This document shows positions 1 to 64,000 of a stretch of DNA of 64,000 nt, one piece after another. Source of the stretch: Daejeonella oryzae DSM 19973 (GTDB lineage: Bacteria > Bacteroidota > Bacteroidia > Sphingobacteriales > Sphingobacteriaceae); the NCBI RefSeq assembly GCF_000422945.1, contig NZ_AUHA01000003.1, positions 310,001 through 374,000 on the forward strand. Reading direction: 5' to 3'. The position numbers and the translations under genes are program-made. The notes beneath the pieces were generated by a model. It was not told where the DNA came from. It ran no database searches and saw only the letters and a list, made by a program, of their open reading frames with translations. Position 1 is the stretch's first letter. Each line of letters begins with the position of its first letter.

Positions 1-1
1 C

Positions 2-1267
2 CTAATTTCTTTAGCCCAATTTCATGTTAATGAAAGAGGCGGTAGAGGCCGTCTAAATCAAAAAATTATAGAAGAATTTACTGACAAGGCTGAACTTAGT
101 GAAAATCATAAAATGTTAGCTAGGCTGCCAATAAGAACGTTTTGGACCACAAACTATGATTCTTTGTTAGAGGACTCTGTATCGAAGGCATTAAAACGTG
201 TAGATGTTAAACACACACCTTCCCAATTAGCTAATCCGCTATATAAAAGAGAAGTCGTTGTATATAAGATGCACGGTGATGCCAAACATCCTCAACAAGC
301 TATTCTTACAAAGGATGATTACGAACAATATCATAAGAAGAACGAAGGATTTATTACAACGCTAAGTTCAGATTTGATTTCTAAGACTTTCTTGTTCATT
401 GGTTTTAGCTTTACCGATCCAAATCTGGATTACGTTCTGAGCCGGGTAAAGCTTTTTTTAGACAATAATTCCCGCCCTCACTATTGTATTATCAAGAAAC
501 CTAGCCCAGATGATTTCAAAACTGATGCAGACTTTGACTATGCAACAAGGCGACAGTCTCTAATGATTTCAGATCTCCGTCGATTTCAGATTCAAGCTGT
601 CCTTATAGACAAGTATCCAGAAATAGACTTAATGTTGTCTCAAATAGAGAAAAGATATAAAAGGAACACCATTTTTATTTCAGGAAGTGCTGCGACTTAT
701 GCTCCTCACTCGGAACAAGAGTCTTTGGAATTCGTGCATAATTTAACCATGGAGCTAATTAAACAGAAGTATTCAGTTGTAAATGGCTTTGGAGTTGGAA
801 TTGGAAGTGCAGTGATTAACGGGGCTTTAGAAGCAATTTATAGCGCTCCGAATAAGTTCAACGAAGAGCAGCTTATAATGCGCCCTTTTCCGCAAAAGAA
901 ATCCGGCACAAAAGAACTGCCGGAATTGTGGCACGAATACCGGACTCGTATGATTTCATTTGCAGGCATTGCTATTTTTTTATTTGGTAATAAAAAAGAT
1001 CCGACAACTGGTGAAATAAAAACAGCGGATGGTATACAAAAAGAATTTGATATTGCAGTTAGCCAAGGACTTATTTTAATACCTATCGGCATTACAGGTT
1101 ACATTACTAACGACCTTTGGCAATTGGTGCAGGATAACTTTAAAGTCTATTATGGAGATTTTCCGAATTTAAATGAAGCATTTAAATCTTTGGGAGATTC
1201 CACTAAACCATTAAAACAGCATGTAAAAACGATTATGGAAATAATTAAGGTTATAAACGAAAAATAA
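2..1267 (+). CDS. thsA: SIR2-STALD protein, ThsA-like Thoeris effector (5' partial)
   Basis: The frame is open from base 2 with no stop, so the true start lies left of the window and the first internal ATG at 113 is not the start. The N-terminal half is a SIR2 domain. An NERGGRGRLN segment is followed by TTNYD, and MHGD and GFSFTDPN come later, supplying the Asn and His used for NAD hydrolysis. The C-terminal half (from about 660) is a SLOG/STALD Rossmann-like domain: FISGSA, then NGFGVGIGSAVINGAL, FLFGNKKD and LIPIG. In type I Thoeris this architecture is an NADase switched on when the SLOG domain binds the cyclic ADP-ribose-type signal made by the TIR protein ThsB. The next gene, 4 bp downstream, is such a TIR, which supports the call. 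The fold and partner are clear; the NADase activity here is inferred. Confidence 0.88.
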   Translation, partial: LISLAQFHVNERGGRGRLNQKIIEEFTDKAELSENHKMLARLPIRTFWTTNYDSLLEDSVSKALKRVDVKHTPSQLANPLYKREVVVYKMHGDAKHPQQAILTKDDYEQYHKKNEGFITTLSSDLISKTFLFIGFSFTDPNLDYVLSRVKLFLDNNSRPHYCIIKKPSPDDFKTDADFDYATRRQSLMISDLRRFQIQAVLIDKYPEIDLMLSQIEKRYKRNTIFISGSAATYAPHSEQESLEFVHNLTMELIKQKYSVVNGFGVGIGSAVINGALEAIYSAPNKFNEEQLIMRPFPQKKSGTKELPELWHEYRTRMISFAGIAIFLFGNKKDPTTGEIKTADGIQKEFDIAVSQGLILIPIGITGYITNDLWQLVQDNFKVYYGDFPNLNEAFKSLGDSTKPLKQHVKTIMEIIKVINEK

Positions 1268-1271
1268 TAAC

Positions 1272-1760
1272 ATGGCTCGCAAAGTATTTTTCAGTTTTCA
1301 TTATACAAGAGATTCACATAGAGTTTCTCAGATTCGTGAATGCAATAGTATTTCACAACATTTTACAAAATCACCATTTATTCCTAGATCCGAATGGGAA
1401 GCCCTTGAAAGAACGGGAACAACAGCAGTACGAAATTGGATTGATAAGAACATGGATGGTACATCTGTTGTCGTATTGTGCTTTGGCCTAGAAACCCATA
1501 CACGACCTTGGGTAAAATATGAATTAGAAAAGGCTCATAGGGAAAAAAGAGGCATAATTGCTATAGATTTAAGTGGCATGAGCACGATGCAACACCAAAT
1601 CGACTCAGCTGGAATTAATCCGCTTAGAAAAGCATTTGATTCATCAGGTACTGAATTATTTTATTACAGTAATTATAAAACCTACCATTGGATTAATAAC
1701 GATGGAAGAAACAATATCAATAAATGGGTGGAGAATGCTGCTCAACTAGTAGGCAGATAA
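1272..1760 (+). CDS. thsB: ThsB-like TIR domain protein, copy 1
   Basis: This 162-residue single-domain protein has the ThsB-type TIR fold. It opens with KVFFSFHYTRDSHR, has TSVVVLCFGLETHTRPWV in the middle, and then YELEKAH, whose Glu sits where the TIR catalytic Glu is expected. In Thoeris, TIR proteins of this family sense phage infection and convert NAD+ to a signal molecule for the SIR2-SLOG effector. It begins 4 bp after the SIR2-STALD gene and is followed 9 bp later by the MazG-like gene, so it is certainly co-transcribed. A second, only distantly similar TIR lies at 3652-4146. Multiple ThsB genes are common in Thoeris loci and are thought to widen phage recognition. Confidence 0.88.
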   Translation: MARKVFFSFHYTRDSHRVSQIRECNSISQHFTKSPFIPRSEWEALERTGTTAVRNWIDKNMDGTSVVVLCFGLETHTRPWVKYELEKAHREKRGIIAIDLSGMSTMQHQIDSAGINPLRKAFDSSGTELFYYSNYKTYHWINNDGRNNINKWVENAAQLVGR

Positions 1761-1769
1761 AATTAAGAT

Positions 1770-2660
1770 ATGACATTAGAAGAGTATCAAAAAAAATCTG
1801 TTTGCACCGTTCAATCTTATAACTCAAAAGATCAAGAAAATTATTTTTTAGGCTACCTCGGACTTGCTGGAGAAGCAGGATCAGTTTTAACTACATTAAA
1901 AAAGTTAATTCGCGATGGAGAAGGCTTCGGAAGTTTTAAAGAAAAACTTACTGAAGAGTTAGGAGATGTTCTATGGTATATTTCATCAATAGCTAGCCAT
2001 AATAACATAAGCTTAGAAGAAATAGCCGCTATTAATTTGCTAAAAACCCAAGATCGCTTTGAGGAATTAGATCTTATATCAATACCTCGCTTGGACGATG
2101 CGTATTCTGAGCAATTTCCTGACTCATTTATTATAAACTTCGTTGAAGAAGAAGGCGAAAATGATTTATTACAAGTTAGAATGATATGGGAGAAGAAACC
2201 AGAAGAATCGATAGAGTTAGGGGACCCATTGACCGATAATTCGCGGGTTCCGAATGACTATAGATACCACGATATATTCCACTTAGGGCATATTGCATAT
2301 TTAGGTTGGTCTCCGGTTATTAGACATCTTATGAAGCTTAAACGCAAAAGTGATAGTAAAACATTAGATGCTGAAGACAGAGGAAGGCCGCAAGTTGCAG
2401 AAGAAGCAGTTACTTTAATTGTATATAATTATGCGAAAGGGAATAAAATGTTACGCTCTAGCGACAAGATTGACACAGAGTTACTCAACACTATAAAACA
2501 ATTGGTTGTTGATTTAGAAGTTGCAAATGTAAGCTCCTATCAATGGGAAAAAGCAATTATTGAATCCTATAAAGTATTTCACGAAGTTGTAGCGAATAAA
2601 GGGGGTAAAGTTCTAGTATCTCCTGCAGATAGAAAATTAAAATATCTAGGAAAGCAATAA
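1770..2660 (+). CDS. MazG-type nucleotide pyrophosphohydrolase with MazG C-terminal domain
   Basis: Residues 1-95 are an all-alpha MazG-like domain with GLAGEAGSV (E35) and EELGDVLWY (E63, D66). MazG enzymes hydrolyse NTPs to NMP and PPi, using Mg2+ held by an ExxE...ExxD set. Here the second Glu of the first pair is Ser (S38), so one usual metal ligand is missing. Residues about 110-290 form a second helical domain with YRYHDIFHLGHIAYLGW and a later EEAV. This resembles the MazG C-terminal domain predicted in DNA-base-modification gene neighbourhoods. It sits between the TIR gene and the HMUDK-like gene with gaps of 9 and 11 bp. Its likely role is nucleotide processing connected with the TIR/SIR2 pair, by context only; the substrate is unknown. 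Confidence 0.75.
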   Translation: MTLEEYQKKSVCTVQSYNSKDQENYFLGYLGLAGEAGSVLTTLKKLIRDGEGFGSFKEKLTEELGDVLWYISSIASHNNISLEEIAAINLLKTQDRFEELDLISIPRLDDAYSEQFPDSFIINFVEEEGENDLLQVRMIWEKKPEESIELGDPLTDNSRVPNDYRYHDIFHLGHIAYLGWSPVIRHLMKLKRKSDSKTLDAEDRGRPQVAEEAVTLIVYNYAKGNKMLRSSDKIDTELLNTIKQLVVDLEVANVSSYQWEKAIIESYKVFHEVVANKGGKVLVSPADRKLKYLGKQ

Positions 2661-2671
2661 AAAACTGGACT

Positions 2672-3688
2672 ATGGCCGTATCACACTTCACTAAATTAAC
2701 GCAACCTAAAAGGTCGGCAGTCTACGACTCTTATTGGAAATTTGCTTCAAAACGATATGAGATCTTTGATAGACGACTTTCTGACCCTTCGGGACCATGG
2801 ACTGAAGACAAAATATTACGTGATAACCGGTTCACTAATGTTTTTAGAGCATCTGATAGAGTAAGTCAATATTTGATAAACTTACAATATCGGGGAGAAG
2901 ATATAAAAGAAGTGTTTTTTAAAACCATGTTATTTAAAATCTTCAATAAAATTGAGACCTATGCATATCTAGAAAAGGAAATAGATAATATATCCTCAGA
3001 GGATTTTTCGGTTAAAAAATATGATGATTTGTTAACTGCAAGGATGGCTTCTAAAAACACAATATACTCAGCAGCTTACATAATGCCTTCTGCTGGTAGT
3101 GTATTTGGATATAAATTAAAGCATAGTAATCATTTAGCATTGCTTTCAAAGATGATGAAGGACAAACTCTATTTGAAAGTATCAAATAGTAAGAGTTTAG
3201 AGGAAGTTTACAGGTTACTTCTATCATATCCATCGTTCGGTACTTTCCTAGCATTTCAATATACCATTGATCTAAATTATAGCGAGCTTACAGATTTTTC
3301 GGAAATGGACTTTGTTGTTGCAGGGCCGGGAGCAAAAAATGGGATTTTAAAATGCTTCGACTCAACCTCCAGCTATTCGTATGAAGATGTCATAAAATTA
3401 ATGGCAGACGATCAGGAATTAGAATGCGAAAGACTGGGTTTAACTTTACCAACTTTATGGGGAAGGAGGCTTCAATTAATAGATTGCCAGAATATTTTTT
3501 GCGAAGTTGATAAGTATTTAAGAGGCTCTAATCCCGAAATTGGAGGTTCTTCGGGAAGAACCCGAATCAAACAAAAATTCTCTCAGCCTAAGGGCCCTCA
3601 GACATTTTTCTTTCCTCCAAAATGGAATTTAAATAATCAAATTAATATATCATGTCAGAAGGGAATAAAAGAAGGCATCTTTTCATAA
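2672..3688 (+). CDS. 5-hmdU DNA kinase / thymine-hypermodification family protein (HMUDK helical domain)
   Basis: A 338-residue protein whose N-terminal third carries the signature of the family once called alpha-glutamyl/putrescinyl thymine pyrophosphorylase clade 2 and later linked to 5-hydroxymethyl-dU DNA kinases of phages with hypermodified thymine. Motifs seen are YWKFASKRYEIFDRR, GPWTEDKIL, RFTNVFRASDRVSQYLI and, near residue 190, SFGTFLAFQY. In phages these enzymes act on hydroxymethyl-uracil in DNA. Cellular homologues occur next to MazG and Nmad genes and are uncharacterised as far as I know. The gene follows the MazG gene by 11 bp, and its last 37 bases overlap the second TIR gene, implying translational coupling. 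Family assignment is fairly firm; the reaction in this host is unknown. Confidence 0.72.
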   Translation: MAVSHFTKLTQPKRSAVYDSYWKFASKRYEIFDRRLSDPSGPWTEDKILRDNRFTNVFRASDRVSQYLINLQYRGEDIKEVFFKTMLFKIFNKIETYAYLEKEIDNISSEDFSVKKYDDLLTARMASKNTIYSAAYIMPSAGSVFGYKLKHSNHLALLSKMMKDKLYLKVSNSKSLEEVYRLLLSYPSFGTFLAFQYTIDLNYSELTDFSEMDFVVAGPGAKNGILKCFDSTSSYSYEDVIKLMADDQELECERLGLTLPTLWGRRLQLIDCQNIFCEVDKYLRGSNPEIGGSSGRTRIKQKFSQPKGPQTFFFPPKWNLNNQINISCQKGIKEGIFS

Positions 3689-4146
3689 GTCACCATCACC
3701 AAGATGATGGTGAGGTTTCTAAATTAACCAATTTATTATCAGGTAAGGGTTACGATGTAAGAAATAGTTCGGTTAGAATGAAGCCGGAAAATCAACGTAA
3801 AATGGATGAGAAGAGGGTGAGTGAAAAGGTAATACAAAGGATTTTAAGGATGAAAATTTCATGGGCCGGAACGGTAGTGGTATTGATTGGTAAAGATACT
3901 CATTCAAGACCCTGGGTAAATTGGGAAATAGATAAAGCACACCAGCAAGGTAAACGGATAGTAGGGGTTTATGTTCGTGGAGGTACGGAAGCAGATATTC
4001 CGCCCAGTTTGGAAAAGTACGGATCAGCCATTGTGAGCTGGAATTCTGATAGTATAATGGGAGCAATAGATGGTGATAATAATTTTCAAAACCCTGATGG
4101 TTCTAACCGTTCAGGCCCTAACCCTGGTGGGTCAATAAATTGCTAA
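3652..4146 (+). CDS. thsB: ThsB-like TIR domain protein, copy 2
   Basis: A 164-residue TIR protein: RHLFISHHHQDDGEV at the N terminus (BB-loop side), AGTVVVLIGKDTHSRPWVNW, and WEIDKAHQQGKRIVGVYV with the putative catalytic Glu. The core THSRPWV-WEIDKAH matches copy 1 (THTRPWVKYELEKAH), but the N-terminal half has diverged strongly, as expected if each copy recognises a different trigger. Its C terminus ends in a low-complexity Asn/Pro/Gly/Ser tail absent from copy 1. It starts inside the HMUDK-like gene (37-bp overlap, different frame), and the Nmad2-like gene starts 6 bp after its stop. Confidence 0.83.
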   Translation: MSEGNKRRHLFISHHHQDDGEVSKLTNLLSGKGYDVRNSSVRMKPENQRKMDEKRVSEKVIQRILRMKISWAGTVVVLIGKDTHSRPWVNWEIDKAHQQGKRIVGVYVRGGTEADIPPSLEKYGSAIVSWNSDSIMGAIDGDNNFQNPDGSNRSGPNPGGSINC

Positions 4147-4152
4147 TGATAT

Positions 4153-4806
4153 ATGCAGAAAGTATACCTATATGTTGTAGATCGTGATTTAGGATTTGCT
4201 CCAAATCCCTTTCATGGATTTTGCAGCCTTGCTACTTGCAAGCCAAGAATTAGAAATACAGCGGAAATTGATGATTGGATATTTGGAGTCGGAGGAGGAA
4301 GATTAAAAGCAACAGGAAAGTGTGTCTTTGCTATGAAGGTAACTAGAAAGGTCTCATTCAATGAATATTGGGAGAATCCTGAGTTTAATGATAAAAAACC
4401 GGTAAGAAATGGAAGCAAAGCTATGCTTTTAGGAGATAACATATATTTCTATGATTCTGATAACGAAGTTTGGAAACAAGCGCATTCACATCATAGCAAT
4501 CCTGATGGTAGTCTTAATGAGTATAACAAAAATAGAGATACTCAATCATCAAAGGTGCTCTTGTCTAAACACTTCTATTATTTTGGTAGTTCAGCACCTT
4601 TGATACCTTCTGAAATTTTAGAAGACATCGGATATGAGAATGGAAGAAATCATAGAGTATATAATTTTGATATAGGCAGTAAACTAGTTGAATGGCTTGA
4701 AAAAGAACATTCGGAATCTTTTAATTTAGCACTTGCTGACCCTTTTAATTTTGATAAGGGTGAGACCCACTATTCCGTGGAGACTAATAGACTTACGACG
4801 AAGTAA
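4153..4806 (+). CDS. Nmad2-like (nucleotide modification associated domain 2) protein
   Basis: A 217-residue protein with an N-terminal pattern typical of the Nmad2 family: YLYVVDRDLGFAPNPFHG, then CSLATCKPRIR, then DDWIFGVGGG. Further on are the HSHHSNPDGS segment and HFYYFGSSAPLIP. Nmad domains were defined computationally from operons that modify DNA bases; I know of no demonstrated activity. Conserved Asp, Cys and His residues suggest an enzyme rather than a structural protein. It is the last gene of the operon, 6 bp after the second TIR. Together with the MazG- and HMUDK-like genes it gives the Thoeris-like core a nucleotide-modification arm. An alternative reading is a nucleic-acid or nucleotide binding sensor. 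Confidence 0.65.
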   Translation: MQKVYLYVVDRDLGFAPNPFHGFCSLATCKPRIRNTAEIDDWIFGVGGGRLKATGKCVFAMKVTRKVSFNEYWENPEFNDKKPVRNGSKAMLLGDNIYFYDSDNEVWKQAHSHHSNPDGSLNEYNKNRDTQSSKVLLSKHFYYFGSSAPLIPSEILEDIGYENGRNHRVYNFDIGSKLVEWLEKEHSESFNLALADPFNFDKGETHYSVETNRLTTK

Positions 4807-4934
4807 AAGTTATTTATATTTGGAGTTAGCTACGATTCTACTTCCATAATGAGATCACTTATTTGAAGCAATAATACTTAACGACTTCGTCGCTTTAGAT
4901 ACTGCTTTCAAGACCTTAAACTAAGAAAAGCATC

Positions 4935-5327
4935 ATGTGTAAAATCTCCACCCAACTAAAACTCTGCACCTGCAAAACCAGGGAGGTAGAAACTTTAAAA
5001 CATTATTGGATACTATACAGACCTGATTTCAGTGGTATGGAAATTCTTGGAAGCATAATTGACCCAGCTGATATCACCCAAGAAATAGCATTGTATAATG
5101 AGGGAACCCTAAACATTTTATTAAATGCGGGGAACTGTTTTGATGTAGATATAAATGTAAAAGAAAAGGACGTTTTGCAGCTTTACTTTTCCTGTCGGAA
5201 TTCTTACCTGACTTATGCTTTCACTTTCAAAAAGAATAAGTGGATTTCCACTGCTTATGATCTCTTCGCTAATGATCTTGCTGAAAAGCTTTCAGGAAAA
5301 ATAAAGCAACCTTTTGCGAAATCATAA
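4935..5327 (+). CDS. Hypothetical protein with N-terminal Cys cluster
   Basis: A 130-residue soluble protein without signal peptide. The first 13 residues hold three cysteines (MCKISTQLKLCTC), and two more follow at NCFDV and FSCRN. The rest looks like alternating strands and helices. I do not recognise a functional family, though proteins beginning this way seem to recur in sphingobacteria. It is separated from the defence operon by 128 bp. That gap contains a 9-bp inverted repeat partner (CGACGAAGT at the end of the preceding gene, ACTTCGTCG at 4886-4894), possibly a weak terminator. It is therefore probably not part of the operon. Confidence 0.55.
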   Translation: MCKISTQLKLCTCKTREVETLKHYWILYRPDFSGMEILGSIIDPADITQEIALYNEGTLNILLNAGNCFDVDINVKEKDVLQLYFSCRNSYLTYAFTFKKNKWISTAYDLFANDLAEKLSGKIKQPFAKS

Positions 5328-5505
5328 TCTTGCCCCTTTCTCTTAGGAGAGGACGATTTTCACCAGTAGCACTATTTCTCTTTAAGCACACCAGGAGTCA
5401 TTCCCAAAACGGAACAGGTTTTCTGCTTGAAACAAACCATCCGGAGAGAAAGCCGTTATCCCTGTATAAGAACCTGTTAACTAATTCCATAATTATAAAA
5501 CCGCC

Positions 5506-6993
5506 ATGGCAAACTATACCATGATGCAATTTTTTGAGTGGTATTATCCTGCTGATGGCAGTTTGTGGAATCATCTTAAAGCAGAAGCGGAACACCTGAA
5601 AAAGATCGGGATCGATACGGTATGGATACCTCCCGCGTACAAGGGTATGAATGGAAATCAGTCTAACGGTTATGATGCGTATGATTTATATGATTTGGGG
5701 GAATTTGATCAGAAAGGTTCCATAGCAACCAAGTATGGGACGAAGCAGGAACTGATCGATGCTGTGGCTGCGGCACAAAACGCCGGGCTTCAGGTGTATG
5801 CCGACATTGTATTTAATCATAGGGGAGGTGCGGATGAAACGGAGATTTTTATAGTCCGCAAAGTCAATCCCGCCGACCGAAATGAATTTATTTCGGAGCC
5901 GTACGAAATTGAGGGTTATACCAAATTTACGTTTCCGGGCCGGAAGGGGAAATATTCCAAATTCATCTGGGATTTCCATTGTTTTTCCGGCCTTGATTTT
6001 GACGCCCGTGCTCATGAAAATGCGATATTCAGCATTCAGAATCAATATGGCGAAGGCTGGCAGGACGTACTATCCGATGAAAACGGAAATTATGATTTCC
6101 TGATGCATACCGATGTCGACCTGCGGAACCCCAGTGTGCGAGAGGAACTGAAACGCTGGGGCAAGTGGTTTATCGAAACGGTGGGCATCAACGGCTTTCG
6201 GCTGGATGCGATCAAACATATCGACCCGAAATTTTTCGACGAGTGGCTCGATTACTTAAGGGCCGAACTGGGACATGAGTTTTTTACCGTGGGAGAATAC
6301 TGGGATCCCTATGATCTGGGTTCCCTGCTGGCTTACATCGGCGCCACCGATGGACGAATGTCACTATTTGATGCACCACTTCAGGGAAATTTCCACAAAG
6401 CTTCGAAAGAAGGAAATCGCTATGACCTGCGTACCATATTCGATAACAGCCTGGTCGCGGTCAATCCCGCTTTAGCGGTAACGCTGGTTGAAAACCACGA
6501 TACGCAACCTTTGCAATCTCTGGAGCAACCGGTTATGGAATGGTTCAGACCCCTGGCTTACGCCCTGATCCTGTTACGGGAAGGTGGATATCCCTGCGTG
6601 TTTTATACGGATTTGTATGGTTCTACGTATTCGGGTAAAGGTTCTGACGGTAAGAAATACAATGTGAAGCTCAAAATAACGGATGAGCTGGAAGCTCTGC
6701 TGCATCTGCGCAAGCACCGGGCTTATGGTCTGCAACGGGATTATTTCGACCATCCTAACTGTATCGGCTGGACCCGGACCGGTGATCAGGAACACGCCAA
6801 TTCTGGTTGTGCGGTACTGATCTCAAATAGCGAAAGCGGAAACAAGCGGATGGAGATGGGGAAACCGTTCGCCGCCAAAGTGTTTATTGATTACCTGCGC
6901 CATGTAGAGGAAGAGGTTACCGTTGGGCACGATGGCTTTGGCGATTTTAAAGTGGCAGCCGGTTCAGTTTCGGTGTGGGTGTTGAAAGGTTAA
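5506..6993 (+). CDS. amyA: Cytoplasmic alpha-amylase (GH13 subfamily 5)
   Basis: A 495-residue enzyme with no signal peptide, starting MANYTMMQFFEWY, the classic opening of liquefying/cytoplasmic alpha-amylases. Visible GH13 regions are ADIVFNHRGG (region I), GFRLDAIKHID (nucleophile Asp), FTVGEYWD (acid/base Glu) and LVENHDTQP (transition-state Asp). It hydrolyses internal alpha-1,4 bonds of glycogen or imported maltodextrins. The gene is visibly more GC-rich than the defence operon to its left, which fits that operon being acquired and this gene being core. It appears monocistronic. The 178 bp upstream hold no gene I can support. Confidence 0.93.
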   Translation: MANYTMMQFFEWYYPADGSLWNHLKAEAEHLKKIGIDTVWIPPAYKGMNGNQSNGYDAYDLYDLGEFDQKGSIATKYGTKQELIDAVAAAQNAGLQVYADIVFNHRGGADETEIFIVRKVNPADRNEFISEPYEIEGYTKFTFPGRKGKYSKFIWDFHCFSGLDFDARAHENAIFSIQNQYGEGWQDVLSDENGNYDFLMHTDVDLRNPSVREELKRWGKWFIETVGINGFRLDAIKHIDPKFFDEWLDYLRAELGHEFFTVGEYWDPYDLGSLLAYIGATDGRMSLFDAPLQGNFHKASKEGNRYDLRTIFDNSLVAVNPALAVTLVENHDTQPLQSLEQPVMEWFRPLAYALILLREGGYPCVFYTDLYGSTYSGKGSDGKKYNVKLKITDELEALLHLRKHRAYGLQRDYFDHPNCIGWTRTGDQEHANSGCAVLISNSESGNKRMEMGKPFAAKVFIDYLRHVEEEVTVGHDGFGDFKVAAGSVSVWVLKG

Positions 6994-7015
6994 AAGGGTT
7001 CGGTTTAACTTTTTT
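6987..7015 (+). terminator. Probable terminator after alpha-amylase
   Basis: GGTTAAA and TTTAACT pair around an AGGGTTCGG loop, with one G-U pair, and a run of six T follows. The stem overlaps the amylase stop codon. Confidence 0.5.
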
Positions 7016-7109
7016 ATCCCACTGCAATGGGAAGGTAAAGCCCTTTGACATCACAGGATCCTATAAAAACTCATTCAATTCCCCGGATAAACTTTGCCGT
7101 AACCCCAGC

Positions 7110-7178
7110 CACAATTGCATTTTCGCCCACCGTTACCCCGGGTAAAATGGTAGCTCCCGCACCGATCCAGACATTCCC
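7110..7178 (-). pseudogene. Relic of a hexapeptide-repeat O-acetyltransferase gene
   Basis: On the minus strand these bases read NVWIGAGATILPGVTVG-ENAIVAG, the conserved coil of maltose/galactoside acetyltransferases. They are about 90% identical to bases 9530-9598 inside the intact acetyltransferase gene (NAWIGAGATILPGVTVG). No start or further coding survives on either side, so it is a fragment of a second copy lying 2.4 kb from the intact gene. The surrounding 200 bp between the amylase and ldhA hold nothing else I recognise. Confidence 0.8.
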
Positions 7179-7199
7179 TTCAGGGCTAATAGATAACGT

Positions 7200-8195
7200 T
7201 TATCGGGTTTTCACTTCATTCTTCAGTGGGAGATCATTCTCAAAGTCACTCAGATTCTCTAAAGTCGTGAGGGCAATTTGGGATAATGCTTCTTTGGTTA
7301 AAAAGCCCTGATGCGAGGTAATCAATACATTCGGGAAACTAAGAAGTCTTAGAATTAACTCGTCCTCAATAACGCTTTCCGACAGATCATTAAAAAAGAG
7401 CTCTGCCTCCTGCTCATAAACATCTAAACCCAGGTAGCCTATTTTTTTGCTCTTAAGCGCATGAATCACGTCAGGAGTATGAATCAAAGCCCCCCGGCCG
7501 GTGTTGATGATCATAACCCCTTTCTTCATTAAAGAAAATGCCTGTTTGTTAATTAAATGATGCGTGTCTGTGTTCAGCGGACAATGCAGCGAAATAATAT
7601 CTGATCCGGAGAACAGCTCTTCCAAAGAGGTGTATTCAACTCCTGAATCAATAAGCTTTTCCGACTGATGGATGTCGTGTGCCAATACCCTGCAACCAAA
7701 ACCCATCATGATTTTGCAAAATGCAGAACCGATTTCACCCGTTCCGATTACCCCGACAGCTTTGTTGTGCAGGTTAAACCCGATGAGGTTATCCAATGAA
7801 AAGTTTCCTTCCCTCACACGATTGTAGGCTTTATGCGTCTTCCGGTTTAAGGTTAAGATGAGCGCCAGGGCATGTTCGGCTACCGCTTCGGGCGAATAGG
7901 AGGGAACATGGACTACCTTGATATTATTCTCAAGAGCGGTTTTCAGATCCACGTTATTATATCCGGCACACCGAAGCGCCACTATTTTTACCTGGTCTTT
8001 GGCTAACTTCCGCAGCGTTTCCTGATCGATCTTATCGTTTACAAATACGCAGACAGCATCGAAACCAATAGCCAGATCGGTGGTGAGCGGATTTAGCGGA
8101 GTGTCAAAATAGGTAATCTCATGCCCGAAGTCGGCATTCATTTTTTCCAGGTATTCCTGGTCGTATGATTTGGTACTGAATACAGCTACTTTCAT
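7200..8195 (-). CDS. ldhA: D-lactate dehydrogenase (D-2-hydroxyacid dehydrogenase family)
   Basis: A 331-residue NAD-dependent dehydrogenase reducing pyruvate to D-lactate during fermentative growth. Seen are the substrate-binding Arg in LRCAGYNNVDL, the NAD fold GVIGTGEIGSAF, LHCPLNTDTHHLI, the NTGRGALI loop, the Glu in VYEQEAE and the catalytic His in TSHQGFLTKEA. Length and architecture match LdhA of Gram-negative bacteria. It is transcribed away from the PD40 lipoprotein gene, with 184 bp upstream that include a possible promoter element at 8216-8223. Confidence 0.93.
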   Translation of the reverse strand: MKVAVFSTKSYDQEYLEKMNADFGHEITYFDTPLNPLTTDLAIGFDAVCVFVNDKIDQETLRKLAKDQVKIVALRCAGYNNVDLKTALENNIKVVHVPSYSPEAVAEHALALILTLNRKTHKAYNRVREGNFSLDNLIGFNLHNKAVGVIGTGEIGSAFCKIMMGFGCRVLAHDIHQSEKLIDSGVEYTSLEELFSGSDIISLHCPLNTDTHHLINKQAFSLMKKGVMIINTGRGALIHTPDVIHALKSKKIGYLGLDVYEQEAELFFNDLSESVIEDELILRLLSFPNVLITSHQGFLTKEALSQIALTTLENLSDFENDLPLKNEVKTR

Positions 8196-8215
8196 GTGTT
8201 ATGATTTTTGTCTGG

Positions 8216-8223
8216 CAAAGATG
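8216..8223 (-). promoter_or_regulatory. Possible -7 element for ldhA
   Basis: The minus strand reads CATCTTTGCC about 20 bases before the ldhA start codon, one base from the Bacteroidota -7 consensus TAnnTTTG. No convincing -33 element is seen at the usual spacing. Confidence 0.3.
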
Positions 8224-8379
8224 AATCCCACAGTTTCTCCTTTCGGGATGTTTGGTGAAATTTGCTTTACCCAGTTAAATTATGGAAAAAGAAAAAAGAT
8301 CGGATTAATTTTATAGTTTTTAGAGATTCAGAACGGCCGTTTAATTAATTGCTAAAAGCGTCCTAGTGAAAAGACTGTT

Positions 8380-9282
8380 TTAGCGATAGTTATTTAATGA
8401 TTGCGGTTTGAAGCTTACCCATTTTATATACCAATTTTCTGGATCTTTGCCAGTTGCAAAAAACAGAAAATTGTTATCAGGTGTAACATACGGATTTCCT
8501 TGTCCGCCATCATTGATTTTAGCATCAAGTACCCTGGGATCTGTCCAATTCTCATCACCGTTGTTAAAAGAGATCATCAAATCTAGCTGGGTGCCAACGG
8601 AAGCATAAATGAGATAATCTTCATCGGGAGAAACAAATGGAGTGCAATAATTTTCCTCTGCACCCCTGGATAAGTTAAGTTTCCTGGCAATTTCATATTT
8701 ACCATTCACACGTTTTGAAGAGTAAATATTCATTTCTGTATAATCTAAGTTGCTGGCATGAAAATATATCGTTCCTGATTTTGAGACCGAAGGATGCGAT
8801 ACAAGTTTACCCCTCATGTTTGGGATATCAACAAATACCGGTTTAGTCCAAGTTTCATTCTTTTGTTCGGTCTTCCAAATATGCCAGGTTGTAGGAACTT
8901 CATTATAAATTACAGGTCTTGTTGAACTAAAATACAGGGTTTTTCCATCAGGGGAAAAGTTCATCCCGTGTTCGTTAAAATCACTATTAAAAAACGCTTC
9001 TTGTGGCACCGACCATTTATCTTTAACTTTTTTTATGAATAGAACATCGAAATCTGTAAAGTCTTTATTTGAAATTGTGAAATAATATTCTTTTAAGTCA
9101 GGGGAGAATATACCCCTGTGTATAATTTTATTGTTTGGAACCAGTTCCTTTTTAAAGTTTAATGGCCTGGAATCTGGAATTTTATTCACCAGTAAAATTT
9201 CTTTGTGATCCTCTTTGTTGTTTTCAATACTGCAACTTAAGTTAGCACATATTATAAATGCAGATAAGATTTGTATTTTCAT
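8380..9282 (-). CDS. PD40-repeat (TolB-like beta-propeller) lipoprotein
   Basis: A 300-residue protein with an N-terminal hydrophobic signal ending in the lipobox NLSC, so probably anchored in the outer or inner membrane. Repeats of the PD40/WD40-like type are seen, for example FSPDLKEYYFTI, FSPDGKTLYFSSTR, VSKSGTIYFHAS, VSPDEDYLIYAS and VTPDNNFLFFATG. That is about five blades, consistent with a small beta-propeller used for protein or glycan binding. No enzymatic motif is visible. It stands alone between ldhA and the acetyltransferase gene. Confidence 0.8.
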   Translation of the reverse strand: MKIQILSAFIICANLSCSIENNKEDHKEILLVNKIPDSRPLNFKKELVPNNKIIHRGIFSPDLKEYYFTISNKDFTDFDVLFIKKVKDKWSVPQEAFFNSDFNEHGMNFSPDGKTLYFSSTRPVIYNEVPTTWHIWKTEQKNETWTKPVFVDIPNMRGKLVSHPSVSKSGTIYFHASNLDYTEMNIYSSKRVNGKYEIARKLNLSRGAEENYCTPFVSPDEDYLIYASVGTQLDLMISFNNGDENWTDPRVLDAKINDGGQGNPYVTPDNNFLFFATGKDPENWYIKWVSFKPQSLNNYR

Positions 9283-9442
9283 TTTTTACCCCGGATGCCC
9301 GTTCTATGTGGTCCGTAATTTAATTGCACCTCTTTATTCATTCTTTACTAGTTTTCTATCTATACTGCTAATATCGTATAAAACAATTTGGGACACAAAG
9401 ATCTACTCGTTGCGATTCGATGAGCTTTTTTATTATTTACTT

Positions 9443-10012
9443 TTAATCAATAGACCGGATCATCCTGGCGGGCACCCCGCCTACAATGGTATTGTCCGGG
9501 ACATCTTTATTGACTACCGCCCCGGCAGCTACAATGGCATTTTCGCCCACCGTTACGCCGGGTAATATGGTAGCTCCAGCACCGATCCAGGCATTCCGTT
9601 TGATCAGGATAGATTTCAGATCCAGGTCTTTTCTTGCAGAAGGATCTATGGGATGATTTTCTGTAATGAGGTTCACACGTGGTCCGATCTGCACATTGTC
9701 TTCAATGGTTATTCCTCCCATATCGAGGAAACTGCAGGCATGATTTATAAAAACGTTTTTCCCAATCTGTATGTGTTGTCCGAAATTCGTGTAAAAAGGA
9801 ACAAATATGATGGTGCTTCGGTCAATCTTATTTCCGGTAATTTCACTCAAACGATCGCGGATTTGATTAATATCTGTGGATACATTAAGAGTCGCTGATA
9901 ATTTCAGTGTCCGGGCAATAACTTTCCAGGCTTTGGACATTTGAGGATCATCATTTCGAATAATCCCTCCAGCCCGCATCCTTTCAAAGATGTCAGTTTT
10001 GTTTTGGTTCAT
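9443..10012 (-). CDS. Maltose/galactoside-type O-acetyltransferase (hexapeptide repeat)
   Basis: A 189-residue left-handed beta-helix acetyltransferase transferring acetyl from acetyl-CoA to a sugar hydroxyl. Hexapeptide turns run from IQIGKNVFINHACSFLD through ITIEDNVQIGPRVNLIT to NAWIGAGATILPGVTVG and ENAIVAAGAVVNKDV. The catalytic His is in ITENHPID, and the C terminus is the usual VVGGVPARMIR. The first 60 residues are the helical MAT lead-in. A near-identical 69-bp fragment at 7110-7178 shows that this gene was once duplicated nearby. Confidence 0.9.
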   Translation of the reverse strand: MNQNKTDIFERMRAGGIIRNDDPQMSKAWKVIARTLKLSATLNVSTDINQIRDRLSEITGNKIDRSTIIFVPFYTNFGQHIQIGKNVFINHACSFLDMGGITIEDNVQIGPRVNLITENHPIDPSARKDLDLKSILIKRNAWIGAGATILPGVTVGENAIVAAGAVVNKDVPDNTIVGGVPARMIRSID

Positions 10013-10339
10013 GTTTACGGGTTTGAGGCTACAATCATCCTTAAAATTTATATTGTTTTTATCCTTCCGGATTATGGAAGTGCCCGGGGTTTACTCCGCT
10101 AAATAACACTTTATTTTGAAGATGTATTGGATAAATTGCAGGCCTTCTGAATTTAACAGGAACTTTTCATTCCAAATGTAATGCAACCCCCGTTCTAACT
10201 TTCCGGCAGGCTAAAAATGATTTTAGAATGTCTAAACCTCTTCAAACTGTAAGGCTGTCATAAAGCAGGCAAAACTATTCCTTCTTTGCCTGCTTTGCAG
10301 AAAATACACGCGTAAGTATATTCAGAACTTAAGGTCGCT
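10013..10339. other. Gene-free 327-bp intergenic region
   Basis: I see no coding potential. A minus-strand TACATTTG (10173-10180) fits the -7 consensus and could drive the acetyltransferase gene from about 160 bp away. The hairpin at 10262-10296 is listed separately. Confidence 0.5.
10262..10296 (-). terminator. Perfect 12-bp inverted repeat, probable terminator of the aldo/keto reductase gene
   Basis: AAAGCAGGCAAA and TTTGCCTGCTTT pair perfectly around an 11-base loop, 44 bp beyond the stop of the reductase gene. The T-tract is short, so efficiency is uncertain. Confidence 0.6.
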
Positions 10340-11320
10340 TTAACTTTTATCCACCTGCTTCAGGGCTGCCTCGTTATATCTCGCCCCGGTATTCGGATAT
10401 TTTTTAAGCAGTTGTTCGATATTTTCGAAATCGTTTGCAGCTAAATTTACATCAACACATCCGGCATTTTCTTCGAGATATTTCCTCTTCTTGGTTCCCG
10501 GAATCGGGATTACATTTTCTCCCTGCGCCAGCAGCCATGCCAGTGCCAGCTGCGCCGGAGTGCAATTTTTGGCTACTGCTATTTCGGCGAAACCGGAACT
10601 GAGGTTTTGATTATTCCGGCGATATTCTTCCTGATAGCGGGGCAGATTTTTTCGGAAATCATCATCGGCTAAATTTTCTGTGTTAAGCGTATTGGTAATT
10701 AATCCGCGTGCCAGGGGGCTAAAAGGAATAAAGCTTATACCGAGTTGTTTGCAAAGCGGTAAAACTTCTTTCTCCGGATCGCGGGTGAGCAAGGAATATT
10801 CGCTCTGCAGAGCACTGATCGGGTGAATGGCATGTCCTTTACGGATAGAATTTGGCGATGCTTCGGATAATCCAAGGTAACGAACTTTTCCTTCTTTAAC
10901 CAGTTCTGCCATGGCGCCAACCATTTCCTCAACGGGAACGTTGGGATCTATACGGTGTGCGTAATAAAGGTCAATCACATCAATATTTAATCGTTTTAAA
11001 CTTGCTTCAACCGCTTTTTTGATGTAGGCAGGCGAGCCGTTAAAACTCATTCCATTTTCTGTATTGGTAAAACCAAATTTTGTAGCAATGAAAACTTTAT
11101 CACGGTTGGGCGCCAGTACTTTTGAGATCAGTTCTTCATTTTTGCCGCTTCCATACACGTCTGCTGTATCCCAGAAATTTATTCCCAGATCAAGCGCTTT
11201 ATTTAAGGTGGCTATTGATTCTTTGTCGTCGGGTTGGCCATAGGCATGGCTCATGCTCATGCAGCCCAAACCAATTGCCGAAAGTTTTTCTGATGTATTA
11301 CCTAAGGTTCTGTAAATCAT
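10340..11320 (-). CDS. Aldo/keto reductase
   Basis: A 326-residue NADPH-dependent aldo/keto reductase of the AKR13-like group. The catalytic tetrad is visible: Asp and Tyr in FWDTADVYG, Lys in FIATKFGF, and His in LYYAHRID. Cofactor-binding segments LGLSEAS, QSEYSLLTR and PIPGTKKRKYLEEN are present. The substrate cannot be told; enzymes of this group reduce aldehydes and methylglyoxal-type compounds. It is a single gene with a terminator-like hairpin after its stop. Confidence 0.92.
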   Translation of the reverse strand: MIYRTLGNTSEKLSAIGLGCMSMSHAYGQPDDKESIATLNKALDLGINFWDTADVYGSGKNEELISKVLAPNRDKVFIATKFGFTNTENGMSFNGSPAYIKKAVEASLKRLNIDVIDLYYAHRIDPNVPVEEMVGAMAELVKEGKVRYLGLSEASPNSIRKGHAIHPISALQSEYSLLTRDPEKEVLPLCKQLGISFIPFSPLARGLITNTLNTENLADDDFRKNLPRYQEEYRRNNQNLSSGFAEIAVAKNCTPAQLALAWLLAQGENVIPIPGTKKRKYLEENAGCVDVNLAANDFENIEQLLKKYPNTGARYNEAALKQVDKS

Positions 11321-11512
11321 AAAAATGCTCTTATTTAGTACTATTACAATTGGTGATTGGAACGGTTTGGAGCTTTTAATATGAAAGGGCTTCTTTTATT
11401 TCAATTTCAAAATCGAATTTAAAATGCGGTCATTACTCAAGCCAACCTGCTCCTTCACCTGGTTTCGGACACCTTGTTTATACCCGAAAAATTTACCATC
11501 CAAAAATCGTAA

Positions 11513-11647
11513 CTATTCTTCCTGATTTGCCTGGCCCTGCTTTTTCATCCGATCTCTGTTCTGATTTTGTGCCAGAACAGTACTTCCTGAAACCAATAAA
11601 GGCAATACTAATATTAAAACATTTTTTTTATAACTGTTAATTTTGAT
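11513..11647 (-). CDS. Small secreted peptide, start codon apparently ATC
   Basis: A 44-codon frame that encodes a convincing signal peptide: a basic start (KINSYKKN), a hydrophobic core (VLILVLPLLVSGS) and a VLAQ cleavage site. A polar tail rich in Gln, Asn and Lys follows, ending QANQEE. In-frame there is a stop just upstream and no ATG, GTG or TTG before the signal sequence. The codon where ATG belongs is ATC (bases 11647-11645), one base away. It is therefore a gene with a very rare start, a start-loss pseudogene, or a base error. The rest of the 520-bp gap between the reductase and the ABC gene holds only a possible promoter. Confidence 0.45.
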   Translation of the reverse strand: MKINSYKKNVLILVLPLLVSGSTVLAQNQNRDRMKKQGQANQEE

Positions 11648-11764
11648 TACTTATTATTTCTTTAATTAAAGTTTGAAACTATAAAAAATAAGTAAGGAGT
11701 GATAAATATTCAGGACGGGAATGATTTTAATCAGCCGCTGACAGGTTCGTAGATAAAAATCCCG

Positions 11765-11794
11765 TTTTGGTCGATTATTTCTAAGATAGCTTGC
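11765..11794 (+). promoter_or_regulatory. Possible promoter of the ABC transporter operon
   Basis: TTTTG and TAGCTTGC lie 17 bases apart, close to the Bacteroidota -33 (TTTG) and -7 (TAnnTTTG) elements, leaving a leader of about 40 nt before the ATG at 11841. Weak match, no experimental support. Confidence 0.3.
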
Positions 11795-11840
11795 TATACA
11801 TAGTACTATATATTAAATTGCAGCAGCTATTCAATAAACT

Positions 11841-12755
11841 ATGTCTCTAAAGATTAACAACATTTCCAAAACATATCCGAATGGTGTTCAGGCGCTGAGG
11901 GATGTTACCCTTACTGTTCCAAATGGTATGTATGGGCTGCTGGGACCTAACGGGGCCGGAAAATCTACCCTGATGCGAATCCTGGCTACCTTACAGGTAC
12001 CTGACCAGGGCAGTATTCAGCTTGTTAATTCAGCAGGATCAGTACTTGATGTTCTGAACCAGAAAGAGGAACTGCGCAAGACACTGGGTTACCTGCCGCA
12101 GGAGTTTGGGCTCTATCCCAATTCAAAAGCAGAGGATCTGCTCGATTACTTTGCTGTACTCAAAGGCATCATTAAGCGGACTTCACGAAAGGAAGTGGTA
12201 GAAGCATTACTGAAACAAACGAATCTCTGGGAGGTGCGCAGACAGAAATTGGCCGGCTTTTCAGGTGGGATGAAACAGCGTTTTGGTGTGGCAGTGGCAC
12301 TTCTGGGAAATCCCAGATTAATGATTGTTGACGAGCCGACAGCAGGGCTGGACCCGGCTGAACGTGTTCGCTTTCTGAACCTCCTGAGCGAGCTGGGCGA
12401 GAACAGCGTGGTAATTCTGTCTACCCACATTGTAGAAGATGTGACTGAGCTTTGTACCCGGATGGCTATCATTAACAAAGGTCAGATTCTGCAGGAAGCT
12501 GACCCTCTTAAAGCAGTTGCGGAAATCAAAGGAATGATCTGGCGCCGCATTGTTGAGAAAAGGGCCTTGCCGGATTTACAGCGGGAGCATAAGATCATCT
12601 CTCACAAACTGCTGAGTAGTAAAACAGTTGTCCACATCTACAGCGAAGAAGATCCCGGAGATGGGTTTGAACTGGTGGCACCTGATCTGGAAGATGTTTA
12701 TTTCTGCAGCATGGCCGGGCATACCGGAAACTTTAATAAGGAGCCTGCATTATGA
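11841..12755 (+). CDS. ABC transporter ATP-binding protein
   Basis: A 304-residue ABC ATPase. Walker A is GPNGAGKST, the Q-loop lies in YLPQEFGLYP, the signature is FSGGMKQRFGV, Walker B plus D-loop is LMIVDEPTAGLD, and the H-loop is STHIVED. The 70-residue C-terminal extension is typical of ABC-2 type exporters. Its stop overlaps the start of the permease/peptidase gene by 4 bp (ATGA), so the two are translated together and form one transporter. The substrate is unknown. Confidence 0.93.
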   Translation: MSLKINNISKTYPNGVQALRDVTLTVPNGMYGLLGPNGAGKSTLMRILATLQVPDQGSIQLVNSAGSVLDVLNQKEELRKTLGYLPQEFGLYPNSKAEDLLDYFAVLKGIIKRTSRKEVVEALLKQTNLWEVRRQKLAGFSGGMKQRFGVAVALLGNPRLMIVDEPTAGLDPAERVRFLNLLSELGENSVVILSTHIVEDVTELCTRMAIINKGQILQEADPLKAVAEIKGMIWRRIVEKRALPDLQREHKIISHKLLSSKTVVHIYSEEDPGDGFELVAPDLEDVYFCSMAGHTGNFNKEPAL

Positions 12756-15700
12756 AACTCTGGACAATTTTTCGCTTTGAGTTCAGCTATCTGGCAGGAC
12801 GCATTGTAACCTGGTTATATCTAGCGGTTCTTTTCTTGTTTACCCTTGTTATGAACCAGCTAACTTCTCCTGGCGATGGCGTATACGTTAACAACACTTT
12901 CCATATAACGGCTATTACGGTCATCGGCATCCTGATCTGGCTTGTCATGTCCGCTTCCATAGCTGGTGAAGCCGCCGCAAGGGATATGAAGGCGAGGATG
13001 TATTCCCTCACATATACCAGTCCGGTTTCAAAGTCCGACTACCTGGGCGGACGATTTCTTGCCGCCTTTTCTGTGAACGCATTGCTGATACTTTCTTTGC
13101 CTTTGGGTGTGTTAATTTTCTTTTATCTGCCTGGAATGGAGGAGGGAGAATTCGGGCCTTTCAGGGCATGGCCTTATCTGAGTGTTTATTTACTGATCGC
13201 ATTGCCCGCTGTGTTTTTAGCAACAGCATTGCAATTCTGCTTTGCCGCACTTAACCGCCAGGTGATGAGCAGTTACCTTGCCAGTTTATTGTTAGCCCTT
13301 GTTGCTCAGATAATCGCCATTACTGTAGCGAAACTGTTCGGAAACTGGGATTTAGTAAAATTACTGGATCCGGTTGGTATTGCCGGTATTGTTGGCAATG
13401 AACTGCAGACCTGGACGGCAGCTGATAAAAATACGCGGCTGATTACCCTGGAAGGAATGTTTCTATGGAACCGCCTTTTGTGGATTAGCCTTGCTGCAGG
13501 AACTTTAATATTTACCTATAAACGCTTCAGTTTTGCCTATCCTGAAACGAATATTCGATGGAAATTATTTAGAAACAAGCCAACCATACAGTCTAAATTA
13601 AATTCTGAAAAGTCAGTTCCGGAAGCAAGGGCCATTTCGGTTCCGCATGTTTCACGAAATTTCGGCTTTGCGACATGGTTCTATCAGACATGTATGATAG
13701 CCGGAGCATCTTTTAAAAAGATTGCCAGGAATCCTGTAGGACTTACACTTGTAGCTGCTATTGTCACGCTCTCGGTAATATTTGCCTCCCGGATCATGAT
13801 ACAGTATGGAATTCCCGTGATTCCTACTACCCAACAGGTAATAGGTTATCTGTGCAGTGCTGTTGTAAACGTTAGTTCGCCATGGGTGGTCATTCCGCTG
13901 CTCATTATGTACTTCATGGGTGAGCTTGTCTGGGCAGAACGGGACGGAGGCCTGAATGATCTGACCGATGCAACACCGGTGCCTGAATGGGTACTTCTGA
14001 TTGGTAAATTCCTGGGGATGGCGCTGATTATTATTATTTGGATGGCATTGCTGATGGCGGGAGGTATTTTAATGCAGTTGAGCCTTGGTTACGATAAATT
14101 GGATATTGGCCTTTACCTGCAAGCTCTCTTCGGACTTCAATTCGCAGACTACCTGATTTTTACTCTTCTTGCCCTCATTGTACACGTGCTGGTAAATCAG
14201 AAATCTATAGCTCATATTGTTATATTATTGGCTTTCAGCTTTATGGCTTTTCCATCTATCTTCCAGGTTGAACACAGTATGCTTATTTTTGGAAAAGATC
14301 CGGGATGGAGGTACACCGATATGCGTGGCTTCGGATCTACAATTGGACCCTGGCTCTGGTTTAAAGCTTATTGGTTCGCCTGGTCTATGCTGCTGGCAGT
14401 TGCTGCAAGATTGCTCTGGGCAAGCGGAAGAGAACGAAGTTTCAAATATCGTATTCAACTAATTCGGCAGCGTTTTTCAGGCTCAACAAGATGGGTTACA
14501 ATACTTGGTTTAATACTTGTAATTACGCTTGGAAGCTTTATTTTATATAATACGAATGTGCTGAATGAATACCTGACCAGCTTTGACCTCAATGAACGGA
14601 AAGCTCAGTACGAAAAACTCTACGGCAGATACAGAAACCGCCCGCAACCACAACTTACCGCAACAAAACTTCTTGTTGAGATTTATCCGGAAAGTAAGAA
14701 AGTAGGTATCCGGGCAAGTTATACACTGGTGAATAATACCGGAGTACAGATAGATTCTATACATTTTGGGAGTGTTTCCGGGATAGCACCTGCTGAAATC
14801 AATTTCAACCGATCAGCCACCGCCGTACTGACAGACCAAAAACTCAGTTACTACATTTACACTCTGAAGCAGGCATTAATGCCTGGAGATTCATTGAAAT
14901 TAAACTTTGTTGTAAACTATGAACAAACCGGATTTCGTCATAGCGGGACAAAAGAATTGCTGGTAAAGAACGGCACACATTTCAATAATTACGATTTATT
15001 GCCATCCGTAGGATACCAACCTTACCGGGAACTCAATGATGCCGTTATCCGGAAAAAATATAAGCTCCGTGCACGACCAGAGATACAATCTCTTTATGAT
15101 TCAAAAGCACAGAAAAAGCCACTCAGTACCGATCAGGTTATTTTTGAAGCTATTATAGGTACCTCAAAAGATGAAATTGCCGTTGCACCGGGTACATTGC
15201 AAAAGAGCTGGACAAAAGGTAGTCGGCGATACTTCCAATATAAAACGAACGCTCCGATAGGGGGCGAGTACACGATTTTATCAGGGAACTATGCAGTTAA
15301 GGAAAGCAGCTGGAATGATGTAGCGATCAGGATTTACTATCATCCCGGTCATGATGAAAATATAGACCGGATGATCCGGAGCGTAAAAGCTTCGCTTTCG
15401 TATTATTCGGAGGAGTTTGGTCCCTATCCCTTCAAGTATTTCACGGTAATAGAGAGGGCAGGTACCGATGCCGGAGCAAGTGCGGATGCTGGAATGATAT
15501 ACTATGGAGAAACTTATTCTTTGTTGAGACCAGACGACAGTCAGAAGGGCTTTGATCTTCCGTATTATATTTTAGCACATGAAGTAGCGCACCAATGGTG
15601 GGGACTCGCCAGCTTAAGCCCGGCAAACGTGGAAGGAGCCGGTGTTTTGATTGAAGGTCTTTCGGTATATTCCGGCATGCAGGTTCTCGAGAAGGAATAT

Positions 15701-16345
15701 GGCATGGGGCATTTGCAGCAATATGTGAATTACCTGCATTCTTCTTACGAAATGCCACGTACCCTCGCGACAGCTTCCTTAATCCGGGCAAATGAATCTT
15801 TTTTATATTATCGAAAAGGTGGACTCGCAATGTATGCTCTTAGTAAGTATATCGGTAAAGAAAAAGTCAATAATGCATTACGGATTCTTCTTCAAAAGCA
15901 CCAGTCAGGAGAGTTACCACTTCCTACTACTCTTGATCTTTTTCAGGAGATTAAACAGGTGACCCCGGACTCATTAAATTACCTGTTACAGGATCTGTTT
16001 ATGAAAAACACCTACTGGCGGCTAAAAACAAAGCAAATTGCTGCAAAACAAATTAAAGCCGGAAACTGGCAGGTAACACTGAAGGTTCATGCTCAAAAGG
16101 TGGTAGTTGACAGTACGGGTGCAGAATTTGATATGCCGATGAATGACTTACTGGAAATTGGCCTGTATGTGGAAAATAAAGGGCTGAATGACCCTCTCTA
16201 CCTTCAGATGCATCGCATCCGCTCCGGTGAGCAGACTATAAAAGTTAACGTTCCCCGACAACCTGATCGCGGCGGTATTGATCCCAACTCCCTGATGATC
16301 GATATACGAACGGATGATAATATGATGGAACTGGGCGGAAGATAA
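12752..16345 (+). CDS. ABC-2 permease fused to M1-family aminopeptidase
   Basis: A 1197-residue fusion. Residues 1-560 hold two sets of transmembrane helices of the ABC-2 permease type (for example near residues 18-35, 65-85, 110-135 and 150-200, with a second set from about 330). A further helix lies near 590. The periplasmic C-terminal part is an M1 metallopeptidase: YFTVIERAGTDAG, the zinc motif HEVAHQWWG near residue 946, and the third ligand Glu in LIEGLSVYSG. The domain probably processes peptides coming through, or next to, the transporter. The fusion architecture recurs in Bacteroidota, but its physiological role is not known to me. A strong hairpin follows the gene. Confidence 0.9.
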   Translation: MKLWTIFRFEFSYLAGRIVTWLYLAVLFLFTLVMNQLTSPGDGVYVNNTFHITAITVIGILIWLVMSASIAGEAAARDMKARMYSLTYTSPVSKSDYLGGRFLAAFSVNALLILSLPLGVLIFFYLPGMEEGEFGPFRAWPYLSVYLLIALPAVFLATALQFCFAALNRQVMSSYLASLLLALVAQIIAITVAKLFGNWDLVKLLDPVGIAGIVGNELQTWTAADKNTRLITLEGMFLWNRLLWISLAAGTLIFTYKRFSFAYPETNIRWKLFRNKPTIQSKLNSEKSVPEARAISVPHVSRNFGFATWFYQTCMIAGASFKKIARNPVGLTLVAAIVTLSVIFASRIMIQYGIPVIPTTQQVIGYLCSAVVNVSSPWVVIPLLIMYFMGELVWAERDGGLNDLTDATPVPEWVLLIGKFLGMALIIIIWMALLMAGGILMQLSLGYDKLDIGLYLQALFGLQFADYLIFTLLALIVHVLVNQKSIAHIVILLAFSFMAFPSIFQVEHSMLIFGKDPGWRYTDMRGFGSTIGPWLWFKAYWFAWSMLLAVAARLLWASGRERSFKYRIQLIRQRFSGSTRWVTILGLILVITLGSFILYNTNVLNEYLTSFDLNERKAQYEKLYGRYRNRPQPQLTATKLLVEIYPESKKVGIRASYTLVNNTGVQIDSIHFGSVSGIAPAEINFNRSATAVLTDQKLSYYIYTLKQALMPGDSLKLNFVVNYEQTGFRHSGTKELLVKNGTHFNNYDLLPSVGYQPYRELNDAVIRKKYKLRARPEIQSLYDSKAQKKPLSTDQVIFEAIIGTSKDEIAVAPGTLQKSWTKGSRRYFQYKTNAPIGGEYTILSGNYAVKESSWNDVAIRIYYHPGHDENIDRMIRSVKASLSYYSEEFGPYPFKYFTVIERAGTDAGASADAGMIYYGETYSLLRPDDSQKGFDLPYYILAHEVAHQWWGLASLSPANVEGAGVLIEGLSVYSGMQVLEKEYGMGHLQQYVNYLHSSYEMPRTLATASLIRANESFLYYRKGGLAMYALSKYIGKEKVNNALRILLQKHQSGELPLPTTLDLFQEIKQVTPDSLNYLLQDLFMKNTYWRLKTKQIAAKQIKAGNWQVTLKVHAQKVVVDSTGAEFDMPMNDLLEIGLYVENKGLNDPLYLQMHRIRSGEQTIKVNVPRQPDRGGIDPNSLMIDIRTDDNMMELGGR

Positions 16346-16361
16346 TTTAATTCCAGGTAAA

Positions 16362-16384
16362 AGCCAGCTATCCTTTAGCTGGCT
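16362..16384. terminator. Bidirectional terminator hairpin
   Basis: A perfect 9-bp stem AGCCAGCTA / TAGCTGGCT with a TCCTT loop lies between two convergent genes. On the minus strand it is followed by TTTTACC, on the plus strand by CTTGCC. Confidence 0.75.
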
Positions 16385-16404
16385 CTTGCCCGATTAATGA
16401 ACAA

Positions 16405-17358
16405 TCAATTCATTTTTGAAGATTTGACTGCTACAACCGCTTTTTTGCTAAAAGCCTTTTTTAGAAGTCCCACTATTTTCTCCACAATAAAACCGACAAT
16501 CAAGCCCCCAACCGCACAAGCAATTACTTTGGCAAGCCAGGCAAGCGCCGGTATATGGGCTAAACCTTCTTCCAGATCATGCAATAAATGACTTGTAAAC
16601 GGAATGCCGTGAGCAATGATTTCGGCACCAACCCAAAGCATGGCAGCCGTACCCACGTAACTCAGAATCCGCAGAAAATGCGGCATGAATTTGACAATGC
16701 CACGGCCAAACTTCTGTGTTGCAGAGTGGAATTTATCCTGCGCCAAGTGTACGCCGATATCGTCGGCTTTTACGATAAGGCCAACAAAACCATATACCGC
16801 TATGGTAATAAAAACAGCAACGGCCAGCATTACCACAACCTGGTTTAGCAGCGGCTGATCTGTGACCTGGCTGTAAGCAATGGCCATAATTTCTGCCGAT
16901 AGAATAATATCCGTTCGCACAGCACCCGTAACCCGTTCCTTTTCCAGTTCTTCCGGGGTAATGGTTATTACAGCTTCTTTTTCAGGGTCCACATCGTGGT
17001 GCTTGCTAAACATAGAATGCACCTTTTCATATCCTTCAAAACATAAATAAGCACCTCCAAACATTAAAATAGGCGTAATAGCCCATGGGGCAAAAAAACC
17101 AAGCAGCAAGGCCCCCGGACTCAGGAAAAGCAGTTTATTGATCAGCGATTTTTTGGCAATCTGGAAAATGATCGAAAGTTCGCGGGAGGGATCGAGGCCC
17201 ACAACATACTTGGGTGTAACCGCCGTATCGTCAATCACGATGCCCGACACTTTCCCGGTGGTTTTTGCTACCTGGGCGGGCACATCATCCAAACTGGCTG
17301 CGCTTACTTTTACCAAAGCAGAAATGTCATCTAATAAAGCAAATAATCCTGAAGCCAT
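16405..17358 (-). CDS. DUF808 family membrane protein (YedI-like)
   Basis: A 317-residue integral membrane protein. The N terminus MASGLFALLDDISALVK and the segment DDTAVTPKYVVGLDPSRELSI are hallmarks of the DUF808 family. Several hydrophobic segments follow, including SPGALLLGFFAPWAITPILMF, two long helices around residues 155-210, and VIACAVGGLIVGFIV near the C terminus. The function of the family is unknown. The gene stands alone, convergent with the ABC/M1 operon across a shared hairpin. Confidence 0.88.
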   Translation of the reverse strand: MASGLFALLDDISALVKVSAASLDDVPAQVAKTTGKVSGIVIDDTAVTPKYVVGLDPSRELSIIFQIAKKSLINKLLFLSPGALLLGFFAPWAITPILMFGGAYLCFEGYEKVHSMFSKHHDVDPEKEAVITITPEELEKERVTGAVRTDIILSAEIMAIAYSQVTDQPLLNQVVVMLAVAVFITIAVYGFVGLIVKADDIGVHLAQDKFHSATQKFGRGIVKFMPHFLRILSYVGTAAMLWVGAEIIAHGIPFTSHLLHDLEEGLAHIPALAWLAKVIACAVGGLIVGFIVEKIVGLLKKAFSKKAVVAVKSSKMN

Positions 17359-17660
17359 ATTTTAATTGTTCGTTCTTTAATTTTGTATAAACTGATATGC
17401 TTATTTTAAATAGTTGCTATGCAGCAATTTAAATACAGCCTTTTAATTAACAAGTTTGATAGTTACAAAAATTATTTACCCATAACCTATTTGCCAAATA
17501 TAAACCTTCCAATCGATAAGGAGTTTTGAAAAAAATAAAGAAAAGCAAATACAGGAATCTGTATAAATACAATAACCTATTGATAAGTCATTTGGCCAAA
17601 AATATTATTTAAAAGACTCAGCTATTTTTTTTCATCCGGCAATGGGACTAGTTATGACTG
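17359..17660. other. Gene-free AT-rich 302-bp spacer
   Basis: No reading frame or repeat that I can support. A minus-strand TATATTTG (17495-17502) matches the -7 consensus, 137 bp before the DUF808 start, but no -33 partner is visible. Confidence 0.4.
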
Positions 17661-18848
17661 TTAATTTTGAACTGTTTTCACTATTACCGGATTAGGAATG
17701 GTTATGAAATAAATAATCACCAATACAGTAGCCATTGCCGTTGCAATAAATGCAACTTTTGCACCAAACTGAAACCAAATAATTCCTGTGAGTGAGCTTG
17801 CTAACATTATACAGATACTTTGGAGTCCGGAATAAGTTCCAATTGCTGTAGCAGTGTCTTTACTGTGTGTGATATTTGAAATCCAGGCTTTGGAAATGCC
17901 TTCTGTTGCGGATGCGTATACGCCGTACAAAAAGAACAATCCGAAAAAGAAATACAGATTGGTGTTTACGGCCATTCCAAAATAAACAGTCGAAAACAAA
18001 ATAAGGCCGCCGATGAAAATTGTTTTTAATCCCAGTTTATCTGCTATCATCCCGATAGGTAAAGCAAATAAAGCGTAGATGAGATTGTAAAAAATGTAAA
18101 CGGCAATTACCATTGTGTCGTCAAGTCCGGATTGCTTTACTTTAAGTAACAGGAAAACATCTGAGCTATTAAATAGAGTAAAAGCAAGAAGTCCGGCAAC
18201 TAATTTTTTGTATTCCGCCGGACCATCCTGGTAATATTTGAGGAATGAAAAGAAAGGAGTTACTGCTCTTGGGCTATTGTTATGCGCTTTTTTGTCTTTT
18301 AAATAAAATGAAGCAATTACCGCCAAAATTCCCGGAACAAATGCAATGAAAAAAAGAGTTCGGTAATCCTTGGGATAGTAATATAGGTAAATTAAAGCCA
18401 ATGAAGGACCTATTACTGCTCCTAAAGTATCCATTGATCGATGAAAGCCAAAAATTTTCCCTTTGGTTTCTACAGTTGCTTCGTCTGAAAGAATTGCGTC
18501 TCTTGCTCCGGTTCTTATTCCTTTTCCAAAACGATCAATTGTGCGTGCAAAAAATATCCAGAGAGGATAAATAAACACAGCCATCATTGGTTTTGAAATG
18601 GCACTAAAAGCATACCCGATTTGTACAAATGGAACCCGTTTGCCGGAATTGTCGGAAAGCTTACCGAAATAACCTTTGCTCAGTCCCGCAGTTGCTTCGG
18701 CAACACCTTCAAGTATGCCAATAACCACAATTGAAAACCCAATTGTCTTTAAGTAAATTGGCATAATCGGATATAGCATTTCGCTGGCAGTGTCTGTAAA
18801 TAAACTCACCAATGATAAAATCCAAACCGTCCGCGTAATGTACTTCAA
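17661..18848 (-). CDS. Major facilitator superfamily transporter
   Basis: A 395-residue carrier with about 12 hydrophobic segments. The N terminus WILSLVSLFTDTASEMLYPIMP, the loop YFGKLSDNSGKRVPF (MFS motif A-like D-x-x-GKR) and IDRFGKGIRTGARDAILSDE are typical of a group of MFS permeases. The substrate is not evident. It is monocistronic. Its 3' end is 302 bp before the start of the DUF808 gene, in the same orientation. Confidence 0.88.
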   Translation of the reverse strand: MKYITRTVWILSLVSLFTDTASEMLYPIMPIYLKTIGFSIVVIGILEGVAEATAGLSKGYFGKLSDNSGKRVPFVQIGYAFSAISKPMMAVFIYPLWIFFARTIDRFGKGIRTGARDAILSDEATVETKGKIFGFHRSMDTLGAVIGPSLALIYLYYYPKDYRTLFFIAFVPGILAVIASFYLKDKKAHNNSPRAVTPFFSFLKYYQDGPAEYKKLVAGLLAFTLFNSSDVFLLLKVKQSGLDDTMVIAVYIFYNLIYALFALPIGMIADKLGLKTIFIGGLILFSTVYFGMAVNTNLYFFFGLFFLYGVYASATEGISKAWISNITHSKDTATAIGTYSGLQSICIMLASSLTGIIWFQFGAKVAFIATAMATVLVIIYFITIPNPVIVKTVQN

Positions 18849-19202
18849 TTTTTATTTGGGATTTTTTGTCTGTTTTGTGAGTATGGCAATCTGTTTATCC
18901 GGTTTATAAACACAGATGATAGGTTAATCATAACAAATCCGGTATTTGCCTGTCATCGAAAATATAGATATTATTTGAAATGTAAGACTCTCTTCTGTTG
19001 AATGTAATACTCTGCCGGAGATGGGGGCCCGGATCCCCAACGACTGGAATGTATTTTATTTGCAGTAACGTAAAGAGCTTTTTGTGGGATGATATTGCCA
19101 AATTAAATCGCTTTGTGCAAAAACCGAATAAACACTATCTTACCCGTCCAATTAAAATTTCTGTTGGGAGCCATCTTATCAATAAACCCTAAATTATCTA
19201 CA
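18849..19202. other. Intergenic region without recognised genes
   Basis: A 354-bp divergent region between the MFS and DUF1080 genes. It must hold both promoters, but no clear TAnnTTTG is seen. A GC-rich GGGGGCCCGGATCCCC patch at about 19024 stands out from the AT-rich surroundings. An in-frame upstream ATG at 19113 for the following gene is not preceded by anything signal-like, so I chose the later start. Confidence 0.4.
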
Positions 19203-20183
19203 ATGCGAAATAATATTTTTATACTCGGATTAGCAGGTTTGCTAACGTTTGGAACAGGTCAGGTTTCGGCTCTTACCAATTCCTCGTTTAGTTCATTTGA
19301 GAAAGATTCAACAAGCAATAATCTGATCGGAAGATGGGACCTTACTGTCGATGAAAACGGAAAGTCTGTTCCTTCATGGCTGGAAGTGCGGCTGTCAGGA
19401 AACCGCACCCTGGTAGGTTCTTTCGTGGGCGTATTCGGAAGTGCAAGGCCCGTAGCTAAAATCAGTTTTGATAAAGGGAAATTTAGTTTTACAATTCCTC
19501 CGCAATGGGAACCGGGTGATCAGGATTTGCTGATTGAAGGAATGCTGGCAAACGGAGAAATCAGCGGCACTATTGTAAGCAGCGATGGCAAGAAGTATAC
19601 TTATAACGGTCGTAAGTCTCCATATCTATATAGAACTGCAGTTCCGCAATGGGGCCAGCCAATGGAATTGTTTAACGGAAAAGATCTGAGCGGCTGGAAA
19701 GCAATGGGCGAAAACCAGTGGCTTGTAAAAGATGGAATTCTCACCAGCCCGCGTTCTGGTGCTAACCTGATCTCTGATCAAAAGTTTAGCGATTTTAAAC
19801 TTCATGCCGAATTCAGATATAATAAAGGAAGCAATAGTGGTTTGTATTTGAGGGGCCGTTACGAGGTTCAGATAGAGGATGCGCCTAAGGATGCCCATCC
19901 TTCAAGTCTGCTTTTTAGCGGAGTCTATGGCTTTTTAACACCAAGCGAAATTGCTGCATTGGGGCCGGATCAATGGCAAACATATGATATCACGCTGATC
20001 GGTCGTATGGTTACCGTGGTGGTGAATGGCAAAACGGTGATCAGTAATCAGGAAATTCCCGGAATAACCGGCGGTGCTCTGAACAGCAACGAAGCTGAAC
20101 CGGGCCCAATTTATATTCAGGGAGATCATGGTCCGATAGAATTCAGGAAGATCGTAATCATACCGGCTATTAATAAATTTTAA
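19203..20183 (+). CDS. Secreted DUF1080 (3-keto-disaccharide hydrolase-like) protein
   Basis: About 326 residues from the chosen start MRNNIFILGLAG, which gives a proper signal peptide ending near QVSALTN. An upstream in-frame ATG at 19113 would put 30 odd residues before it. The N-terminal domain (IGRWDLTVDENGK, then YTYNGRKSPYL) is a small beta domain. The C-terminal domain is the DUF1080 concanavalin-like fold: LFNGKDLSGWKA, WLVKDGILTS, FKLHAEFRYNKGSNSGLYLRG, YEVQIED, GPIYIQGDHG and IEFRKIVI. Relatives hydrolyse 3-keto-glycosides or bind glycans in the periplasm. It is followed 39 bp later by the EEP gene. Confidence 0.85.
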   Translation: MRNNIFILGLAGLLTFGTGQVSALTNSSFSSFEKDSTSNNLIGRWDLTVDENGKSVPSWLEVRLSGNRTLVGSFVGVFGSARPVAKISFDKGKFSFTIPPQWEPGDQDLLIEGMLANGEISGTIVSSDGKKYTYNGRKSPYLYRTAVPQWGQPMELFNGKDLSGWKAMGENQWLVKDGILTSPRSGANLISDQKFSDFKLHAEFRYNKGSNSGLYLRGRYEVQIEDAPKDAHPSSLLFSGVYGFLTPSEIAALGPDQWQTYDITLIGRMVTVVVNGKTVISNQEIPGITGGALNSNEAEPGPIYIQGDHGPIEFRKIVIIPAINKF

Positions 20184-20222
20184 TACTCCAATGTTATCAT
20201 CCAAAAAATTACAAGAACATCT

Positions 20223-21290
20223 ATGAAGCAAAAAACAAACAAAGGAATGCGAATCTTTACTATCATTCTTTGTTGTCTGACTATTATAATAACGGCCTTA
20301 CCTATTCTTGAAGTTGCCTGGTGGTGGGTTCGGATATGGGATTATCCAAGGTTGCAAATTGCATCTCTGTGCTTGTTTTCAGCAGCATTTCTCTGGGTGT
20401 ATGTTGATAAAATGCTTGTGAAAATTATTTTTACAATACTTCTTACTGCAGCCTTTGTTTACCAGATGGTATACATTGTTCCCTACACTCCGCTATATCC
20501 ATTGCAGGCACAAGCTTATGAAGGCAAAAAAAATAAATCTTCTTTTACCATTTTGGAAGCTAATGTAAAAATGGATAACCGTGAGTATGGTAAGTTTTTA
20601 AGCCTTGCGGCAGAAAAAAATCCGGATATTATCGTAATAACTGAACCGGATGAAAAATGGGAGAGGGCTCTAAATAAACTGGAGGAAACTTATCCCTATA
20701 CCATTAAAAAGCCTCTAAGTAATACTTACGGGATGCTTCTGTACTCCAGACTTCCCCTGAAAAATCAACAGGTTAATTTCCTGGTAGAGGACAATATTCC
20801 TTCTTTTTACGCCCGGGTTATTTTACCCGATAAACAGGAATTTGATCTGTATGCCCTGCATCCCAAACCCCCGCAGCCTGGCACACCAACTTATGATCGT
20901 GATACAGAAGTTCTGATTGTAGGTCGAAAGGTGAAAGCTGCAAAACAACCTGCAATTCTGGTTGGCGATATGAATGATGTTGGCTGGTCAAATACCACCA
21001 ACTTATTTCAGCGGTACAGCCGCATGTTAGATCCCAGAATCGGGAGAGGATCATTTAATACTTACAGTGTTAATTTTCCCTTTTTCCGATACCCTTTAGA
21101 TCACTTCTTTTATACAAAGCATTTTGGATTTGTCAGTCTGCAGAAACTTTCTTCAATTGATTCAGACCATTATCCTATATTTCTGGAAGTAAACCTCAAC
21201 TCAAACGGGCACTATATTGATAATCTTCCCGAAGCCGATAAAGAAGATAAGGAAGATGTAAAAGAAACCATTACGCAGGATAAAGAATAG
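20223..21290 (+). CDS. Membrane-anchored endonuclease/exonuclease/phosphatase family protein
   Basis: A 355-residue protein with three N-terminal transmembrane helices (residues about 10-30, 42-60, 65-85). An EEP-superfamily domain follows: LEANVKMDNREYGKF, the metal-site Glu in IIVITEPDEKW, YALHPKPPQP, the ILVGDMNDVGWS catalytic motif, and SDHYPIFLEV at the C terminus. Such proteins cleave phosphodiester or phosphate bonds; the substrate of this membrane subgroup is not known. The last 25 residues are very acidic and lysine-rich. The palindromic repeat array begins about 60 bp after its stop. Confidence 0.85.
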   Translation: MKQKTNKGMRIFTIILCCLTIIITALPILEVAWWWVRIWDYPRLQIASLCLFSAAFLWVYVDKMLVKIIFTILLTAAFVYQMVYIVPYTPLYPLQAQAYEGKKNKSSFTILEANVKMDNREYGKFLSLAAEKNPDIIVITEPDEKWERALNKLEETYPYTIKKPLSNTYGMLLYSRLPLKNQQVNFLVEDNIPSFYARVILPDKQEFDLYALHPKPPQPGTPTYDRDTEVLIVGRKVKAAKQPAILVGDMNDVGWSNTTNLFQRYSRMLDPRIGRGSFNTYSVNFPFFRYPLDHFFYTKHFGFVSLQKLSSIDSDHYPIFLEVNLNSNGHYIDNLPEADKEDKEDVKETITQDKE

Positions 21291-21351
21291 CTTGAAAGGG
21301 TTACTGTTTTGTTGAACCATTCTTTTCGCTTGCCTACCCTGTGTTTTGTTT

Positions 21352-21435
21352 GTCCACGCGGCCTTTCAACCAGTCATCCCGGGCTTTCATTTTGTCATCC
21401 CGGGTTTTCGGTTTGTCATCCCGGCCTTTCAGCTT
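21352..21435. repeat. 21-bp tandem array, four copies
   Basis: Copies start at 21352 (degenerate), 21373, 21394 and 21415, each exactly 21 bp. The last three begin GTCATCCCGG followed by a CTTTC/TTTTC variant. The next 21-bp step, 21436, is the first base of the first full 78-bp unit. The 21-mer is the left end of that unit copied in tandem. Confidence 0.9.
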
Positions 21436-21957
21436 GTCATCCCGGGCTCGACCCGGGATCCCATTTAGATGATTGCGCATTCATTAGGGATTGCGGATCA
21501 AGCCCGCAATGACGGTTGGAAAGAATGCGTAATTATAGCGGCAGGCACGTATCGCTCTTTTGTCATCATTTTCTTATTTGCCAGTCATCCCGGGCCCGAC
21601 CCCGGATCCCATTTAGATGATTGCGCATTCATTAGGGATTGCGGGTCAAGCCCGCAATGACGGTTGGAAAGAATGCGTAATTATAGCGGCAGGCACGTAT
21701 CGCTCTTTTGTCATCATTTTCTTATTTGCCAGTCATCCCGGGCCCGACCCAGGATCTCATCTATGGTAATACGCATGTGTTAGGGATTGTGGGTGGAGCC
21801 TGCAATGACGGTTGGAAACAATGCGTAATTATAAAGGCAGGCATGTATCGCTCTTTTGTCATCGGTTTCTTATTTGCCAGTCATCCCGGGCCCGATCCGG
21901 GATCTCATTTAGATGACTGCGCATTTGTTAGGGATTGCGGGTCGAGCCCGCAATGAC
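21436..21957. repeat. Four 78-bp double-hairpin units in exact 148-bp tandem
   Basis: Units occupy 21436-21513, 21584-21661, 21732-21809 and 21880-21957. Each begins GTCATCCCGGG and ends GCAATGAC, so the ends are inverted (GTCAT/ATGAC). The left half folds as CCCGGG-n5-CCCGGG and the right half as GCGGG-TCAAG-CCCGC. The 70-bp spacers are also nearly identical to one another, the first two exactly so, meaning the whole 148-bp block was duplicated. The third unit is the most diverged. It carries no reading frame of its own that makes sense. Confidence 0.93.
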
Positions 21958-22013
21958 CGCGTGGAAGAGAGACTGCATGACAGTGTTGATGGGAAATTAT
22001 ATATAGTCACAAT

Positions 22014-22304
22014 TTATATAAACCACTTTTCTGACAAATCATTCCATTCAGGGTTTTTTTTTTCTATTAGTTGGTTTTTCCAGTTCCGTTGCCAATTTTT
22101 TAATTGCTTTTCCCGGGATATGGCTTCTTTTACAGTACTGTATTCTTCATACCAAACAAGTTTATTACAATTGTATTTTGAAGTAAAACCTTTGTTAATT
22201 TTTTGAATGTGTTCGTACACTCTTCTTTCTAAATTATTCGTTACGCCAATGTAAAGTACAGTGCAGTTTTTATTGGTTATCATATAAACGAAATACAAGT
22301 TCAT
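22014..22304 (-). CDS. GIY-YIG nuclease family protein (UPF0213-type)
   Basis: A 96-residue single-domain GIY-YIG endonuclease: VYMIT for GIY, LYIGVTNNLERRVYEH for YIG with the catalytic Arg and His, KLVWYEEY, the metal-binding Glu region in AISREKQLKNW, and a WRNWKNQLIEKKNPEWNDL tail. It is an intact gene embedded in the middle of the palindromic repeat array, 57 bp from one unit and 40 bp from a decayed half-unit. Stand-alone GIY-YIG proteins of this type are abundant in Bacteroidota and have no settled function. The setting suggests a link to the repeats, comparable with REP-associated transposases. Confidence 0.88.
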   Translation of the reverse strand: MNLYFVYMITNKNCTVLYIGVTNNLERRVYEHIQKINKGFTSKYNCNKLVWYEEYSTVKEAISREKQLKNWQRNWKNQLIEKKNPEWNDLSEKWFI

Positions 22305-22343
22305 ACTTGAATTTACAAAATCTCAAAGAAAGTAAACTGTTTA

Positions 22344-22463
22344 TGGAATTGTGGGTCAAACCTCAATAATAGTTTAAGAGCGTATGTTCAATCCGGGCCC
22401 GACGCGGGATCTAATTGAAGACACTTTAGATTTGTTAGGGATTTGGGGCGAGCCCGCAATGAC
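22344..22463. repeat. Decayed palindromic half-unit and one diverged full unit
   Basis: Bases 22344-22369 are a degraded right half (GTGGGTCAAACCTC in place of GCGGGTCAAGCCCGC). Bases 22386-22463 are a full unit with a changed left hairpin (CCGGGCCCGACGCGGG) and the intact end CGCAATGAC. They flank the GIY-YIG gene on its promoter side. Confidence 0.8.
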
Positions 22464-22562
22464 AGCGTGTAACGAGAGTGGGCAAGGAGAGTATAAAAGA
22501 GAAGATTTTAATAACAGGATAAGGTTAGGGCTCCCTGGTGTCATCACTTTTCTTATTGGCCA

Positions 22563-22833
22563 TTCATCCCGGGCCCGACCCGGGATCTCATCCATGGTAA
22601 TACGCATTCATTAGGGATTGCGGGTCGAGCCCGCAATGACGTTTGTAAACAAAGCGTAATTATAGCGGCAGGCATGTATCGCTCAGTTGTCATCACTTTC
22701 TTATTTGCCAGTCATTCCGGGCTCGACCCGGAATCTCATTTAGAGGACTGCGCATTCATTAGGGATTGCGGGTCAAGCCCGCAATGACTGATAGGAGTGG
22801 AAGTTCTTTAACGCTTGGGCCCGACCCGGGACC
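22563..22833. repeat. Two more 78-bp units at 148-bp period plus a terminal half-unit
   Basis: Units at 22563-22640 and 22711-22788 share the 148-bp spacing and the same 70-bp spacer family as the left array. A left-hairpin half (GGGCCCGACCCGGG) at about 22816-22831 lies just before the stop codon of the minus-strand lipoprotein gene and could act as its terminator. Confidence 0.9.
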
Positions 22834-22836
22834 CTT

Positions 22837-23406
22837 TTAATTCTTTAACTTTTTAACCTGGGCCATTTCCACCCTGAATTCCGGGTTATCCAGTACGTTT
22901 TTCGATTTAGAAAGGTTATTATAACTGTCAATATTAATAGTTTTTTGCAGGGTTGAAAAGTTACCGTCCATGCGGATTATGTCGCCGACTTCTAGGGATT
23001 TTATTTTGGCATAGACGGTATCGGATTCAGCGGTACGGCTTGTAAAAACCAGAGATTGGTAACGGGTTTTTTCGGTCAGGTTTCCGGAATCGAGATTCAT
23101 TCCAAAAGATGCTATAATATATTCAGGTGCAGTAGGGTCGGGTCCAATATCCAACACCCGTGCTTCCCAGGAATTAAATTTCAATTGCAAACTATCCTGT
23201 ATGTGGCTTTTAACAACAAGTACTCCTTTTTCTAGGAGCTGCTGACGAATCACATCATTCTTTTCAGCGGCATTCACCGAATCCCGATAATCGCGGACTG
23301 TGTGAATAAACCGGACCTGCTCTGCCGGACGGTTATCTACATATTCTTTCTCCTTGCATCCCGCCAGGGAATAAACCAACAACAGAATAATCAGTAAATT
23401 TTTCAT
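22837..23406 (-). CDS. Hypothetical lipoprotein
   Basis: A 189-residue protein with signal MKNLLIILLLVYSLAGC, a clear lipobox, then a charged linker. The mature part seems to be a mixed alpha/beta domain containing FNSWEARVLDIGPDP, YIIASFGMNL, ARYQSLVF-like strands and LEVGDIIRMDGNF. The last segment resembles an OB-fold-like strand pattern. I do not recognise the family. Its stop codon lies 4 bp from the outermost half-unit of the repeat array. Confidence 0.7.
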   Translation of the reverse strand: MKNLLIILLLVYSLAGCKEKEYVDNRPAEQVRFIHTVRDYRDSVNAAEKNDVIRQQLLEKGVLVVKSHIQDSLQLKFNSWEARVLDIGPDPTAPEYIIASFGMNLDSGNLTEKTRYQSLVFTSRTAESDTVYAKIKSLEVGDIIRMDGNFSTLQKTINIDSYNNLSKSKNVLDNPEFRVEMAQVKKLKN

Positions 23407-23442
23407 GGCCTGAATTTAAAAAATTTAAACAAAAAGATTGGG

Positions 23443-23637
23443 ATGAACATGGGAGTTCCGGCGAACACGAACCATGAGATTATTGACCGTTTTTACACAT
23501 ACTGTATGAGTTAAAATTTATCACCTAAAGAGGATCAGGATAAATATCAGGAAGAAGATGTTCACAAAGTTTTTATCAGGAAATCTGAAACACTATGGAG
23601 AAAAGTTCTGGTATATGATCCGGTAAATATTTTGTAG
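23443..23637 (+). pseudogene. Possible small broken reading frame with in-frame TAA
   Basis: A 65-codon frame starting ATG reads MNMGVPANTNHEIIDRFY, meets TAA at 23512-23514, then continues in the same frame as NLSPKEDQDKYQEEDVHKVF and LWRKVLVYDPVNIL before TAG. The second part has protein-like composition but no family I recognise. It may be a decayed gene or chance. The remaining bases 23407-23866 hold nothing else I can support. Confidence 0.3.
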
Positions 23638-23866
23638 AGGTGAAGTATGTTAATCACCTGATTGAAAATGTGGTTATAAACTTATAATAACTCATTGATG
23701 AGTTGTAAGTAGTAAATGGATGTTTTAAGAGCTGAGTTAAAGGTTAGTTAAATATTACTCTTCAGGTCAGAATCACAGTAAAATCATCTAAACAATTTTT
23801 GTAAAATCCTCTTTTAGAAATTAGCTAACGGGGTGCATTCAACCACTACAACAAAAAATAAGAACT

Positions 23867-24208
23867 ATGACATTATCAGATCAGGAGTTTAGAGAAGAAT
23901 TTAAACCATTGCAGGTACCGGCATTTTATTCGGCCAGTGATTCAATTGAAAACAAAATTGTATATGCTCTTGCACAAGTAGCTGAAGGTTCCGCTTCTGA
24001 AGTGATTGCAAAACTGGAAGAACTGGAGCCTGGAATTGAAAATTCAAAGAGCGCTGAAATCATCCGCGAATTCCTGAAAGATAAGTTTGATAAGGGCTTA
24101 ATCAGCGGCAGTAAAAAGGATGGATCTTTAATTTATAACCTAAACAAAATAACATCACCAAATCAAGGAAATATTGATCCGGACCTGCTGGCACCAGGGC
24201 TTGATTAA
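23867..24208 (+). CDS. Small hypothetical protein, winged-helix-like
   Basis: A 113-residue acidic cytoplasmic protein. Predicted helices (IENKIVYALAQVAEGSASEVIAKLEEL, AEIIREFLKDKFDKGLISG) are followed by a short beta-like KKDGSLIYNLNK, an order seen in small winged-helix folds. No functional family is recognised. Its stop codon (TAA, 24206-24208) overlaps the stop codon of the convergent gluconate permease gene by two bases. Confidence 0.6.
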   Translation: MTLSDQEFREEFKPLQVPAFYSASDSIENKIVYALAQVAEGSASEVIAKLEELEPGIENSKSAEIIREFLKDKFDKGLISGSKKDGSLIYNLNKITSPNQGNIDPDLLAPGLD

Positions 24209-25551
24209 GTCCAGATGCTCATCAGAAGAACCATGCAAAAACCTGTAATGGCAATCAGGGTTGTTGCGACAGTCCATGACCGTAACGTTTGCTTTTCTGT
24301 AAGTCCGAAATATTTGTTTACCAGCCAGAATCCGCTGTCGTTTACGTGAGATAGGATGCTTGCTCCGGCGGCAATGGCTATTACCAGAAGCGCTTTCTGC
24401 CAGTTGGTATAGACAGAATCCTCTATAAAAGCAGCAGTCATTCCTGATGCGGTGATCATAGCCACAGTGGCAGAACCTTGCATAATCCGGATGGCTGCAG
24501 CTGCAAGAAAGGCAAAAAATAATGCAGAAAATCCGTAATTCATCATCAATTCGGCCATCATTTTTCCGGCACCGGTTTCGGTAAGTATTTGTTTAAAAAC
24601 GCCACCTGCCCCGGTGATCAGAATTATAACTCCTGCAGTACCCAATGAACTGCTTGTAATGGCCAGTAATTCGGCTTTGCTGAAACCTTTTTTTATCCCC
24701 AATAAATACCAGGCCAGCAGGTTGGCTAAAATCAGGGCTACAAAAGGATGCCCCAGCATTTTAAATCCATTTTTAATTCCTTCAGTAATGGGAATATTCG
24801 CACCAAGCGGACTGTCTAAATACGTATTTATGAGAATGAGAAACAGAGGAAGACCTACAAGAGCTAAAATAATACCCGGAGAAGGGATTTTAGAATAGCT
24901 TACTTCGCTTTCTATAAATGATGGCGTTTCTACATGGATCTTTTTAGAAATATATCCTGCAAACACAGGACCGGCAATTATCGCGGCCGGGATACCTGCA
25001 ATGAAACCTGCCAGTATAACAAGTCCGAGGTCGGCGCCCAAAATGCTGGCCACAGCTACTGGTCCGGGAGTGGGAGGGATAAAAGCATGAGTTACCGCTA
25101 ATCCGGCCAGCAGCGGAAGCCCGTAATACAAAAGCGATTTGCCTGTTTTTTTCTGAAGCGCATATACAACCGGAACCAGGATTACAAAACCCACATCAAA
25201 AAAGACCGGGATACTTACCAGAAAGCCGGTTGCTGTGAGAGCCCAGGATGCTCGCTTTTCTCCGGTTTTACTAAGGATGTAGTCGGCCAGAGATTGCACA
25301 CCGCCAGAACTTTCCAGAATTGCGCCAAACATTGCACCCAATCCTACAACAACAGCAATGTAACCCAGAGTACTGCCCATTCCTTTCTGAATATTTTCTA
25401 TTATCATCATTCCGGGCATCCCGGCCAGAAGGCCAACGGCAATGCTTGCCATCAGGAGTGATAAAAAAGCCTGAATTTTAAAGTATAAAATTAGAATCAG
25501 TAAAATGGCGATTCCCGCTAAGACGGCAAATAACAGTGAATAATCAATCAT
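24205..25551 (-). CDS. gntP: Gluconate:H+ symporter, GntP family
   Basis: About 448 residues from the start MIDYSLLFAVLAGIAIL. An earlier in-frame ATG at 25626 would add a polar 25-residue stretch inside the upstream gene, so I reject it. Family hallmarks are VVVGLGAMFGAILESSGG, GLPLLAGLAVTHAFIPPTPGP, ITGAGGVFKQ and SHVNDSGFWLV near the C terminus. Twelve or more hydrophobic segments are present. It imports gluconate or a related sugar acid. Its start overlaps the end of the kinase/dehydrogenase fusion gene by 8 bp, forming a gluconate operon. Confidence 0.9.
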   Translation of the reverse strand: MIDYSLLFAVLAGIAILLILILYFKIQAFLSLLMASIAVGLLAGMPGMMIIENIQKGMGSTLGYIAVVVGLGAMFGAILESSGGVQSLADYILSKTGEKRASWALTATGFLVSIPVFFDVGFVILVPVVYALQKKTGKSLLYYGLPLLAGLAVTHAFIPPTPGPVAVASILGADLGLVILAGFIAGIPAAIIAGPVFAGYISKKIHVETPSFIESEVSYSKIPSPGIILALVGLPLFLILINTYLDSPLGANIPITEGIKNGFKMLGHPFVALILANLLAWYLLGIKKGFSKAELLAITSSSLGTAGVIILITGAGGVFKQILTETGAGKMMAELMMNYGFSALFFAFLAAAAIRIMQGSATVAMITASGMTAAFIEDSVYTNWQKALLVIAIAAGASILSHVNDSGFWLVNKYFGLTEKQTLRSWTVATTLIAITGFCMVLLMSIWT

Positions 25552-27451
25552 CAGTTTGGCTTTTCCATTGTGTGTGAAAATATTGGCCCGCAGGCTGATC
25601 TTTACGCTGGTAAGTATGCGCCCCAAAGTAATCTCTCTGGGCCTGAATTAAATTAGCTCCGGATTCTGCAGTTGTATAACTGAGAAAATAATTAAGAGCA
25701 GCTGATAAAACGGGTAACGCAAATCCATTCTGCAAACCTTGTGCTGTACAGTAAGAAAGGTCGTGCTGCCAGGTTTTCATTTTTGGAACGATATGCGTTG
25801 AACAAAGAATAGTTTCAGCAGTCTTAAATACTTCCACTAATTCTTCCATAAGTTCTGAGCGGATAATGCATCCATTACTCCAGATGCGGGCGATTTCAGA
25901 AAAATTAAGTTGCCATTGATGATGGTCAGAAGCCTGGCGCATCAGGTTAAAACCAATGTCGTGATTGATGATGCGTACCGCCTGATAGGCATTTCTAAGT
26001 CTGCTTATAAATTCTTCTGAATTTGCCGGAGGAATGATATTTTCACGTGCATATAAATTTGCTGCCCGGACTCTTTTTTCTTTTAGTGCCGACAGAAATC
26101 TGGCCATGACTGCCTCAGAGAGCGAACTATATGGAACTCCATATTCCAGAGCTGCTGTTACTGAAAGACCGCCGGTTCCTTTTTGTTCGGCCTGATCCAG
26201 AATCTGGTCAAGAAGCAATCCATCTCCCTCTTTCTTTTGCAGGATATCGATTGTTATTTCCAGGAGGTAACTTCCTGTATCATCTGATTGCCAGGTTTTT
26301 AAAATTTCTGAAATTTCTTTGGCAGATAATTTTAGAAAATTAAGCATCAGGAAATATACTTCAGATAAAGCCTGCATTTCGGCATATTCTATTCCGTTGT
26401 GTACCATTTTTACAAAGTGACCTGCACCGCCCGAACCGATATATGATGAACATGCTTTCCCGTTTTTATCTTTTGCCGAAATCAGATCCAGATATTTTGA
26501 AACACTTATGTAAGCTTTTGAAGAACCACCGGGCATAATAGAAGGACCTTTTCGGGCGCCTTCTTCTCCTCCGGAAATCCCTGTTCCCAGAAAATGAATA
26601 TTTATATGCTCAAGCAGTTGCGCCCGGAGTGAGGTGTCTTTATAAAAAGAATTGCCGCCGTCAATGATCACATCATTTGCTTCCAGAAAAGGAATAAGTT
26701 CTTCAATCTGGCTGTCAACTGCTCCGGCATAAATCATTAATAGAATTTTGCGGGGTTTCTCCAGTGATTGAACGAAGTCTTCCAGCTTATCAAAACCTTT
26801 AAGGTTTTTAAAGCTGGGATTGTCAGCAATAAATTTACCAGCTATTTCTTCTTCCTTTCCGGGGATATGCCGGTTGTAAACAGATACAGTCACATTTTTA
26901 TCGGCAAGATTTAGAGCCAGACTTTTGCCCATTACACCCAGGCCAATCAGGCCAAATTCGGAAGTAGATTTCATTTGATTCATTTTAATCAGGATTTCCT
27001 GAACGATCTGATCCGGATTTAAAGCAATATCGAAATGTAAACCATAATCTGGTTTTTCAAGTGTTTCGAGTTGTGAATCCAGCAGAGTGGAAGTCATAAA
27101 ATGTGCTTTCCGATTCTGTAATCTTTTCAGAATGATATCACGTGAACCGTCGAGAAAGATCCAGGTGATTTGGGGCACGCATTGCAAAATTTTACGATAA
27201 CTTTCCTTTAATGCAGAACATGCTAACACGGCACCACCGGTTTGTTCCCATTTCCGGATATTTGCTGCAAGATCATTCAACCAGGGCAGGCGATCTTCAT
27301 CGGTAAGAGAAATACCGGCTTTCATTTTTTCAATATTGGCTTTCGGATGAAAATTATCCGCATCCTGAAAAGGTAATCCCAGTTGTGCAGCAAGCTTTTG
27401 ACCTACGGTAGTTTTGCCGCAGCCCGAAACTCCCATTAAGATCAAAATCAT
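25544..27451 (-). CDS. Gluconokinase / 6-phosphogluconate dehydrogenase fusion
   Basis: A 635-residue bifunctional protein. Residues 1-160 are gluconokinase: MGVSGCGKTTVGQKLA (P-loop), FQDADNFHPKANIEKM and VLACSALKESYR. Residues about 163-635 are a full-length 6-phosphogluconate dehydrogenase: EFGLIGLGVMGKSLALNL (NADP fold), DGGNSFYKDT, LGTGISGGEEGARKG and VKMVHNGIEYAEMQ with the catalytic Lys. The protein would phosphorylate gluconate and then convert the product to ribulose 5-phosphate, the whole entry into the pentose phosphate pathway, right next to its permease. There is no stop or frameshift between the halves. Confidence 0.93.
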   Translation of the reverse strand: MILILMGVSGCGKTTVGQKLAAQLGLPFQDADNFHPKANIEKMKAGISLTDEDRLPWLNDLAANIRKWEQTGGAVLACSALKESYRKILQCVPQITWIFLDGSRDIILKRLQNRKAHFMTSTLLDSQLETLEKPDYGLHFDIALNPDQIVQEILIKMNQMKSTSEFGLIGLGVMGKSLALNLADKNVTVSVYNRHIPGKEEEIAGKFIADNPSFKNLKGFDKLEDFVQSLEKPRKILLMIYAGAVDSQIEELIPFLEANDVIIDGGNSFYKDTSLRAQLLEHINIHFLGTGISGGEEGARKGPSIMPGGSSKAYISVSKYLDLISAKDKNGKACSSYIGSGGAGHFVKMVHNGIEYAEMQALSEVYFLMLNFLKLSAKEISEILKTWQSDDTGSYLLEITIDILQKKEGDGLLLDQILDQAEQKGTGGLSVTAALEYGVPYSSLSEAVMARFLSALKEKRVRAANLYARENIIPPANSEEFISRLRNAYQAVRIINHDIGFNLMRQASDHHQWQLNFSEIARIWSNGCIIRSELMEELVEVFKTAETILCSTHIVPKMKTWQHDLSYCTAQGLQNGFALPVLSAALNYFLSYTTAESGANLIQAQRDYFGAHTYQRKDQPAGQYFHTQWKSQTDD

Positions 27452-27580
27452 TTATGAAAGTAATATTTTTCCGGAAAGAATTTAAGAATGAAAACAGGGG
27501 TGGAGCAAAAAAACGGATTTACAGTAAAAGATCATTATCTCCTCTGCTGACTATTCTATAAAATATCTGAACTGATATTG

Positions 27581-28087
27581 TTAAACTGTAATTTGAAAAA
27601 GGCTAAGCGAAAGTCCTTCATAATGTTTTGGAAGGCCCTCTGTGCTTTCCATTTTGGTTAATCCCATGTATTGGAAACCGCAGCTTTCGTAATATTTCTT
27701 TAATTTCTCATTATCACCCCAGGTATCCATCCGTATGAATTTCTTATCCAGACTTTTTGCATAGCCGGGAGCCCATTTTACGATCTCTTTAACGTAGGAT
27801 CCACCTCTGAATTTCGGATTAGTTACTATGCGATGTATATAAATGGAAGGATCTGAATCTTTTTCCTTCCAGATTAGCGGATCGTTAAATGTTATTGCAA
27901 ATATGCATGCAATTTCACCTTTGTCTACTATTTTAAACTGCCGGTTTTCCCTGATTTCTTTCTCGATTAAATGTTGATCAAATCCCTGCCATTGCTTACT
28001 TAAAACTTGTTTTTGAAATACAACGGCCGCATCATATAAATTAAAAATGCTGTTCAGATCGTTAATGGTACTGTTAGCAATAAGCAT
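27581..28087 (-). CDS. GNAT family N-acetyltransferase
   Basis: About 168 residues starting MLIANSTINDLNSIF. An ATG 33 bp further out would lie upstream of the likely promoter, so it is rejected. The GNAT core is visible: IACIFAITF, IYIHRIVTNPKFRGGSYVKEIV with the R-x-x-G-x acetyl-CoA loop slightly altered, KKFIRMDTWGDNEKLKKYYESCGFQYMG. The substrate is unknown. It is a single gene with a strong promoter-like element immediately upstream that overlaps an inverted repeat. Confidence 0.82.
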   Translation of the reverse strand: MLIANSTINDLNSIFNLYDAAVVFQKQVLSKQWQGFDQHLIEKEIRENRQFKIVDKGEIACIFAITFNDPLIWKEKDSDPSIYIHRIVTNPKFRGGSYVKEIVKWAPGYAKSLDKKFIRMDTWGDNEKLKKYYESCGFQYMGLTKMESTEGLPKHYEGLSLSLFQITV

Positions 28088-28106
28088 AGGGAATGGGATT
28101 ATACAG

Positions 28107-28151
28107 CAAATATATAGCAATCAAATTCAGGGGTAAAATTCAATTGCTATA
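28107..28151 (-). promoter_or_regulatory. Promoter -7 element with overlapping 9-bp inverted repeat
   Basis: The minus strand reads TATATTTG (28114-28107), a perfect -7 consensus about 20 bases before the GNAT start. Overlapping it, TATAGCAAT (28113-28121) and ATTGCTATA (28143-28151) form a perfect inverted repeat with a 21-bp spacer, placed like an operator. Confidence 0.5.
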
Positions 28152-28202
28152 CATTGCGCTGATTTTAGAGTCAGCTACTATTCTGCGACAAGGAAATTAA
28201 AT

Positions 28203-29543
28203 TTATTTAACTTTCTTACCGACAGTATTTCTTCCTCCCTGAATCAAAATCAGTTCTTTTACTTTGCCATTATCATCCTTTTTGAACTCGATCTCGGCAT
28301 CTACAACTTTCAGGAAAAACAGATTTTCTTTTTGAGCAAACAGTTGAGATTTTTGCTGGGAAGTGGGCTGACCAAACAAGGAACCATTCTCTAGAGTAAT
28401 GGTAATAGAGAATTCCGGACTTAATTCATACACACCGGGATAATTTTTTAAAATATCAGTACTGAGGGAAATCTCTTTTTTTGCCTCTGGCAATTTATAG
28501 GGCTTTTCGTAAAGTATCGCTAATCCGTCTTTGGTAATATGTCCGAGATTGGAATTTCCAAAATTATTAAGCATGACGATGAAAATATCGTCTTCTGTAA
28601 CTCTGGCAACATTAGATGTGAACCCAAATATTCCGCCTCCATGGCTAATTAACCTTTTGCCATAAATACTATCAATTCCCCAGCCGTAGCCGTATTTATT
28701 TAAATAAGGAGTATATGCTTTATCAATAGAATTCTTAGAAACTATTTCATTGCTCATTAAGCCTTTATGCCATTTATACAAATCAGCAGTAGTGCTGTAA
28801 ATTGCACCGGCTGCATACGAGACCGTAGAATCTACAATTGTGGCCGGGATATTTCCATTTTGAGAAATAGAGAAATAGCCTGTTGCTTTATCTTTGTTAT
28901 TGAAATGAGTGAAATCAAATCCGCTTGAATTCATATTCAGAGGATTAAATATTATTTCGCGGATAGCCTGTTCATAGGGCTTTTTACTCAGCTTTTGAAT
29001 TATATATCCTAACAGCATGTATCCGGAATTGGAGTAGCTCATTTTGCTCCCCGGTGCAAAATTCAGTGGTTTATTTTTGAATAGCGCAATCATTTTTTCT
29101 TCAGTAATAGGTTTTACTGCCTGTGATTGCATAAACACCGGATCATTTGTGTAATTAAATATACCCGATGTATGTGTTAAAAGATGTTCAATGGTAATAC
29201 TGTCTCCTTTAGGGAAATCAGGGAAATACTTGCTGATCTTATCCTGTACGTTCAATTTTTTCTCTTCCTGTAATTTTAAAATTGCCGCAGCTGTAAACTG
29301 CTTGGTTACAGATCCAATCTGGTAAATAGTATTTGCATCATTAGGAATGCTATCGCTGATGCTTTTAAATCCATAGCCCTGATTTAATAATACCTTGCCA
29401 TTTTGAGCAATTAAAACGGAGCCATTAAACTTATAAAGCTTTGCATAAGCTTCGAATAATTCTTTTAGTTTTTGCTCTTTTTGCTGTGCATACAGCATTG
29501 AGGTAAATCCCGTCAGGAATAATAGAATGATCAATTTTTTCAT
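28203..29543 (-). CDS. Secreted serine hydrolase, beta-lactamase class C / PBP family
   Basis: A 446-residue protein with signal peptide ending at SMLYAQQ. The serine-hydrolase domain shows the SxxK motif in IGSVTKQFTAAA, the YxN motif in MSYSNSGYMLLG and HGGG in LISHGGGIFGF. A C-terminal beta-barrel-like domain (YPGVYELSPEFSITI, GSLFGQPT) is of the DUF3471 type that often follows. The likely role is D-amino-acid peptide or ester hydrolysis in the periplasm; the substrate is not determinable. Confidence 0.9.
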   Translation of the reverse strand: MKKLIILLFLTGFTSMLYAQQKEQKLKELFEAYAKLYKFNGSVLIAQNGKVLLNQGYGFKSISDSIPNDANTIYQIGSVTKQFTAAAILKLQEEKKLNVQDKISKYFPDFPKGDSITIEHLLTHTSGIFNYTNDPVFMQSQAVKPITEEKMIALFKNKPLNFAPGSKMSYSNSGYMLLGYIIQKLSKKPYEQAIREIIFNPLNMNSSGFDFTHFNNKDKATGYFSISQNGNIPATIVDSTVSYAAGAIYSTTADLYKWHKGLMSNEIVSKNSIDKAYTPYLNKYGYGWGIDSIYGKRLISHGGGIFGFTSNVARVTEDDIFIVMLNNFGNSNLGHITKDGLAILYEKPYKLPEAKKEISLSTDILKNYPGVYELSPEFSITITLENGSLFGQPTSQQKSQLFAQKENLFFLKVVDAEIEFKKDDNGKVKELILIQGGRNTVGKKVK

Positions 29544-29644
29544 AGCTAAGCTGATTTAAGTATTCTGATCTATATGACTGGTATATTGACAGATATGTTA
29601 CACTTAAGCAATTTTGGTACTTAAAAGAATTCGGATTTTGTCTC

Positions 29645-29673
29645 AAAAAAAAAGCTCCGTAAAACGGAGCTTT
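29645..29673 (-). terminator. Rho-independent terminator
   Basis: On the minus strand a 10-bp stem AAAGCTCCGT / ACGGAGCTTT with a three-base loop runs into a tract of at least six T. It ends the small YtxH-like gene, 19 bp beyond its stop codon. Confidence 0.88.
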
Positions 29674-29691
29674 CAAATAATTTATAAAAGA

Positions 29692-29937
29692 TTAAAAACT
29701 ATCATTTACAGGCGTGTTACCGGCAAACGTTTCCTTTTTATTCTCCCTGAATTGATCTTTCTTTTCATTAAATTGATCTACCTTTTCAGAGCCGAATTTT
29801 TTTGCTTTTTCCATCCATTCCGGTGCTTTATCTTTTATTTCATCTACTAATGAAGTTCCGTCTGGTCTTTTCTTGGTTATATAATTGATGCCTGCAACTA
29901 CTGCTGCACCAATAAGAAGATTTTTAAATAAGCTCAT
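29692..29937 (-). CDS. Small YtxH-like membrane-associated protein
   Basis: An 81-residue protein. MSLFKNLLIGAAVVAGINYIT is a short membrane segment with Gly/Ala, followed by a highly charged, probably coiled region rich in Lys, Glu and Phe (WMEKAKKFGSEKVDQFNEKK). This is the layout of YtxH-type general-stress proteins. It is followed by a strong terminator, so it is expressed as a single unit. Confidence 0.65.
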   Translation of the reverse strand: MSLFKNLLIGAAVVAGINYITKKRPDGTSLVDEIKDKAPEWMEKAKKFGSEKVDQFNEKKDQFRENKKETFAGNTPVNDSF

Positions 29938-30116
29938 AATTTCTAATATTTAAGTTGATGTATAGAATTCTAACATCACCTGAGCTAAAAAGTTGAGAAA
30001 ATTTTTATTTAATCATAAAGTTCAGGATGCAGGAAAAGAAATCATCCATCTGAGGAACTTTATAGAAAGTCGCGGAAAGAGCTAAATGGAAAGGTAAGTA
30101 TGAGCAAATAAATATA

Positions 30117-30145
30117 GCAGACTTCAGATTAGAACCGAAGTCTGC
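30117..30145 (-). terminator. Terminator hairpin after the cold-shock gene
   Basis: A perfect 9-bp stem GCAGACTTC / GAAGTCTGC with an 11-base loop. On the minus strand it is followed by TATATTTATTT, and it sits 35 bp beyond the cold-shock gene stop. Confidence 0.7.
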
Positions 30146-30179
30146 AGATTATTTGTTGTAGCCAAAAGAAATCAGGCGT

Positions 30180-30635
30180 TTATTTTACTTTTTTAACGTT
30201 TACAGCGTTTGGTCCTTTTTGACCCTGCTCCACCTCAAAAGTTACTTTGTCATTTTCTTTAACAGGATCAACAAGTCCGTTGATGTGAACAAACACACTT
30301 TCCTGAGTTGTGAGGTCTTTAATAAAACCGTAACCTTTAGATTCGTTGAAGAAAGTTATGCTTCCCGTTCTTGGACCTTCTTCTTGTTCCGAAGGATCCT
30401 GCTTGGCAATACCTATCTGAATATCTTCAGAATTAAATTTCTTCTTTTTGGTTGGATCCGGAGGAGTTGAAGATATATTGCCATTCTCATCAATATAAGC
30501 CATCATGTCTTCCAGACTTTTCCCTTTAACGGCAGATGCTTTACGCTCAAGCGCATTTTCTTTCTTCTCCTGCTGCTTTTTTAGCCTTTTCTTTTCTTTC
30601 TCTTTTTTATTAAATGTTTCGGTTGGTCTACCCAT
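30180..30635 (-). CDS. Cold-shock domain protein with basic N-terminal extension
   Basis: About 151 residues starting MGRPTETFNKKEKEKK. An ATG 33 bp further upstream would precede a polar stretch unlike the family and is rejected. The N-terminal half is a lysine/glutamate-rich coil. The C-terminal 65 residues are the cold-shock domain: GSITFFNESKGYGFIKD (RNP1) and SVFVHINGL (RNP2), binding single-stranded RNA or DNA. Bacteroidota commonly carry such extended CSPs. A CAAAGATC at 30666-30673 (GATCTTTG on the minus strand) may be the -7 element. Confidence 0.88.
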   Translation of the reverse strand: MGRPTETFNKKEKEKKRLKKQQEKKENALERKASAVKGKSLEDMMAYIDENGNISSTPPDPTKKKKFNSEDIQIGIAKQDPSEQEEGPRTGSITFFNESKGYGFIKDLTTQESVFVHINGLVDPVKENDKVTFEVEQGQKGPNAVNVKKVK

Positions 30636-30853
30636 AGTTTTTTCAATTTGCGATTTTGCGCACGACAAAGATCGTTATTTTGAATTGAAATCAGGCTGAT
30701 TTCAAGAAACTTATATAGTGAATTAAGGCAGTCATTTAATTTATTGCGATTTAACTCACATTTTGGTTAAATATGGCAGTACTGATTGATGCTCTGTTTA
30801 ATTAATCAGCCGTAATAACTACCTTGCACACTTTTTAGAATTAATAAGATATT

Positions 30854-31405
30854 ATGTCCATCATTCAGCATAAATTTAGGGATTACCAGGTTAACCCGGA
30901 AACGGAAATTTTAATACTGGGAACATTTACTCCCGAAAATGCCGAAGGACCTGATTTTTTTTATGGCAGAGAGCGAAATTTTTTATGGCATCTGTTGCCC
31001 ATTTGTTACGGATTGCCGGATTTAAAAGAAGCCCCGCTTGCTGAAAAAAAGGCTTTTATGGAAGAATATAAAGTTGATTTTGCCGACTTTATTCTATCAT
31101 TGAATGTGCCCGAAGGATCTGAGCAGAATGTGGATGATTCCTTTATTGACAGCCATGTAGATCAATGGAAAAATATCGGAGAAGTAATTGACTCGCTGCC
31201 AAAACTAAAGGCGGTTTATTTTACCCGCAAAACGTTTAATGGAATTCCCAATACACGGGCACATCTGGCTCTGATCAGCGATAAATGCAGGGAAAGAAAA
31301 ATCCGCCTTTGTAAACTGGAAACTCCGGCTAAATTTTTCAGCCCCGAGAAACAGCAGCAATGGATTGATACTATCGTTTTAAAAAATACCTGCCTAAAAC
31401 CTTAA
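30854..31405 (+). CDS. Uracil-DNA glycosylase superfamily-like protein
   Basis: A 183-residue protein. ILILGTFTPENAEGP near residue 20 resembles the UDG active-site loop GxxPG, followed by FFYGRERNFLWHLLP, like the segment after it in MUG-type and UDG-like proteins. The C-terminal part, IDSLPKLKAVYFTRKTF, fits the alpha/beta fold. The catalytic identity is uncertain since the usual Asp or Asn is not obvious. It may bind or remove modified bases, or be a non-repair member of the fold. It is 33 bp upstream of a small membrane gene. Confidence 0.6.
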   Translation: MSIIQHKFRDYQVNPETEILILGTFTPENAEGPDFFYGRERNFLWHLLPICYGLPDLKEAPLAEKKAFMEEYKVDFADFILSLNVPEGSEQNVDDSFIDSHVDQWKNIGEVIDSLPKLKAVYFTRKTFNGIPNTRAHLALISDKCRERKIRLCKLETPAKFFSPEKQQQWIDTIVLKNTCLKP

Positions 31406-31438
31406 TACAATTATCTGGTTTTACCGGCACGCTAAATT

Positions 31439-31756
31439 ATGCAACAGGTACTTCATTATTTTCTTCATTTTATATTCCCATCGCTGGTTGCTTTTTTCTT
31501 TTTCAGAACAGAGTGGTTAAAAATCTACCTTATTTTCTTATTAACTATGCTTGTTGATTTAGATCACCTGCTGGCATCTCCCATTTTTGATTCATGCCGA
31601 TGCAGTGTTGGTTTCCATCCGCTGCATAGTTATGCGGCAATTGCTGTTTACGTAGTTCTATTGTACTGGCCTGTTACCCGGATCGTAGCTATCGGATTAT
31701 TAATGCATATGGCCACAGATCAGATTGACTGCTTTTTCAATGCGCTGAAATGTTAA
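31439..31756 (+). CDS. Small membrane protein, DUF6122-like
   Basis: A 105-residue protein with about three transmembrane helices. MQQVLHYFLHFIFPSLVAFFF, the metal-binding-looking DLDHLLASP, a CRCSVGFHPLHSY turn and LLMHMATDQIDCF are characteristic. The conserved Asp/His pairs resemble YdjM/LexA-induced membrane hydrolases, though the family function is unknown. It follows the UDG-like gene closely in the same direction. Confidence 0.7.
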   Translation: MQQVLHYFLHFIFPSLVAFFFFRTEWLKIYLIFLLTMLVDLDHLLASPIFDSCRCSVGFHPLHSYAAIAVYVVLLYWPVTRIVAIGLLMHMATDQIDCFFNALKC

Positions 31757-31774
31757 GTTTTGTATCTGAATTAT

Positions 31775-32746
31775 TTAAATTTCAGCGTTGTATTTATTAC
31801 GATACTCCAGCGGAGACAAACCTGTAAGTCTTTTGAAAATTGTTCTGAATGATTTCACGTCCGAATAGCCTACATCACTCATTATCTCATCAATATTTTT
31901 TCTGCTCGTTTCAAAGCTTTTCTTTGCGGCTTCAATTTTTACCCGCTGGATATATTCTGAAACTGTATTGGAAGTAGCTTTTTTAAATCTTCGCTCCAGA
32001 CTGCGCCTGCCCAATGCAAACAGACCGGATAACTGGTTGACGGTTATTTTTTCCTGAAAATTTTTCTCTATAAATTCCTGTGCTTTCTTCACCTGTTCAT
32101 CCTGATGATCTCTTTGGCCTGTAAACAGAATAAATGGTGACTGGCTGTTGCGGTTTATTTCTATTGCATAATATTTCGAGCAAAGTATGGCCACCTCACG
32201 ATTAGTATATTTTTCGATCAGGTAGAGCAGCAGGTTCCAGTAAGAATTGGCTCCTCCGCTTGAATAAATCCCTTGTTCATCGGTAATAACTCTGTCGGAT
32301 ACAAGGTTTACATCCGGAAACATTTTTCTGAAATCATTGGCAGCCAGCCAGTGAGTTGCGCACTTTTTACCTTTTAATAACCCGGTAGATGCCAATATAA
32401 AAGAGCCCACACATAGGCTGGCCAACTCTGCTCCGTTTTTATAATGATGGATTATCCAGGGAAGAAAATCCCGGTTTAAACTGATTACACTTTTCATGTC
32501 TCCGTTTACGGCAGGAATAATAATCAGATCTGTTTTCTGAACGTCTTCTATAAGCAGATCCGGATACACTTTAAAAAGTCGGTTGTAAACCTGGGGCTCA
32601 GGGCTCAGACCAACCAGCTGCAAATGAAACAGGGGCGGTTTTCCCATGCTTTTTAAAAAGTCGTTGGTTTTGTTAAATAAAGTATAAGGACCTTCAATGC
32701 AGCTTAATGCTGCGGCGCCTTTTGGCAGAAGCACAGAAATATGTTT
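31775..32746 (-). CDS. GlxA family transcriptional regulator (DJ-1/PfpI-AraC)
   Basis: About 323 residues from MKHISVLLPKGAAAL. An upstream start would add 11 residues of no family likeness. Residues 1-190 are a class I glutamine-amidotransferase/DJ-1-like domain: DLIIIPAVNGD, ASLCVGSFILASTGLL with the nucleophile-elbow Cys, THW, SSGGANSYWNLLLYLIE. The C terminus is an AraC/XylS double helix-turn-helix: LSGLFALGRRSLERRFKK and DVGYSDVKSFRTIFKRLTGLSPLEYR. It probably senses a small metabolite and controls nearby detoxification genes such as the divergent DinB gene. Confidence 0.9.
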   Translation of the reverse strand, partial: KHISVLLPKGAAALSCIEGPYTLFNKTNDFLKSMGKPPLFHLQLVGLSPEPQVYNRLFKVYPDLLIEDVQKTDLIIIPAVNGDMKSVISLNRDFLPWIIHHYKNGAELASLCVGSFILASTGLLKGKKCATHWLAANDFRKMFPDVNLVSDRVITDEQGIYSSGGANSYWNLLLYLIEKYTNREVAILCSKYYAIEINRNSQSPFILFTGQRDHQDEQVKKAQEFIEKNFQEKITVNQLSGLFALGRRSLERRFKKATSNTVSEYIQRVKIEAAKKSFETSRKNIDEIMSDVGYSDVKSFRTIFKRLTGLSPLEYRNKYNAEI

Positions 32747-32954
32747 CATGAGGTTATATCTACAATAAATAATAAACACTTATAATATGAAAAGACAATC
32801 CATAGAAACTGTTGCTTAACCAGTGAAAAAGCTCTCCATGCATTAAAATTAAAATTAAATATTGTCGCAATCAACACCCTAGATTGCCGTATTTACACCC
32901 TCTATAATTGCGTGTTCATCTGTAAATTAGATCATCGAATTAAATTCTTTTGAT

Positions 32955-33452
32955 ATGGAAACAATTACAGCTGTTAGCAGGATGCACTCTCATATTATTT
33001 TATATGATATGCATTCCAGGTATTTGATAAGTGCTCTTGATGGAATCTCTGATTCCGATGCACATCAGCGGTTGAATACAAAAGCGAATCATATTGCCTG
33101 GCTTACAGGCAGTTTGGTTCAGGAACGGTATGAGCTTGCAGCTCTGTTTGGAAGCACCTTAAAACAGCAGGCGTTCGATCTTTTTAAGGATCATCAGGGC
33201 ATTCTGGATAATATAACCTATCCGCCATTGTCGCAATTTAAGGATGACTGGGAAAAGATAAGTCCGGTTTTAAAAGATGCCTTAGTTAATGCCGGTGAAG
33301 AAAAGCTTGATAGTTCATTTGAAATGATGCCCGGAATGAAAATGACTTATTTTGAGCTCATTACCTTCACTATTTACAGGGAAGCCAATTGCATCGGACA
33401 AATCGCTTTATGGCGACGCTTATTAGGATATCCTGCTATGAAATATATGTAA
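32955..33452 (+). CDS. DinB-like four-helix metalloenzyme
   Basis: A 165-residue helical bundle protein: LYDMHSRYLISALDGISD, ANHIAWLTGSLVQERYELA with a metal-site His, and TIYREANCIGQIALWRRLLGY. DinB-like proteins bind a metal through three His residues and often act as thiol transferases (for example bacillithiol S-transferases). Here the classic C-terminal HxxxH is altered to RxxNxxGQ, so activity is uncertain. It starts 208 bp from the divergent GlxA-type regulator. Confidence 0.72.
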   Translation: METITAVSRMHSHIILYDMHSRYLISALDGISDSDAHQRLNTKANHIAWLTGSLVQERYELAALFGSTLKQQAFDLFKDHQGILDNITYPPLSQFKDDWEKISPVLKDALVNAGEEKLDSSFEMMPGMKMTYFELITFTIYREANCIGQIALWRRLLGYPAMKYM

Positions 33453-33474
33453 ATAAATATATACTGATTTCCTT

Positions 33475-33657
33475 ATGGATTATGGAAAAGAAAATTTTTC
33501 TATGAGTATTAACTCACCTAAACAAAAAGGTTGGGATGTTCTCAGCATACAAGTTATAGAAAATGGACAAGTGATGAATTTGAATAAACCGTACCAAGCT
33601 ATGTCATTCAAGTATTCTGGTGTTGTAAAGTATGGAGTAGAGGATATGGAAAAGTGA
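33475..33657 (+). CDS. Small hypothetical reading frame, possibly a gene fragment
   Basis: A 60-residue frame (MDYGKENFSMSINSPKQ ... YSGVVKYGVEDMEK) ending in two consecutive stops. The following frame at 33670-33807 is in the same phase, so the two could be halves of one decayed gene. No family recognised. Confidence 0.35.
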   Translation: MDYGKENFSMSINSPKQKGWDVLSIQVIENGQVMNLNKPYQAMSFKYSGVVKYGVEDMEK

Positions 33658-33669
33658 TGATGTGAAAAA

Positions 33670-33807
33670 ATGGGCGGGATCAACGGACAATTATCGGCTT
33701 CAATGAAAGATGAGATTAGGTCTTTGGTAGTAGAGTTTAAAGATTACTTCTTGGAGACCCGGCCTAAAGCATTAGAACAGGTTAAAGTTTTGTCAGAGCA
33801 TAACTAA
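33670..33807 (+). pseudogene. Small reading frame, possible C-terminal remnant
   Basis: 45 residues beginning MGGINGQLSASMKDEIR and ending VKVLSEHN, in phase with the preceding 60-residue frame but separated by TGATGA. The helical, amphipathic composition looks protein-like. It ends 11 bp before the VOC gene. No family recognised. Confidence 0.3.
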
Positions 33808-33818
33808 GAATAAAATCG

Positions 33819-34361
33819 ATGGAAACAATCACCACAGCAAAAATTTCAGGGCCAGAAGTTAAAGAAGACACTTCCTCTGTCAAAGTTCAGAAAATCACAC
33901 CTTTTCTTTGGTTTGATGGCCAAGCAGAAGAAGCTATGAAATTCTACACCTCAATTTTCAAGAATTCAAAAGTTGTGAAAATAAGTCGCTATGGAGAAGC
34001 CGGCCCGGGACCTAAGGGCTCGATAATGTCGGCAATTTTCCAGCTTGATGGACAAGAGTTCTATGCGTTAAATGGAGGTCCCATGTTTTCCTTTTCTCCG
34101 GCCATATCGTTTTTTGTCAAATGTGAAACCCAGCAGGAGGTTGATGAATTCTGGGAGAAACTTTCTGAAGGTGGTAATGTGCAGCAATGTGGCTGGCTAC
34201 AGGATAAATTTGGTATTTCTTGGCAAATTATTCCAAATGCTTTAGGAGAAATGTTGAATGACCCGGATCCTGTAAAATCACAAAATGTTATGAATGCCAT
34301 GCTTAAAATGAAGAAGATTGATATAAAAGGATTAAAAGAGGCATATCTGCAAGGATCATAA
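33819..34361 (+). CDS. VOC family protein, PhnB / 3-demethylubiquinone-methyltransferase-like
   Basis: A 180-residue protein. After a 25-residue polar lead, the PhnB-type VOC fold begins with ITPFLWFDGQAEEAMKFYTSIF and runs through GSIMSAIFQLDGQEFYALNGG, AISFFVKC, EFWEKLSEGGNVQQCGWLQDKFGISWQIIP and MNAMLKMKKIDIKGLKEAY. Such proteins are metal-binding dimers; most are of unknown substrate. A related VOC fragment lies immediately downstream at 34453-34599. Confidence 0.88.
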   Translation: METITTAKISGPEVKEDTSSVKVQKITPFLWFDGQAEEAMKFYTSIFKNSKVVKISRYGEAGPGPKGSIMSAIFQLDGQEFYALNGGPMFSFSPAISFFVKCETQQEVDEFWEKLSEGGNVQQCGWLQDKFGISWQIIPNALGEMLNDPDPVKSQNVMNAMLKMKKIDIKGLKEAYLQGS

Positions 34362-34452
34362 AACAAATAGTAATCTTAAAATCGAATTCAAACCATGTTT
34401 AAATTCAATCCTGATTTAAGCTTTTAATTTTTATAAGTCGGTTATTTGGCAG

Positions 34453-34599
34453 CGATTTTATTATGCTTCAACATTCAGGGAATTTCCAGAGACAGTTAGA
34501 ATTACACCTGAAGAGCAGGAGAAAATTATGCACGTTACTTTACCAATAGAAAAAGAGAATATACTGATCGCAACTCATGCTCTGGAATCAATGGGTTAA
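34453..34599 (+). pseudogene. Truncated VOC/PhnB-like gene fragment
   Basis: The frame is open from 34420 but has no start codon. It reads RFYYASTFREFPETVRITPEE, then QEKIMHVTLPIEKENILIATHALESMG, then TAA. EKIMHVTLPI-ILIAT-ALESMG is the middle of PhnB-like glyoxalase-fold proteins, whose sequence should continue for about 70 more residues. Both ends are missing, so this is a relic. Confidence 0.7.
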
Positions 34600-34641
34600 A
34601 AATTAATTGTGGCGAATAATATCTGCAAATTTAAATAGGCA

Positions 34642-34902
34642 ATGGTTGAAGTTTTTAAAACAAATGTTACTGATCAGCTCAGGGCTAATTTCCTGATCGA
34701 CCAAATTCACAAAACATTTATAGAGTATGAAGCTAATTTCGACCTGGAAGATTGTGACCGCATTTTGCGGGTAGAATCCAGGGAAGGATTGGTACAATCT
34801 TCTTTGGTAATCAGTTTTTTGAATAGCCTGGGATATACTTTAGAAATTTTACCTGACGAGATAAATCATTGGCAAAAGTTTAATAAGCACCTTCAATTAT
34901 AA
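34642..34902 (+). CDS. Small hypothetical protein, ferredoxin-like fold
   Basis: An 86-residue protein ([24 protein letters not shown] ... [14 protein letters not shown] ... [18 protein letters not shown]). The beta-alpha-beta-beta-alpha-beta order resembles heavy-metal-associated-like domains, but the CxxC is absent. Conserved hypothetical proteins of this kind occur in many sphingobacteria. It is 5 bp upstream of a VOC gene, likely co-transcribed. Confidence 0.65.
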
Positions 34903-34907
34903 TAGTC

Positions 34908-35300
34908 ATGTTTAAAAATTCAAAAGCATTTAGTAGTTTTTCTGTAAATGATTTGCAAAAAGCTAAGCAGTTTTACTCAGAAAAACTTGGTTTACAAGTA
35001 TCCGAAAATGACATGGGTATATTGGAATTGCAGATATCAGGCAGCAATAATATTATCATCTATCCAAAACCGGATCATTCTCCTGCAAGTTTTACCATAC
35101 TTAATTTTCCAGTAGGAAATATTGAAGAAACGGTTAGCGAATTAGAGAAACTTGGAATCGTTTTCGAAAAGTATAATCTCGCGAATTTTAAAACAGATGA
35201 AAGGGGAATTTTAAGGGGAAACGGGCCTCTTATCGCCTGGTTTAAAGATCCGGCTGGAAACATCCTAAGCATAATCGAAGATGCTGAAAAATCATTATGA
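34908..35300 (+). CDS. VOC family glyoxalase/bleomycin-resistance-like protein
   Basis: A 130-residue one-domain VOC protein: [54 protein letters not shown], and [20 protein letters not shown] with the C-terminal metal-site Glu. The two halves of the paired beta-alpha-beta-beta-beta fold are complete. The substrate is unknown. Confidence 0.88.
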
Positions 35301-35319
35301 GGATAATCAACGTTGCAAA

Positions 35320-35331
35320 TGATGATAATCA
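35320..35331. promoter_or_regulatory. FNR-box-like dyad upstream of uspA
   Basis: TGAT-GATA-ATCA, a perfect match to the TGAT-N4-ATCA core of FNR/ANR sites, 132 bp before the uspA start. The same core recurs in most promoter gaps up to 56.5 kb. Confidence 0.6.
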
Positions 35332-35462
35332 GTATTTTGAAAGATGCTTTCCGAGTATTTTTGTTGTAAGCGTGTAACAGAAGATGCCCTGCCGGGAACC
35401 GGAATTTCTGAATCCTGGGTTGGATTAATGAAATGCGCCAGGTTAAACTCCAATTCATTTTT

Positions 35463-36281
35463 ATGAAAACAATTATTCTGGCAACCGATTTTTCTCCTTC
35501 TGCAATGAATGCTGCTAATTATGCAGCTGATATGGCTTTATCTGTAAATGCAGAATTATTGCTGCTTCATATATATCAAACTCCTGTAATTTATTATGAA
35601 ATACCTGTTGCATTAACCAAGGATAGTCTGCTTGTGGATTCTGAGAATTTCCTACATAAGCTTCGAGAGCAATTAAAGATTAAAACCAATGGAAAATTAA
35701 GTGTTCATGCGGAAGTTAGAACAGGAGTATTTTTTCAGGAATTAAAAGAAGTTTGCGAACGTGTTAACCCATATACTGTAATTATGGGAAGTCAGGGCAC
35801 AACAGCCGCCGATCGCTTAATTTTTGGAAGTCATACTGTATATGCTATGCAGAATTTAACCTGGCCTTTAATTGCTGTACCATCAAATGCCAAATTTTCA
35901 TCTATAAAAAAAATAGGACTTGCCTGCGATTTTGATAATGTTGTAGACACTATTCCTTTGGATGAAATTAAAAGTATGGTAAATGATTTTAAAGCAGAGT
36001 TACATGTGATCAACACCGGGAAGAACAAGGAATACAAACCAGAAATCGTTTTTGAATCAGGCATGCTGCAGGAATTACTTGCTCCTTTAAAACCAGAGTA
36101 TCATTTGATAACGCATGACAATACGGATGAGGGCATAATGAACTTTGCCGAAAAAAACGATTTTGATCTGCTTATAATCATCCCCAAACGACATACTTTA
36201 ATGGAAAAACTGGTTCATAAAAGTCATACAAAAAACCTGGTTTTGCATAGTCATGTGCCAGTGATTTCAATTCATCATTAA
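35463..36281 (+). CDS. Universal stress protein, tandem UspA domains
   Basis: About 272 residues from MKTIILATDFSPSAMNAANYA. An ATG 30 bp earlier adds residues unlike the family. The first Usp domain (residues 1-140) ends in the nucleotide-binding VIMGSQGTTAADRLIFGSHT. The second domain is degenerate, ending LLIIIPKRHTLMEKLVHKSHT. Tandem Usp proteins help survival under energy starvation and low oxygen. It is 20 bp upstream of the PEP synthase gene, and an FNR-like dyad lies in its promoter gap. Confidence 0.88.
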   Translation: MKTIILATDFSPSAMNAANYAADMALSVNAELLLLHIYQTPVIYYEIPVALTKDSLLVDSENFLHKLREQLKIKTNGKLSVHAEVRTGVFFQELKEVCERVNPYTVIMGSQGTTAADRLIFGSHTVYAMQNLTWPLIAVPSNAKFSSIKKIGLACDFDNVVDTIPLDEIKSMVNDFKAELHVINTGKNKEYKPEIVFESGMLQELLAPLKPEYHLITHDNTDEGIMNFAEKNDFDLLIIIPKRHTLMEKLVHKSHTKNLVLHSHVPVISIHH

Positions 36282-36301
36282 ATTCATTTAATTGTCAGTA
36301 A

Positions 36302-38686
36302 ATGAATTCTTATATCCTGAGGTTTAGCGAAATAACTATCGATGATGTTCCCCGGGTTGGAGGTAAAAATGCTTCCTTAGGTGAGATGTATTCGAAGCTT
36401 TCTTTAAAGGGTATAGAAGTGCCGAACGGTTTTGCCAGCACAGCCCGGGCATTTGAAGAATTTCTGAAATTTAATTCTCTTCCTTCAAAATTGATCAGGT
36501 TGCTGGAGGATTTAGACAGGAAAAACTATTCCAACCTTCGTGAAACCGGTTCTGCTGCGAGGCAACTTTTACTAAACGCCACGCTGCCTGAAGATCTTCA
36601 GCTTGCTTTTATTAAGGCTTATAAAGAATTGTGCGGCAATAGCTCTTTAGAAGTTGCGGTACGAAGCAGCGCTACTGCCGAAGATTTGCCGCAGGCAAGT
36701 TTTGCCGGTCAGCATGAATCTTATCTCAATATAAAAGGGGAATCAGCTCTGCTTCATGCGGTAAAAAAATGTTATGCTTCTCTTTATACTGACCGGGCAA
36801 TCAAATATCGCGAGGACAATGGATTCGCACATGAAAAAGTAGCACTATCTGTAGGTGTGCAAACAATGGTTCGTTCTGATAAAGCATCTTCAGGCGTAGG
36901 TTTTACACTGGAACCCGAATCGGGTTTCCGGGATATTATTCATTTAAGCGGAGTTTGGGGCCTTGGAGAAAATATAGTTCAGGGTACGGTCACGCCGGAT
37001 GAATTTTTTGTGTTTAAGCCCACCCTTGTTCAGCATAAAAATGCCATCATTCAGAAAAAACTGGGCGAAAAAACGAAGACCATGGTTTATAGTGAAGATG
37101 AAAATAATCCGGTGATTAATATTGATACGCCCCGGGAAAAAAGAGAACAGTTTGTTTTGACTGATGAAGAGGTTGCCCGGCTTGCTAACTGGGCTTTAAT
37201 TATTGAAGAGCATTATCAAAAACCAATGGATATTGAATGGGCTAAGGATGGCATCAATAATAAATTATACATCATTCAGGCAAGGCCGGAAACGGTTCAC
37301 TCTCGTAGAAATCCATTGCTGATTAAGGAATATAAATTGTTAAACAAGGGAATTTCACTTGCCAGGGGCGAAGCAATCGGTTCGAAAATAGCAAGTGGTA
37401 TTGCCAGAATTCTGAAATCTCCCCAGGAATCGGATAAGTTACTTGCAGGAGAAATTTTGGTAACGGATTTAACCAGTCCGGATTGGGATCCGATTTTGAA
37501 AAATGCTGCAGCCATTATAACTAACAAAGGCGGAAGAACAAGCCATGCTTCCATAGTTGCCCGGGAATTGGGCGTACCTGCAATAGTGGGCTGCGGCAAT
37601 GCAACCGAAAATATTGCCGACGGAGAGATGATTACTGTATCATGCTGTGAGGGCAAAACTGGATTTGTTTATCGCGGAGAGGTGCAGTTTGAGGAAACCA
37701 AACTGGATTTTTCTAATATTAAAAAACCGGAAATTACACAGGTAATGCTTATAGCAGGTGATCCTGAAAAAGCATTCTCATTATCCTTTTATCCCAATGA
37801 TGGAGTAGGATTGATGAGGATTGAATTTATTATTACTCATGCCATTCAGATTCATCCGATGGCGTTAATCAACTTTAATGAGCTGAAAGATGAGTCGGTA
37901 AAACAAAAAATTCAGGAGATTACTCATTACTATCCTGATAAAGAAAAATTTTTTGTTGATAAACTTGCTGAAGGCGTAGCTACCATCGCTGCAGCTTTTT
38001 ACCCTAAAGATGTTATTGTAAGAATGAGCGATTTTAAAACCAATGAATATGCAAATCTCATTGGCGGAAAAGATTTCGAACCTCATGAAGAAAACCCAAT
38101 GATTGGATTTAGAGGCGCATCCAGGTATTACAACGAACTTTACAAGGAAGGTTTTAGGCTGGAGTGTGAAGCCATACGGAAAGTCAGGGAGGAGATGGGC
38201 TTAGTAAATGTGAAAGTGATGATTCCTTTCTGCCGCACGCTTGAAGAAGGTGAAAAAGTAATTGCGGTAATGAAAAAATTTGGCCTTGAGCAGGGTCAAA
38301 ATAATCTTGAAGTATATGTGATGGCAGAAATTCCAAGTAATATAATTCTTGCCGATAAATTCGCAAAAATCTTTGATGGCTTTTCTATCGGTTCAAATGA
38401 TCTTACACAGCTTACATTGGGCATCGACCGCGATTCGGCAATTATCAGTGATATATTTAATGAACAAAATGAAGCTGTTAAAGAGATGATTGCTTCCATG
38501 ATTCGGAAAGCCAAAGATGCGAGCGTAAAAATCGGTTTGTGCGGACAGGCTCCCAGCGATTTCCCTGAATATGCTCAGTTTCTGGTTCAGCAGGGCATAA
38601 ACAGTATCTCATTTAATCCCGATGCTTTATTAAAAGGAATCGAAAATATTAATCTGGCTGAATTTAAATTAAAGATTGTGGGTTAA
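36302..38686 (+). CDS. ppsA: Phosphoenolpyruvate synthase
   Basis: A 794-residue enzyme making PEP from pyruvate and ATP, the first step of gluconeogenesis. The ATP-grasp N domain starts with VGGKNASLGEMYSKL and holds VRSSATAEDLPQASFAGQ. The swivelling phosphohistidine domain has GGRTSHASIVAREL with the catalytic His near residue 415. The C-terminal PEP-binding barrel shows IGSNDLTQLTLGID and IGLCGQAPSD with the catalytic Cys. It lies directly after uspA, probably in the same transcript. Confidence 0.95.
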   Translation: MNSYILRFSEITIDDVPRVGGKNASLGEMYSKLSLKGIEVPNGFASTARAFEEFLKFNSLPSKLIRLLEDLDRKNYSNLRETGSAARQLLLNATLPEDLQLAFIKAYKELCGNSSLEVAVRSSATAEDLPQASFAGQHESYLNIKGESALLHAVKKCYASLYTDRAIKYREDNGFAHEKVALSVGVQTMVRSDKASSGVGFTLEPESGFRDIIHLSGVWGLGENIVQGTVTPDEFFVFKPTLVQHKNAIIQKKLGEKTKTMVYSEDENNPVINIDTPREKREQFVLTDEEVARLANWALIIEEHYQKPMDIEWAKDGINNKLYIIQARPETVHSRRNPLLIKEYKLLNKGISLARGEAIGSKIASGIARILKSPQESDKLLAGEILVTDLTSPDWDPILKNAAAIITNKGGRTSHASIVARELGVPAIVGCGNATENIADGEMITVSCCEGKTGFVYRGEVQFEETKLDFSNIKKPEITQVMLIAGDPEKAFSLSFYPNDGVGLMRIEFIITHAIQIHPMALINFNELKDESVKQKIQEITHYYPDKEKFFVDKLAEGVATIAAAFYPKDVIVRMSDFKTNEYANLIGGKDFEPHEENPMIGFRGASRYYNELYKEGFRLECEAIRKVREEMGLVNVKVMIPFCRTLEEGEKVIAVMKKFGLEQGQNNLEVYVMAEIPSNIILADKFAKIFDGFSIGSNDLTQLTLGIDRDSAIISDIFNEQNEAVKEMIASMIRKAKDASVKIGLCGQAPSDFPEYAQFLVQQGINSISFNPDALLKGIENINLAEFKLKIVG

Positions 38687-38737
38687 AGTATTTGTAATTA
38701 TTCTGATTCTATTTACATCTGAGTTTATGTCTCTATA

Positions 38738-40732
38738 TTAATTCTCAGCAGTATTCTTTTCAGCGCTTGAAATCTTATCTCTGACTTTTGTAATTCTCGA
38801 TTTTTCAATGGGTCTGCGGCCTAAAATCATCTCAAGATCTTCTTTAAAAATCACTTCCTTTTTAAGTAGCAGTTCAGCCACTTTTTGTAAGGTTTCTCTG
38901 TTTAATCTTAACAGCTTCTTGGTTCTTTCATATGCGTCATTAACAAGCTTTCTAACTTCTTCATCAATCAATTTACCAGTTTCTTCGCTATATGGTTTTT
39001 GTATTGCTTCATTTCGCTGACCTGTAGAATCATAAAAGCTTACATTGCCTATTTTCTTATTAAAACCATAATATACAACCATCATATATGCTTCTTTGGT
39101 AACTTTTTCTAAATCGTCCAATGCTCCAGATGAAACTTCGCCAAAGATGATCTCTTCTGATGCCCTGCCGCCAAGAGTTGCGCATAGATGTTCGGTAAAT
39201 GCTGATTCACTGCGCAATTGTTTTTCTTCAGGTAAATACCAGGCAGAACCTAATGCTTTGCCCCGTGGAATTATTGAAACTTTTACCAAAGGATCTACAC
39301 TGCATAGGAGCCAGCTTACTACAGCATGACCGGCCTCATGATAAGCAATAATTTTTTTCTCTTCCACTGAGATGATCTTGCTTTTCTTTTCAAGACCGGC
39401 AACTGCCCGGTCAATAGCTTCCAGAAAATCCTGTTTACCTATATTCTCCTTCTTCTTACGGGCTGCAACTAATGCAGATTCATTACAAATATTGGCAATA
39501 TCAGCTCCGGAAAATCCCGGAGTTTGTGCCGAAAGAAAATGGGTATCAATAGTATCATCCAATATCAGCGTTCGTAAATGAACTTTAAAAATCTCTTCTC
39601 TTTCCTTCATATTAGGAAGCTCTAAATAAATATGCCTGTCAAATCTTCCGGGTCTGAGCAGGGCGGGATCAAGCATATCTGCACGATTGGTTGCTGCAAG
39701 AACAATAACCCCGCTATTCGTTCCGAATCCATCCATTTCAGTCAGTAATTGGTTGAGGGTGCTTTCTCTTTCATCATTCGCTCCGCTTAAAAACGCTCCT
39801 TTTCCACGTGATCTTCCGATGGCATCAATTTCATCTATAAAAACAATACATGGAGCTTTTTCTTTCGCTCTGTTAAATAAATCGCGAACTCTTGAAGCGC
39901 CCACACCTACAAACATCTCAACAAATTCAGAACCCGAAATGTTAAAAAATGGAACCTGTGCTTCTCCGGCAACTGCTTTTGCCAGCAAAGTTTTGCCCGT
40001 GCCCGGCGGCCCCACTAAAATTACTCCTTTAGGAATTTTTGCTCCAAGTCGCGTAAACGATTCAGGACTTTTAAGAAAATCTACAATTTCTCTTACTTCC
40101 ATTTCAGCTTCATCCAGGCCTGCCACATCATCAAAAGTTAAGGTGCTCTTCTCTTTATCAATTAATGTTGCTGTTGATTTTCCGAAATTAAATGCAGATG
40201 CTCCTCCTCCTAATCCTCCGGATTTTCTAATTAGAAAACTCCATAAAATAATTGTCAAAATAAAAGGAATCAGCCATGCAGAGATATTCCATAACCAATT
40301 TGTTTTTTTAATAAAACTGACAGGTATTTTTTCACTTGGGATGAAGTTCTTTTGTGCTTCATCTAGTTTTCTTTCAAAGGATTCGACTGATCCAATTGTT
40401 ATAGTGTAATGAGGACCTGGATTAGCATTACTGCCAAAAATAGGTTTCATCACTTCTTTAAAATAATGATCATTGGCAAATTCTTTCTTTATGTAAATTT
40501 CGGCGATCTCATTATTTATTATTTCTATACGCTCAACAGCTTTTCGATTGAGTATGTGCTGTTCAAATTGCAGCCATGTGATCTCTTTTTTTTCATTTAA
40601 ATCGGTGAAAAGGTATGGGGAAATTAAAAAAAGTATAAAAAGATAAATCCACCAAAGATTGACAGGCTTCTTGGGCAGGTTATCTCTATATTTTTTTTGA
40701 CCGGATCTCCTATTACTATTCCTGTTCATCAT
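38738..40732 (-). CDS. ftsH: ATP-dependent zinc metalloprotease FtsH
   Basis: A 664-residue membrane AAA+ protease degrading unassembled or damaged membrane and cytosolic proteins. Two transmembrane helices (about 27-44 and 150-170) flank a periplasmic domain. The AAA module has GPPGTGKT near residue 240, [13 protein letters not shown] and the second region of homology [18 protein letters not shown]. The zinc site HEAGH lies near residue 465. The placement in a stress island next to HtrA suggests an accessory, inducible copy. The gene start is only 33 bp from an FNR-like dyad. Confidence 0.95.
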
Positions 40733-40764
40733 ATAAAGATTATAAGTTATGGGGGCATCTTTAA

Positions 40765-40776
40765 TGATCGGTATCA
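40765..40776. promoter_or_regulatory. FNR-box-like dyad between ftsH and htrA
   Basis: TGAT-CGGT-ATCA, perfect core, in the divergent ftsH/htrA gap. It lies 33 bp before ftsH, so it would repress ftsH or require a leaderless message; for htrA it lies 122 bp upstream. Confidence 0.55.
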
Positions 40777-40832
40777 GTAATATAGCTGATTTGCTGCAAT
40801 AGCATTGCGATTAAGGTGATCAGCAATTTCAA

Positions 40833-40844
40833 TGACTGAAATCA
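40833..40844. promoter_or_regulatory. Second FNR-like dyad before htrA (one-base variant)
   Basis: TGAC-TGAA-ATCA, centred 60 bp before the htrA start codon, a distance suited to activation with a leader of about 20 nt. Confidence 0.45.
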
Positions 40845-40898
40845 TTTATAATTAATGTAAAAACAATCAATTTTATTTGGATGATTGTAAAATGAGTT

Positions 40899-42386
40899 AT
40901 GTGGAAGTTTTGCGTATTAATTCTCCTGAGCAGCATCTCATTAACTGGATGTAATGGCCTGAATGACAAGAAAGATTTAATTGGAGGGGATCAAAACTTT
41001 GTTTCCTTTCAGGCAAAGCAACAGCAGGCTTTAAAAAACAAAAACGGACAACCTAGCCAAAAACCAACAATAGAAACCTTTAATTTTCGATATGCTGCCA
41101 AGAAAGCTACACCCGGGGTTGTTCATATAAAATCTGTTTTTACGTATAACGCTGAGCAAGAAATTCCCGACTTTTTTAAAGATTTCTTTGGAAGTGATGA
41201 GTATTTACGAAGATATTTTTCTCCGGAAAATCGCATACCTAATAAGCAAATGGGCAGTGCATCAGGGGTAATTGTAAGTTCTGATGGATATATTGTAACT
41301 AATAATCATGTAGTGAATGATTCGGAAAGCATAGAAATTGTATTGCATGATCAGCGCAATTATAAAGCGAAAATTATTGGAACAGACCCTTCAACAGATT
41401 TAGCACTACTCAAAATCAGCGAAAGAAATTTAGATTTTATTGAATTTGGTAATTCAGACTCAGTGGAGGTTGGTGATGTGGTTTTAGCTGTTGGAAATCC
41501 ATTCAACCTGGCTTCTACTGTTACTGCAGGTATTGTTAGCGCCAAAGCCAGAAATATAAATATACTTACTGATCAGTCGGCAGTTGAGTCTTATATTCAA
41601 ACTGATGCAGCTGTGAATCGTGGTAATAGCGGAGGGGCATTAGTGGATATATATGGAAAATTAGTAGGTATAAATGCAGCTATTGCTACGCCAACAGGAT
41701 CTTACGCAGGCTATTCCTTTGCTATTCCTGTAGAAATTGTGAAGAAAACTATAGATGATTTAATGAAATATGGCAGGGTAATGCGTGGATATCTTGGAAT
41801 TATTATTAGCGATTTAGACGGTGAAAAAGCCGCCGTTATGGGATTAAAAATCACTAAAGGTGTAATTGTTGAAAACTTATATAAAAACAGTGCCGCCCTT
41901 CAAGCAGGAGTTCAAAAAAATGATGTCATAATAAAAATTGATAATCGACCTGTTGAAACATCTCCACAATTGCGAGAAATTATTGCTAGACACCGCCCCG
42001 GGGACAAGTTACAACTAACTCTTATAAGGGAAGGAAAAGAGAAGATTATACCAATAATATTAAAATCTGAAGCAGAATCAATTTCCAGCATTGATACAAA
42101 GAGCGCAATATTAAATAAGCTTGGAATTGAGATTCAGAATATTTCTGAAAGAGAAAAAAGTGAATTAGAACTTTCCGGAGGTGTAAAAGTTGTACATATC
42201 AGTAAAGGTGTTATTCAGAAATATACTAATATTAAGCAAGGATTTATCATCATAAGAGTTAATGGTAAAAAGGTGGCGAATGAAGCTGAATTTACTGCTA
42301 TGCTTGAAAATAAGAAAGGTGGCATTTTGATAGAAGGAATCTATCCAGGATTCTCAGGTGCATATTATTACGCCTTCAGCTTATAG
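40899..42386 (+). CDS. degP: HtrA/DegP-type serine protease, predicted lipoprotein
   Basis: A 495-residue S1C protease. The signal MWKFCVLILLSSISLTGCNG ends in a lipobox, so it is probably lipid-anchored, unlike classic periplasmic DegP. The catalytic triad is His in TNNHVVN, Asp in DPSTDLALLK and Ser in RGNSGGALVD. Two PDZ domains follow (RGYLGIIISDLDG ... and a second, shorter one near residue 405). It degrades or refolds damaged envelope proteins. It is divergent from ftsH across a 166-bp gap with two FNR-like dyads. Confidence 0.92.
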   Translation: MWKFCVLILLSSISLTGCNGLNDKKDLIGGDQNFVSFQAKQQQALKNKNGQPSQKPTIETFNFRYAAKKATPGVVHIKSVFTYNAEQEIPDFFKDFFGSDEYLRRYFSPENRIPNKQMGSASGVIVSSDGYIVTNNHVVNDSESIEIVLHDQRNYKAKIIGTDPSTDLALLKISERNLDFIEFGNSDSVEVGDVVLAVGNPFNLASTVTAGIVSAKARNINILTDQSAVESYIQTDAAVNRGNSGGALVDIYGKLVGINAAIATPTGSYAGYSFAIPVEIVKKTIDDLMKYGRVMRGYLGIIISDLDGEKAAVMGLKITKGVIVENLYKNSAALQAGVQKNDVIIKIDNRPVETSPQLREIIARHRPGDKLQLTLIREGKEKIIPIILKSEAESISSIDTKSAILNKLGIEIQNISEREKSELELSGGVKVVHISKGVIQKYTNIKQGFIIIRVNGKKVANEAEFTAMLENKKGGILIEGIYPGFSGAYYYAFSL

Positions 42387-42512
42387 TTGAAAAATAATAT
42401 CGATAAATTAAGCTAGAAATTAATATCCCAATTATAAAAGAGCTATTAAAATTAATTAATCTATGATGTTATAAAGTTTATAATTAATCGGATCACATCG
42501 AAATTTTTAATA

Positions 42513-43634
42513 TTAGTACCTTGTAATTAATAACATTCTCCCAAAATCTTTAAGCTGATTATTTTCTGTAAAATAAACCTGACCGTTTTTTTGTAAAACC
42601 AGTTCAATCAACTCATCAACTGCATCATCCAAAACCTTATGCGGAGTTTCCGGCTGATCCAGATACAGAAGATATTCATCAGTATCAACATATCCGGGAC
42701 AGCGGTAATCTTTTTCTACCAGAAGTTTAAAAGCCTTTCCTTCCTGTGCTGATTGCCAGATATCCTGAATGCCACTGACGCCCATTTCTTCACCGATTTT
42801 TTCGGAATATTCTTTTATTAATAATTCTTTTTCCTGATCCAGATGCTCACGCATTACGGGCCAAACAATATCACTGAGCTCTTTGGGATTTGAATAATTA
42901 TAGCTCCCCTGTATTTTATTGATTATATTCTGACTGTGTTTGGTTATTTTTTCAAACCAGGCCAGTTCTTTTTCAACGCCCATTAATATCAGGGCTTTAT
43001 CAGGTTTGAGATACTCCGTCAATAATTCATCAGCAGATTTGAAAAAATCTTTAAATCTGATACTTTCCAGTTCTCCTTTATCTTTCTCAAAACTTTTTAA
43101 TTGAGCCTGTCCGGCAAAAGAAGTTCCCCGGCTTGGGGTACTATAATCATATTCTTCTACATACTCTTTTGGGAAATTCTGATCTTCAATCTCATTTAAT
43201 TCATCCCAAGAGCCTTCAAATAGTTTCAACCCCTTTTCGCTAAGCAACAAAACCATGTATGATTGCTCATAACTAGAATAATATAGGAGTTCCCTCATTT
43301 CAAATTTATGTGCAACCATAATTTTCTCTTCTACCGGAAAGGGAAAATGTACCGCACGATTGATTTTGGGAGAAACATATATTCCCAATCCTTCTAAATT
43401 TTTTGTAAAATCGATGCTTTCAAATAAATCATCCAATGACTGTTGTAACTGTTTTATATCTGAATTTTTAAACTTCGACGTCAATAAATCTTTAGCTTTC
43501 TTAATTGCTTTTTCCACTTCTAATTGATCTGCTCTTCTTTCGGGTGATAGCCGGTGAGTAGGAACAATAACTGACACACAAATACTTCCTTTTTCTTTTT
43601 GCATGGCCGGCAATTCGATGGATTCAGTTTTCAT
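42513..43634 (-). CDS. baeRF-type (archaeo-eukaryotic release factor-like) protein
   Basis: A 373-residue protein resembling the bacterial relatives of eukaryotic release factor 1 (baeRF3-like). SVIVPTHRLSPERRADQLEVEKAIKKAK opens the N-terminal domain. LLYYSSYEQSYMVLLLSEKGLKLFEG is the core strand pair of the second. ALILMGVEKELAWFEKITK and a C-terminal VDELIELVLQKNGQVYFTEN stretch resemble an eL30/ribosomal-like fold. The family is predicted to act on stalled ribosomes under stress. It is monocistronic with an FNR-like dyad 85 bp upstream. Confidence 0.75.
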   Translation of the reverse strand: MKTESIELPAMQKEKGSICVSVIVPTHRLSPERRADQLEVEKAIKKAKDLLTSKFKNSDIKQLQQSLDDLFESIDFTKNLEGLGIYVSPKINRAVHFPFPVEEKIMVAHKFEMRELLYYSSYEQSYMVLLLSEKGLKLFEGSWDELNEIEDQNFPKEYVEEYDYSTPSRGTSFAGQAQLKSFEKDKGELESIRFKDFFKSADELLTEYLKPDKALILMGVEKELAWFEKITKHSQNIINKIQGSYNYSNPKELSDIVWPVMREHLDQEKELLIKEYSEKIGEEMGVSGIQDIWQSAQEGKAFKLLVEKDYRCPGYVDTDEYLLYLDQPETPHKVLDDAVDELIELVLQKNGQVYFTENNQLKDFGRMLLITRY

Positions 43635-43718
43635 AATAAAATCCTTTATAATTATAAAACATGATTAAAGATAAAACCGCAATTTTTAATGATGAATGAT
43701 AGCGCTCAAGTACAAGCA

Positions 43719-43730
43719 TGATTGCTATCA
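43719..43730. promoter_or_regulatory. FNR-box-like dyad upstream of the baeRF gene
   Basis: TGAT-TGCT-ATCA, perfect core, centred 90 bp before the minus-strand start codon at 43634. Confidence 0.6.
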
Positions 43731-43816
43731 CAGGTAAGAAAAATAAAATATGCGGATGAATTAAATTCTGATTTTGAAATCACACCGGTTCTTATTTTAA
43801 ATGAATTCAACTGCTT

Positions 43817-43828
43817 TGATTAGCATCA
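43817..43828. promoter_or_regulatory. FNR-box-like dyad upstream of the methyltransferase/acs-pdh genes
   Basis: TTGAT-TAGC-ATCAT, perfect core plus the outer T of the FNR consensus, centred 82 bp before the chosen start 43905. Confidence 0.62.
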
Positions 43829-43904
43829 TATATTCAGCTAATAACAATCATTGATACTGGTAAATGGAGTAGATAGCTTTAAAAAATCATTTAAAAGCTT
43901 TAGT

Positions 43905-44543
43905 ATGGTACAGGCACTTTCTTTTAACGATCATGTAGCCGAATACGAAGAATGGTTTACGAAATATCCTTATGTATTTCAAAGTGAAGTTCAGGCCGTT
44001 TTGGATTTTGTGCCTGGCGGCGATAACCTCCGTGGTATTGAAGTGGCTTTGGGTACAGGACGATTTGCTAAAGAATTAGGAATTAAAGAAGGAGTGGAGA
44101 CTACTCCCAAGATGCGGGTTTTAGCTGTCAAAAAAGGAATAGAAGTATTGCCGGCTTCAGCAGAACACCTTCCTTATAAGGATATGCAATTTGATTTTGT
44201 GCTGATGATATTCTGCATCAGTTATTTTGAAAATCTTTCTGCTGCCTTTAAAGAAGCTAAACGGGTTTTAAAAAATGGTAGTTCCTTAATTGTTGGTTTT
44301 ATAGATAAAGACAGTCTGATTGGTAAATATTATGAAAAGCGTAAATCTGAAAGTATATTTTACAAAAAAGCTAATTTTTACAGCCCAAACAGAGTGATTT
44401 CTGAATTGAAAAAACTCGGATTTAAAAGTCTTGAAACTTCCCAAACACTTTTTAATGCATTGGATGATATTAAAGAAGTAGAAACCGCAAAACCTGGTTA
44501 TGGTGAAGGTTCATTTGTTCTAATTAAAGCTATCAGAAGTTAA
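43905..44543 (+). CDS. SAM-dependent methyltransferase
   Basis: About 212 residues from MVQALSFNDHVAEYEEWFTKYP. An earlier ATT/ATG frame at 43851 lies too near the dyad at 43828 and adds a Lys/Ser-rich lead. The class I fold shows GIEVALGTGRFAKELG (motif I, Gly-rich loop), ETTPKMRVLAVKKG, LPASAEHLPYKDMQFDFVLM and AFKEAKRVLKNGSSLIVGFI. The substrate is not evident. It is the first plus-strand gene before the acetyl-CoA/PDH operon. Confidence 0.85.
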   Translation: MVQALSFNDHVAEYEEWFTKYPYVFQSEVQAVLDFVPGGDNLRGIEVALGTGRFAKELGIKEGVETTPKMRVLAVKKGIEVLPASAEHLPYKDMQFDFVLMIFCISYFENLSAAFKEAKRVLKNGSSLIVGFIDKDSLIGKYYEKRKSESIFYKKANFYSPNRVISELKKLGFKSLETSQTLFNALDDIKEVETAKPGYGEGSFVLIKAIRS

Positions 44544-44609
44544 TTTAATAGTTATCAGCAGGCAAGGTTCCTCTGTAAATCATAATCTTCATATAAAAAA
44601 TCAATTAAT

Positions 44610-44999
44610 ATGGCCACAAATATTGCACAGTATTATTCAGAGGAAATGGTTGATTGGAATGATGCAATAACTTTTTATGAAGAGGAAATTGACGATCTTC
44701 AAAATAAGCTGCTTGATGTAATCAGGCGCAATAGTATAGTTGATATAGCGAAGAAAGTAGGAGATCACCAGATTTTACTAAATCAGGTGGCCGAAAGATT
44801 CCGAAAGTTACAATACCGAATTGAGCAGCAGGAATCTGAATTAAAAATAGACAGCAGCCTGGTGGATAATATTCTTATAAACAATACTATAGAAACTACC
44901 CAGGCTGAATTGCGGCGTGAGATGTATACCATTGAAAAGGAATACATTGATGTGAAATTTGACTGCTATCATTTTTTATCAGAGACCTTGAAGAAATAA
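44610..44999 (+). CDS. Hypothetical coiled-coil protein
   Basis: A 129-residue, almost wholly helical protein with heptad-like patterns (WNDAITFYEEEIDDLQNKLLDVI, AERFRKLQYRIEQQESELK, ELRREMYTIEKEY). No signal, no membrane segment, no family recognised. It ends 8 bp before the acetyl-CoA synthetase gene and so probably belongs to the same operon. Confidence 0.65.
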   Translation: MATNIAQYYSEEMVDWNDAITFYEEEIDDLQNKLLDVIRRNSIVDIAKKVGDHQILLNQVAERFRKLQYRIEQQESELKIDSSLVDNILINNTIETTQAELRREMYTIEKEYIDVKFDCYHFLSETLKK

Positions 45000-45007
45000 A
45001 ATGAATT

Positions 45008-46753
45008 ATGAAAAAGTCATTAGAAATAGGTACATCATCTGTTACGCCTAATTTGAGTGATTATGAATTTTTAAAGAATTCTTTTAATTGGGATCGTGAA
45101 TGGCAGTTAATGAATGGTCATGCTGAAAAAACAGGCTGCAATATTGCCTATCAAGCTATTGAACGCCATGCCAATGGGGAAATTAAAGACCAGGTAGCAA
45201 TTCGCTGTATACAGAAAGATAAAACTTCAAAGGATTTTAGTTACCTGGAACTTCAAAACCTGAGTTCCAGATTTGCAAATGTGTTAATCAATCTCGGAAT
45301 TAAAAAAGGCGAAAGGGTGTTTTCTTTGACAGGTCGAATTCCTGAATTATATATTTCTGCATTAGGAACTTTAAAAACAACAGCAGTATTTTGCCCGCTC
45401 TATTCCGTGTTTGGTCCTGAACCCATATTTCAGCGTTTATTTAAAGGAGATGCTAAGGTGCTGATTACAACAAAAATTTTGTTCGAGAAAAAAGTAAAAG
45501 AACTCCTTGCCAGGCTTCCATCTATTCAATTCATTTTATTAACAGACGAAAATAGGGATTTAGATAACAAAGTATTGTCACTTACCCGACTCATGCAAGC
45601 AGCTGATGATACATTTGTCATTCCACCTACACGGAGGGAAGATCCTGCGTTACTTCATTTTACCAGTGGTACAACGGGTATGCCCAAAGGGGCATTACAC
45701 GTGCACGGTGCCGCATTAATGCATTATATTACCGGAAAGTATGTTTTAGATTTACATCAGGGAGATATATTCTGGTGTACGGCCGATCCCGGCTGGGTAA
45801 CAGGTACTTCTTACGGAATTTTAGCTCCGCTAATAAATGGAGTTACCAATATTGTAGATGAAGAAGAATTTGATGCCTTAAGGTGGTATTCAATTCTTGA
45901 AGAACAGAAAGTTACTGTTTGGTACACTGCCCCTACAGCTATCCGCAGATTAATGCGGATTGACTTTCAACCTACAGAAAAGTATAATCTTGAGCACTTG
46001 CGCTTAATCTGCAGCGTTGGTGAACCTTTGCATGCTGATGCTGTATTATGGGGACAAAAAACCTTTGGATTTCCTATTCTGGATAACTGGTGGCAAACAG
46101 AAACCGGGGGAATTATGATTGCTAATTATCCATCCATGAAAGTGAAACCCGGAAGTATGGGAAAACCTTTGCCTGGAGTGGAAGCTGCAATTGCTGAAAT
46201 TACTGAGCATGATATCAGGTTGATAACCGAGCCTGGACAACAAGGGCATCTGGTTCTAAAAAAAGGCTGGCCTTCCATGTTTTGTGGATACCTGCATGAT
46301 GAGGAACGCTATAAAAAATGCTTTCGTGATAACTGGTACTTAAGCGGTGATTTAGCCCGCAAAGATGAAGATGGTTACTTCTGGTTTGTGGGAAGAGCAG
46401 ATGATATCATAAAAACTTCGGGACACATGGTTGGACCTTTTGAGGTCGAAAGTGTATTAATGTCACATCCGGCAGTAGCCGAAGCGGCTGTAATTGGCAA
46501 ACCTGATTCCATGATTGGAGAACTGGTTAAAGCATTTGTGGTTTTGAAAACCGGATTTCCTGCTGATGATAAACTGAAGCTCGATATTATCGGCTTTGCC
46601 AGAAAAAAATCAGGACCTGCTGTTGCTCCCAAACAACTCGACTTTGTGACCGAATTACCCAAAACTAAAAGCGGGAAAATTTTGCGCAGATTGCTAAAAG
46701 CAAGAGAATTGGGATTGCCGGAAGGAGATTTATCCACGTTGGAACAAACATGA
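45008..46753 (+). CDS. acsA: Acetyl-CoA synthetase (AMP-forming acetate-CoA ligase)
   Basis: A 581-residue enzyme making acetyl-CoA from acetate, ATP and CoA. It has the shorter AcsA layout known in Bacillus. ANL-family motifs seen are LLHFTSGTTGMPKGALHVHG (A3), WCTADPGWVTGTSYG, DNWWQTETGG (A5), SGDLARKDEDGYFWFVGR (A7) and PKTKSGKILRRLL with the adenylation Lys (A10). Its last 4 bases overlap the start of the E1 alpha gene (ATGA), tying acetate activation to the PDH-type complex. Confidence 0.94.
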   Translation: MKKSLEIGTSSVTPNLSDYEFLKNSFNWDREWQLMNGHAEKTGCNIAYQAIERHANGEIKDQVAIRCIQKDKTSKDFSYLELQNLSSRFANVLINLGIKKGERVFSLTGRIPELYISALGTLKTTAVFCPLYSVFGPEPIFQRLFKGDAKVLITTKILFEKKVKELLARLPSIQFILLTDENRDLDNKVLSLTRLMQAADDTFVIPPTRREDPALLHFTSGTTGMPKGALHVHGAALMHYITGKYVLDLHQGDIFWCTADPGWVTGTSYGILAPLINGVTNIVDEEEFDALRWYSILEEQKVTVWYTAPTAIRRLMRIDFQPTEKYNLEHLRLICSVGEPLHADAVLWGQKTFGFPILDNWWQTETGGIMIANYPSMKVKPGSMGKPLPGVEAAIAEITEHDIRLITEPGQQGHLVLKKGWPSMFCGYLHDEERYKKCFRDNWYLSGDLARKDEDGYFWFVGRADDIIKTSGHMVGPFEVESVLMSHPAVAEAAVIGKPDSMIGELVKAFVVLKTGFPADDKLKLDIIGFARKKSGPAVAPKQLDFVTELPKTKSGKILRRLLKARELGLPEGDLSTLEQT

Positions 46754-47760
46754 TTGTGATGGATCAGGAAACTGAAATACAAATTTTAACGGCATCTGAC
46801 CGTGATCGCGGGCTTCAGCTTCTTTATCAGATGAAACTGATCAGAAGGTTTGAGGAAAAGAGCGCAGAGTTGTACAGCAAAGAAAAAATACGTGGCTTTC
46901 TGCATTTGTATGTAGGAGAAGAAGCCGTAGCGGTTGGTGTAATTCAGAATTTGACTGCCGATGATAATTTGCTTAGTACTTACCGTGAACACGGTCATGC
47001 ACTTGCTCGTGGTATTAATCCCGGATCTATTATGGCAGAAATGTACGGCAAAGTGCAGGGTTGCAGTCGTGGCCGGGGCGGATCTATGCATTTATTTGAT
47101 GCCGCAACAAAATTTTATGGCGGAAATGCAATTGTTGCGGGTCATTTAGCAATGGCTGTTGGTATGGCTCTGGCATCCAAAAAACAAAAGAAAAATAATA
47201 TTACCTGTTGTTTTTTTGGGGAAGGAGCTGCCGCAGAAGGAGAATTTCATGAAGCAATGAATCTTGCTGCATTGTGGAGTGTGCCGGTATTATTTGTTTG
47301 CGAAAATAATCTGTATGCGATGGGTACCGCTATCCGCTATTCACATTCGGTAGTTGAAATAGAAAAAAAAGGTCCTGCTTATGGAATCGAAACCGAAGCA
47401 GTTGATGGAATGAATGTCTTATCGGTTCAAAAAGCTGCAAAATTAGCAATTGAAAAAGTGAGAACCGCCGGCAAACCTTTTCTGTTGGTTTGCAATACTT
47501 ACCGTTTTAGGGCTCATTCCATGTTTGACGCAGAACTTTATCGTGATAAAAGTGAAGTGGAAGAATGGAAAAAAAAGGATCCGATTTCCCAGCTTCAAAA
47601 TCTGATGTCCAACCAGGATATTATTTCATTGAAAGATATAGACGAAATAAATGAAAAAATAGAATCAGAGGTACTAAAAGCTGTTGAGTTTGCGGAAAAA
47701 GGAACCTGGGAGCCTGTAGAAGATCTAAAAAAATTTGTTTACAGTGAAGCAAGAATCTGA
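46750..47760 (+). CDS. pdhA: Pyruvate dehydrogenase E1 component alpha subunit
   Basis: A 336-residue thiamine-diphosphate enzyme subunit: MKLIRRFEEKSAELYSKEKIRGF, STYREHGHALARGI, GRGGSMHLFD, the TPP motif GEGAAAEGEFHEAMN with Glu in place of the usual Asp of GDG and the closing VCENN, and FRAHSMFDAELYRD, the last being typical of PDH rather than branched-chain E1. It decarboxylates pyruvate together with the beta subunit encoded downstream. A DUF5655 gene is inserted between the two subunit genes. Confidence 0.93.
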   Translation: MIVMDQETEIQILTASDRDRGLQLLYQMKLIRRFEEKSAELYSKEKIRGFLHLYVGEEAVAVGVIQNLTADDNLLSTYREHGHALARGINPGSIMAEMYGKVQGCSRGRGGSMHLFDAATKFYGGNAIVAGHLAMAVGMALASKKQKKNNITCCFFGEGAAAEGEFHEAMNLAALWSVPVLFVCENNLYAMGTAIRYSHSVVEIEKKGPAYGIETEAVDGMNVLSVQKAAKLAIEKVRTAGKPFLLVCNTYRFRAHSMFDAELYRDKSEVEEWKKKDPISQLQNLMSNQDIISLKDIDEINEKIESEVLKAVEFAEKGTWEPVEDLKKFVYSEARI

Positions 47761-48181
47761 AAAATTATGGAGATGTCCTAAATTTAGCCGCCAGTTCCAC
47801 CGAAATGGACAAACCAATTCTTGTAGGATTTTCGCACTAGAACAACATTTTCATAATAAGCCTACGGGCAAAATATTATTTGAAGAATTTAAAAGTGCAG
47901 TAAATAAGAGTTTGGTTTCTTTTAAAATAGAATCGCTCAAATGTTGCATTCACTTAGTTAATGTGAACACATTTGCGGCTGTCAAAGTTTTTCGGAATAA
48001 AATCAGAGTTGACTTTAGTTTAAGCCGTCTAATTGAAAATAAACGAATTAAAAAGTCTATTCAGATGTCTGCTCACCGCTATCTCTATCATGTGGATATT
48101 TTTGAAGCAGAGGAAATTGATAAAGAGCTGATGGGTTGGATAGGGGAAGCCTATTCTAAATTTAATTTAAAAGCAGGATAG
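47744..48181 (+). CDS. DUF5655 domain protein
   Basis: About 145 residues, starting at a GTG (47744) that overlaps pdhA by 17 bp and gives the family-like beginning VKQESEKLWRCPKF. A TTG 9 bp earlier is possible. The family core is clear: EQHFHNKPTGKILFEEFKS, SFKIESLKCCIHLVNVNTFAA, KIRVDFSLSRLIENKRIK and QMSAHRYLYHVDIF. The N-terminal zinc-finger-like CPKCGR of relatives is reduced to CPKFSR. The function is unknown. Such proteins are often found alone, so its position between PDH subunit genes is odd. Confidence 0.82.
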   Translation: MKQESEKLWRCPKFSRQFHRNGQTNSCRIFALEQHFHNKPTGKILFEEFKSAVNKSLVSFKIESLKCCIHLVNVNTFAAVKVFRNKIRVDFSLSRLIENKRIKKSIQMSAHRYLYHVDIFEAEEIDKELMGWIGEAYSKFNLKAG

Positions 48182-48225
48182 GCATTCTGTACAAATATAT
48201 AAGTTCAGTTTAAAAAGTAAAATTC

Positions 48226-49221
48226 ATGAATACTGGCAATTTCATAAAAATTACCTATCGGGAAGCAATTAAACAAGGTATTCGCGAGGCTCTGCAAAAA
48301 GATGAAAATATTTTTCTAATGGGGGAGGATGTAGGTCATTATGGCGGAGCCTTTGCAGTAAGTAAAGGACTTTTGCAGGAGTTTGGTTCCGAAAGAATTA
48401 TGGATGTGCCCTTATCTGAATCCGGATTTGTGGGAGCCGGGATAGGTGCCGCTTTAAGTGGTATGCGGCCAATTGTGGAAATTATGACTGTAAATTTTAG
48501 TTTGCTGGCAATGGATCAGATTGCAAATAATGCGGCTACATTATTACACATGTCCGGGGGGCAATTCAATGTGCCTCTTGTAATACGAATGGGCTGTGGT
48601 ATCGGTCGGCAATTGGCAGCGCAGCATTCTCATAGTTGGGAGCCCTTATTTGCACATATTGCCGGTTTAAAAGTTTTAGCTGCCGGAACGCATGAAGACG
48701 CAAGAGGAATGTTATTAACCGCTCTGGATGATCCCGATCCGGTAATTATTTTTGAATACACTTTTTTGTTGAACAAAGAAGCCGAAATACCAACGACTGC
48801 AGGAGCCGTAGATATTACAAAGGCAAAAGTACTTCGGCAGGGAACTGATATTTCTATTATATCTTATGGCGCTTGTATTCACAAAGCATTGGATGCAGCA
48901 AAGGAGCTTGCGACTGCGGGGATTAATGCAGAAGTAATTGACCTGCGGATATTACGACCAATTGATGATAGCACCATATTAACATCTGTTAAAAAAACAA
49001 ATAAAGTATTGCTTGTTGAAGATGCCTGGGCTTCTCTAAATGTATCCTCAGAAATTAGTGCAAGAATTATGGAGAATGCTTTTTACGAGTTGGATTTACC
49101 CGTTCAAAGACTCAGTGGAGTAGAGGTTCCTATTCCATATCCTAAACATTTGGAAGATGCAGCTCTTCCTCAAACATCAGATATTATTAACCAGGTAAAA
49201 AAAATGCTTCAATATGGTTGA
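48226..49221 (+). CDS. pdhB: Pyruvate dehydrogenase E1 component beta subunit
   Basis: A 331-residue transketolase-like subunit: [78 protein letters not shown], and the C-terminal [17 protein letters not shown] ... [11 protein letters not shown]. It pairs with PdhA. The last 8 bases overlap the E2 gene. Confidence 0.94.
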
Positions 49222-50437
49222 ATTTAAAATGCCCAGTCTTGGGGCCGACATGGAGGATGGCACTTTGGTTGAATGGCTGGTGAAGCCTGGAGACATTGTT
49301 AAGAGAGGTGATATTATTGCGATGGTGGATACCCAAAAAGGCTTAATTGACATTGAAGTATTTGATGAAGGAACAATCGCAGAATTGCTGATTAAGGAGA
49401 ATGAAAAAGTACCGGTGGGAACAGTTATGGCATTAATTGCAGGATCTAATGAAGTGATTCATCATTTGGAAAAGCCCGTTATGGAGCAAGTTTCTGAGAC
49501 AACCACTCCTAAAGAAGTTGTTAAAGCTGTTGGAATACCTGAAACCCCCGAACCAAAACACAGGATAAAAGCCTCGCCCCTTGCAAGGAAAATTGCAGCG
49601 GATAAAGGAATCGATTTGACCAGGATTATAGGCTCTGGTGAAGGCGGTGCCATCAGTAAAGAAGACGTAGAGAAAGCCATTATTGAACAAATGGCCCCGC
49701 TTGCTGGAGCGAATATTGTGTCGGATCAGCTTCCTGATCAGAAAGCTGAATCCATAGAAATCAAGAAAGGGGCATCCACAGAAAGTATTCGTATGGCCGT
49801 AGCTGCTGCCATGAGTAAATCCAATCGTGAAATACCGCATTATTATTTGGAGACTAAAATCGACATGAGTAAGGCATTAGCATGGCTGATGGATGCAAAT
49901 AAAAAACGCACATTAAAGCAACGTTTACTGCCCGTAGTTTTAATTTTAAAAGCCATTTCAAAAGCTCTTGTCGAATTTCCGGATCTCAATAGTTATTGGG
50001 CAGACGGTTTACAACATAAAGAAGCAATTAATATTGGTTTTGTGATTTCCTTGAGGACGGGTGGCTTGATGATTCCGGCTATCCATAATGTCAATAATCT
50101 TTCGATTGATGAAATCATGAATAGTCTGAATGATATTATACCCCGAGCAAGGGCAATGAAATTGAGAAGCTCTGAATTGAGCGAATCTACTTTTACAGTT
50201 ACGAGTCTTGGGGAGAAAAATGCTGAAACTGTTTACGGTGTTATTTATCCTCCACAGGTAGCCATTGCCGGTATTGGTAGTATTACAGAACAAGCCTGGG
50301 CAGAAAATGGAATGCTGGCGGTTAGGCCTGTGCTTAATATAACATTGTCAGCAGATCATCGTGCAACTGACGGTGCAACCGGAAGCCGCTTTTTAATGGC
50401 CGTAAAAAAGTATTTATTAGAACCAGAAAGTTTATGA
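49214..50437 (+). CDS. pdhC: Dihydrolipoamide acetyltransferase (PDH E2)
   Basis: A 407-residue E2 with one lipoyl domain ([20 protein letters not shown]; lipoyl Lys in [13 protein letters not shown]). Next come a peripheral-subunit-binding domain ([35 protein letters not shown]) and a catalytic core ending in [17 protein letters not shown] with the active His. It transfers acetyl from lipoate to CoA. No E3 gene is nearby, so dihydrolipoamide dehydrogenase must come from elsewhere. The acyl carrier protein gene overlaps its last 4 bases. Confidence 0.94.
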
Positions 50438-50682
50438 CAGAACTCGAAATCAAGCAAATCATTTTTAAATTATTAAAACAGATTGCTCCCGACTCGGAAC
50501 CGGAAAGCCTTATGCCTGATGATCTGATCAGGCAGAAATTAGAAATTGATTCCTATGATGCTTTACAGTTTGTGATTGCGCTGGACGAGCATTTCGGTAT
50601 TCAAACTCCGGAAGAAGATTATGGCAAAATTGAAACGCTAAAAAATCTGACCACTTATATCCAGGATAAACAATTTAAATAA
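50434..50682 (+). CDS. Acyl carrier protein
   Basis: An 82-residue acidic helical protein with the phosphopantetheine Ser in KLEIDSYDALQFVIALDEHFGIQ (DSY instead of the common DSL). It starts inside the E2 stop (ATGA overlap), so it is part of the acs-pdh operon. This suggests acetyl or another acyl group is handed to a carrier protein. It is not the fatty-acid AcpP by context. Confidence 0.85.
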   Translation: MTELEIKQIIFKLLKQIAPDSEPESLMPDDLIRQKLEIDSYDALQFVIALDEHFGIQTPEEDYGKIETLKNLTTYIQDKQFK

Positions 50683-50723
50683 ACAATCATAACTTAAATT
50701 GCAAATTCAAAGCACTTTCCCAA

Positions 50724-51212
50724 ATGAAACAAAAAAGCGCCGGTATTCTGTTATATCGTTTCCAAAATAATGTGTTGGAAGTATTGCTGGTCCATCCGGG
50801 CGGACCATTCTGGGAAAAAAAGGATGCCGGAGCCTGGTCTATTCCGAAAGGTTTATTCGAAAATCATGAAGATCCGCTTAAAGCGGCAATAAGGGAAATG
50901 GAAGAAGAAACAGGTTTGCAGATATCAGGAGATTTTATAGAATTAAATCCTGTAAAGCAAAGAAGCGGAAAAATAGTGTATGCCTGGGCCATAGCCGGTA
51001 ATTGCAATGTTGATGAAATTAAAAGCAATTCGTTTGAATTAGAATGGCCGCCAAAAAGCGGTGTCAAAAAATCATTCCCCGAAATTGACAAAGCAGCCTG
51101 GTTTAATATGGATGAAGCAAAAAACAAAATTCTTCAGGCTCAGATCCCATTGATTAAGGAGCTGGAATCAAAAACGCCCGGATTACTTTCTGTAGGTAAG
51201 CAGATTTCATAA
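50724..51212 (+). CDS. Nudix hydrolase
   Basis: A 162-residue protein with a complete Nudix box: GLFENHEDPLKAAIREMEEETG, i.e. G-x5-E-x7-REME-EETG. The preceding VHPGGPFWEKKDAGAWSIPKG is typical of the DR1025/diadenosine-polyphosphate-like branch. It hydrolyses a nucleoside-diphosphate-linked compound; the substrate is unknown. It lies 41 bp after the ACP gene on the same strand. Confidence 0.92.
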   Translation: MKQKSAGILLYRFQNNVLEVLLVHPGGPFWEKKDAGAWSIPKGLFENHEDPLKAAIREMEEETGLQISGDFIELNPVKQRSGKIVYAWAIAGNCNVDEIKSNSFELEWPPKSGVKKSFPEIDKAAWFNMDEAKNKILQAQIPLIKELESKTPGLLSVGKQIS

Positions 51213-51237
51213 CCTGGTTTGTTCCTATATTTAGAAA

Positions 51238-51627
51238 ATGTGGTATGAATTTCTTAATATATTTTTCTTTGTTTTTCATACCGTGTTTACAGTCTTCAAT
51301 ATTTTTGGCTGGATTTTCCCAAAGACAAGAAAAGTTCATCTAGCAGCCATTATTCTAACTGCATTCTCGTGGTTTGTATTAGGTATATGGTATGGCTGGG
51401 GCTATTGTTTTTGTACAGAATGGCATTGGATTGTCAGAGAAAAATTGGGTTTTGAGGATAGTTCCAATTCTTATATTCATTTCCTGATACTTAAAACAAC
51501 GTCACTAAATCTGAAGGAAGATATAGTTGATACTATTACCCTTCTTATGTTTTTGTTAAGCTTTATATTGAGTGTTTGGGTAAATTTTAAAAATTACATT
51601 TTAAAAATCATACACAAATATCTTTAA
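51238..51627 (+). CDS. DUF2784 family membrane protein
   Basis: A 129-residue protein with about three transmembrane helices (residues 5-25, 33-55, 95-118). The conserved FNIFGWIFPKTRKVHLAAI and WYGWGYCFCTEWHW followed by RE...G are hallmarks of DUF2784. The function is unknown; the conserved Trp/Cys/His cluster hints at a cofactor or metal site. It lies 25 bp downstream of the Nudix gene. Confidence 0.8.
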   Translation: MWYEFLNIFFFVFHTVFTVFNIFGWIFPKTRKVHLAAIILTAFSWFVLGIWYGWGYCFCTEWHWIVREKLGFEDSSNSYIHFLILKTTSLNLKEDIVDTITLLMFLLSFILSVWVNFKNYILKIIHKYL

Positions 51628-51642
51628 TATCATCTTCCAAAC

Positions 51643-51654
51643 TGATGATAATCA
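51643..51654. promoter_or_regulatory. FNR-box-like dyad upstream of the SDR/ADH genes
   Basis: TGAT-GATA-ATCA, identical to the uspA site including the spacer, 113 bp before the SDR start. A looser TGACCGTAGCAATCA follows at about 51697 with wrong spacing. Confidence 0.58.
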
Positions 51655-51767
51655 TTAGTGAAGATACCAAATCATGTTATTTTTAATCATGAAATGACCG
51701 TAGCAATCAGCTTTAAACTCCTTCCAAAATAATTTTTAACATATCAGAAAACTAAATACAGATTCAG

Positions 51768-52529
51768 ATGGAAAAGATATTTGACGGGAAAGTCGCGATT
51801 GTTACAGGCGGCAGTTTTGGTATAGGCCGGGCTGCTGCACTAGCTTTTGCAGATCGGGGCGCAAAAGTAGTTGTTGCCGATTGGCTTGAGAATCAGGAAG
51901 ACAATGTAAATGACCTGATTAAAAGTTCAGGCGGTGAAGCCATATTTGTTAAATGTGATGTTTCTAATTCTGATGATGTTCAGAACATGATTGATAAAAC
52001 TATCTCCACTTTCGGCAGGATAGATTATGCATTTAATAATGCAGGTGTTGAAGGGCATAATGCAATAACACATGCGTGTTCAGAAGAGAACTGGGACAAG
52101 ACAATTAGCGTTAATTTAAAAGGAGTGTGGTTGTGTATGAAGTTTGAAATTCCGCATATGCTCAATAATAAAAAAGGAGTAATTATTAACTGTGCATCTA
52201 TAGCCGGCTTAAATGGATTTGCAGGTTTGCCGGCTTATACCGTTTCCAAGCATGGAGTTGTAGGTTTAACAAAAACTGCTGCTCTTGAGTATGCAAAACT
52301 AGGTATCAGGGTAAATGCAATTTGCCCGGGGGTTATCCATACCGCTATGATTGACCGGGTTACCGGTAAAGATAAAGAAGTGGAGAAAAAATATATACAA
52401 ATGGAACCCATTGGCAGAATGGGAAATCCGGAAGAAGTAGCAGAAGCCGTTGTATGGCTATGCTCTGAGGCTGCATCATTTATTACAGGCATTGCCATGC
52501 CGGTTGATGGTGCTTATTCTGCTGTATAA
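51768..52529 (+). CDS. Short-chain dehydrogenase/reductase
   Basis: A 253-residue classical SDR: VAIVTGGSFGIGRAAALAFA (TGxxxGIG), the Asp-containing VVADW that points to NAD preference, NNAGVEG, the catalytic Ser in INCASIAG and YTVSK with Tyr and Lys, ending in AMPVDGAYSAV. The substrate could be a sugar or secondary alcohol. Its stop shares one base with the start of the zinc alcohol dehydrogenase gene, so both are translated together. Confidence 0.92.
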   Translation: MEKIFDGKVAIVTGGSFGIGRAAALAFADRGAKVVVADWLENQEDNVNDLIKSSGGEAIFVKCDVSNSDDVQNMIDKTISTFGRIDYAFNNAGVEGHNAITHACSEENWDKTISVNLKGVWLCMKFEIPHMLNNKKGVIINCASIAGLNGFAGLPAYTVSKHGVVGLTKTAALEYAKLGIRVNAICPGVIHTAMIDRVTGKDKEVEKKYIQMEPIGRMGNPEEVAEAVVWLCSEAASFITGIAMPVDGAYSAV

Positions 52530-53542
52530 TGGCAACGCAGCTGCCAGCCTTTATGAAAGCAATGGTTTTAGAGATAACCAATACTCCTCTTGTCCTTAAA
52601 TTAGTTCCGGTGCCAGTGCCTTTGCCCGAGCAGGTTTTGATCAAGGTTATTGCCTGTGGTCTCTGCAGAACAGATCTTCATATTGTAGATGAAGATCTTA
52701 AACATCCTAAATTACCACTTATTCCCGGACATGAAATTATTGGAATTATTGTGAGGATTGGCGAAAGGGTGAAAAATGTGCAGAATGGAGATTATGTGGG
52801 CGTATCTTGGCTTGGTTACACGTGTGGTAAATGTAAGTATTGCTTAAGAGGAAATGAAAACCTATGTTCTAATGCGGAATTTACAGGCTACACAATTGAT
52901 GGGGGTTATGCTGAATATACTCTTGCAAATGAGCAATATTGTTTTAAACTTACTGAGAAATATGGAAACTCTTCCGCAGCACCTTTGTTATGTGCCGGCC
53001 TTATTGGTTTTCGCTCTTACAACATGATTAATAAAAAAGCAGTTAATATAGGTATTTATGGATTTGGTGCTGCCGCCCATATCATCATTCAAATTGCAAA
53101 TTATCTTGGCAAACATATATTTGTATTTACTAAGCCTGGAGATATAAATGCACAACAATTTGCCGCAAACCTAGGCGCCTTCTGGACGGGCGATTCCTCG
53201 CAATCTCCTCCAGAAAAGTTAGATGCAGCCATTATTTTTGCTCCTGAGGGAAGTTTGATACCTAAAGCCCTGAAGGATACTGATAAGGCCGGGATGGTTA
53301 TTTGCGGGGGAATTTACATGACAGATATTCCGTCTTTTACATATGATATTTTATGGGAGGAACGCAGCATCCATTCCGTAGCCAATTTAACAAGAAAAGA
53401 TGGGGATGATTTTTTTAAAATTTTAACAAAAATTTCTCTGACTACTCGAATTATATCGTATAAACTTTCAGATGCAAATCAAGCTTTAAACGATTTAAGA
53501 AACGGCAATATACAAGGGGCAGCAGTGCTTTCAATTCATTGA
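52529..53542 (+). CDS. Zinc-dependent alcohol dehydrogenase
   Basis: A 337-residue MDR enzyme. An alternative ATG at 52553 would remove eight residues. The catalytic zinc ligands are Cys in ACGLCRTDLH and His-Glu in IPGHEIIG. The structural zinc site is CGKCKYCLRGNENLC. The Rossmann fold is IGIYGFGAAAHIII. Relatives (AdhA-like) oxidise or reduce short alcohols and aldehydes and are often anaerobically induced, which suits the FNR-like dyad upstream of its SDR partner gene. Confidence 0.93.
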   Translation: MATQLPAFMKAMVLEITNTPLVLKLVPVPVPLPEQVLIKVIACGLCRTDLHIVDEDLKHPKLPLIPGHEIIGIIVRIGERVKNVQNGDYVGVSWLGYTCGKCKYCLRGNENLCSNAEFTGYTIDGGYAEYTLANEQYCFKLTEKYGNSSAAPLLCAGLIGFRSYNMINKKAVNIGIYGFGAAAHIIIQIANYLGKHIFVFTKPGDINAQQFAANLGAFWTGDSSQSPPEKLDAAIIFAPEGSLIPKALKDTDKAGMVICGGIYMTDIPSFTYDILWEERSIHSVANLTRKDGDDFFKILTKISLTTRIISYKLSDANQALNDLRNGNIQGAAVLSIH

Positions 53543-53666
53543 CATTAAATATTTAAATGATCTCTAAGATTAGCTTTTGTAGTTTTTAAAATCTAAGGTT
53601 TATAATTCCAGTTTGTAAAATGTTTGAATTTTCCGGTTTACCATCATAGTGTATATATAAAAAAAT

Positions 53667-53700
53667 AAAGAAGCTGCATCCAAGTTGAAGCAGCTTCTTT
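53667..53700. terminator. Terminator between the convergent ADH and BON genes
   Basis: A perfect 11-bp stem AAAGAAGCTGC / GCAGCTTCTTT with a 12-base loop. On the minus strand it runs into ATTTTTTTATAT, so it ends the BON gene; it can also serve the plus strand. Confidence 0.8.
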
Positions 53701-53724
53701 AAAATTAAAAATAGCAGACAGCAA

Positions 53725-54393
53725 TTAAAATGCGTATTCAGGCATTTCGATTTCTAAATGACTATCAACACTCAAAACACCCGGTGCTGCCCATGCGGCA
53801 TCTTCTGCATCCTCTTTTTCGGTGAAGGAACGAACTTTGCCCCGAAGAATGACTTTGTTTCCCAATACTTCCGCAGTGATTTTACTGGAATCAATAGTGG
53901 CACTCCTATGAAAGGCAGCGCTTATTTTTTGCTCAATATCTTTTGGAGAAACCTTTGGCTTTATGCTGATCAAGTTAATTACAGAGCGTACACCGTTTAA
54001 ATTTTCGATAGCAGTTTTTGCCTTATTGCGTTGAAACTCCCATTCAACTTCACCTTCAAGTTTTACGATGCCGTTTTCAACTTTAATTTTTATTTTCTCA
54101 TCCTGAACGGCCGTGTGCCATTTTAAAGCATTTAATACAGCTTCGGCAATTTCTGTGTCAGATTTATGATATGCCGGTGATATACCAATTTGTATGTCCT
54201 CAGCTATAGCTTTAACGCCCGCAATTTTTTTGGCGGCATTTTCTGCTGCAAGTTTTTTAGAATACGTATCAACTTGCCCTGATAGAGTTACGATTCCGTT
54301 TTTAACGGCTACCCCAATTTCCGAAGCATTTAAGAATGGTTCCCATTTTAATTGCTCCATTACATTCTTTTGAATTTCATTATCGCTTTTCAT
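53725..54393 (-). CDS. BON domain protein (three BON domains)
   Basis: A 222-residue protein made of three BON domains at about residues 5-70, 77-143 and 150-217, each with the VKNGIVTLSGQVDTYSKKLAAENAA-type core and a closing GVKAI / GVRSV / GVLSV turn. There is no signal peptide, so it is cytoplasmic, unlike OsmY. BON proteins are osmotic and general stress proteins thought to contact membranes. It has a promoter gap with an FNR-like dyad 95 bp upstream and is followed by a strong terminator. Confidence 0.9.
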   Translation of the reverse strand: MKSDNEIQKNVMEQLKWEPFLNASEIGVAVKNGIVTLSGQVDTYSKKLAAENAAKKIAGVKAIAEDIQIGISPAYHKSDTEIAEAVLNALKWHTAVQDEKIKIKVENGIVKLEGEVEWEFQRNKAKTAIENLNGVRSVINLISIKPKVSPKDIEQKISAAFHRSATIDSSKITAEVLGNKVILRGKVRSFTEKEDAEDAAWAAPGVLSVDSHLEIEMPEYAF

Positions 54394-54487
54394 AACAAAA
54401 AAATTAAAGGTTAATCAATGAATTTTGCTTGTATCAAAGGACAAGAAAATCAAAAGGAATTAATATGAGAGCTGTCAGAGTGTTAAT

Positions 54488-54499
54488 TGATATTCATCA
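54488..54499. promoter_or_regulatory. FNR-box-like dyad upstream of the BON gene
   Basis: TTGAT-ATTC-ATCAT, perfect core, centred 100 bp before the BON start codon and just past the end of the phosphoribosyltransferase gene. Confidence 0.6.
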
Positions 54500-54506
54500 T
54501 AAGTCA

Positions 54507-55157
54507 TTAGCCATCAGCCAACTTTTTCATTTTGCCTATCTTGTCCAGATAAATCACAACTTCTTCATCACTTACCTGGTCAAAATTTTCATAAAAGGAC
54601 CCTACTCCATAAAATTCATCAGGAATCAGTAGTGAGATAACTTCATCTGCTACTTTCGATAATTTTAAAACAGCACTTTTAGAAGCTACCGGAACAGCTA
54701 TCACAATTTTTCCCGGCTTGCTCTTAATCAACATATTTACAGTTCCCAAAAGCGTGTTGCCTGTAGCTATACCATCATCAATTACCAGAACAGTTTTTCC
54801 CTGTAGATTTTGTGTCTTTTTATTACTCATAAACCTCGAATACATTTCCTTTAATCTGTTCCGAATTTTTTCCACCTCCTCTTTAATATAAGTGTCACTT
54901 ACATTTTCATGAGGAACTACAAAGTAATCTGTAAGACTGGCGGCACCAATGGCATATTCTTTATTTCTTGGATGGCCGATTTTTTTTGTAAGAATTACTT
55001 CAATTGGAAAGTTTAATTCTTTTGCAACGATGTAAGCAACAGGAACACCTCCGCGTGGTACCGCTAAAACGATTCCAGGATCATTTTTAAATTTCTTCAG
55101 TTTTTCTGCCAGAAGCAGGCCAGCTTCTAATCGGTCGCGAAACATGGCGCTAAACAT
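54507..55157 (-). CDS. Phosphoribosyltransferase family protein
   Basis: A 216-residue PRTase: RDRLEAGLLLAEKL, VLAVPRGGVPVAYIVAKEL, VILTKKIGHPRNKEYAIGA, and the PRPP loop TVLVIDDGIATGNTLLGT. This group is found beside, or fused to, dienelactone-hydrolase-like proteins in stress islands and its substrate is unknown. Here the hydrolase gene overlaps its start by 8 bp, an unfused version of the same pair. Confidence 0.88.
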   Translation of the reverse strand: MFSAMFRDRLEAGLLLAEKLKKFKNDPGIVLAVPRGGVPVAYIVAKELNFPIEVILTKKIGHPRNKEYAIGAASLTDYFVVPHENVSDTYIKEEVEKIRNRLKEMYSRFMSNKKTQNLQGKTVLVIDDGIATGNTLLGTVNMLIKSKPGKIVIAVPVASKSAVLKLSKVADEVISLLIPDEFYGVGSFYENFDQVSDEEVVIYLDKIGKMKKLADG

Positions 55158-55803
55158 TAACCCTCACTGAATATTTTTCGAACCAGCTGGCCGCTAATTC
55201 TGAAACAATTTCCATTTTGCCGGGCTCTTCAAATAAATGAGAGGCACCCTCAACTATTTCTAATCTTTTTTCACACTTCAACTGTGAGAATGCCTCTTTG
55301 TTCAAATTAAGTACTTCTTTATCAAGACTGCCAACTATCAGCAAGGTTGCTGCATTTACAGAATGGAGATCACTCTTAGATGCCAGGTCCGGGCGGCCAC
55401 CTCTTGAAACCACTGCAATAATTTCGGGGAGCTGAGCCGCAGCCTGCAAAGCGGATGCTGCGCCTGTACTGGCGCCAAAAAATCCGAGCCGGCAATCTTT
55501 TGCAGCCGGTACTTTTAGCAGCCATTGTGTTGCGCCAATTAATCGTGAGCTCAAAAGATCTATATCAAACCGGTTAGAATAATCCTGATCCTCTTCCTCG
55601 GTCAACAGATCAAATAGAAGTGTTCCAAATTGCTTTTGTTGAAGATATGTAGCAACCATTTGATTACGCACACTTAACCTGCTGCTGCCGCTGCCATGTG
55701 AAAAAATAATAATTGCCTGCGCTTTCGCGGGGATACACAATTCTCCCTTTAATAATATATCATCCAGATATATGCTTACAGTTTTATGCAGCAGCATTTC
55801 CAT
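55150..55803 (-). CDS. Dienelactone hydrolase-like alpha/beta hydrolase
   Basis: A 217-residue alpha/beta hydrolase: AIIIFSHGSGSSRLSVRN (oxyanion region), LFDLLTEEEDQDYSN, nucleophile elbow GFFGASTGAASAL with Ser, Asp in LLIVGSLDKEVL and His in GASHLFEEPG. It forms a translational pair with the phosphoribosyltransferase gene (8-bp overlap) and follows the DUF892 gene by 8 bp. Confidence 0.87.
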   Translation of the reverse strand: MEMLLHKTVSIYLDDILLKGELCIPAKAQAIIIFSHGSGSSRLSVRNQMVATYLQQKQFGTLLFDLLTEEEDQDYSNRFDIDLLSSRLIGATQWLLKVPAAKDCRLGFFGASTGAASALQAAAQLPEIIAVVSRGGRPDLASKSDLHSVNAATLLIVGSLDKEVLNLNKEAFSQLKCEKRLEIVEGASHLFEEPGKMEIVSELAASWFEKYSVRVNV

Positions 55804-55811
55804 GGGCTTTT

Positions 55812-56336
55812 TTATTTTGGTAAAATGATGGTAGCTTTTGCTTTCTGATTTATTTCATGTTCGGCTAGCTGTGATAATCTGTCATCAATTTGCTTTTCAT
55901 TCACTTCTGCTTCATGAAAAACCGTTGCTTTTTTATCCATACCCAGCGTATTTGCAAAAGCTGCAGCAGTTCCGTAAGCGCTTATTTTAAAATGATTTAT
56001 ACCCTGTATACTTGCTAACAGACAGGCATCCTTTACATCAGGATCTGCACAGAATGAAAGCTTTTCTTCTGCATCCTCAATAAATGCATGCATCACCCGG
56101 TTGGTCAGACTCAATGAACTGATCTTTTCTTCTTCGAAAAAATCTTCCATTTTTTGAATATGCTCCTGTACATAATCCAAATATTTTTGAAGCACAGCCT
56201 TAAGCTTAAGAGAACTTGCCTTGCTAGTCCATTCAGGCAAACTGTGTTTTAACTGGACTTCTGCACTGATAAACTTGCTGGCATCATAATCCAGAAGATT
56301 ATGCAGGTTGGCGAGGGTTGAATTGTTATCTGCCAT
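55812..56336 (-). CDS. DUF892 / YciE-like ferritin-fold protein
   Basis: A 174-residue four-helix protein: LANLHNLLDYDASKFISAEVQLKHSLPEW, YLDYVQEHIQKMEDFFEE, AFIEDAEEKLSF and ACLLASIQGINHFKISAYGTAAAFA. The YciE/DUF892 family is ferritin-like with a di-iron site and is linked to stress survival. Here several of the metal Glu/His positions are visible (E in AEVQ, ExxK, INHFKIS). First gene of the DUF892-DLH-PRTase operon, with an FNR-like dyad 53 bp upstream. Confidence 0.82.
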   Translation of the reverse strand: MADNNSTLANLHNLLDYDASKFISAEVQLKHSLPEWTSKASSLKLKAVLQKYLDYVQEHIQKMEDFFEEEKISSLSLTNRVMHAFIEDAEEKLSFCADPDVKDACLLASIQGINHFKISAYGTAAAFANTLGMDKKATVFHEAEVNEKQIDDRLSQLAEHEINQKAKATIILPK

Positions 56337-56388
56337 AATAATTGTTGTTAACTCCTACAAATCTACATTTCCTATCAACCTTCATAAA

Positions 56389-56400
56389 TGACCGTTATCA
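56389..56400. promoter_or_regulatory. FNR-like dyad (one-base variant) upstream of DUF892
   Basis: TGAC-CGTT-ATCA, centred 58 bp before the DUF892 start, a spacing suited to activation with a leader of about 17 nt. Confidence 0.45.
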
Positions 56401-56446
56401 GCTTAAACCTTGATAGTTCTCATTAAGAAGCAATAGTTCATTTAGC

Positions 56447-56458
56447 TGATAAGAATCA
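56447..56458. promoter_or_regulatory. FNR-box-like dyad upstream of the erythromycin-esterase-like gene
   Basis: TGAT-AAGA-ATCA, perfect core, centred 86 bp before the plus-strand start at 56539. Confidence 0.6.
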
Positions 56459-56538
56459 TTCAAAATATTGATGGTCAGCATTTTAAAAAACCTGTAAATA
56501 GACTTGCTTTGATATTATGATTAGGGCATCATCTTATT

Positions 56539-57873
56539 ATGCAACGCTATTTTACAAAACAGAATTTTTTGAACGAGCATGAGGCTATAGAATCAATCAG
56601 CCAAAAGGCTTATCCATTACAAAGCAAAGAGCAATTGCTGCCACTTTTCGAACGGATAGGTGATGCCAGAATTGTTATGCTGGGCGAGGCCAGTCATGGT
56701 ACACATGAATATTATACGTGGAGATCTCATATCTCAAAACGTTTAATTGAAGAGAAAGGATTCAGTTTTATTGCAGTAGAAGGCGACTGGCCGGATTGTT
56801 ACCGCATCAATCGTTTTATAAAAGGTTATGACACTAATCACAAAAGTGCGGTAAATGTATTAAGTGCATTTAACCGATGGCCTACCTGGATGTGGGCCAA
56901 CTGGGAGATAGTGGCTTTTACTGAATGGTTGTATAAGCATAACAGCAAAATGCCGGCTAATAAAAAAGCAGGTTTTTTTGGTCTGGATGTCTACAGTCTT
57001 TGGGAGAGTATGGAGAGTATTATGTTGTATCTTAACAAGACAGATAAATCTGCACTGAAAGTTGCTGAACAAGCCTTTAGGTGCTTTGAGCCTTATCGCA
57101 AAGATGAAGGTACATCTTATGCCAGTGCATCTCAATTTGTTCCCGACTTATGTCAGAACGAGGTGGTTGATCTTCTTAAAGAAATCCAGCAAAAGCTGCC
57201 TACTTATAATACGGATTATGAAAATGTTTTCAGTGCAGAGCAAAATGCGCTGGTAGCAGTAAATGCAGAAAAATACTATCGGGCTATGATTAAAGGCGGG
57301 CCTCACAGCTGGAATGTTAGAGACAGACACATGTCTGATACGCTGGACCGCTTATTGAAATTTCACGGAGAAAATTCTAAAGTAATAGTTTGGGAACACA
57401 ATACCCATATTGGTGATGCCCGGGCAACGGATATGGTTGATGAGGGGATGTTTAATATTGGAGAATTGGCCCGGATAAAATATCCGAATAATGTGGTTCT
57501 GGTTGGTTTTGGTTCATTTAAAGGTTCCGTTACGGCCGGTAAAAGCTGGGGTGCACCAATGAAAAATATTCAGGTTCCCGAGGCAGTTAAAGGAAGCTGG
57601 GAATACCTGCTTCATCATGCAGCAAAAGAAAATATGCTTTTATTAATGGATGATTTTGCATCTGATGATATGTTTATGGAAAATCATATCGGCCACCGGG
57701 CTATAGGTGTAGTTTATAATCCGCAATATGAACAATATGGAAATTATGTTCCCAGTATATTACCCTTGCGTTATGATGCTTTTATTTATTTAGATGAAAC
57801 AAGTGCATTGCATCCGCTGCATATTCAACCAGACGGTAAACAAATGCCGGAAACATATCCTTTTGGCGTATGA
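56539..57873 (+). CDS. Erythromycin esterase-like family protein
   Basis: A 444-residue protein of the EreA/EreB superfamily. RIVMLGEASHGTHEYYTWRSH holds the catalytic Glu and His; FIAVEGDWPDCYRIN and VIVWEHNTHIGDARATDM hold the second catalytic His; VLVGFGSFKG and GHRAIGVVYNP close the fold. Most members of this group in stress islands are not resistance enzymes and have unknown substrates. It is followed by a Pro-rich peptide gene and a PEBP gene on the same strand. Confidence 0.9.
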   Translation: MQRYFTKQNFLNEHEAIESISQKAYPLQSKEQLLPLFERIGDARIVMLGEASHGTHEYYTWRSHISKRLIEEKGFSFIAVEGDWPDCYRINRFIKGYDTNHKSAVNVLSAFNRWPTWMWANWEIVAFTEWLYKHNSKMPANKKAGFFGLDVYSLWESMESIMLYLNKTDKSALKVAEQAFRCFEPYRKDEGTSYASASQFVPDLCQNEVVDLLKEIQQKLPTYNTDYENVFSAEQNALVAVNAEKYYRAMIKGGPHSWNVRDRHMSDTLDRLLKFHGENSKVIVWEHNTHIGDARATDMVDEGMFNIGELARIKYPNNVVLVGFGSFKGSVTAGKSWGAPMKNIQVPEAVKGSWEYLLHHAAKENMLLLMDDFASDDMFMENHIGHRAIGVVYNPQYEQYGNYVPSILPLRYDAFIYLDETSALHPLHIQPDGKQMPETYPFGV

Positions 57874-57892
57874 AAATTAAATATGTACTAAA

Positions 57893-58081
57893 ATGGCAAA
57901 AAAAACTGCACCATTTATAATACCACCCGAAATTACACCATCGGTAATTCCGGAGATCATTCCATCGGATGACCCTGCTGAACCACGCATTCCTCCGGAA
58001 GAGGACCCGGATCTGGTACCTGATGAAAATCCTTTTGAAACACCCCCTTACGAAATTCCGCCTCCCGGGGAGGGCCCTTAA
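57893..58081 (+). CDS. Small proline- and glutamate-rich peptide
   Basis: A 62-residue peptide (MAKKTAPFIIPPEITPSVIPE ... PPPGEGP) with about 18 prolines and many acidic residues in PE/PD/PP pairs. It fills the gap between the Ere-like and PEBP genes exactly and has its own ATG 19 bp after the previous stop. The composition is far from random for this genome. The function is unknown; an intrinsically disordered linker or adaptor is an inference. Confidence 0.6.
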   Translation: MAKKTAPFIIPPEITPSVIPEIIPSDDPAEPRIPPEEDPDLVPDENPFETPPYEIPPPGEGP

Positions 58082-58091
58082 ATTTAATGAT

Positions 58092-58580
58092 ATGAGTAAT
58101 CCTTCATTAGTTAAAGAAGCTACCAGAGCGGTTGATTTTTTCCCGCTTAAAGTAAGCAGTCCTTCGTTTTTAAACGATGGATTTATTCCGGCCAAATTTA
58201 CTTGTGACGGGATAAATGTTAATCCACCTCTAAACATTGAACATATTCCCGAAGATGCAAAATGCCTGGCTATGATTGTTGATGATCCTGATGCTCCTGC
58301 CGGTAATTGGGTGCATTGGCTGGTTTGGAATATTCCAGTAACGCATCATATTAAAGAAAACGAAATACATGGTATAGAAGGTTTCAATGATTTTCATCAG
58401 CACCATTATGCCGGACCGTGTCCCCCTGAAGGAACTCACCATTATTTTTTTAAAATTTACGCCCTCAATGCATTACTGAATTTACCCTTAAATACAAGGA
58501 AACTTCAATTGGAAAAAGCCATGAGTGAACATATTATAGCTTTTGGAGAACTGGTAGGATTATATACAAGAAATACTTGA
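58092..58580 (+). CDS. YbhB/YbcL-type phosphatidylethanolamine-binding protein (PEBP)
   Basis: About 162 residues from MSNPSLVKEATRAVDFF. An ATG at 57969 runs through the Pro-rich gene and is rejected. Motifs are FIPAKFTCDGINVNPPL, LAMIVDDPDAPAGNWVHWLVWNIP (DPDxP) and HHYAGPCPPEGTHHYFFKIYAL (GxRPPxxTH-like). The bacterial YbhB fold binds an anion in this pocket; the ligand is unknown. Eleven bp after the Pro-rich peptide gene, so co-transcribed. Confidence 0.92.
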   Translation: MSNPSLVKEATRAVDFFPLKVSSPSFLNDGFIPAKFTCDGINVNPPLNIEHIPEDAKCLAMIVDDPDAPAGNWVHWLVWNIPVTHHIKENEIHGIEGFNDFHQHHYAGPCPPEGTHHYFFKIYALNALLNLPLNTRKLQLEKAMSEHIIAFGELVGLYTRNT

Positions 58581-58639
58581 TTAAGAGATTTCCGGTATGC
58601 ATTTTAATTAAAAAGTGAAATGATATTTAAACAGAGATC

Positions 58640-59206
58640 ATGAAATCATTGATTCTAATAATACTATGGTTGTTTTGTATTGATCAATCAGTATATTCAT
58701 ATTATTCCCCAAATTATCCAATACGGGTATTTTCCGATACCGTTCCAGAATTTAAAATCGAGAAGTTATTTATGGAACCAATGAAAGTACTTTACATTGC
58801 CGACTCGGTTAATTTAACGGAACAAATTTCAGGTAAAATGGGCAATGCGTATGCTCAAATTTTTGGATTTATTGGTCAGAAGCAGTTAACGTCAGAGAAG
58901 GTAATGGCTATTTACCATACGCTCCAGCCGCCTTTTGTATTCGATGCAGCAGTAGAAGTTGGCGATTTTCCTGACGAATTAAGTGGTCGTATTCAATCTA
59001 AAACGATTCAGGGCGGTGAAGCTGTCAGAGTTCATTTTAAAGGCCCATATTCAAAGCTTGAAATTGCATATAAAGCCATATCTGAGTGGATAAAACAAAA
59101 TAATAAGCAGGCAGACGGGCATCCAATAGAGGTTTATTTAAATGATCCGGGAACAGTAAATTCAATGGATGATTTGTTAACGGATGTTTATCAGTTTATA
59201 AAATAG
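58640..59206 (+). CDS. Secreted GyrI-like / AraC effector-binding-domain protein
   Basis: A 188-residue protein with a signal peptide (MKSLILIILWLFCIDQSVYS). The mature part resembles the GyrI-like small-molecule-binding fold: FKIEKLFMEPMKVLYIADS, VMAIYHTLQPPFVFDAAVEVG, GGEAVRVHFKGPYSKLEIAYKAISEWI and PIEVYLNDPGTV. This fold is normally the ligand-binding half of a regulator. A secreted stand-alone version probably binds a hydrophobic compound in the periplasm. Confidence 0.8.
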   Translation: MKSLILIILWLFCIDQSVYSYYSPNYPIRVFSDTVPEFKIEKLFMEPMKVLYIADSVNLTEQISGKMGNAYAQIFGFIGQKQLTSEKVMAIYHTLQPPFVFDAAVEVGDFPDELSGRIQSKTIQGGEAVRVHFKGPYSKLEIAYKAISEWIKQNNKQADGHPIEVYLNDPGTVNSMDDLLTDVYQFIK

Positions 59207-59324
59207 ATCGGTTAAAATTTATAGGTTTTATAACCACAAACAAAATGAGGAAGGGACAGGACTGAAGATGGGATGAATTTTTGTGGATTGTAGTAGTTTT
59301 CATTTGTACTAGTTCGAACGGCCC

Positions 59325-60422
59325 ATGATTTTGAAATACATATTTGCCTTCATATTATTTATTCATGGGTTGCTTCATTTTACAGGCTTTGCCAAAGCTT
59401 TCAATTTTACATCTTTTGGCCAGTTTACCATCGAAGTTTCAAAATCTGCTGCTTTGGCCTGGCTTTTAACCGCAGGTTTGTTTATTGCCTCAGCACTGAT
59501 GTATTTCTTTAAAAAAGATCGCTGGTCTCTGGTGGCGATTATTGCAGTTCTATTTTCCCAAATTTTAATCATCACCGTTTGGAAAGATGCCAGATGGTGG
59601 ACTCTGACAAATTGTATTGTATCATTAATCGCCGTACCTGACTTTGGAAATTTCCGGTTCAACCGGATGGTTAATTCTGAAATAAGTTCATTACTATCAG
59701 GCCATTGGGAAAATAAAACTGTCATCACTAATGAAATGCTGGAAAATTTGCCTGCCATTGTCCGGCAATGGCTTGTAAATTCGGGCGTTGTAGGGAAGGA
59801 AAAAATTCAATTCGTACGCCTGAGGCAAAAAGGTGAAATGAGAACTAAGCCCAACGGTAAATGGATGAAGTTTAGAGCTACGGAATATTTTACAGTTAAT
59901 GAACCTCAGTTTGTGTGGAAAACACGATTAAAAATGGGACCATTTTTAAGTCTGACCGGAAGAGATAAATTTATGAGCAATATTGCTGATATGCAGATTA
60001 AGTTATTATCTGTCATAAATCTGGTTCATGCCAAGGACAATACTAAACTCAATTCTGCGAGCATGATCCGCTATCTTGCCGAAATTGTTTGGTTTCCATC
60101 CGCCGCACTTAATCATTATATAAAATGGGAATCAATTGATGCTACTTCTGCCAAAGCAACCTTGTCTTATAATGGAACGAGTGTTTCAGGAATTTTCAGG
60201 TTCAATGAAAAAGCCAATTTTTTAAGTTTTGAAGCAGACCGTTACATGAATAATGGGAGCGAAGCTTCTATCGAAAAATGGTGTGTTGAAGTTACAGGTT
60301 ACAAATATTTTCAGGGAATACGCATTCCATATAAAAATGAAGTGACCTGGAAATTAAAAAGCGGTGATTTTAACTGGGCAAATATAGAGTTGACAGATTT
60401 AAAATATAATTTGCCGGTGTAA
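59325..60422 (+). CDS. Membrane protein with DUF6544-like domain
   Basis: A 365-residue protein. Four N-terminal transmembrane helices (about residues 3-22, 43-61, 67-85, 92-105) precede a soluble lipid-binding-like domain: LPAIVRQWLVNSGVVGKEKI, VRLRQKGEMRTKPNGKWMKFRATEYF, MGPFLSLTGRDKF, YLAEIVWFPSAAL and IRIPYKNEVTWKL. The domain matches the DUF6544/DUF6920 type. The function is unknown. It is convergent with the AI-2E permease gene, with only 24 bp between the stops. Confidence 0.8.
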   Translation: MILKYIFAFILFIHGLLHFTGFAKAFNFTSFGQFTIEVSKSAALAWLLTAGLFIASALMYFFKKDRWSLVAIIAVLFSQILIITVWKDARWWTLTNCIVSLIAVPDFGNFRFNRMVNSEISSLLSGHWENKTVITNEMLENLPAIVRQWLVNSGVVGKEKIQFVRLRQKGEMRTKPNGKWMKFRATEYFTVNEPQFVWKTRLKMGPFLSLTGRDKFMSNIADMQIKLLSVINLVHAKDNTKLNSASMIRYLAEIVWFPSAALNHYIKWESIDATSAKATLSYNGTSVSGIFRFNEKANFLSFEADRYMNNGSEASIEKWCVEVTGYKYFQGIRIPYKNEVTWKLKSGDFNWANIELTDLKYNLPV

Positions 60423-60446
60423 TTGATTGATTCTCTATAATTTCCA

Positions 60447-61469
60447 TTATTTACGGCTCAGAAGTAAATTCAAAGGTTTCCATTCTTCTATATGTTCGCT
60501 AATGATTTTCATGATCGCTACAAAAGGGATAAACAAGATCATGCCGGCAACTCCCCAGATAATACCACCTGCAATAATTGCTATCAACATTGCTAACGTG
60601 CTTACATGTAATTGTTTACCTACAACCTTTGGAAAAATAACATTGGCTTCCAGGTATTGAACAAAGGTGAAAACCGCTACTACTCCTAGCGGATACCAAA
60701 TATTTCCGGTTTCCAGCCACACTACAGAAATAGGTAATAGTGCGCTTACAATAATCCCAACGTAAGGAATTATGGTCATAATGGCGCAGAGCATACCAAA
60801 TAACAAAGCGTGTTCTACTCCCAGTAAAAAAAGTCCAAGGCTGTTAAGAATTCCTACGATGATATACACCATCAGCATGCCTTTTATATAGCTGAAATAG
60901 GTACTTATCGTTTGAAGTAAAATAGAATCAAGCTGATGCTGATATTTAGCGGGCGTAATTAATTTGAGATACTGAACAAATATTCGGCGGTGATATAAAA
61001 AAAGTGCGGTAAAAATTGGTGTGAGAAAGAAAAAAAATAAAGTAAGAACAGTGGTCTGTATGGTTGACTGAAGAATTCCGGCTATAGAACCCGTTAATTT
61101 ACTGCTCAATCCGTTTTGTTGTTCAATTCCAAAATTTTGATTTAGCCATAATTGCAATTGAATAAGAGCGAGTTCTAATTTTTTAAATATTGCTTCAGCA
61201 TCAGCGCTAAAAGTTTTTACCTGCCAGATCAGCAAAGCCAGCAATGAAATAATTAGCACTGTTACTATAAGCAGACAGCCGGTTATAGCAAGAACTTTCC
61301 CGGTTTTGTAACTTTCAAACCACTTACAGGTTGGATACATCACAATGGCAATCAGTAATCCGAAAAATAAAGGAATAAATAAGGTTTTCCCAAAATAGAG
61401 GATGACAGATGCAAAAAATATTATCTGCAGGTATTTTAAAAATGAAATGTCTGCGTTAGTTTTAATAAT
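60447..61469 (-). CDS. AI-2E family transporter, start codon unclear
   Basis: A PerM/AI-2E family permease with seven or more helices: FLTPIFTALFLYHRR, YIKGMLMVYIIVGILNSLGLFLLG, LFGMLCAIMTIIPYVGIIVSALLP, GVVAVFTFVQYLEANVIFPKVVGKQLHVS and AGMILFIPFVAI. The only standard starts are GTG/ATG at 61343/61340, which would cut off helix 1. The frame continues upstream through YLQIIFFASVILYFGKTLF and PLFFGLLIAIVMYP, clearly the missing first helix. It is closed by a stop at about 61479 without any ATG. ATT codons at 61469 and 61466 are the best candidate starts. Confidence 0.82.
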   Translation of the reverse strand: MIKTNADISFLKYLQIIFFASVILYFGKTLFIPLFFGLLIAIVMYPTCKWFESYKTGKVLAITGCLLIVTVLIISLLALLIWQVKTFSADAEAIFKKLELALIQLQLWLNQNFGIEQQNGLSSKLTGSIAGILQSTIQTTVLTLFFFFLTPIFTALFLYHRRIFVQYLKLITPAKYQHQLDSILLQTISTYFSYIKGMLMVYIIVGILNSLGLFLLGVEHALLFGMLCAIMTIIPYVGIIVSALLPISVVWLETGNIWYPLGVVAVFTFVQYLEANVIFPKVVGKQLHVSTLAMLIAIIAGGIIWGVAGMILFIPFVAIMKIISEHIEEWKPLNLLLSRK

Positions 61470-61676
61470 GTAGTTCTTTTAAAATGGTATATTATATTGC
61501 TGTATGCAAGGCAACGAATAGTTCGCTTATTATAATTTCTATTCCCTTAATATAACTATTGCGGTTGATTATTTATTAATTTAAATCTTTATTCAATATC
61601 TGAAACATAATATTTATAAAGCAGTAAAATGTACTGACTTATATATTTTGTCGTTTAGAAAGTAAAAAACCAAGAT

Positions 61677-63455
61677 TTGAAAATTATAAAAGTATCTGAT
61701 ACCGGATTGATTAAAGCAGTTGTCATATTTTTTTTGGTTATAATTGGAGGGTTCAAGTATGGATATTCCCAATCTGGCGCCGTTCTCCTAAACAATCATT
61801 CTGAAATAATTCCCTTTAAAAATCTGGCTCAGCGCCGTATTGCAAGCATTAATATGGGAGCTGCTTACTCCCTTGAATTTGATGCCATGCTTCGTAATTA
61901 TGCCAGCATACGTAGTATTGATTTTAGTTCTATAAAAGATAAGAATGAACTTAAGGCATTCAATACGCTCATCATTCAGCTTACACCTCAAACTTTATTT
62001 TTACCGGAGACCATCAATTTTATTTTGGAAACCCAAAAAGATAAAGAAGTAATTATTGCAGGTTTTGGAAATACAAGCGCCCTTGCAGGGCTTGATTCAG
62101 TAAGCAGTCCGCTCATCTGGAATTCCCTTGAAACACCAAATTCTGCAGAACAAACTGCTAAAATTATTTTTGGAGGAGCCGCAGCAGAAGGTAAACTGAG
62201 TTTGGATATCAGTTCCAGATATCTTAAAGATGCTGGTTTTAGTACCCGTAAAACACGGCTTAACTATTTAAATCTTCAAGAACTTCAGCAGAGTTCTGCA
62301 AAACTTACTAAAATTGATGATATCGTAAATGAGGCCATCCGCATGCATGCAACTCCCAGTGCAGTAGTTATGGTGGTTAAAGATGGAAATGTGATTTTTA
62401 ATAAAGCGTATGGTTCGCATACATATGATGGAGAAATTCCTACCAAAGTAGATGATATTTATGACCTGGCCTCGGTAACAAAGGTTGCAGCCACCACAAT
62501 GGCCGCCATGAAACTATATGAACAACAAAAGCTGGATCTGAATGCAGGCATCGGTACTTATCTGGAGGATGTCAGAAACAGTAATAAAAATAATATTCCG
62601 GTAAAAGATGTCATGCTGCACCAGGCTGGTTTCGTTAATCTTGACTTTTTCAGCTATTTAAAGCCTCAGGATCACAGTGCGGATTCCTCATGGCTTTACT
62701 CGGTTAAACTTGCCGATCATTATTATCTGCGCAACAATTATTATCATGAAGTGATGTGGCAAAAGATGCTCAAAACACCTTTGCCAACCCGGGGTGAATA
62801 TGTTTACAGCGATATAAGCATGTTTATGATGAAAGAAATTATTGAAAAGCAGACCCAAATGCCGCTTGACCAATATGTTTCACAGGAGTTTTACAGTTCT
62901 TTAGGAATGAAAACAGCGGGATTTAATCCGATAAAGAATTTTGATATCAAGCAGATAGTACCAACAGAGCGTGATACATATTTCCGTAAAACATTATTGC
63001 AGGGGTACGTACATGATTCCGGAGCTTCAATGGCTAATGGCGTTGCCGGTCACGCCGGATTGTTTTCAAGCGCTAATGACATGGCAATTTTAAATCAAAT
63101 GCTGTTAAATGGCGGAACTTACGGAGGCGTTGAATACTTTAAGCCGGAAACAGTTAGTTTATTTACATCCAGCCAGTCACAAGTGAGCCGCCGGGGTTTA
63201 GGTTTTGATCGTGGCAATGGAACCGGATATCCATCCAGTCTAGCTTCGCCCGATAGCTTTGGCCATACCGGATATACCGGCACTGCCGTTTGGGTAGACC
63301 CGCGGGAAAATCTGGTGTATATATTTTTATCCAACAGGGTTTACCCATCAGCTACAAATAAATTAAACAGCATGAGAATTCGTCCCCGCATTCAGGATGC
63401 AATTTATGAAGCTTTAAATCAGGAGAAAGGGCATACAGCCAGTGTTGGATATTAG
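61677..63455 (+). CDS. Secreted serine hydrolase with N-terminal GH3-C-like domain
   Basis: A 592-residue protein starting at TTG, with a hydrophobic signal (IKAVVIFFLVIIGGFKYGYSQ). Residues about 35-180 resemble the C-terminal domain of family 3 glycosidases (GAVLLNNHSEIIPFKNL, RIASINMG, VIIAGFGN). Residues 205-580 are a beta-lactamase-like serine hydrolase: SVTK in LASVTKVAAT, YSD in YVYSDISMFM, HTG in FGHTGYTGTAVW. In Bacteroidota a longer version exists with the full GH3 catalytic domain in front. Here that part is missing, leaving a truncated but open protein. A peptidoglycan-related role is likely by family. Confidence 0.86.
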   Translation: MKIIKVSDTGLIKAVVIFFLVIIGGFKYGYSQSGAVLLNNHSEIIPFKNLAQRRIASINMGAAYSLEFDAMLRNYASIRSIDFSSIKDKNELKAFNTLIIQLTPQTLFLPETINFILETQKDKEVIIAGFGNTSALAGLDSVSSPLIWNSLETPNSAEQTAKIIFGGAAAEGKLSLDISSRYLKDAGFSTRKTRLNYLNLQELQQSSAKLTKIDDIVNEAIRMHATPSAVVMVVKDGNVIFNKAYGSHTYDGEIPTKVDDIYDLASVTKVAATTMAAMKLYEQQKLDLNAGIGTYLEDVRNSNKNNIPVKDVMLHQAGFVNLDFFSYLKPQDHSADSSWLYSVKLADHYYLRNNYYHEVMWQKMLKTPLPTRGEYVYSDISMFMMKEIIEKQTQMPLDQYVSQEFYSSLGMKTAGFNPIKNFDIKQIVPTERDTYFRKTLLQGYVHDSGASMANGVAGHAGLFSSANDMAILNQMLLNGGTYGGVEYFKPETVSLFTSSQSQVSRRGLGFDRGNGTGYPSSLASPDSFGHTGYTGTAVWVDPRENLVYIFLSNRVYPSATNKLNSMRIRPRIQDAIYEALNQEKGHTASVGY

Positions 63456-63562
63456 CATTTCAGAAGTCTGGAATGAAAAGCCGAATGCCATATTAACAAC
63501 ATTAGCCTTAGCTGTAATTAAAAATATCTTACCCAATTTTTTGTTATAAATCAGGCTAATGC

Positions 63563-64000
63563 TCAGGTTTTTTTAGTCTCTTCAGTAAATTCCTCTTCAA
63601 TTTTTTTCATGGTTAAAGTCGCAGTAAAGCCATGAATTAATATGGATATAAGTACTACAAAGCTGATCATCGCCCAAAGTTCATCCACGTTAGTAAAGCT
63701 TGCTGCACTAACAGCAAATGCCAGGTAATAAAATGAACCGATCCCTTTAATTCCAAAAAAGCTGATAGCTAATTTTTCTTTAAAATGCAGATTTGTTCCT
63801 GTTAAAGCTAAATATCCCGTCAGCGGTCGGATTATAAATATAAAAACAAGACTGACCAGGGCCATTTCCCAGGTGAGTGGCTTTAAAATTCCCGAAACCA
63901 GCATGCCTCCAAAAAGTATTAACACCACAGCAAGCAATATACGTTCTATTTGATCAGTAAAAGAATGCAGTTTAAGATGGTATTTATGATGGAGTTCATA
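63563..64000 (-). CDS. Cation:proton antiporter, C-terminal part (5' partial)
   Basis: The frame runs unbroken from base 64000 to its stop (146 codons), so the gene begins right of the window; an internal TTG at 63937 is not its start. FTDQIERILLAVVLILFGGML, FIFIIRPLTGYLAL, EKLAISFFGIKGIGSFYYLAFA and MISFVVLISILIHGFTATL are the last helices of an NhaP/CPA1-type Na+/H+ antiporter. The FGIKGIGSFYY segment corresponds to the conserved region after the ion-binding helix. It probably exports sodium or controls pH. Confidence 0.88.
   Translation of the reverse strand, partial: YELHHKYHLKLHSFTDQIERILLAVVLILFGGMLVSGILKPLTWEMALVSLVFIFIIRPLTGYLALTGTNLHFKEKLAISFFGIKGIGSFYYLAFAVSAASFTNVDELWAMISFVVLISILIHGFTATLTMKKIEEEFTEETKKT

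Follow-up and report, generated by a model that had tools for sequence, protein, structure and literature searches.

A small GIY-YIG nuclease gene among tagged palindromes of Daejeonella oryzae: a probable nuclease-repeat system

Background

Ssn is a nuclease family of the GIY-YIG type from Neisseria. According to a paper from 2025, it reportedly cuts DNA single strands at a repeat of that genus, and a role in modulating natural transformation there has also been ascribed to it. Palindromes with a tag beside the stem have been described from other bacteria. In the CGTC-tagged superfamily of REP elements the tag is CGTC, TGTC or CCTC in many cases and lies outside a stem of 8–9 bp, which begins with AT and encloses a loop of 4–5 nucleotides, the hairpins being mostly arranged as head-to-head dimers (Di Nocera et al. 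2013, PMC3733652, in the parts of that survey used here). The same parts of the survey describe this superfamily as apparently without a dedicated transposase and do not report CGTC repeats at tyrosine transposase genes; the tag of RAYT-linked REPs is given as GTAG (PMC3733652). Here we describe a locus of Daejeonella oryzae DSM 19973 in which palindromes of this kind surround a small GIY-YIG gene.

The array and its gene

The window, i.e. the whole analysed stretch of 64,000 nucleotides (contig NZ_AUHA01000003.1, positions 310,001 to 374,000), contains an array of palindrome-pair units around a GIY-YIG gene (Table 1). A first-pass annotation made from the sequence had described seven 78-bp units with GTCAT/ATGAC inverted ends. 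All seven were recovered by a repeat search, but one is decayed and one base pair shorter, and ATGAC is found at the right end of every unit whereas GTCAT is intact at the left end of five, the others reading TTCAA (unit 5) and TTCAT (unit 6). Column identity across the seven aligned units averages 89%, and each unit consists of two hairpins in opposite orientation with the tags pointing outward. Two hairpin patterns, with up to three mismatches allowed, gave 11 and 7 matches in the window and none in 100 dinucleotide shuffles; by these shuffles and by local controls, a chance origin of the array is ruled out. When eight single hairpins were folded as DNA, six formed a stem of 8 with a loop of 5 and two a stem of 7 with a loop of 7, and the GTC of the window units stayed unpaired. 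Four of the six start-to-start intervals measure 148 bp, one 78-bp unit and its 70-bp spacer taken together. The remaining two are 507 bp, with the gene inside, and 176 bp, after the decayed unit; the spacers adjoining the gene on both sides fall outside the 70-bp family as judged by eye. The head halves to the left of unit 1 and the decayed half unit beside the gene were both absent from the earlier description.

Table 1. Features of the palindrome array and its gene (positions in the window)
Feature	Position	Strand	Evidence
Palindrome-pair unit 1	21436..21513	+	repeat search, pattern matches, alignment, DNA folding
Palindrome-pair unit 2	21584..21661	+	repeat search, pattern matches, alignment
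Palindrome-pair unit 3	21732..21809	+	repeat search, pattern matches, alignment
Palindrome-pair unit 4	21880..21957	+	repeat search, pattern matches, alignment, DNA folding
Palindrome-pair unit 5, decayed, 77 bp	22387..22463	+	repeat search, pattern match, alignment
Palindrome-pair unit 6, left end TTCAT	22563..22640	+	repeat search, pattern matches, alignment, DNA folding
Palindrome-pair unit 7	22711..22788	+	repeat search, pattern matches, alignment, DNA folding
Decayed right half of a unit, adjoining the 5' end of the gene	~22338..22363	-	repeat family D3; folding lost
Three 21-bp repeats, each opening with the head half GTCATCCCGG	21373..21435 (starts 21373, 21394, 21415)	+	repeat family D5
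GIY-YIG nuclease gene, 96 aa, single catalytic domain	22014..22304	-	PF01541 E 2.9e-20; predicted fold; conserved residues

In the whole D. oryzae genome, a model of the unit found at least 13 places, which may be an undercount since 150 of 344 candidates were scored. Seven of them form the array of the window, within 1.35 kb around the only gene of the close class defined below; five others, with E values of at most 2e-8, are distributed over four other contigs, and one is weak. In the covariance model the unit took the form of a single long stem instead of two hairpins, and the model served only for finding units. None of the five GIY-YIG matches in this genome lies less than 80 kb from the unit places outside the array, so the units occur without the gene, too.

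The gene is intact and stands alone within the array, as first described. The predicted fold of its product is a confident GIY-YIG domain (pLDDT 96), and the closest solved structure is the UPF0213 protein BH0048 (23% identity, the sole match with an E value below 0.001), followed by Slx1 and UvrC domains; the initial label UPF0213 is thus loosely right. Family models other than PF01541, including those of homing endonucleases, gave weak matches only, and a search of a phage collection gave no match. The residues Y7, Y18, R28, H32, E65 and N84 (window numbering), which match the GIY-YIG catalytic set, do not vary in an alignment of 23 proteins. With 44 proteins aligned, the same holds for all of them except R28, which is conserved in at least 90%. 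Judged from dN/dS values of 0.05–0.16 in nine intact gene pairs, purifying selection on the nuclease is strong; one pair including a broken copy gave 0.30.

Two observations on other small GIY-YIG genes may be added. On the Sphingobium plasmids AP027312.1, AP027319.1 and AP027322.1 such a gene is annotated as excinuclease ABC subunit C, which is probably a misnaming. A separate class of small GIY-YIG open reading frames adjoins tRNA genes (L002, 1420-1812, at C1:970125 of the D. oryzae genome; L244-L247, L250, L253). The D. oryzae copy (L002) lies between a partial and an intact copy of the tRNA-Arg gene, and among 12 further loci a tRNA gene is present within the stretch in six, in five of them at most 150 bp from the match.

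Comparison with known systems

The gonococcal homologue of the window protein, which we take to be Ssn, is identical to it at 45 of 90 positions (50%), and both share the GIY-YIG catalytic domain with its conserved catalytic residues. In the gonococcal record (chromosome-sized, deposited as a plasmid), 9 of 100 exact dRS3-like hairpins lie in the 1.5 kb around the homologue gene, compared with none in the control. The enzyme-repeat pair is therefore probably already known in Neisseria. Site-specific cutting of single-stranded DNA is the activity reported for Ssn; for the window protein it is putative. With free-standing GIY-YIG homing endonucleases the window protein has the catalytic fold in common; it differs from them in having no separate DNA-binding domain and in being accompanied by many palindromic repeats, which form the ends of units.

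The REPtrons, i.e. RAYT genes with their REPs, also consist of a small gene bracketed by tagged palindromes and have dispersed pairs as gene-less relatives. However, their gene encodes a Y1 HUH transposase instead of a GIY-YIG nuclease, and their tag is GTAG and not GTC, as far as the survey was used here (PMC3733652). With the CGTC-tagged superfamily, as characterized in the same parts of the survey, the window palindromes share an unpaired tag, the AT-starting 8-bp stem, the loop of 5, the head-to-head dimers, clustering in some genomes and occurrence in Bacteroidetes. Six of the eight folded hairpins have the typical stem and loop and all seven units are head-to-head dimers, while a full CGTC or TGTC is present at one of the five intact left ends and five of the seven right ends, the first base being variable. 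In stem, loop and dimer arrangement the window palindromes fit this superfamily as it appears in those parts; the GIY-YIG gene sets the locus apart, none being mentioned there (PMC3733652). Our literature search for GIY-YIG together with REP-type repeats, with partial journal coverage, returned no publication joining both among the matches listed.

Repeats near the gene in relatives and in many phyla

A protein search gave matches in 47 of 60 relatives. From these, 48 matches of at least 53 bits were split off by hand as the close class, with up to several per genome and some of them broken; after three fragments were dropped and two tandem copies in G037 merged, 44 loci remained. The more distant GIY-YIG matches include a class at 26–32% identity, part of which, 25 loci, served as control. 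Within 300 bp of the close-class loci we counted 252 GTCAT/ATGAC in 26.0 kb, i.e. 9.7 per kb, compared to 1.27 per kb at a distance of 600–1500 bp; the corresponding values of the distant class are 1.73 near and 1.06 far. At least two copies are found nearby in 43 of the 44 close-class loci, compared to 8 of the 25 controls.

The same picture was obtained from a wide scan with protein alignment, evaluated for the best 80 of 571 confirmed loci, whose record names come from many phyla; all counts out of 80 refer to this set. Of all 5-mers, GTCAT/ATGAC is the most strongly enriched here at distances up to 300 bp, with 395 copies against 87 expected from sequence 1.5–4.5 kb away. All 80 loci carry it within this distance and 70 do so at least twice. 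Far sequence of 1 kb or more was available for 78 loci, and in 70 of these the near region exceeds the far one. A stop inside the match occurs in one of the 80. On these sequences, the local association of gene and repeat is not due to chance. The first-pass annotation had proposed to test whether units cluster around such genes; they do so in the immediate neighbourhood, including seven of at least 13 places in D. oryzae, but much more weakly over whole genomes (see below). Its reading of a nuclease-driven repeat system is supported in part, mobilisation or processing of the palindromes by the nuclease itself being putative.

The nearest exact tags, read along the gene, are most commonly GTCAT before and ATGAC after it (36 of 80), followed by ATGAC on both sides (20), ATGAC before and GTCAT after (14) and GTCAT on both sides (8), with a side missing in two. 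Both tags of the commonest layout lie within 130 bp of the gene in 31 of 80 loci, delimiting segments of 345–497 bp; a stem was confirmed at both ends in 25 of these 31. The window copy departs from this layout, its nearest exact plus-strand tags being ATGAC at 21977 and 22459. By eye, the downstream hairpins of a Rhizobium tumorigenes plasmid copy are tagged CTCAT instead of GTCAT. In Sinorhizobium meliloti CP090106.1 (L183), a partial second gene copy directly precedes the intact one and the same hairpin follows both, likewise by eye.

In 65 of the 80 loci, one or more of the tags are continued by a confirmed stem. For these 65, labelled by hand from record titles with 23 phylum-level labels, the similarity of the nucleases correlates with that of the hairpins (rho 0.29, 2080 pairs; maximum of 300 shuffles 0.15). 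Pairs with different phylum labels behave alike (rho 0.27, 1793 pairs; maximum of 300 shuffles 0.16). By this comparison of sequences, the repeat covaries with the nuclease, across phyla as well.

Element ends, orthologous sites and genomes without the gene

In the genus of the window, the gene copies have a common segment of about 530 bp. Nine copies from six genomes were aligned with their flanks: on the left, similarity stops at GGTTC...GAATGACA in all nine, on the right at TGTCATTC...GAACC in seven (not in L022 and L052). The hairpins are the terminal inverted repeats of this unit, and their stems vary among the nine copies with both arms changed. Two copies contain a stop codon (L023, L026). 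L022 and L023 have common flanks, L024 and L052 belong to the same region, and the other five have only pieces of the element or array in common with the rest. Fixed ends and recurrence at unrelated sites would be expected of a mobile unit. Segment comparison in the groups G045 and G037 found no common segment.

The comparison of insertion sites, which had been proposed for finding target and junction, gave presence and absence at two orthologous sites; the sequences bordering seven copies from relatives have no direct repeat in common that would indicate a target-site duplication. At the first site, the interval enclosed by the common flanks measures 1181 bp in G010, where it includes the gene, hairpins and the remnant of a gene, and 60 bp in G004, where it has no GTCAT palindrome. 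The second lies on Sphingobium plasmids, enclosed by fnrL and a gene for a response regulator; seven records match this interval over its full length. In the four of these that were read, the gene lies between two hairpins, one copy being frameshifted as judged by eye; of five other records, two have a single hairpin tagged at both ends without the gene and three have neither. In Sphingobium, AC takes the place of AT after the tag. In both cases the sequences could reflect gain or loss. A second small palindrome resembling GGTGGGTGTTATCACCAACC is present in both genomes at the orthologous site of L024 and L052, with extra copies adjoining the inserted array in G010. An empty site for the array of the window itself was sought by way of the neighbouring 189-aa gene. 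This gene was matched in 11 of 20 relatives, in only one of them at more than 40% identity, and the gene on the opposite side was absent from the compared stretches of relatives, so that no empty site was obtained. Rhizobium plasmid flanks gave no clean empty site among the matches listed (30 of 145 and 30 of 573 records).

One pair pattern and its reversed control were run on 59 relatives, classified by hand. The 27 genomes with the close class gave 282 pair matches against 51 control matches, and the 32 without it 242 against 62. Of the 242, 177 come from G035, a complete genome of the same family, whose GTCAT...ATGAC pairs are of at least two sequence types with no control match; it encodes two long GIY-YIG proteins only, with neither a close homologue nor a Y1_Tnp match. 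A survey of the phylum (148 genomes, D. oryzae left out, gene called at E 1e-13) revealed 576 pairs against 88 control matches in 66 genomes with the gene and 457 against 83 in 81 without it (Mann-Whitney p 2.4e-5, ignoring the relatedness of the genomes). At least 15 excess pairs were found in 8 of the 66 and 5 of the 81 genomes (p 0.17), and many gene-bearing genomes have few perfect pairs. Over whole genomes the association is, in these sequence sets, much weaker than the local one. A rule 'no gene, no repeats' is ruled out by the repeat-rich genomes without the gene, in which repeats either persist without it or are served by something else.

Possible mechanism and alternatives

We consider it likely, with a probability of roughly 0.6, that nuclease and repeats at this locus form one system: a small nuclease with a GIY-YIG domain, probably of the Ssn type, sits among its own tagged palindromes and probably recognises them, gene and flanking palindromes forming a compact element and lone palindrome pairs being gene-less derivatives. 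The recognised feature would be a GTC that stays unpaired in front of a hairpin, the stem of which mostly begins with AT. The nuclease may cut the palindrome where it is exposed as a single-stranded hairpin, on the lagging strand or in incoming DNA, and host repair may then copy units or lose them. By such cutting and repair the element would spread and arrays like the present one would arise, with no fixed target duplication left behind. The gene of the window is intact, the adjoining palindromes are partly decayed and the array appears to have grown with the 148-bp period. The sequences themselves show local association, unit ends that are fixed within the genus of the window, recurrence in unrelated surroundings, presence or absence at orthologous sites, covariation and purifying selection; we infer the cutting and the mobilisation by the nuclease.

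The palindromes could instead be ancient or spread otherwise, with a parasitic GIY-YIG gene that uses them as repeated homing sites, cutting them and copying itself in. Such homing would suit the common occurrence of gene-less palindromes, even in genomes without the gene, the fold of homing endonucleases and the weak matches to their models. On two of the five gene-less Sphingobium plasmids, the double-tagged hairpin, compared with hairpin-gene-hairpin in four others, suggests that the gene entered or left; these two sites are compatible with a gene inside its own recognition site, which is not needed to explain the unit ends in the genus of the window. We nevertheless regard homing as unlikely: in that genus the palindromes are the ends of a common unit in otherwise unrelated surroundings and so travel with the gene, and the gene-less site of G004 is devoid of a GTCAT palindrome. 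Somewhat less credible still is a resident host function under selection, e.g. limiting natural transformation or marking recombination, with arrays arising by replication slippage only. The strong purifying selection, the role that Ssn is said to play in natural transformation of Neisseria and syntenic copies in eight Rhizobium plasmid records would agree with it, but several features resemble mobile DNA: genomes have multiple copies in unrelated places, some copies are broken, and relatives differ in presence or absence. Host function and mobility may both be true.

That a Y1 (RAYT) transposase moves the palindromes and the GIY-YIG gene is a passenger is very improbable, in spite of the RAYT-REP precedent and of one Y1_Tnp gene in the D. 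oryzae genome. The survey, in the parts used here, points away from it by reporting no CGTC repeats at tyrosine transposase genes (PMC3733652), and G025, G035, G045 and G051 contain 32, 177, 39 and 10 pairs and no Y1_Tnp match. A transposase as mover is further disfavoured since the sole Y1_Tnp match of D. oryzae lies on another contig than the window and has different palindromes (ATCGTCCGCG... and ATCCTCGTT..., by eye; L005, C1:1085968), and since 30 Y1_Tnp loci in relatives have GTCAT/ATGAC at 0.94 per kb, with ATGAC not enriched.

Conclusions

To what is reported of Ssn, our analysis may add the element structure with palindromic ends, the controlled reach over many phyla and a connection to the CGTC superfamily. 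Several phyla have CGTC-tagged palindromes, and what spreads them was left open in the parts of the 2013 survey used here (PMC3733652). With a nuclease that is co-located and covaries with the palindromes, this question becomes directly testable. If the nuclease moves the palindromes, the element would be a mobile one that relies on a nuclease and does without the chemistry of a transposase, and nature would offer a large set of small nucleases that differ in their hairpin preferences. More tentatively, and with less than even odds, GIY-YIG genes bracketed by GTC hairpins may be widespread autonomous mobile elements in which a hydrolytic nuclease and host repair replace the transposase, the CGTC-type REPs being their gene-less derivatives. 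Were this true, it would supply the enzyme for a superfamily that, in the parts of the survey used here, is said to have none.
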